Shown: positions 1 to 21,672 of the stretch, piece after piece
Layout of the letters: each line of letters opens with the position of its first letter
Numbering within the stretch: position 1 is the stretch's first letter
Source of the DNA: a virus
Strand: one strand, 5' to 3'
Virus record (IMG/VR): IMGVR_UViG_3300006641_000214
Coordinates: 1-21,672 of that record
DNA: 21,672 bases
The notes under the pieces: model-generated
The model's input: the letters and a program-made list of their open reading frames with translations, nothing else
The model's database searches: none
What the model was told of the DNA's origin: nothing
Made by a program: the position numbers and the translations under genes

Positions 1-216
1 GCGTACCAGGGTAGACACGGGCTGATCGGCCCCATTACCCTGCACTCAGCCAAGAAGACCACCAATGTGGTGGAATTCCTGCAAGACCAATTGGATGAGA
101 TAGAGTCCATCAGGTACGAAGTGGTAGACAAGAAGGATACTGCTATCCACAATATCATTGACGAAATCGTCAATCTGTACCTTACTACCCTTTACAAACT
201 CAAGTTTCTGGCATAG
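1..216 (+). CDS. C-terminal end of a phage protein, unknown function (5' end outside window)
   Basis: An open frame enters at base 1 and ends at TAG 214-216, giving the last 71 residues of a protein whose start lies to the left. The visible part is mostly helical in character, with acidic and hydrophobic alternation (LDEIESIRYEVVDKKD) and a hydrophobic C-terminus ending YKLKFLA. I do not recognise the family. It lies 7 bp before the next gene on the same strand, ahead of scaffold and coat genes, so it probably belongs to the late head-gene operon. A portal C-terminus is possible but not supported by any motif I can see. Confidence 0.6.
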   Translation, partial: AYQGRHGLIGPITLHSAKKTTNVVEFLQDQLDEIESIRYEVVDKKDTAIHNIIDEIVNLYLTTLYKLKFLA

Positions 217-223
217 GTGACTC

Positions 224-508
224 ATGGGATTGAAAGACACGACCAACAACCTCGGGTTTGAACAGATCACCGATCTGTCCTCTGCGGTTGGGTTGACCAT
301 TCCCACGAACCCATTCTATCCCACAAGGGTGTTTATCGTTGCTGAGGGCAACAACATCCGGTGGAGGGACGATGGCACCAACCCTACGGCTTCTGTGGGT
401 ATGATACTGATACAGAACAACGTGCTATCGTATGATGGTGACTTGAAGAAGATTAAGTTCATTCAGACTGGCGCAGGTGCCAAGCTGAACATCAGTTATT
501 ACGCTTGA
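224..508 (+). CDS. Small putative virion protein (94 aa)
   Basis: This 94-residue protein lies just upstream of the scaffold gene. The sequence looks like a small beta-sandwich, with alternating polar and hydrophobic stretches (RVFIVAEGNNIRWRDDGTNP, then IKFIQTGAGAKLNISYYA at the C-terminus). The pattern of RWRDDGTNPTASVG followed by a GDLKKIKFIQ strand and a closing LNISYYA resembles small proteins often coded in phage head modules, but no function is established that I can name. The ATG at 224 follows a GGTGACTC segment, a weak ribosome-binding site overlapping the end of the previous gene. Its place in the operon suggests a structural or head-decoration role; this is inference. Confidence 0.7.
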   Translation: MGLKDTTNNLGFEQITDLSSAVGLTIPTNPFYPTRVFIVAEGNNIRWRDDGTNPTASVGMILIQNNVLSYDGDLKKIKFIQTGAGAKLNISYYA

Positions 509-556
509 TGAAAAACCCTACTGGCGGGGAACACCAGGGTACTTACGGGTACAACA

Positions 557-1324
557 ATGTCTGATGATGTAAGCGTAGCGGACGCTCAAACCGCGCAGGA
601 ACCGGTACAGACGGCAGTATCGGCACCCGAGATCCAGAAGCCGGAGGACAACCAGCAGGTACCCAAGACCTTCACACAAGAAGAGTTGGACGCCATTGTT
701 GGGAAACGTCTTGCAAGAGAGCAGAGAAAGTGGGAGCGCGAACAGCAACTGCGTATGCAGGAGCAGCCCAAAGCCCCTCAAGAACTGCCGTCTGCTGACA
801 AGTTTGAATCAGTTGAGGAGTATGCCGAGGCATTGGCTGCTCGCAAGGCTGAGGAACTGTTGGCAAACAGACAGCAGCAACAGAGAGAGCAGGAGGCAAT
901 GCGCCACTACTTCGACAAGGAAGAGGAGGCGATGGAAAAGTATGACGACTATAAACAGGTCGCATACAACCCCAATATCCCGATCTCCCAAGTCATGGCT
1001 GAGACTATCCGTGGCTCTGATATAGGCCCGGACCTGGCGTACTACCTCGGGTCTAACCCGCAGGAAGCACACCGGATCAGTCAGCTTCCGGCTTACTTGC
1101 AGGCTAAAGAAATCGGGAAGTTGGAACTCAAGTTAGAGTCTAACCCCCCTGCAAAGAAAACATCGTCTGCGCCTGCTCCCATCAATCCGATCACCCCAAC
1201 GGGTGGTTCTGGTGGACGGTACGACACCACTGATCCTCGGTCTATCAAGACCATGACGGCGTCAGAATGGATCGAAGCCGAAAACCAGCGGATGATGAAG
1301 AAGATGCAGAACCAAAGGTACTAG
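557..1324 (+). CDS. Capsid scaffolding protein
   Basis: A 255-aa, highly charged and Gln/Glu-rich protein upstream of the coat gene, as expected of the internal scaffold that directs procapsid assembly and then leaves. Residues 1-40 are acidic and low in complexity, residues 40-70 (FTQEELDAIVGKRLAREQRK) and 85-135 look like long helices or coiled coil, and residues 200-225 are a Pro/Ser/Gly linker. The C-terminus (WIEAENQRMMKKMQNQRY) is a basic helix, matching the coat-binding C-terminal end known for P22-type scaffolds. The FTQEELDAIVGKRLARE block is common in phage scaffold families. The stop TAG (1322-1324) overlaps the stop of the opposing HNH gene. The C-terminus looks complete, so the HNH insertion did not truncate it. 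Confidence 0.85.
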   Translation: MSDDVSVADAQTAQEPVQTAVSAPEIQKPEDNQQVPKTFTQEELDAIVGKRLAREQRKWEREQQLRMQEQPKAPQELPSADKFESVEEYAEALAARKAEELLANRQQQQREQEAMRHYFDKEEEAMEKYDDYKQVAYNPNIPISQVMAETIRGSDIGPDLAYYLGSNPQEAHRISQLPAYLQAKEIGKLELKLESNPPAKKTSSAPAPINPITPTGGSGGRYDTTDPRSIKTMTASEWIEAENQRMMKKMQNQRY

Positions 1325-1950
1325 AACAAGATTTTGTAATCAGGAAAGTTCTCAGAAAGGCACCTTTTACGGATTGTGAACCTATGAATGCCAGTGGCGT
1401 TGGAAGCATCAGCAAAGGATCGGTACTCAACTCCCAAAACGGAACATCCAGTGTTTCGGTGGTGGTTGAGGCTTCTTTGCCGTTTGGATTCCTCGCTATA
1501 GGGCGCTCTGGCAAATTTGGGGCGCTTGCGACCGATCAAGGCAGCACGTTGTTTGGCTTTGGTTTCCTCGGAGGTAACCTTGCCAAGCCGGTATTGTCTG
1601 ATCTTGTCGCGGGTTTCCTCGGATCGGATGTATCTTGCGCTTTGAGCAAGATCTTCTCCGTGCCTGCCAGACAAGTGTTCGGTGGCAGTCAAGCACTCAA
1701 GGTTTTCAATTCTATTGTCGGTTTTTATATTGTTGATGTGATGAACTTGTTTGAGAGGGTCAAAGCCTTCCATCCAGGATTGAGCAACAACCCTATGAAG
1801 AAGGCCTCTTCTGCCAATAGAAAAGTATCCATCTTTTCTAAGCAACGGAGCAAAAGGGAGCAACTTTCTGAGAACTTTTCCGCATTGGGATACGGCAAAA
1901 AGGTGGTCGAAGAATCGGTATTCGATTCCGTCTACAGTGATGCTTTTCAT
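1321..1950 (-). CDS. HNH homing endonuclease with NUMOD repeats
   Basis: A 209-aa protein on the strand opposite to all surrounding head genes. Residues about 51-89 hold an HNH_3-type nuclease core: LLHRVVAQSW with the first His at 52, then VHHINNIKTDNRIENLECLT with the His pair at 70-71 and Asn 79/83. Residues about 109-160 carry NUMOD3-like repeats (SEETRDKIRQ, SEETKAKQRAALIG, YSEESKRQR), and residues 168-200 resemble NUMOD1, a helix-turn-helix DNA-binding module (VLGVEYRSFADASNATGIHR). This is the usual plan of a free-standing phage homing endonuclease that cuts relatives lacking it. The start ATG has GAGGA 6 bases upstream. Scaffold and coat on either side look whole, so this is an intergenic insertion rather than an intron. 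It needs its own minus-strand promoter or antisense transcription. Confidence 0.92.
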   Translation of the reverse strand: MKSITVDGIEYRFFDHLFAVSQCGKVLRKLLPFAPLLRKDGYFSIGRRGLLHRVVAQSWMEGFDPLKQVHHINNIKTDNRIENLECLTATEHLSGRHGEDLAQSARYIRSEETRDKIRQYRLGKVTSEETKAKQRAALIGRKRPKFARAPYSEESKRQRSLNHHRNTGCSVLGVEYRSFADASNATGIHRFTIRKRCLSENFPDYKILF

Positions 1951-2011
1951 GGTGCGTCCTCGGATGATTATGGGATCTCCATTCTAACATAAACTTTTCA
2001 AGAGGTGTAAC

Positions 2012-3214
2012 GTGAGTAATTCGCTACTTACTATAGACATGATCACCCGTAAGGCCCTCCAGATCCTGGAGAACAACTTGGTGATCACCCGCAACGTAAA
2101 CCGCCAGTACGATGACAGCTTTGCTGTCGAAGGTGCCAAGATCGGTTCTACGCTCCGTATCCGTCTGCCGGACCGCGCTCTGGTAACTGACGGTGCCGCC
2201 CTGCAAGTTCAGGACGACAACGAGCAGTACACCACGCTGACGGTTGCTCAACAAAAGCACATCGGCATCAACTTCACCTCCGCAGAACTCACCATGCAGT
2301 TGGATGACTTCGCAGAGCGTGTACTGAAGCCTCGCGTAAGCCAGCTTGCTGCCTCTATCGACGCAGACGTTGCTAACGCATACAAGAGCATCTATGCCTC
2401 TGTTGGTACGCCGGGTACTACCCCGTCTACCTCTCTGGTACTGCTCCAAGGTCAGCAGAAGCTGAACGAAGCGGCCGCTGGTATGGCTCCTCGCTTTGCC
2501 ACCGTCAACCCTGCTGCCAACGCCAACTTGGTAGAAGGCATGAAGGGCTTCTTCAACCCCGTTGACACGATCAGCCGCCAGTTCAAGGCCGGTATGATGG
2601 GTCAGGGCGTGCTTGGCTATGACGAGATCAATATGTCTCAGTCTATCGTCAATCACACTACCGGCTCTTGGGGTACTGGTATCACTGTCGGCACGACCGT
2701 CAGCACCCAGGGCGCTTCCACGCTGGACATCAGCTTCACCGGTTCCAGCAAGACTTGGAACGTGGGCGACGTGTTCACGATTGCCAACGTCTACGCTGTC
2801 AACCCGCAGACCCGTCAATCGACCGGTTCGCTCCAGCAGTTCGTTGTGACCGAGGCGCTTTCTGCTTCTTCCAGCGGCACGCTGAAAATCAGCCCTGCGA
2901 TCTACACTTCCAGCCAGGCTCTTGCCACGGTTGATAGCTTCCCGCAGTCTGGTGCAGCCGTCACGATGCTCGGTTCTGCCAGCAGCCAATACGCGCAAAA
3001 CCTTGTGTACCACAAGGATGCCATCACCTTCGCCACGGCCGACCTTGTTCTGCCGCAGGGCGTAGACATGGCTTCGCGTCAGGTTCACAACGGCATTTCG
3101 ATGCGTATTGTTCGTCAGTACGACATCAACAATGACCGTATGCCTTGCCGTATCGACGTTCTGTATGGCTACTCGGTCATCAGACCGCAGATGGCTTGCC
3201 GGATGTGGGGCTAA
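2012..3214 (+). CDS. Major capsid protein, P22 gp5 (coat) family
   Basis: A 400-aa protein that resembles the P22 coat family (gp5, HK97 fold, 430 aa in P22). The N-terminus, with MITRKALQILENNLVITRNV followed by a GSTLRIRLPDRALV segment, and the HIGINFTSAELTMQLDDFAE stretch are typical of this family. A Ser/Thr/Gly-rich middle (about residues 218-300) probably corresponds to the inserted surface domain seen in P22 coat. The C-terminal part includes a QGVDMASRQVHNGISMRIVR segment. Translation starts at GTG 2012, with AAGAGGTG 5-12 bases upstream. Codon use is regular and G/C-richer than in the preceding HNH gene, as expected of a highly expressed gene. It normally follows the scaffold directly; here the HNH gene separates them. 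Confidence 0.92.
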   Translation: MSNSLLTIDMITRKALQILENNLVITRNVNRQYDDSFAVEGAKIGSTLRIRLPDRALVTDGAALQVQDDNEQYTTLTVAQQKHIGINFTSAELTMQLDDFAERVLKPRVSQLAASIDADVANAYKSIYASVGTPGTTPSTSLVLLQGQQKLNEAAAGMAPRFATVNPAANANLVEGMKGFFNPVDTISRQFKAGMMGQGVLGYDEINMSQSIVNHTTGSWGTGITVGTTVSTQGASTLDISFTGSSKTWNVGDVFTIANVYAVNPQTRQSTGSLQQFVVTEALSASSSGTLKISPAIYTSSQALATVDSFPQSGAAVTMLGSASSQYAQNLVYHKDAITFATADLVLPQGVDMASRQVHNGISMRIVRQYDINNDRMPCRIDVLYGYSVIRPQMACRMWG

Positions 3215-3241
3215 CAGGTTTAACTACAGGAGATTACGACA

Positions 3242-3493
3242 ATGGCAATTCCTAACGGTGGCGGCACTTATCAAGTGTCTGACGGCAACACTAGCGCAGC
3301 TAAATCCCTTGGCGGCTCTACGCTGTTGTTTGCTTCTGGCGCAGGCATCTACTTCCTTGACACGGCTATCACGGCTAACACCACGACTACCGATGCTGTT
3401 GCTGGATCGTTCGGCATGACCACAAACGCAACTGGGCGTGGCAAGCTGTTCTATTCCGATGGCACCAAGTGGCAGTTTGCTGCAATCAGCTAA
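3242..3493 (+). CDS. Small putative capsid-associated protein (83 aa)
   Basis: An 83-aa Gly/Thr/Ala/Ser-rich protein immediately after the coat gene, with a strong ribosome-binding site (AGGAGA, 9 bases before ATG 3242). The sequence is beta-strand-like throughout with few charged residues, and ends with GRGKLFYSDGTKWQFAAIS. The ending resembles short repeats found in phage decoration and tail proteins in which a (Y/F)SDGTKW strand closes a beta domain. I do not recognise a named family. The location, small size and strong initiation site suggest a head-decoration or head-fibre protein made in quantity. A hairpin with a T-rich tail follows eight bases after its stop codon. Confidence 0.72.
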   Translation: MAIPNGGGTYQVSDGNTSAAKSLGGSTLLFASGAGIYFLDTAITANTTTTDAVAGSFGMTTNATGRGKLFYSDGTKWQFAAIS

Positions 3494-3500
3494 CCTGAAT

Positions 3501-3525
3501 GGCCCTCGCAAGGGGGCCTTTCTTT
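3501..3525 (+). terminator. Hairpin with T-rich tail (intrinsic terminator or attenuator)
   Basis: GGCCC (3501-3505) can pair with GGGCC (3514-3518) across an 8-base loop, followed by TTTCTTT. It lies between the 3242 and 3538 genes, downstream of the coat gene. As the operon continues, it probably acts as a partial terminator that lowers expression of downstream genes relative to coat. Confidence 0.6.
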
Positions 3526-3537
3526 AAGGAGAAGATC

Positions 3538-3969
3538 ATGCCAAATACCAAGTCAATCGGTATTGCGTATGAAGACCAGTATTTGAATGGTGCCACCATT
3601 GACAACACTGTCATCGGTGCTACCACGCCTGCTGCTGGATCTTTCGCTACGCTGTCGGCTACTCAACTTAAGTTGAACGCTCCGGTTTCAAAGACCGCTT
3701 CGTTCACTTTGGGCGATACCGAGAACTTCATCATTGCAAACGGTGCATCAGCCAACGTCACGGTTACGCTTCCCACTGCCTCAGCCAACACTGGCCGGGT
3801 TCTGGTAATCAAAAACCTGTCGGCTACCTACACCGTCATTTCGGCTAGTTCCAACGTGAAACCCCGCACCTCCGGCACTGCTGGTACGGCCATTCTTGCT
3901 GCCTCGGCAGGAGCATGGGCGATCCTGGTATGTGATGGAACCGACTGGGTTGTCATGGCTGGCAACTAA
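3538..3969 (+). CDS. Putative structural protein (143 aa)
   Basis: A 143-aa Ala/Thr/Ser-rich beta protein. I chose ATG 3538 rather than the upstream in-frame ATG at 3499, because AAGGAG sits at 3526-3531 with a 6-base spacer and the earlier ATG lies inside the terminator hairpin. Residues 20-45 (ATIDNTVIGATTPAAGSFAT) match a motif very common in phage tail and fibre proteins, in which an 'IGxxTPAAGxFTxL' strand repeat precedes a beta domain. The second half (FIIANGASANVTVTLPTA ... GRVLVIKNLSATYTVISA) resembles phage fibre or decoration beta-sandwich domains. This suggests a head fibre, decoration or small fibre protein; the exact role is not determined. A strong hairpin terminator begins five bases after its stop. 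Confidence 0.8.
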   Translation: MPNTKSIGIAYEDQYLNGATIDNTVIGATTPAAGSFATLSATQLKLNAPVSKTASFTLGDTENFIIANGASANVTVTLPTASANTGRVLVIKNLSATYTVISASSNVKPRTSGTAGTAILAASAGAWAILVCDGTDWVVMAGN

Positions 3970-3973
3970 GGAG
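3968..3973 (+). promoter_or_regulatory. Shine-Dalgarno sequence separated from its start codon by a hairpin
   Basis: AAGGAG overlaps the stop codon of the 3538 gene and lies 27 bases before ATG 4001, too far for normal use. The intervening 3974-3991 segment forms a G/C hairpin. If the hairpin is looped out, 9 bases remain between the Shine-Dalgarno sequence and the ATG, a workable spacing. No other ribosome-binding site precedes ATG 4001. Confidence 0.45.
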
Positions 3974-3996
3974 AGGGGGTTTCGGCCCCCTTTTTT
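3974..3996 (+). terminator. Strong intrinsic terminator-like hairpin
   Basis: AGGGGG (3974-3979) pairs with CCCCCT (3986-3991) around a TTTCGG loop, with a run of six T residues at 3991-3996. This is a textbook Rho-independent terminator on the + strand, placed five bases after the stop of the 3538 gene. The T run ends only four bases before the next start codon, so read-through must occur for the tail genes unless another promoter exists. Confidence 0.8.
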
Positions 3997-4000
3997 AACT

Positions 4001-4192
4001 ATGTATGTAATCTACCTGAAACACCCTCGACACGGCACCAAAGTGGCTATCTCCGACATGGAGGCCTCTGCGGATGAAGAGAACGGATGGGTGCGCTATA
4101 ATCCGGTTACGCCGTCTAAAGACGATGCGGCTCCTGTTAATGAACTGGAAGTGAGAAGGCGAGGTAGACCCCCCAAACAAGTTCAAGGGTGA
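4001..4192 (+). CDS. Small hypothetical protein with basic C-terminus (63 aa)
   Basis: A 63-aa protein starting MYVIYLKHPRHGTKVAISDM and ending in a basic, Pro-containing tail (EVRRRGRPPKQVQG) that resembles an AT-hook (RGRP core). The open frame extends further left, but the upstream part overlaps the preceding structural gene in another frame; ATG 4001 is the sensible start. The N-terminal half (KHPRHGTKVAISDMEA, then GWVRYNP) resembles small phage proteins coded between coat and tail-connector genes. No function is known to me. The start codon sits immediately after a strong terminator-like hairpin and has no adjacent ribosome-binding site. Confidence 0.65.
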   Translation: MYVIYLKHPRHGTKVAISDMEASADEENGWVRYNPVTPSKDDAAPVNELEVRRRGRPPKQVQG

Positions 4193-4195
4193 CGC

Positions 4196-4909
4196 ATGTC
4201 GTATACAGCCAAACAGCTTATTGAAGGTGCGCTGAGACTGATAGGCCAGTTGGCTGAGGGTGAGACTGTCGGATACGACACCGCCAACGACTGCCTCCTT
4301 GCCATGAACCAGATGATAAGTTCATGGTCTACGGAACGTCTTGCTGTCTTCTCTACTCAAGATCAGGTGTTGACCTGGCCGGCTAACACCATCAGCCAGA
4401 CCTTGGGACCGACCGGTTCCCTTGTTGGTCAACGGCCTATCCTTCTGGATGATTCCACCTACTTCCGTGACCCGCAGACCAACGTGTCTTACGGAATAAA
4501 AATCATCAACCAGAATCAATATAACGGGATTGCCGTTAAAACGGTTACGTCTACTTATCCACAGGTCATGTGGATCAATATGACGTACCCCGATATTGAG
4601 GTGTATGTTTACCCCAAGCCTACCAGATCATTGGAGTTCCACTTTGTTTCCGTGGAACCTTTGTCTGAGGCTGCTGACCTTAACACGGTGCTGACCTTCC
4701 CGCCTGGATACCTGAGAGCGTTCCGGTATTGCTTGGCCTGTGAGATTGCCCCCGAGTTTGGGGTAGAGCCGCCACCGCAAGTCGTCAAGGTAGCCATCAC
4801 TGCCAAGCGGGACTTGAAGCGGATCAACAATGGAAACGATGTAATGAGCCTGCCGTACTCCGTTGTGGCGAATCGTCAACGCTTCAACATCTACGCAGGG
4901 AACTACTAG
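4196..4909 (+). CDS. P22 gp4-like tail accessory factor (head-completion/adaptor protein)
   Basis: A 237-aa protein. The N-terminal segment, with an LIEGALRLIGQLAEGET block followed by DCLLAMNQMISSWSTERL, is the typical start of the P22 gp4 tail accessory factor family. This protein binds beneath the portal after packaging, closes the DNA exit channel and forms the platform for gp10. The central IKIINQNQYNGIAVKTVTST and the later VYVYPKP and FPPGYLRAFRYCLACEIAPEFG segments also fit the family. P22 gp4 is shorter (166 aa); the longer form is common in distant relatives. ATG 4196 follows AAGGGTGA, which overlaps the preceding stop. The gp10-like gene follows after four bases, as in P22, which supports the assignment. 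Confidence 0.88.
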   Translation: MSYTAKQLIEGALRLIGQLAEGETVGYDTANDCLLAMNQMISSWSTERLAVFSTQDQVLTWPANTISQTLGPTGSLVGQRPILLDDSTYFRDPQTNVSYGIKIINQNQYNGIAVKTVTSTYPQVMWINMTYPDIEVYVYPKPTRSLEFHFVSVEPLSEAADLNTVLTFPPGYLRAFRYCLACEIAPEFGVEPPPQVVKVAITAKRDLKRINNGNDVMSLPYSVVANRQRFNIYAGNY

Positions 4910-4913
4910 GTAT

Positions 4914-7781
4914 ATGAAAACCCCGATCCTCGGCGGGTATGCCGTAGCAAGGTCAGTAAACGCTGCCGACAACCGGCTGATGAACCTCTACCCCGAGGCT
5001 ACACCAGAGGGTGGTAAGTCGTCAGGGTTCCTAACCCGTTGCCCAGGGTACAAGTACCTGATGGACGTGGGATCTGGCCCTATTCGTGGCCTGTGGCAGT
5101 TTGCCAGTACGATGTATGTCGTATCGGGTATTGAACTGTACAAGGTTGATACCGGCTTTACGGCTACCCTGATCGGTTCCGTATCAGGCGCTGGTCCAGT
5201 ATCCATGTCCGACAACGGAGAACAGTTGTTTATCGCCTGTAACCCACGGTCGTACACTTACAACTTCAACACGGGTGCCTTTGCCGAGATTACGGACGAG
5301 GATTTCCCTGGTGCGGTGACGGTTGGGTTCATCAACGGGTACTTCGTATTCAACGAACCAAACAGTCAAAAGGTGTGGATCACTGAGTACCAAAACGGTG
5401 CTTCAATTGACCCGCTGGAGTTCTCCTACACTGATGCCAACCCTGACCTGCTGATCTCCCTGATGGTCAACCGGAACGAGATCTGGATGTTTGGGACCAC
5501 CTCCACCGAGGTCTGGTACTACAGCGGGGATATAGACTTCCCTCTGGCCCGTATTCAGGGTGCTTTCAACGAGATTGGCTGTGCTGCCCCCTATTCGCCG
5601 GCCAAGCTAGACAACACGGTGTTCTGGCTTGGTTCTGATCCTCGCGGTAATGCGATGGTCTACAAGGCCTCCGGTTACGGCGCTCAACGGGTATCCACCC
5701 ATGGCATCGAAAAGGTCTTGCAGAGTTATGAGTACGTTGGGGATGCCATTGGGTATTCGTACCAGCAGGAAGGCCATACCTTCTACGTCCTGACCTTCCC
5801 GTCTGCCAATGCGACGTGGTGCTTTGATGTTGCCACCAATGAATGGCATGAGCGTGGATCTTGGAAGCAGGGGCATTACAACCGCCACCGGTCCAACTGC
5901 CAAGTGAACTTCAACAACAAGATCATCCTGGGCGACTTCCAGTATGGCAAGTTGTATGAGTTTGATCTGGAGTACTACAAGGATGATGTTGGTACGCAGC
6001 GTTGGGTGCGTTCGTGGAGAGCGTTGCCGCCTAACAGCAATAACCTGAACCGTACTGCCCACCATAGCCTACAGGTGGAAATGGAGACTGGCACCAAGAC
6101 TATCCTTGCTGCTACTTCTGCTCCCATTCCTCCTTCGCCTTCTACGACGCTTTCTTACAGTGCCAAGTGGAGCGAGAACCACACCAACCCCGAGGTGGAG
6201 ATCACAAACTCAGGGCATGACATATCTGTATTGTCTAGCCCTGCAAGCACTTCATGGCTTACTGCCAGATCAATAAAGACATGGTTGTCTGGAAACTATT
6301 ACTTTGAAATAACTTACACCGTTAAAGAAGCGGGTGAACCGTTTTGGATTGGTGCTGGTGAAGCAAATTATGATTGGAACCAGCAAGTAGGTCTTCAAAT
6401 TCAAAGAAACGCAGTTGGCTATTTGGCTGACAGCGCTGGAAGTGTAAACAATGCTGTTTACAACGCAGGAATTCAAGTAGACGATCTTTCAGCTTACGGT
6501 GACGCAAACCAAGGCGACGTAATAATGGTCGCCGTTGAGTGCGGCGATACTGCGGCGTGGAAGACTGGTGGCCTTATGGGTGGCCGAGTATGGTTTGGAA
6601 GGAACGGCGTTTGGTTTAACGGTGATCCTGCCACAGTAACCGGTGGACAATCTTTGTTTACTGGTAACGGCCAGCCTTTGACTCCATATACAGCAATGGT
6701 TGGAGCGTATAGTTCTATTTCAGGGACATCTACAACCCAAAAGTTGACTGCAAACTTTGGCGACAGTGCTTTTGCTTATACTATTCCTGACGGGTTCAAG
6801 GCTTGGAACAAGCAAAGCCCGTCTACCTACAACAACTTAAACACTGGTTATATCGCTATAGGAAATGGAGCGGTAATTTCTGTGTCGGGAAGCACTGTAA
6901 CAAATCCAAACGGTTTGTTATTAACTGCTGATTTTGCCGTAACCAACTTCTCTAACACCGTTGGTAAAACATATTTTGAAGTTAGCGGAACGCTGGATGT
7001 AAGTTCACCTGGCAACCCCGCAGGAACAAATTACCCAATACTTAGTATTTGTGAAGCAGGTCTTGATTTGCTGTACAACCCCGGCGGGTTTTACCCTCCA
7101 CCTCAAACAACATACTTGTATGAAGGGTGCGGGTTTGTTTTCCTTTCTACGACGCCAAGCGTCACCGCACCAATAACCAGCATTTATTGGGGTCAGAAGT
7201 GGGATTCTGGTACGCAGTCTTACGTTTCTAACGCCAGTGCGGTATTGACGGGGATTACTGAGTGCCAGCCTGACAATCCGAATGAACGGGTCATGGTTGC
7301 AATAGACTTTGACGCTGGAAAGCTATGGTTTGGAACCAAGGGTACGTTTAGCGGTGATCCAGTTGCCGGTACTGATCCAGCATGGACGTTTACCCCAAAT
7401 AACGAACTGTACGTTTACATGGGGCTTTATGCTCCATCATCTATACAGAACCCTACCATCACGGGGTACTTTAGTCCTTCTGGTTTGCTCCATCCGATTC
7501 CAACCGGATACAACGTATTCAACAGTTCAGGGTTCTCTGCCTCATCTTCTGAGAGGATTCCCAAGGTGCTGTTGCGCTGGTCTGACGATGGCGGTCATAC
7601 TTGGTCCAACTACCATGACAAGGATCTTGGTGCCTTGGGCGAGTATTGGCACAGGGTTATCTGGCGTCGCCTTGGCATGACCAACAAGCTGAGGGATCGG
7701 GTGTACGAACTGAGCGGGGCAGATCCCGTAAAGATCACCATTACTGGTGCTGAACTCATGCTTTCGGGAACTAACTCATGA
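4914..7781 (+). CDS. P22 gp10-like packaged-DNA stabilisation protein with two inserted SPRY-like domains
   Basis: A 955-aa protein. I chose ATG 4914 (MKTPILGGYAVARSVNAADN) because gp10 homologues begin this way; an in-frame ATG at 4863 lies inside gp4. Residues 1 to about 394 are the gp10 core (ADNRLMNLYPEATPEGG, GPIRGLWQF, QGAFNEIGCAAPYS) and reach the strand HHSLQVEMETGT. Residues about 882-955 resume the core with PKVLLRWSDDGGHTWSNYHD and VIWRRLGMTNKLRDRVYEL. In ordinary homologues these parts are adjacent. The intervening 485 or so residues look like two SPRY-type beta-sandwiches: about 420-632 (GNYYFEITYT, RVWFGRNGVWFNGDPA, NFGDSAFAYTIPDGFKAWN) and about 640-870 (GKTYFEVSGT, KLWFGTKGTFSGDP). 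Removing them leaves about 470 residues; P22 gp10 is 472. gp10 sits between gp4 and the tail needle and holds packaged DNA in. The insert is more A/T-rich than the core. Confidence 0.9.
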   Translation: MKTPILGGYAVARSVNAADNRLMNLYPEATPEGGKSSGFLTRCPGYKYLMDVGSGPIRGLWQFASTMYVVSGIELYKVDTGFTATLIGSVSGAGPVSMSDNGEQLFIACNPRSYTYNFNTGAFAEITDEDFPGAVTVGFINGYFVFNEPNSQKVWITEYQNGASIDPLEFSYTDANPDLLISLMVNRNEIWMFGTTSTEVWYYSGDIDFPLARIQGAFNEIGCAAPYSPAKLDNTVFWLGSDPRGNAMVYKASGYGAQRVSTHGIEKVLQSYEYVGDAIGYSYQQEGHTFYVLTFPSANATWCFDVATNEWHERGSWKQGHYNRHRSNCQVNFNNKIILGDFQYGKLYEFDLEYYKDDVGTQRWVRSWRALPPNSNNLNRTAHHSLQVEMETGTKTILAATSAPIPPSPSTTLSYSAKWSENHTNPEVEITNSGHDISVLSSPASTSWLTARSIKTWLSGNYYFEITYTVKEAGEPFWIGAGEANYDWNQQVGLQIQRNAVGYLADSAGSVNNAVYNAGIQVDDLSAYGDANQGDVIMVAVECGDTAAWKTGGLMGGRVWFGRNGVWFNGDPATVTGGQSLFTGNGQPLTPYTAMVGAYSSISGTSTTQKLTANFGDSAFAYTIPDGFKAWNKQSPSTYNNLNTGYIAIGNGAVISVSGSTVTNPNGLLLTADFAVTNFSNTVGKTYFEVSGTLDVSSPGNPAGTNYPILSICEAGLDLLYNPGGFYPPPQTTYLYEGCGFVFLSTTPSVTAPITSIYWGQKWDSGTQSYVSNASAVLTGITECQPDNPNERVMVAIDFDAGKLWFGTKGTFSGDPVAGTDPAWTFTPNNELYVYMGLYAPSSIQNPTITGYFSPSGLLHPIPTGYNVFNSSGFSASSSERIPKVLLRWSDDGGHTWSNYHDKDLGALGEYWHRVIWRRLGMTNKLRDRVYELSGADPVKITITGAELMLSGTNS

Positions 7782-8626
7782 GCCTGACACGCATACCTGG
7801 ATCACAGGTACCGGTGCTGGAGCCTAGCGGTCTGATGAGCCGAGAGTGGTACCGGTTCCTGTACAACCTGTTTGAACTGACGGGGGGTGGATCTACGGAT
7901 GTCACCCCTGCTGAGTTGCAGGCTGAGGTGGACGCCTTAGAGGTTCAGGTGGCCGGGATTGCCACCGAGGTCAACACGCTAGAAGATAATGTCACTGCCT
8001 TGGATGCAGCCGTGGCGACCGCAGAAGCGAATGTAGCGGCTTTGGCAGACGATGTAGAACTAGTATCAGAAGGCCCAGTTCCTCAGCAGATAGACGTTAA
8101 TCAGCTATCTGATGACCTTCAGTTGTCATATTTGTCAGTGGCTGCTGTTATTCCCGACATCAACCTTGGGGCTGGATCGTTTTACGACACCACTACCCAA
8201 GCTCCTGCCGCTACCAACACAGCGTATGCTATCACCTTTAATACCACGTCATTTGAGAACAGGGTGTACCGAGGAGCCACCACCAGCCGGATCTATGTGA
8301 CTAACGCAGGGCTGTACAACTTCCAGTTCTCTGCCCAGTTGGACAACACCAGTGGTGGCAACCACCTAATGTATATTTGGGCGAGGGTGAACGGCGCTGA
8401 CGTCCCTTATTCGGCCAGCCAGGTGCGGTTGAAAAGTACGGATGGCGAGTTGGTAGCTTCTTGGAACTTCTTTATTCGTATGGCGGCTGGTGAGTACTTT
8501 GAACTGATGTATTCTGCTAGTGATACGTCTGTGCAGATATTGGCTCAAGCGGCTGCAAGCCCGGTCCCTGCCATTCCATCGGTCATCCTGACCGTGAACC
8601 AAGTGTTTAGCCCTTACGGGCATTGA
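7778..8626 (+). CDS. Putative fibre/tail protein with coiled coil and C-terminal jelly-roll domain
   Basis: A 282-aa protein overlapping the end of the gp10-like gene by ATGA. Residues 1-36 hold a short segment (EPSGLMSREWYRFLYNLFEL) that recurs at the N-terminus of many podoviral fibre-type proteins and probably anchors it to the virion. Residues about 43-95 form a heptad-like coiled coil (ELQAEVDALEVQVAGIATEV), implying a trimer. Residues about 135-282 form a beta-rich domain (AYAITFNTTSFENRVYRGAT, NAGLYNFQFSAQLD, GEYFELMYSASDTSVQIL), which looks like a C1q/TNF-type jelly roll as found at the tips of phage fibres. The likely role is a host-binding or appendage protein, possibly a tail-needle analogue given its place after gp10; the needle idea is speculation. 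Confidence 0.8.
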   Translation: MSLTRIPGSQVPVLEPSGLMSREWYRFLYNLFELTGGGSTDVTPAELQAEVDALEVQVAGIATEVNTLEDNVTALDAAVATAEANVAALADDVELVSEGPVPQQIDVNQLSDDLQLSYLSVAAVIPDINLGAGSFYDTTTQAPAATNTAYAITFNTTSFENRVYRGATTSRIYVTNAGLYNFQFSAQLDNTSGGNHLMYIWARVNGADVPYSASQVRLKSTDGELVASWNFFIRMAAGEYFELMYSASDTSVQILAQAAASPVPAIPSVILTVNQVFSPYGH

Positions 8627-8635
8627 GGTATTGAT

Positions 8636-8971
8636 ATGACGGTTTCCGTTGCTGTGCTGATTCCTGCCAAGATTGCTGAGAACACCCAGACCACGCAATA
8701 TACGTCTACAGGGGTGACTACGCTGATTGACAAGTTTACAGCTACGAACTACTCGGCTTCTGCGGCTACGCTGTCAATCAACTTAGTGTCCAGCGGCGAT
8801 ACTTCTGGCAACCAGAACTTGATCGTAAAGACCCGCACCCTGTTGGCAGGGGAAACTTATACGTTCCCCGAGGTAGTAGGATTTGCCTTGGCAACAAACG
8901 ATTTCATTAGCACGATTGCCGGAACTGCATCGGCCATCAACATCCGGGCCTCTGGCCGGGTAATCAGTTAA
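8636..8971 (+). CDS. Small beta-rich virion protein (111 aa)
   Basis: A 111-aa protein with a regular beta-sandwich look: the N-terminus MTVSVAVLIPAKIAENTQTT, then STGVTTLIDKFTATNYSA, a RTLLAGETYTFPEVVG strand pair and a closing INIRASGRVIS. Small proteins with this pattern of an oil-like N-terminus, a 'TLIDKFTATNYS' strand and a 'LAGETYTFPE' strand recur next to phage tail or fibre genes and are probably minor virion components. No function is known to me. It lies between a fibre-type protein and the ejection genes. The ribosome-binding site GAGGT overlaps the previous stop region. Confidence 0.72.
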   Translation: MTVSVAVLIPAKIAENTQTTQYTSTGVTTLIDKFTATNYSASAATLSINLVSSGDTSGNQNLIVKTRTLLAGETYTFPEVVGFALATNDFISTIAGTASAINIRASGRVIS

Positions 8972-8981
8972 GAGGTGACGT

Positions 8982-9686
8982 ATGGGTTTTCTAAGTGATG
9001 TAGCACATGGCATAACCGGCAAGACAGGGGCTGAAGCGGCCGAACGTGCGTCTAGGCGTCAAGCCGAAGCCATCAGGCAGTCTATGGCCTACATGATGCC
9101 CTATTACAACCAAGGGCTTCAGGCGCAAAACAAGTTGATGACTTTGCTTGGCCTTAGTGGGGACACCCAGGCTGAAGGCTATGGCTCCATGGCCCGTAAC
9201 TTTGGCATGGAGGACTTTGAGGCAGACCCAGGCTATGGGTTCCGCATGTCCGAAGGCCTTAAAGCCTTGGAGCGGTCTGCCGCTGGTCGGGGTGGCGCGG
9301 CTTCTGGTGCGGCGATGAAGGGGATTACCCGTTATGGTCAGGACTTGGCTTCTCAAGAGTTTCAGAACGCTTACAACCGCTATCAGACAAATCGGGCTAA
9401 TCTGCTCAATCCTCTGTTTAACATTTCAGGTGGCGGTCGCTCTGCCGCTCAATCTATGGCTGGTGGGACTAGAGATATTGGCGACGCGGAGGCATCTGGC
9501 ATCGTAGGGGCCGCTAACGCAAGGCAGGGGGCCATGAACCAACTTATAAATACTGGAATTTCTGCTGCCATGCTTGCAAGCGGTAACCCTATGGGGGCGC
9601 TTGGGTTTATGGGAAGAGGTGGCGGTGGCGGTGGTTCATCGAGCATTTATAGCCAAAACCCCTACGCACCTGACCAGTACGCATAA
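8982..9686 (+). CDS. P22 gp7-type DNA ejection (injection) protein
   Basis: A 234-aa protein with the pattern of phage 'DNA transfer' proteins: a helical N-terminus, then the characteristic block FEADPGYGFRMSEGLKALER, AAGRGGAASGAAMKGITRYG, QDLASQEFQNAYNRYQTNRA and NLLNPLFNISGGGRSAA (residues about 80-160). The C-terminal part has a hydrophobic Ala/Gly segment (about 185-210, INTGISAAMLASGNPMGALG) and a run of six glycines. Ejection proteins of this class are carried in the capsid and enter the host envelope with the DNA, forming a conduit through the periplasm. ATG 8982 follows AGAGGTGA. It is the first of three consecutive ejection-type genes, matching the P22 order gp7-gp20-gp16. Confidence 0.85.
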   Translation: MGFLSDVAHGITGKTGAEAAERASRRQAEAIRQSMAYMMPYYNQGLQAQNKLMTLLGLSGDTQAEGYGSMARNFGMEDFEADPGYGFRMSEGLKALERSAAGRGGAASGAAMKGITRYGQDLASQEFQNAYNRYQTNRANLLNPLFNISGGGRSAAQSMAGGTRDIGDAEASGIVGAANARQGAMNQLINTGISAAMLASGNPMGALGFMGRGGGGGGSSSIYSQNPYAPDQYA

Positions 9687-9697
9687 GGAACAATGTC

Positions 9698-11272
9698 ATG
9701 GCTATCACCCCTTACGCCCTTCAAGTTCAATCTTCTCAGCTTCCCGACATTGGGAACATGCTCTTGCGTCGTCAGCAAATGCAGGCTGCTCAACAGCAAC
9801 AGCAGGTGAATGCACTGGCTTTGCAAAAAGCACAACGCGACATGGAAGAATCTGCAGCGTTCAAGAACGCTTTGCTTAAAGGGTATGACACCGAAGAAGG
9901 CAGAAATGCCATGATGCAGGCGTCCCCGAATAGAGCGCTTAAATTTTTCCAATCTCAATTGGAAGCGGAAGCGGCAAGAACCACTAAAGCGTTGAACGAT
10001 GAAAAACTCGCCAAGGCGCGTGATGACTATTTCAAAGGGCAAGCTGCTAGGATCAAAACCCCACAGCAAGCCCAGTCATACCTTGAAGCGTTGTATGCTG
10101 ACCCTGTTCTTGGTCCAAGGATGAGTAAACTAGGGTCGCTTGAAGAGGCGATTGGCGATATTCCAACAGATCCGACTCAGTTCCAGCAGTTTACCGAAAC
10201 ACTGGCACTTGGTCCGGTTGCCTTAGATTTGGCTGTTAAGCAGCGGAACGCTCAATTGTTGCAGGATCGGAGCCAAGGTGCGGCAATGGGTCGCACTCAG
10301 TTTACTGCAGAACAGCAGAACGCAAGGGACATTGTCAAGAACGCTTATTATCTGGACAGCGTCAGTGGACTGCAGGTTAGAAATCCTGCGGTTTCTGATC
10401 AACAACTGGCAACGGCTCAACAGGTTTTGGGTCAAGCTGGGGCAACTCTTGGCGAAGCCATTCCTGGGCAAACGCCTCCCATGGCCCCTCCTCCCCCTGT
10501 GCCAGAAATGACTGGCACCAAGATGCCGTTGGCACCAGGACAACAAGGCGCACCTGCCAAGATGCCTTTGCCTGCCGGTCAAACTCCCGCGGCCACACCT
10601 TTGGTACAAGGCAGGGCATTGACACAAGGAGAGGTTCCTGCAGCAAGGGCTGAAGCAAGAGAGGCCACAGAACAGGCCAAAATCAATGCCAGGTTGAAAA
10701 CCGAAGAACCTGATGTTAGATCCGGGCTTTCATCCACTACCGATCTGACGAACGGAACTATCCGTCAAATTCGATCCATAATGGACAATCCTGACCTTGA
10801 AGATGTCACAGGAAACATTGAAGGGCTGTTTAAGACCTTTATGGGACTTACGGGTCAAGGAAATGCGAATGTCAACTCTACCATCGAAGGGCTTAAGTCC
10901 AAGGCATGGTTGAAGAGCATTCAGTCATTTGGCAAAGGTAGCGGGTTGTCGCCTATTACCGATGTCGAAGGTGAAAAACTTGAAAAAGCCTATGCATCGC
11001 TTGATCAAAGTCAAAGCACAGAACAGTTCAAAAAGAACTTAGAAAACTTTATGAAACAGTTGCGTTCGTCGCAATCCGCTGTGATAAACGCTTACAACCG
11101 CAAATATGGAAAATTAAACATCCCTGATTGGCAACCTATGTCAATCACTGGAAGTTTTCCAGAAGCTGCGATTAAAGATTTGCGGTCTGATCCGTCGAAA
11201 GAAGCCAAAAAAGAATTCAACGATCTTTTTGGAGAAGGAACTGCTGACTACTTTTTGAAAGGGGCAAGGTGA
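9698..11272 (+). CDS. Putative DNA ejection/internal virion protein (P22 gp20 position)
   Basis: A 524-aa helical protein in the second position of the ejection block. Residues about 25-60 are Gln-rich (MQAAQQQQQVNALALQKAQR), as in many internal virion proteins. Residues about 255-310 are a Pro/Ala/Met linker with an imperfect repeat (TKMPLAPGQQ then AKMPLPAGQT). The C-terminal third is a helical domain (IQSFGKGSGLSPITDVEGEK, followed by LEKAYASLDQSQSTEQFKKN) that recurs in phage virion proteins. The extreme C-terminus (DPSKEAKKEFNDLFGEGTAD) matches a 'FDxxYGxGAAxxxL'-like tail seen in the same class. By position and architecture it probably corresponds to gp20. AAGGA overlaps the previous stop and serves ATG 9698. 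Confidence 0.78.
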   Translation: MAITPYALQVQSSQLPDIGNMLLRRQQMQAAQQQQQVNALALQKAQRDMEESAAFKNALLKGYDTEEGRNAMMQASPNRALKFFQSQLEAEAARTTKALNDEKLAKARDDYFKGQAARIKTPQQAQSYLEALYADPVLGPRMSKLGSLEEAIGDIPTDPTQFQQFTETLALGPVALDLAVKQRNAQLLQDRSQGAAMGRTQFTAEQQNARDIVKNAYYLDSVSGLQVRNPAVSDQQLATAQQVLGQAGATLGEAIPGQTPPMAPPPPVPEMTGTKMPLAPGQQGAPAKMPLPAGQTPAATPLVQGRALTQGEVPAARAEAREATEQAKINARLKTEEPDVRSGLSSTTDLTNGTIRQIRSIMDNPDLEDVTGNIEGLFKTFMGLTGQGNANVNSTIEGLKSKAWLKSIQSFGKGSGLSPITDVEGEKLEKAYASLDQSQSTEQFKKNLENFMKQLRSSQSAVINAYNRKYGKLNIPDWQPMSITGSFPEAAIKDLRSDPSKEAKKEFNDLFGEGTADYFLKGAR

Positions 11273-13110
11273 TGGCAGAGGCGGCTAAAAATCGTTTTGA
11301 AAAATACGTCGATTCTGAATCGTCTACTCAACCCAAAGAAAACCGTTTTTCCAAATACGTTGAGTCAGAATCGGCACCATCCCCCAAGAGTACCGGTCCC
11401 AAGTCTTATCAATGGGGAGAAGTCCCTGGGGCTATGCTCGGGAATGTTGGTAAGAGCGGAGAAAAGTTTTACACGGGACTGGCAGAAGCGGTTACCAATC
11501 CGGCGCAAACGGTTGACGCGATTGACACTGCGCTGACTAACCTTACGAACTTTCTTTTCCAGAAACCCCTCGCTATGGGAGGGGAAACGAAAAAAGTAGA
11601 AGAATCCAACAAGTTCATGAAAGAGATGAAAAATGCTCTTTTGAACCGGTATGGCGGTGAAGAAGAACTGAAACGGACTCTTGCCGAAGATCCGATTGGG
11701 GTGCTTGCCGATGTTTCCACGGCGTTCAGTGGCGGTGCCATGGTGGCTCCTAAAGCGGCAACAGGTGCTCTGAAAACAGCAGCCAAGTTCACAGACCCTC
11801 TGACCCCTGCTGTCGGTGTTCTTGGTGCCACGGGGTCAATGATTGGGTCAGGCGCTGAGTGGATGAAAAACGTGGCAGACCCCAAAGCTGCAGCCCTGAT
11901 GAAAATGGCTGACGGCAAGGCTCCTGACATCCTGAATGCGCTGACCAACTATCAGACGTATGTCAAAGGCAGTGTTCCAACGGCAGCGCAAGCAGCATCG
12001 GCAGCTAACGTGCCTACGTTCACCTCGTTCGCGGCCTCTGCTCAGAACGTGCTTCCGAATGCGTATTCCAGCCGCGTTTTGGAGCAAGCTGAAGCCCAGC
12101 GGAGAGCACTTGGCACGGTGGCTAAGACTGAAGCCGACTTGGCTGCTGCCAAACAAGCAAGGAAAACTGAAGCCGACGTCAATTACGAGGAAGCCCAGCA
12201 AGCAATCCCTCGGGCTGATCCTGCTTTGGCAACCATCTGGCAAGATCCGTTTGTTCAGAAAGTCGCCCCAGAAGCAGCAGATTTGTCTCAGTCCATGGGC
12301 TTTACGTTTAAGCAGAACCCGATTGGGTATCTTCACAACGTCAAGACTCGACTGGACGCGGCCATCACTGCCGAAAAAGATGCTACCACTCAACGGCAAA
12401 TGCTCAAGAAGCGCGATGAACTTGTGGGGTGGATGGAAAACAAATCCCCTTCTTATCGAAAAGCGCGTGAGAGATTTGCCGAGCAGAGTGGTCCTATCAA
12501 CCAGATGGAAGTCGGACAGTACCTTGAAAACAAACTGATACCGGCTTTGATGATGGAAGAGGCGACCCCAGGGTTAAGGGCAGAAGTGTTTGCCCGAGCC
12601 TTGGAGGAAGCACCTGCCACTTTGAGAAAGTCTACGGGGTTTCAGCGGTATCAGAAACTGACTGATGTATTGACCCCAGAGCAAATGAACGTAATCGAAG
12701 GGATTCGAGATGATTTGGCTCGATCTCATATTACGAAATATCAAGCTGGAAACGCAAAGGCCTCCAAAACGGTAGCTTATGATTTAAAAGACTTTTACAA
12801 AAACGTAGTTGAAGATGTAAAAGCGCCTACCATGGTCAATCCATTGGTGACTCTGACGAACGACATCATCAAACGCACCAAGGGGGCGATCAATTCCAGG
12901 ATGGCGGTGGAATTGGCTGAGGCTATGCTTAACCCAGAAACCGCCGCAGAAGCCTTGCGTAGTGCCATGGCTAGAGACAAACGGTTGAGCCGATTGGCGG
13001 CTGTACCCAAGGCTGCAGGCAAAGCAGCCATGGGAGTAGCCAGGAGAACTCCTCCTGCTGCAATTAACATGCTGTCCGGGGAAGAAAACCAAAACGCATT
13101 GAACCAATGA
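11272..13110 (+). CDS. Putative DNA ejection/internal virion protein (P22 gp16 position)
   Basis: A 612-aa Ala/Lys/Glu-rich, mainly helical protein in the third position of the ejection block. GTG 11269 and ATG 11272 are adjacent possible starts; AAGGGG at 11259-11264 fits ATG 11272 with a 7-base spacer, and TGATG couples it to the preceding gene. The N-terminus holds a tandem motif: NRFEKYVDSES and NRFSKYVESES. Residues about 140-195 are Gly/Ala-rich and mildly hydrophobic (AFSGGAMVAPKAATGA, GVLGATGSMIGSG) and could insert into membrane. Residues about 195-520 are long helices, and a basic Ala-rich tail follows (SRLAAVPKAAGKAAMGVARR). No lytic transglycosylase or protease motif is visible. 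The role is inferred from position and composition. Confidence 0.75.
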   Translation: MAEAAKNRFEKYVDSESSTQPKENRFSKYVESESAPSPKSTGPKSYQWGEVPGAMLGNVGKSGEKFYTGLAEAVTNPAQTVDAIDTALTNLTNFLFQKPLAMGGETKKVEESNKFMKEMKNALLNRYGGEEELKRTLAEDPIGVLADVSTAFSGGAMVAPKAATGALKTAAKFTDPLTPAVGVLGATGSMIGSGAEWMKNVADPKAAALMKMADGKAPDILNALTNYQTYVKGSVPTAAQAASAANVPTFTSFAASAQNVLPNAYSSRVLEQAEAQRRALGTVAKTEADLAAAKQARKTEADVNYEEAQQAIPRADPALATIWQDPFVQKVAPEAADLSQSMGFTFKQNPIGYLHNVKTRLDAAITAEKDATTQRQMLKKRDELVGWMENKSPSYRKARERFAEQSGPINQMEVGQYLENKLIPALMMEEATPGLRAEVFARALEEAPATLRKSTGFQRYQKLTDVLTPEQMNVIEGIRDDLARSHITKYQAGNAKASKTVAYDLKDFYKNVVEDVKAPTMVNPLVTLTNDIIKRTKGAINSRMAVELAEAMLNPETAAEALRSAMARDKRLSRLAAVPKAAGKAAMGVARRTPPAAINMLSGEENQNALNQ

Positions 13111-13119
13111 GGATCTGAC

Positions 13120-14103
13120 ATGGCTATTTTGACCCCAATGCCGGTGATGCAATTCTTCGATGACAACGGTGATCCGTTGGCCGGAGGAAAGCTGTACACC
13201 TACGAAGCCGGCACCACCACCCCCTTGGCGACCTACACCGACGAAGGCGGCGGTACAGCCAACACCAACCCGGTGATCCTTGATGCTGCTGGTCGGGCCA
13301 ACATTTGGGTGGCTACGACCGACTTGTACTACTGGGAACTGGAAGACTCTGCCGGCAACCAGATCTGGACGGCTGACAACATTGGTCAGGTGACAGGTAC
13401 GGCTGATGTGGTTGGCCCTGCATCCTCTACCGACAACGCCGTGGTGCGGTTTGACGGGGTGACGGGCAAGGTCATCCAAAACAGTTCCGTGACGATCTCT
13501 GACGCAGGGGCTGTCAGTGCTGCCTCTCTGGCCCTGACGACTGCCCTGCCGCTCTCCAGTGGTGGCACAGGATCTACGACAGCCTCTGGTGCCCGTACCA
13601 ACCTTGGTCTTGGGGCTTTGGCGGTCAAAGGGGATGGCGACTACGGAGACATCACGGTATCGGCCTCTGGTGCTACCTGGACGATTGATGCGGATGCTGT
13701 GACCCGTACCAAAATCATCAACGGTGCTGTTGATGGAACCAAGTTGTCAGGCGCTCAGACTGGTGATCCTCCTGTATATGGCATCCGGGCTTGGGTTAGC
13801 TTTGACGGAACGGGTGCTGGTGGAACTAGGACAATTAGAGCGTCTGGCAACGTGTCTTCTGTAACAGACACAGGAACAGGTCAATACGACATAAATTTTA
13901 CGACAGCAATGCAGGACGCCAATTATGCGGTTTCTGGAATGGCCGGAGGCGTAGGTGGAAGTAGCACAAGCCCTGACATTCTTGTTGCTTTCCCTTCGTC
14001 TGGATCTCCTACTTACAGCGTTTCTAGCGTTTCAATACTTGTTTATAACGTAAACAATGGCCCTACTGACCGTCCTTATGTCAGCATCATGGTTATCAGG
14101 TGA
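13120..14103 (+). CDS. Tail fibre protein (modular)
   Basis: A 327-aa fibre protein. Residues 1-70 form a widely shared phage N-terminal domain (QFFDDNGDPLAGGKLYTYEA, then NPVILDAAGRANIWV), which attaches fibres or spikes to the virion. Residues about 95-130 hold strand repeats (DNAVVRFDGVTGKVIQNSSV, ISDAGAVSAASL), and residues about 145-165 the common fibre repeat LSSGGTGSTTASGARTNLGL. The C-terminal domain (about 220-327, IRAWVSFDGTGAGGTRTIRA and GQYDINFTTAMQDANYAVSG) is a beta domain found at the distal ends of fibres and is the likely receptor-binding part. Its DNA (from about 13780) is clearly more A/T-rich than the first two thirds, which suggests domain exchange. GAGGA precedes ATG 13120. 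Confidence 0.87.
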   Translation: MAILTPMPVMQFFDDNGDPLAGGKLYTYEAGTTTPLATYTDEGGGTANTNPVILDAAGRANIWVATTDLYYWELEDSAGNQIWTADNIGQVTGTADVVGPASSTDNAVVRFDGVTGKVIQNSSVTISDAGAVSAASLALTTALPLSSGGTGSTTASGARTNLGLGALAVKGDGDYGDITVSASGATWTIDADAVTRTKIINGAVDGTKLSGAQTGDPPVYGIRAWVSFDGTGAGGTRTIRASGNVSSVTDTGTGQYDINFTTAMQDANYAVSGMAGGVGGSSTSPDILVAFPSSGSPTYSVSSVSILVYNVNNGPTDRPYVSIMVIR

Positions 14104-14110
14104 GGTGAGT

Positions 14111-14317
14111 ATGAACAGGATAATCTATGCTAGAGAGGACGGCGGTGTATCCATCGTGATCCCGACCGAGGAATGGCAGGGGTCGATGCACGATCTGGTG
14201 AAACAGGTGGTTCCTCCCGGACGGCCTTATAAGATCGTCAGCCATGAGGAAATACCTTCCGACCGTACCTGGCGCAATGCATGGGTTATGGATTTTGAGC
14301 CTGATGGGGTGGCTTAA
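14111..14317 (+). CDS. Small protein downstream of tail fibre (68 aa), function unknown
   Basis: A 68-aa protein starting at ATG 14111 (AGGTGAGGTGAGT immediately upstream); the longer frame from 14057 would overlap the fibre gene and is less likely. The C-terminal pattern YKIVSHEEIPSDRTWRNAWV recurs in small genes next to phage tail fibre genes, usually paired with a second small helical gene, as here. Such pairs may help fibre assembly, but no mechanism is established that I know of. It is coupled to the next gene by TAATG. Confidence 0.75.
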   Translation: MNRIIYAREDGGVSIVIPTEEWQGSMHDLVKQVVPPGRPYKIVSHEEIPSDRTWRNAWVMDFEPDGVA

Positions 14318-14547
14318 TGATTAAAGTAGACATAGACCGGGCGAAGGTTATCGCCCACAACATCCGGAGAGAAGAGCGAGCCAAGGAGTTCGCCCCTCTG
14401 GATGACCTGATTGCCAAACAGATCCCAGGCTTTGAGCAGGCCGAGGCCAAGCGTCAAGCCATCCGTGAGAAGTACGCCAAGGTGCAGGACGACATTGACG
14501 CCGTGACCGATGTAGCTGGCCTCAATGCGGCGATGGCCTCGCTATGA
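14317..14547 (+). CDS. Small helical protein paired with the previous gene (76 aa)
   Basis: A 76-aa charged, helical protein beginning MIKVDIDRAKVIAHNIRREE. The 'IDxxKAkxIxxxxxRxER' opening followed by a helix (FAPLDDLIAKQIPGFEQAEA) and an Asp/Ala-rich end (VQDDIDAVTDVAGLNAAMAS) matches the usual second member of the small gene pair after phage fibre genes. This may be a fibre-assembly helper; function unproven. Its start overlaps the preceding stop (TAATG) and its end overlaps the next start (ATGA), so translation is coupled. Confidence 0.75.
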   Translation: MIKVDIDRAKVIAHNIRREERAKEFAPLDDLIAKQIPGFEQAEAKRQAIREKYAKVQDDIDAVTDVAGLNAAMASL

Positions 14548-14774
14548 GCGAGGAATACTACGAAGGCCCAGAAAGGCGCAAAAGGCCGGTTCTGTCGGAC
14601 GAAGAGATAGAGCATATCGCCACTAAAGCGGCTGAGATTGCCGTAGCAAAAATGACCACCGAGGTGTATGCCTCTGTGGGCAAGAGCGTGGTGCAGAAGG
14701 CGTTTTGGCTGATCGGCGCAGTAACCACGGCCCTGGTGATCGGAAACGTGTCATTAAAGGAACTTTTGAAATGA
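14544..14774 (+). CDS. Small membrane protein with one C-terminal TM helix (holin candidate)
   Basis: A 76-aa protein. Residues 1-50 are charged and soluble (GPERRKRPVLSDEEIEHIAT), and residues 53-70 form one hydrophobic helix (AFWLIGAVTTALVIGNVS) followed by a short basic end. The pattern of an N-terminal 'xGPERRK...LSDEEIExIA' and one C-terminal TM helix is common in phage lysis cassettes. It could be a holin, a holin partner or a lysis regulator. It overlaps its neighbours by ATGA at both ends, directly upstream of a two-TM protein and a lysozyme. Confidence 0.75.
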   Translation: MSEEYYEGPERRKRPVLSDEEIEHIATKAAEIAVAKMTTEVYASVGKSVVQKAFWLIGAVTTALVIGNVSLKELLK

Positions 14775-14941
14775 AAGAGTTTGTTAAAGCCCGTTTAAAA
14801 GAGCCTTCCACTTGGAGGGGTATCATCCTGCTGTTGACCGCTGCTGGTGTTCCGATTGCCCCCCAAATGGGTGAGGCTATTATCTGCGTAGGGCTGGCCT
14901 TGGCTGGCGGGGTAGGGGTGGTGACCCCTGACAAGAAATGA
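14771..14941 (+). CDS. Putative holin, two TM segments (56 aa)
   Basis: A 56-aa protein starting at ATG 14771 (the longer frame from 14705 overlaps the previous gene). A basic N-terminus (KEFVKARLKEPSTWRG) is followed by hydrophobic segments at about 17-30 (GIILLLTAAGVPIA) and 34-51 (GEAIICVGLALAGGVGVV), then a short charged C-terminus (TPDKK). The 'RLxEPSTWRGIxxL' opening and two-helix plan fit small class II phage holins, which open the inner membrane to release the lysozyme. It overlaps the lysozyme start by ATGA. This is the better holin candidate of the two membrane proteins. Confidence 0.85.
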   Translation: MKEFVKARLKEPSTWRGIILLLTAAGVPIAPQMGEAIICVGLALAGGVGVVTPDKK

Positions 14942-15360
14942 AACCCCTATACGACATCGTAAAGCGGTTTGAGGGATGCAAGTTAAAAGCGTATAGATGC
15001 CCCGCAGGGGTGTGGACGTGTGGTTGGGGTGCTACGGGCCCTGATGTCACCGAGAACACCGTGTGGACGCAACAGCAGGCCGATGAGAGGCTGGAGAAGG
15101 ATCTGGAACGGTTTATCACCGGAGTCCTGAGAACCAGCCCCATCCTCAAGGGCCAAACCAACCGGCTATCTGCTGTGGTCAGCTTTGCCTACAACACGGG
15201 CATGGGTGCCTATCAGAAGTCGACGATGCGTAAGAAGATCGACGCCCAGGACTATGCCGGGGCGCAGGCTGAGTTCAGCAGGTGGACTAAGGCTGGCGGT
15301 CGGGAGTTGCCTGGTCTGGTCAGGCGTCGTCAGGCTGAGGCTGACCTGTTCGGATCATAG
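14938..15360 (+). CDS. Phage lysozyme (endolysin), glycoside hydrolase family 24
   Basis: A 140-aa muramidase of the T4/P22 lysozyme family, cutting the beta-1,4 bond between N-acetylmuramic acid and N-acetylglucosamine at lysis. The active-site segment is FEGCKLKAYRCPAGVWTCGW: catalytic Glu12, then Cys21 where T4 lysozyme has Asp20, then Thr27 (E-x8-C-x5-T). The Cys form of the triad is a known active variant in this family. Later family motifs include AVVSFAYNTGMGAYQKSTM and the C-terminal ELPGLVRRRQAEADLF. There is no signal peptide or SAR anchor, so release should depend on the holin upstream. The stop overlaps the end of a convergent small gene. No spanin gene is seen after it. Confidence 0.95.
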   Translation: MKPLYDIVKRFEGCKLKAYRCPAGVWTCGWGATGPDVTENTVWTQQQADERLEKDLERFITGVLRTSPILKGQTNRLSAVVSFAYNTGMGAYQKSTMRKKIDAQDYAGAQAEFSRWTKAGGRELPGLVRRRQAEADLFGS

Positions 15361-15441
15361 ATCCTTCCAATACAGGTAGATCAGACCGGTGAGCGTGCAG
15401 AGTATCAGCAGCCCGCCGGCTGTTAAGTCTGTGTCGGTCAT
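15355..15441 (-). CDS. Tiny single-TM protein (28 aa)
   Basis: A 28-codon frame reading MTDTDLTAGG, then LLILCTLTGLIYLYWKDL. It starts with ATGA overlapping the stop of the 53-aa gene and ends at 15355, overlapping the lysozyme stop by 3 bases on the other strand. Residues 8-25 form one hydrophobic helix with a Trp/Tyr interfacial end and a Lys after it. Translational coupling to the upstream gene, perfect packing between two genes and the TM character support a real gene; no family is recognised. It would be the last gene of the minus-strand operon. Confidence 0.55.
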   Translation of the reverse strand: MTDTDLTAGGLLILCTLTGLIYLYWKDL

Positions 15442-15599
15442 AGATCAAAGAGAGTCTGCAACTCCCTCCGCAACGGCAGCACATCGAGATCTGGGTGTCG
15501 GTCAGCCAGTAGCTCCAAGTAGCGCAGTGCACCCCTAGCCTGTTTGTGGGTTTGACAGGAGTTGATGACCTTCCATGCCTTCTGTATCAGTTCGTTCAT
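15438..15599 (-). CDS. Small helical protein (53 aa), unknown function
   Basis: A 53-aa protein beginning MNELIQKAWKVINSCQTHKQ and ending LPLRRELQTLFDL. It looks like a short two-helix bundle with a 'YLELLADRHPD' turn. GGAGG lies 5 bases before the ATG, within the last codons of the preceding gene, whose stop overlaps the start (ATGA). It is too short for usual ORF thresholds but has a strong ribosome-binding site and coupled overlaps at both ends, so I regard it as real. No family is recognised. Confidence 0.72.
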   Translation of the reverse strand: MNELIQKAWKVINSCQTHKQARGALRYLELLADRHPDLDVLPLRRELQTLFDL

Positions 15600-15868
15600 T
15601 CCTGCCTCCTTGCTCGAATCAACTTGCTCAATTCGCTCGAATCACAAATCCACTCCTCTCCAAACTCGTCCACCAACCTGGCGCACTCTTCCCGCTCATG
15701 CGCCGCTACCAGTGCGGCGAAGCGTTCGATTTGTTCCATTGTTACCGGGACGGTAAGACTTGTTTTGACCGGACGCCAATCCGGTTTGTTATCAGGCTCT
15801 GCCCAATGAATGTAAAGACCTGACCAGCCAGCCTCTTGCGCCAGCTTTTCTAGCTTGTTGCGTGTCAT
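15596..15868 (-). CDS. Small hypothetical protein, downstream copy of a tandem paralogue pair (90 aa)
   Basis: A 90-aa protein. I chose ATG 15868 (MTRNKLEKLAQEAGW), which overlaps the preceding stop by ATGA and matches the start of its paralogue; an in-frame ATG 33 bases earlier lies inside that gene. It shares with the 15865-16179 gene the N-terminus MTR(N/D)KLEK(L/M)A, the central FA(A/G)LVAAHEREECA and the C-terminus LIRAR(R/G)QE; the stretches between differ. The central 'AAHERExCA' and 'IRAR' ending is common in small phage early proteins of unknown function. Its last codons supply the GGAGG site of the next gene. Confidence 0.8.
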   Translation of the reverse strand: MTRNKLEKLAQEAGWSGLYIHWAEPDNKPDWRPVKTSLTVPVTMEQIERFAALVAAHEREECARLVDEFGEEWICDSSELSKLIRARRQE

Positions 15869-16179
15869 TCCTGCCCCCTTGCTCGGATTAGTCCAGCACA
15901 CTTTAACGCCATCATGTTTTGCGTAGACTGCTCAACTTCAATTCGCGCTGGATGCCTCATAACCGCCATGTTTTGTTGAGCCTCGCACACCTTCGCACAC
16001 TCCTCCCGCTCATGCGCGGCCACTAGTCCAGCGAACTTTTCAAGCGCCTCAAGAAAATCCTGAAACCGCTTTAATTCCTTGTCGCTTAGCAAAAATGTTG
16101 TGCGCTGTTTTGCCTGCTGGCCGTACAGATCAAAAATCTTTGCGGCTTTTGCCATCTTTTCTAGCTTGTCGCGTGTCAT
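15865..16179 (-). CDS. Small hypothetical protein, upstream copy of a tandem paralogue pair (104 aa)
   Basis: A 104-aa protein starting MTRDKLEKMAKAAKIFDLYG. The helical centre (KELKRFQDFLEALEKFAGLV, then AAHEREECAKVCEAQQ) and the ending MALKCAGLIRARGQE match a widespread small phage protein type in which 'ERExCAKVCE ... CAxxIRAR' frames a variable helix. Function unknown; early-operon location suggests takeover or nucleotide-related roles, but nothing in the sequence proves it. AAGGAG lies 6 bases before the ATG, inside the end of the preceding gene, and the two overlap by ATGA. Confidence 0.8.
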   Translation of the reverse strand: MTRDKLEKMAKAAKIFDLYGQQAKQRTTFLLSDKELKRFQDFLEALEKFAGLVAAHEREECAKVCEAQQNMAVMRHPARIEVEQSTQNMMALKCAGLIRARGQE

Positions 16180-16475
16180 TTCTTACTCCTTACAATTACA
16201 TCGATCATCTTCTTGGCCCTTTCCAACTGGTCAACCCCGTTGCCGGTAAGCCAACTGGACATGTAGTCGAGGACAATCTTTCCGTCCTCGATGACAACCA
16301 CGCAGACCTTTGACGCTGGAGTGTAGTGCTCGCCCGTGTTGCCATTACTGGCAATAATGTCGGCACGTTCCTCGTCAAACAGGGACATCTGCTTCTCTTC
16401 TGGATGCCAGCAGCCCCCGCCGCACTCACCTACTGGATAGTTGCATAGGGGGACAGTACATATCTTGTTATACAT
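16176..16475 (-). CDS. Hypothetical protein with N-terminal Cys cluster (99 aa)
   Basis: A 99-aa protein. The N-terminal 22 residues contain four cysteines (CTVPLCNYPVGECGGGC, at residues 6, 11, 18 and 22), which could bind zinc or an Fe-S centre. The rest (MSLFDEERADIIASNGNTGE, then KVCVVVIEDGKIVLDYMSSW and a basic end) looks like a compact alpha/beta domain. No family is recognised. An internal ATG at residue 30 could give a shorter form without the Cys cluster. The start is 9 bases after the SNF2 stop with AAGG overlapping that stop; the end overlaps the next start by ATGA. Confidence 0.72.
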   Translation of the reverse strand: MYNKICTVPLCNYPVGECGGGCWHPEEKQMSLFDEERADIIASNGNTGEHYTPASKVCVVVIEDGKIVLDYMSSWLTGNGVDQLERAKKMIDVIVRSKK

Positions 16476-16484
16476 TGTACAACC

Positions 16485-17912
16485 TTATTTGTGTTTTGCA
16501 AGGCGGTATTGTTTGACGGCGTTTCGTAGACCGGCCTGCGTGGCGGCCTTCTCGTCCAGTGCCAGTGCCTGCGCTTGATCAAGGGTGTCACGCATCAGCA
16601 ACCTGTGGCAGATAACAGGCACTCCCTGACCCTGTCGGCGCACTCGGGCGTTGAACTGGTCATACAAGTCAAGGGACCAGTTTAGACCGTACCAGACGAG
16701 TATGTGGCCGTTCTTTTGCAGTCCGTCGATCCCGTGACCCATGCTGGCGGGATGGCCGATCATCAGAGCGCAGTCACCCGACTTCCAGCGAGTCATGGCG
16801 TTGACCAGTGAGGCCTCAGACTTGCACTCGGTCAGGTTGATCGGGTCGAGGTGCTTGAACTTCTCCATGATCCTCTGGGCGTCCGACCGATAGGCGTAAG
16901 CACAGAGCACAGGTGACCCCTGAGCCTCGTCCAGGATCTCTTCCAAAGCTTCCAGCTTCATGTCATGGATCGGTTCCCAGAGAGGCATCCCTGGGATCGG
17001 GTAGACCGCACCATTGGAGAACTGCAGGCACTTGTTGGTCAGCGCCGCTTGGTTGAACACCTCGATGTCGGTACCGCTGTCGAGGGTCAGGAAGAACTCT
17101 TCCTCCAACTGCTCGTACATCCCGCGCAACTCGCTGGGCATCTCGATCTCGATGTTGTTGACCATAAGATCCGGCAACGGGTTGTAGTCCTCGGCAGACA
17201 TCTCTAGGGTGATGTCCCCGATCAACCGCTTGATACCGTCCTCGGTGTCCCGGTAGGCGATGTCCTTTCGTCCGTCTTCAGCTTTCTTGTACCACTGAGT
17301 CATGAACGCGGTTTTGAACTTGCCCAGGCGATACCCTGAGTCCACTACCAGATACTGACCATGGAGATCCTTGTAACCATTGCTGGCGGGCGTCCCGGTC
17401 AATCCTGTGCGCCATATGAAATAGTCCAGTACGTTCTCGTTTCGCTTACCGGAGAACCAAGCGTTGACGCGGTTGGTGGTGGAGTTCTTCATCTTGCTGA
17501 TCTCATCCCAGACAACTCCGTTAAAAGGCAACGGCTTGTTCTTGTTGATGAAATAAGTCTGCATCGTCTCAGCCAACCACTTCATGTTCTCATAGTTGAT
17601 CAGGTAGACATGGGCAGGGCGCAGGAGAGCACGGGTACGCTGGTCCTTGGTACCTGTGACCATGCTGAACTTGAGGTGCTTGGTATGCTCCCACTTCTCA
17701 GCCTCTTGCCGCCAAACCAGACGGCACACCCTGATCGGGGCGACGATGATCACCCCAGTCAGGTAGCCAGTCTTGATCAGGTGCGCGATGCTGGTGAGCG
17801 TGACAACCGTCTTGCCCAGCCCCATGTCGAGCCAGAGCATCGAGTGGGGATGGGAGCACTGGAAGTTGACAGCTTTCTTCTGGTAATCATGCAGTAAGTT
17901 GGGCGTTAGCAT
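16485..17912 (-). CDS. SNF2-type DNA helicase/translocase
   Basis: A 475-aa superfamily 2 ATPase of the SNF2-like type common in phage replication modules. Motif I (Walker A) is DMGLGKT at 29-35. Motif Ia is about IIVAPIRVCRLVW. Motif II is a DEIS box in VVWDEISKMKN, and motif III is LTGTPASNGY. The second RecA domain holds VLCAYAYRSDAQRIMEKF, SMGHGIDGLQ and motif VI QFNARVRRQGQ. Such proteins probably remodel or translocate on DNA during replication, recombination or packaging-substrate processing; the exact phage role is unknown. It overlaps the VRR-NUC gene by 26 bases, and GGTGA lies 6 bases before its ATG. Adjacent SNF2 and VRR-NUC genes are a recurrent phage pair. Confidence 0.93.
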   Translation of the reverse strand: MLTPNLLHDYQKKAVNFQCSHPHSMLWLDMGLGKTVVTLTSIAHLIKTGYLTGVIIVAPIRVCRLVWRQEAEKWEHTKHLKFSMVTGTKDQRTRALLRPAHVYLINYENMKWLAETMQTYFINKNKPLPFNGVVWDEISKMKNSTTNRVNAWFSGKRNENVLDYFIWRTGLTGTPASNGYKDLHGQYLVVDSGYRLGKFKTAFMTQWYKKAEDGRKDIAYRDTEDGIKRLIGDITLEMSAEDYNPLPDLMVNNIEIEMPSELRGMYEQLEEEFFLTLDSGTDIEVFNQAALTNKCLQFSNGAVYPIPGMPLWEPIHDMKLEALEEILDEAQGSPVLCAYAYRSDAQRIMEKFKHLDPINLTECKSEASLVNAMTRWKSGDCALMIGHPASMGHGIDGLQKNGHILVWYGLNWSLDLYDQFNARVRRQGQGVPVICHRLLMRDTLDQAQALALDEKAATQAGLRNAVKQYRLAKHK

Positions 17913-18192
17913 GTTTGGTCACCATCAAATCAATTACAAGTTTACCTTTTACAACGTCATCAATTACGAACACGTTTACGCCTTGAGCCTGGAGCCTTTC
18001 ATGTTCCCTAGCCTGCGCTGGCGTCGGCGACTCACCGGATCGCTTGAACTCAATAAAGAACACCATGCCTTTAGGAGTAATAAACATACGATCAGGCACA
18101 GCCATTCGCTGAGGAGAAGTAAACTTGTACACAAGGTATCCCAGTTCTTTCGCATGGTCGCACACTCGTTTTTCAATCTGTTTTTCTAGCAT
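17887..18192 (-). CDS. VRR-NUC domain nuclease
   Basis: A 101-aa single-domain nuclease of the PD-(D/E)XK superfamily. Key residues: Glu7 in the first helix (EKQIEKRVCDHAKELG), Pro33-Asp34 in VPDRMFITPKG, and the E-x-K pair Glu48/Lys50 in VFFIEFKRSGESPTPAQ. The Gln60 and His64 helix (PAQAREHERLQAQGVNVFVI) follows as usual. The length is typical for stand-alone phage VRR-NUC proteins, which are thought to cut branched DNA structures such as Holliday junctions. It is coded between polymerase (7-base overlap) and SNF2 helicase (26-base overlap), so the three are probably translated together. Confidence 0.94.
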   Translation of the reverse strand: MLEKQIEKRVCDHAKELGYLVYKFTSPQRMAVPDRMFITPKGMVFFIEFKRSGESPTPAQAREHERLQAQGVNVFVIDDVVKGKLVIDLMVTKHANAQLTA

Positions 18193-20018
18193 AATCCAAG
18201 CACCAGTTTTTCGACTTCTTTGATGTAATATTCGTAGTCCACAGGCAACGTCGCATCATTGATGTCGTTGCATACCTGTACGTTCCAGCCAGACTCGACG
18301 GCGATCTTGCGCCACTCGGTCTTGCCTTTGAGGGGCGGCATCCACTTGATCAGCGGCTTGCCTTCTTTGGCGATGTAATAGCGGCTGATGTTCTGTACCT
18401 TGCCATCGCCCCACTGGAGGTAGCTTGACCGAGGTACCTTGGTGCGGAGCATGAAGTCCATCTTGTCGGGCCACTCCATTACCGTCTTGCGGATCGGTGC
18501 ACCCTCAACGAGTACCTTCTCAGCGACCTTGGGGATCACCAGACCGCCAGCGTTCTGATGCCAGCCGATGACATACTCATAGGCTCCTCTGCGCTTCACA
18601 GACCCGTCTGTCTTCACTGCGAGATAGTTGTTCACATCCCGAATACACATGGTCTGGTATGTGACATCCTCCAGTTGTAACTTGGTCAGCTTCTCCCACC
18701 ACACACGTCTGTCGTCTACTGCCATTTCTTGACTGCGCGGTACACGCACCGTCAGACCGTCAGTGTTGATCTGGATGAGTTCAAGGTCGTCAATCTCCAT
18801 CAACGACTCTGCCAACATACACAGTAGCAACTGCCCATTAAGCGTGGTCTTCATAGTGAACAGCGGGTCATAAAACACAGAGAACTGATTGTTAGAATCA
18901 CCATATACGCCGTTAAGAGCCAGCTTAAGCATCGCGTTTTCAGCAGACTTTTTGTCGTATTGTTTTCGTTGTTCATAGAGGTTCTTGTAGATAGTGCAGA
19001 AGGTTTTGCCGAGGTGTTCGGGGTAGAACTCGTTGGCGATAGCGACATTGGGGTAGTAACTGGACACATCGAGGTCGATGATCACATGGTTGTCGTCAGA
19101 CTCAATGATGCGCGACTCGACTGACCCGTGAATACCGCCAAGGCCAAACACGAAATCAAGTCCGTCGATAGTAGCCACAAGGTCTTTGAACACACCCTTG
19201 GTCTCGGTGATTTGCTGTTGCTTGAGCCAGTTGAGCACCCGCTTGAACTCACGCAGGTCGAAGTCAATCCATGGCAGGATGGCGTCAGCCAGACGGATCA
19301 CAGGGCGCTTGGTCTGTCTGGGTGTGCGACCCTTGGTGCCGTAGTCGTAGCAGGCGACACCGGCCTCCTCCAGCTTCATCACGAAGTAGTCTTTACCGAT
19401 CTTCGTGTCGTTGTGGTTCATGAAGTCGCGCTGATACTTCGCAGATAGCTCTTGGCGAAATCTGAGCATGTCCAGCGACTTCTTGTAGAACTGTTTTGTC
19501 TGCTTTACATCATGCAGGTTGTATTGACGGAGCGTATCCATTTGAGCGCTTTCAAGCGGTGTCCCCGGCGCGAAGGGCAGATCCTCAATTGTCTCGGATC
19601 GCATGTTGAATTCGAGGGCCTTGAGGCTGGTAGATCTCGCCTTGTTATCAAAGTGATGGATCTTGAAAAGGTCGATCTGCTCGATGTATCGATCACCCGG
19701 ATAGACTTGATGCGTCCACCGGTCGTCCAGGTCCTGCGCCGCAAAGATTGCCTGCGCTTTCTGATAAAGCGTATTCGCATCGGAGCGTCCCATTTTGATG
19801 AACTGATGTAGTACAGGATAGTCGAAGCCGAGGTTGTTGAACCCGATCAGCTTGGCATTGGTCGCCTGGAGGTAGTGTAGGAAGTCGATCAGCGCCTTGC
19901 TGTCGTTGCGTCTGTCGCTGATCTCGAACATCAGTTGGATGGGGATCTCAACGTGCTCAAAGGCTGCGAGGAAGCAGTTGGGGAATGTCTCGATGTCGTA
20001 GATGTAGTCGTCGCTCAT
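18186..20018 (-). CDS. Family B DNA polymerase with 3'-5' exonuclease
   Basis: A 610-aa replicative polymerase. N-terminal proofreading exonuclease: Exo I YDIETFPN (Asp8, Glu10), Exo II FNNLGFDYPVL (Asp66), Exo III YNLHD (Tyr166, Asp170). Polymerase domain: a GLGGIHGSVES segment (292-302), motif A DLDVSSYYPN (315-324, catalytic Asp317), motif B KLALNGVYG (365-373), motif C QINTDG (416-421, Asp420) and a VKRRGAYEY segment like the family B KKxY motif. These are family B motifs; family A motifs (DYSQIELR, HDE) are absent. Motif C reads TDG where most members have DTDS. At 610 residues it is short for the family. AAGGT/AAAGG repeats lie just before the ATG. Confidence 0.9.
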   Translation of the reverse strand: MSDDYIYDIETFPNCFLAAFEHVEIPIQLMFEISDRRNDSKALIDFLHYLQATNAKLIGFNNLGFDYPVLHQFIKMGRSDANTLYQKAQAIFAAQDLDDRWTHQVYPGDRYIEQIDLFKIHHFDNKARSTSLKALEFNMRSETIEDLPFAPGTPLESAQMDTLRQYNLHDVKQTKQFYKKSLDMLRFRQELSAKYQRDFMNHNDTKIGKDYFVMKLEEAGVACYDYGTKGRTPRQTKRPVIRLADAILPWIDFDLREFKRVLNWLKQQQITETKGVFKDLVATIDGLDFVFGLGGIHGSVESRIIESDDNHVIIDLDVSSYYPNVAIANEFYPEHLGKTFCTIYKNLYEQRKQYDKKSAENAMLKLALNGVYGDSNNQFSVFYDPLFTMKTTLNGQLLLCMLAESLMEIDDLELIQINTDGLTVRVPRSQEMAVDDRRVWWEKLTKLQLEDVTYQTMCIRDVNNYLAVKTDGSVKRRGAYEYVIGWHQNAGGLVIPKVAEKVLVEGAPIRKTVMEWPDKMDFMLRTKVPRSSYLQWGDGKVQNISRYYIAKEGKPLIKWMPPLKGKTEWRKIAVESGWNVQVCNDINDATLPVDYEYYIKEVEKLVLGLC

Positions 20019-20040
20019 TACCTTTACCTTACAAAGTAGT

Positions 20041-20062
20041 GCCTGTTTTTAACGTGGGCAGG
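20041..20062 (-). repeat. Short inverted repeat before the polymerase gene
   Basis: GCCTG at 20041-20045 and CAGGC at 20058-20062 can pair across a 12-base A/T-containing loop in the leader between the ssDNA-binding protein and polymerase genes. It has no T-run on the coding (minus) strand, so it is more likely RNA structure than a terminator. It may be chance. Confidence 0.3.
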
Positions 20063-20069
20063 CTCCACG

Positions 20070-20100
20070 ATCCGTCGTCCAGATGGCGCTGAGGACGGAT
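20070..20100 (-). repeat. Inverted repeat at the end of the ssDNA-binding protein gene
   Basis: ATCCGTC (20070-20076) and GACGGAT (20094-20100) are exact reverse complements with a 17-base centre; CGTCC/GGACG inside offers an alternative pairing. It overlaps the stop codon of the DUF2815 gene at 20100 and lies in the 81-base gap before the polymerase, the longest gap of the minus-strand operon. It may be an mRNA-stabilising, attenuating or processing structure. Confidence 0.4.
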
Positions 20101-20744
20101 TAGCCTTGAAGGAACGGAGGCAGACCGGGGATCATCGCGGCAGGGGCAGCAGCAGGAGCCGCAGCCACTGGCTTGAACATGGGGCTGACATCTGCAGCGC
20201 CCTCACCGAATGCCTTGTCGTCGCCGGCAAACTGGATGGCAACCAAGTCAGCCCGCACACCGCGGCCATACTGGTTCTCCTGCAGCCATGGTTTGATCGC
20301 CACGTTTACCCGGCAACCGCCGTACATGCGACGAGTGATCGCCTGGTACGCCATGGTGTTGGCAGAGTCTACCGGGTTGCCATCGTCCTGGATCGCCTGG
20401 GGAGGGGTGTCCCTGCCGCAAGTGATGTAGACGTGACCCGCGTAGCCGTCATAGGGCTGGAAGGTCTTCTTGTTGACCTTCTCCTCACCGCGACCATAGC
20501 AGCGCAACTTGCGTTCAGCCTGCACCATCTGCATGACGGGCTGGGCGTGTTCACCCCACTTCTGCAGGGCCATCTCACCGTAGCGCTTCATGAACTGCTG
20601 GAAGCCGGGATGGTCTGGCAGCATCAGCAACTCACAGTTGTAAGAGATGCGCTCCTTTCCCGTCATTTCGTTCTTCTGGCGCTGTGGCTCAGCCAGGTGG
20701 GGGAAAGACAGGCGAACATTGGACAGATAAATAACATCGGACAT
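20100..20744 (-). CDS. DUF2815 single-stranded DNA-binding protein
   Basis: A 214-aa protein of the DUF2815 family, phage OB-fold ssDNA-binding proteins that coat replicating DNA. The family pattern is clear: IYLSNVRLSFPHLAEPQ at the N-terminus, the central GYAGHVYITCGRDTPPQAI and DDGNPVDSANTMAYQA, then RRMYGGCRVNVAIKPW and NQYGRGVRADLVAIQFAGDD with an FGEG ending. The C-terminal 25 residues are an Ala/Pro linker ending MIPGLPPFLQG, in place of the acidic tail of bacterial SSB. It lies between tad2 and the polymerase. Its leader is an exact copy of the tad2 leader, including AGGAG. Confidence 0.92.
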   Translation of the reverse strand: MSDVIYLSNVRLSFPHLAEPQRQKNEMTGKERISYNCELLMLPDHPGFQQFMKRYGEMALQKWGEHAQPVMQMVQAERKLRCYGRGEEKVNKKTFQPYDGYAGHVYITCGRDTPPQAIQDDGNPVDSANTMAYQAITRRMYGGCRVNVAIKPWLQENQYGRGVRADLVAIQFAGDDKAFGEGAADVSPMFKPVAAAPAAAPAAMIPGLPPFLQG

Positions 20745-20763
20745 AACACTGACTCCTGATTAC
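20742..20763 (-). repeat. 22-bp direct repeat, copy 1 (leader and start codon of the ssDNA-binding protein gene)
   Basis: These 22 bases are identical to 21027-21048 and contain, on the minus strand, a TAA triplet, AGGAG and the ATG of the DUF2815 gene. The two copies are offset by 285 bp and bound the tad2 unit. Confidence 0.95.
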
Positions 20764-20768
20764 TTTAA

Positions 20769-21029
20769 TTACACAATTTGCCAATCTTCAGACAAAATAT
20801 CCGATTGACTTGCGACCCATGGTACAACCTCACCATCTACCGTTTTCATATCAATATGTGAACGATAGTTAATTTGCGTACCTTCAGGATAAACCCCCAA
20901 CAACGGGGGACGATTGACGTTAAAAATTGATCCGGGCACTAAGAATAAAAACATTCCTTTTCCGTTCCAGCCCGTACGAGTGACTTTTTTCCCATCTTTT
21001 AACGCAATAACCGCATCACCAAAATTCAT
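20769..21029 (-). CDS. tad2: Tad2-family (DUF2829) Thoeris anti-defence protein
   Basis: An 86-aa protein that is almost entirely one DUF2829 domain, now known as Thoeris anti-defence 2. Diagnostic segments are MNFGDAVIALKDGKKVTRTG, GWNGKGMFLFLVPGS, VNRPPLLGVYPEGT, INYRSHIDMKTVDGEVV and PWVASQSDILSEDWQIV. Characterised Tad2 proteins form tetramers that bind and sequester the cyclic ADP-ribose isomer signal of the Thoeris system; some also bind cyclic dinucleotides. The length is that of typical single-domain members. It lies between the DUF2800 nuclease and ssDNA-binding protein genes, is A/T-rich (40% G+C over 20761-21000 by hand count) compared with its neighbours, and is flanked by a 22-bp direct repeat. 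Activity is inferred from family only. Confidence 0.92.
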   Translation of the reverse strand: MNFGDAVIALKDGKKVTRTGWNGKGMFLFLVPGSIFNVNRPPLLGVYPEGTQINYRSHIDMKTVDGEVVPWVASQSDILSEDWQIV

Positions 21030-21048
21030 AACACTGACTCCTGATTAC
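21027..21048 (-). repeat. 22-bp direct repeat, copy 2 (leader and start codon of tad2)
   Basis: Identical to 20742-20763. On the minus strand it runs from the TAA stop of the DUF2800 gene through AGGAG to the ATG of tad2, so the repeat joins the stop of one gene to the start of the next. Confidence 0.95.
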
Positions 21049-21672
21049 CGTAACCAAGCCGGAAGTTCCGGCTCACTTTTTACCGCGCTAAACAGTGGGG
21101 CGGCGTCCACAGTGACAGCCGGACGGCTATCGCTTTCGGGTGCAACGGTCAACTTCCCGGCCATCTTAGTGATGTACTCGTGCAGTCGATCCAGTTGCTT
21201 CTTACTCAGTTGCTTCTTCGTACCGTCGCGCTTTTCCCATGACAGCTTCTCGGCCTTGGCAGGCGTGACCAGTTTGGTCTCGTAGATCGCGGCCTTGGGG
21301 ATACCCATCTGGATCAGCTTCTCGGCCATCTCGTCCTCACCGAAGGCCCAGACGCGGCTACCGCGGCCATGGACCAGCTTGAGGCCTGGGATGGTCTGGC
21401 CTGCCTCCAGGCGGCGCTTGGCCTCGTCCTCAACGCTCTCCAGCATCTGGCGCAGCAGAGGTGCGGCCTCCAGAATTTGACGGATCTGGTCTGCGTCCAT
21501 CGTGGCGGGGTCTTTGTTGGCGCTCTGCTGCGCCATGTCCATCGGACTGGTCGTTGGCGTAAACATAACATTAACCTCACTCATTACTTTGTTTGCCAGT
21601 GCGGCACATCCACCCTTGGCGCGGCACCACTTGCACTGCAGTTCACCGGGGATCAGCGGTGCGTCAGGTGCA
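21045..21672 (-). CDS. DUF2800 RecB-like nuclease, C-terminal part (5' end outside window)
   Basis: The frame stays open from 21671 to the TAA at 21047-21045, giving at least 208 residues. An internal ATG at 21584 could be mistaken for a start, but 29 in-frame codons upstream hold a Cys cluster, GELQCKWCRAKGGC (C-x2-C-x5-C), as found at the end of the RecB-type nuclease domain of DUF2800 proteins. The C-terminal domain fits DUF2800: IPGLKLVHGRGSRVWAFGED, AIYETKLVTPAKAEKL and KLTVAPESDSRPAVTVD. DUF2800 proteins are phage PD-(D/E)XK nucleases, often coded beside DUF2815 ssDNA-binding proteins, and may pair with them in recombination. The catalytic residues lie outside the window. The ending SEPELPAWLR is followed at once by the tad2 leader. 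Confidence 0.9.
   Translation of the reverse strand, partial: APDAPLIPGELQCKWCRAKGGCAALANKVMSEVNVMFTPTTSPMDMAQQSANKDPATMDADQIRQILEAAPLLRQMLESVEDEAKRRLEAGQTIPGLKLVHGRGSRVWAFGEDEMAEKLIQMGIPKAAIYETKLVTPAKAEKLSWEKRDGTKKQLSKKQLDRLHEYITKMAGKLTVAPESDSRPAVTVDAAPLFSAVKSEPELPAWLR

Follow-up and report, generated by a model that had tools for sequence, protein, structure and literature searches.

Tandem SPRY domains in the gp10-type tail hub of a P22-type podovirus point to an exchangeable module slot that is accompanied by split gp10 genes in relatives

Introduction

The tail hub protein gp10 of phage P22 is present in the virion as a ring of six copies and seals the packaged DNA. Host recognition by podoviruses is usually ascribed to tailspikes and fibres, and DNA retention to gp10. 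Exchangeable surface domains are known on other conserved virion proteins, for example the optional Ig-like domains of T4 Hoc. SPRY/B30.2 domains (PF00622) of RanBP9/10, TRIM proteins, RyR and DDX1 form another superfamily relevant here, and in jumbo phages SPRY has been described as a lectin domain of the virion with a concanavalin fold; SPRY and LamG occur there on tail fibres and virion components (PMC7824862).

Here we analyse a gp10-type gene in a 21,672-nt stretch of viral DNA (IMG/VR record IMGVR_UViG_3300006641_000214, positions 1 to 21,672; hereafter the window). In core sequence, fold and gene order it is like P22 gp10, Sf6 gp8 and the tail hub of Pam1 and Pan3 (Hc3, tubeB). However, those hubs have a short connector, no longer than about 50 residues, where the window protein has a 487-residue SPRY pair and its relatives have other modules or a split gene. 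The two units of the window share profile homology with SPRY/B30.2 proteins, but they are much diverged, stand in tandem and lie inside a virion ring protein. As in jumbo phages the superfamily is found on particles, here in the tail hub of a podovirus, at one fixed position that is used repeatedly. Compared with the Ig-like domains of the T4 Hoc type, the inserted domains are likewise optional and exchangeable, whereas their folds differ and they sit on a tail hub whose gene is divided in two at the slot in some relatives. Searches of the open-access literature yielded no description of SPRY within gp10, of a gp10 slot or of a split gp10.

Results

The ORF at 4863-7781 has an ATG at position 4914 and gives a protein of 955 aa (4914..7781, plus strand), annotated as a gp10-type tail hub/head closure protein Hc3 with a tandem SPRY insert. 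The annotation rests on phrog_578 (head closure Hc3), which matches residues 2-409 with E 2.2e-121, on PDB entries 9vyg and 7eeq at the level of sequence and on 8u10, 8eap and 7sg7 at the level of fold. The order coat – adaptor (gp4) – gp10 – needle – ejection proteins is present in the window, the needle match being weak. Specifically, a scaffold gene starts at 557, the coat gene lies at 2012-3214, and a gp4-like head-tail adaptor (4196..4909, plus strand; phrog_12985, E 2.7e-46; phrog_637 head-tail adaptor Ad3, E 1.9e-4) is found directly upstream of gp10. The gp10 stop is overlapped by the gene for a needle-like protein (7778..8626, plus strand; phrog_1219 tail needle, E 1.3e-3). Ejection-type proteins follow at 8982-13110 and an endolysin gene starts at 14938. 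This gene content identifies the window as part of a P22-type podovirus genome. A separate tail fibre candidate (13120..14103, plus strand; phrog_11355 tail fiber protein, E 2.2e-14; phrog_26190) is another likely receptor binder of this phage. Relatives at about 60% core identity come from a Rhodoferax MAG and from Rhizorhabdus histidinilytica. Between the scaffold and coat genes lies an HNH homing-type endonuclease gene on the minus strand (1321-1950; phrog_59, E 7e-17). Only about 30 nt are present at the equivalent site of the related locus L003, so the HNH gene looks like a recent mobile insertion.

An earlier, sequence-only reading of the window had placed a gp10 core at both ends of the protein, and this is what we find: the phrog_578 match extends to residue 409 and similarity to gp10 homologues resumes from about residue 882 (phmmer, alignment). 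The structures of cyanopodophage Pan3 (9vyg) and of Pam1 (7eeq) align in two blocks, query residues 6/7-350 and 882-944, and in those chains merely ~50-65 residues separate the two blocks. Top matches in Foldseek with an alignment-based model were P22 gp10 (8u10, 8eap), Pan3, Sf6 (7sg7) and Pam1. By homology to P22 gp10, we infer that the window protein would form a hexameric ring sealing the packaged DNA. Alignments of 14 and 30 homologues define the N-terminal core (beta-propeller, residues 1-393; 4914..6092, plus strand). A survey of the gap at 100 homologous loci bounds the insert at residues 394-880 (6093..7553, plus strand), in place of a connector of ~6 residues. The C-terminal core follows (residues 881-955; 7554..7778, plus strand); in the split relatives described below it is an ORF of its own. 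The homologue alignment thus gives a single insertion site between core residues 393 and 881. The extent proposed earlier holds within ~10 nt, while the length has to be corrected from 485 to 487 residues. The two core segments had also been expected to be nearly adjacent in ordinary homologues, and in 48 of the 100 loci they indeed are (4-10 residues between them). Ten phage relatives examined have gp10 of ordinary length (436-516 aa counted from the match start), no single match to a phage record covers at least 80% of the query, and normal-length gp10 exists without the insert.

The insert had been described as A/T-richer than the core, with 38-43% G+C against 55-57%. The direction is correct and the figures were overstated: G+C is 46-47% in the insert (42-50% in 300-base windows) and 53.8% in each core part. 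The contrast is strong at third codon positions, where GC is 0.42 in the insert versus 0.63-0.66 in the core, which is consistent with a foreign origin of the insert.

The same reading saw two diverged SPRY-like units in the insert and quoted their motifs, both of which are present (RVWFGRNGVWFNGDPA; KLWFGTKGTFSGDP). The units are indeed diverged from each other (25% identity in BLASTP of unit 1 against unit 2, E 5e-6), and their identity as SPRY domains is supported by profile, PDB-sequence and comparative tests. Pfam SPRY (PF00622) scores 19.2 bits on residues 394-880, below its cut-off of 26.3, and 24.9 bits on the close relative L002; a Pfam search with each window unit by itself gave no match above threshold. 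The sub-threshold score of the window sequence, together with a partial AlphaFold2 model of the insert, would favour a reading in which the insert is an unrelated beta-rich region or an ordinary part of the gp10 core. We regard the chance of this as close to negligible, given that normal-length gp10 occurs without the insert and that the insert is homologous over its length to that of L003 (29% identity, E 2e-24), which itself passes Pfam SPRY with 56 bits in two stretches. Against it stand also the profiles. An independent phage SPRY profile that started from L003 and L107, whose inserts pass Pfam, and left out the allele family of the window gives 80.3 bits for unit 1 (residues 429-630; 6198..6803, plus strand) and 58.7 bits for unit 2 (residues 653-867; 6870..7514, plus strand; weak Pfam SPRY match, E 1.3e-3), while the top score of 2000 shuffled inserts is 9.9 bits. 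When a wider profile of 44 phage units, both window units among them, was compared with the PDB, RanBP10 was matched with E 4.6e-17, and RanBP9, TRIM9, RyR, DDX1, SPSB3 and ASH2 were found as well; 31 of the 44 units match PF00622 at E 1e-3 or better. On the strength of the independent-profile scores, the homology to L003 and the PDB-sequence matches of the wider profile, both window units belong to the SPRY superfamily despite the sub-threshold Pfam score.

Structure prediction gave a pLDDT of 32 from the single sequence and a mean of 54 from the alignment, the insert being modelled partially and mostly at 30-80; this moderate to low confidence is too weak to establish the fold. Fold matches were obtained for the model as a whole and include RyR, a tandem-SPRY protein. 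In the alignment-based AlphaFold2 model, predicted strands 385-396 and 879-890 border the insert, which fits an insertion at the tip of a beta-hairpin. Triosephosphate isomerase and internalin, obtained as PDB matches of the raw insert, are chance matches, and the insert searched against phage records gave no match.

Comparison of close relatives separates the history of the insert from that of the core. Between the window and L003 the core has a nucleotide identity of 0.92/0.91 and the C-terminal core one of 0.89, whereas each SPRY unit reaches 0.45, and the shift is abrupt at the insert junctions. Third-position identity follows the same course (0.82/0.80 in the core, 0.32/0.30 in the SPRY units, 0.72 in the C-terminal core). 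Such a drop at silent sites indicates recombinational replacement and not fast evolution of the protein in place. Comparison with L005 and L014 gives a similar, weaker pattern, and in the pair L010 and L011 dS is 0.34 in the core, 2.8 in the insert and 0.21 in the C-terminal segment. As judged from these alignments, the modules are exchanged as whole cassettes by recombination with the gp10 core staying put. Divergence of the insert in place was considered for the window and L003 and rejected, given a third-position identity of ~0.31 for the insert versus 0.72-0.82 for its flanks. Within one allele family (window versus L002), 22 of the 68 amino-acid changes fall at residues 470-529 of SPRY unit 1, a clustering reached in 0 of 5000 shuffles. 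Overall the insert is under purifying selection, with dN/dS ~0.13 in the same comparison. Within the needle-like gene, similarity to L003 breaks off once more at window positions 7984-8173 and returns at 69% identity, which marks a second mosaic breakpoint just downstream of gp10.

The 100 surveyed loci are viral contigs and phage records in which both gp10 core halves could be placed; the best 80 of at least 590 relatives were kept, so that they sample gp10 diversity non-randomly and include some near-copies. Besides the 48 loci with adjacent halves, the spacing is 34-86 residues in 42 and 298-492 residues in 10. The middle group consists mostly of short repeats of the type LLTENDEYLITENGDYLI. 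Their E-x-G-D signature recurs about every 8-10 residues (e.g. L037, L067, L076, L083 and L065), and they may form a short stalk of beta-repeats or a strip for docking. An SPRY pair is the cargo in the window/L001, L002, L005 and L014, with a more distant pair in L003/L004. L010, L011, L015 and L228 have a GH16/LamG-like domain plus SPRY, the GH16 matches being below the Pfam cut-off. In L048 the slot is occupied by a glycine-rich domain (PF21722, Gly_rich_2) that also matches minor-tail and tail-fibre PHROGs, and this genome has a second glycine-rich ORF right behind a tail-fibre-like gene. A prophage of Acinetobacter haemolyticus (L209, 5183-5710) has BspA-type leucine-rich repeats there (PF13306, 53.9 bits). 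Judging by this range of cargo, the gp10 connector is a plug-in slot that takes unrelated modules in related phages. In a quick tree of 99 N-terminal cores the long unsplit SPRY proteins L001, L002, L004, L005 and L014 form one clade with support 100, and the filled or empty state of the slot changes many times. The sequence-only reading was right about the core, the SPRY domains and the single site; it missed that the slot is general and that the gp10 gene is split in other lineages.

In L010, L011, L015 and L228 the reading frame stops after the module and a separate ORF of 81 residues, in another frame, encodes the C-terminal segment of gp10 (L010:5207-5452, L011:2691-2936, L015:1756-2001). 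The junction between the N-part and the C-ORF is an overlapping ATGA in L010, L011 and L015. L048 is split too: its 76-residue C-ORF (5442-5672) has an ATG a few bases downstream of the N-part. The prophages of A. silvestris (L207) and A. halotolerans (L221) have N-parts of 652-665 residues and a C-ORF of ~66 residues; the inserts of these two complete Acinetobacter split genes gave no Pfam match. In A. haemolyticus L209 gp10 runs off the contig within the repeats, and a 72-residue C-ORF is on another contig. Across the split loci the separate ORFs (66-81 aa) encode only the C-terminal gp10 segment. Seven other Acinetobacter genomes have an unsplit gp10 frame of 468-491 residues with both core halves. 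The split state requires three changes on the quick tree of 99 N-cores, even if the count is limited to strongly supported branches, and L174, with a masked run of N at the slot, was excluded from the count. Read from this tree, gp10 is split in three independent lineages, prophages of cultivated Acinetobacter included. L053 has 87% core DNA identity to L048, but its slot is six residues long and its gp10 a single continuous chain; module and split have therefore been gained or lost together fairly recently. An assembly artefact was considered and rejected, as the junction recurs in L010, L011, L015 and L228 from several samples and in cultivated Acinetobacter prophages. The C-ORF is under purifying selection (L010 versus L011, dN 0.018, dS 0.21), which indicates a working protein. 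Most simply, it would be a second chain that completes the C-terminal domain of gp10. In all four loci checked the C-segment is in a different frame with its own ATG, and a separate C-terminal protein appears a simpler reading than a programmed frameshift or read-through joining the halves.

SPRY modules are also carried by other virion proteins. In L117 (2902-7653) and L118 (a 51-kb contig) an SPRY pair 49% identical to the window insert lies in an unrelated 1584-aa virion protein (phrog_511, 'internal virion protein'). Going by this identity, it is a case of module transfer between unrelated structural proteins. In L108 (4539-7103) the two halves of a phrog_437 virion protein are separated by three or more SPRY domains, which from the layout is an insertion like that in gp10 in a different structural protein. 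More carriers are a head-tail adaptor in L122 (phrog_637) and a tail protein in L161 (phrog_376).

Discussion

We consider it fairly probable that the SPRY pair in the exchangeable gp10 slot serves as neck-borne accessory adhesins that are swapped by recombination. In a gp10 ring (six copies in P22) the conserved propeller would line the DNA channel and the tip of the connector hairpin would be on the ring exterior, so that about 12 SPRY domains would surround the tail neck of each virion. According to PMC10386132, the gp10 propeller is best conserved where it lines the interior of the tube, with no outside exposure, from which we infer that the variable hairpin would be on the outer side. The SPRY domains would bind a glycan or protein of the host surface, keeping the particle in place during engagement of the tail fibre or needle, and recombination would swap the modules when hosts change. 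In the split form the C-terminal gp10 strands would come as a separate chain completing the domain. Cassette exchange between close relatives and the adhesin-type cargo at the same site strengthen the case for adhesins. Further support comes from the SPRY pair in other virion proteins, from the lectin-type description of SPRY in jumbo phages (PMC7824862) and from the clustered changes in SPRY unit 1. It is important to note that this phage has a tail-fibre gene of its own and would not a priori require a further adhesin; moreover, the insert is under overall purifying selection and positive selection is not visible, which speaks against adhesins. Extended to the relatives, the proposal is more tentative, with chances somewhat short of even: the gp10 hub slot could be a neck-borne carrier of interchangeable receptor-binding modules, split hubs being two-chain proteins with the module at a free C-terminus.

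The main rival is that the SPRY pair and the other modules are a docking platform that anchors the phage's own fibres or a virion protein to the neck, the module changing when the partner fibre changes. In podoviruses the attachment sites of fibres and spikes are close to the gp4/gp10 ring, tubeA being a major fibre attachment point (PMC10386132); eukaryotic SPRY domains bind proteins, and the mosaic breaks between the window and L003 are also found within the downstream needle-like gene. However, relatives with a six-residue connector do without such a platform, the cargo of other lineages (Gly-rich, LRR, GH16/LamG-like) is adhesin-like and not adaptor-like, and another phage has a similar SPRY pair in a virion protein unrelated to gp10, so we hold docking to be rather unlikely. 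Adhesion could also be environmental, as has been proposed for the Ig-like domains on T4 Hoc: the domains would bind glycans of mucus, biofilm or particles and raise encounter rates without host specificity. Optional presence, variable cargo and carbohydrate-type folds would suit this role, but fast cassette exchange among near-identical cores suggests a specific, changing target, and we give environmental adhesion a small chance. A tolerated passenger, i.e. modules that come and go neutrally at a permissive hairpin tip through promiscuous recombination, could account for a slot that roughly half of the loci leave empty and that flips between presence and absence many times on the tree. This is nevertheless very unlikely: the frames are open, dN/dS is well below 1 for the insert and the C-ORF, it is binding-type folds and not random sequence that arrive repeatedly, and the split C-ORF is retained in three lineages.

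If the slot does carry adhesins, it would be a second, overlooked place of attachment evolution, accompanied by three gene fissions, and host recognition would have a neck-borne component distinct from tailspikes and fibres. Neck genes would then be worth reading for host prediction, and what now counts as a hypothetical protein, the small C-ORF of split gp10, would become an essential, testable structural piece. Note that in L022 (MW202573, 465-2504) a 2040-nt gene annotated as 'DNA repair protein' is located between the adaptor and gp10 genes and may encode another neck appendage.
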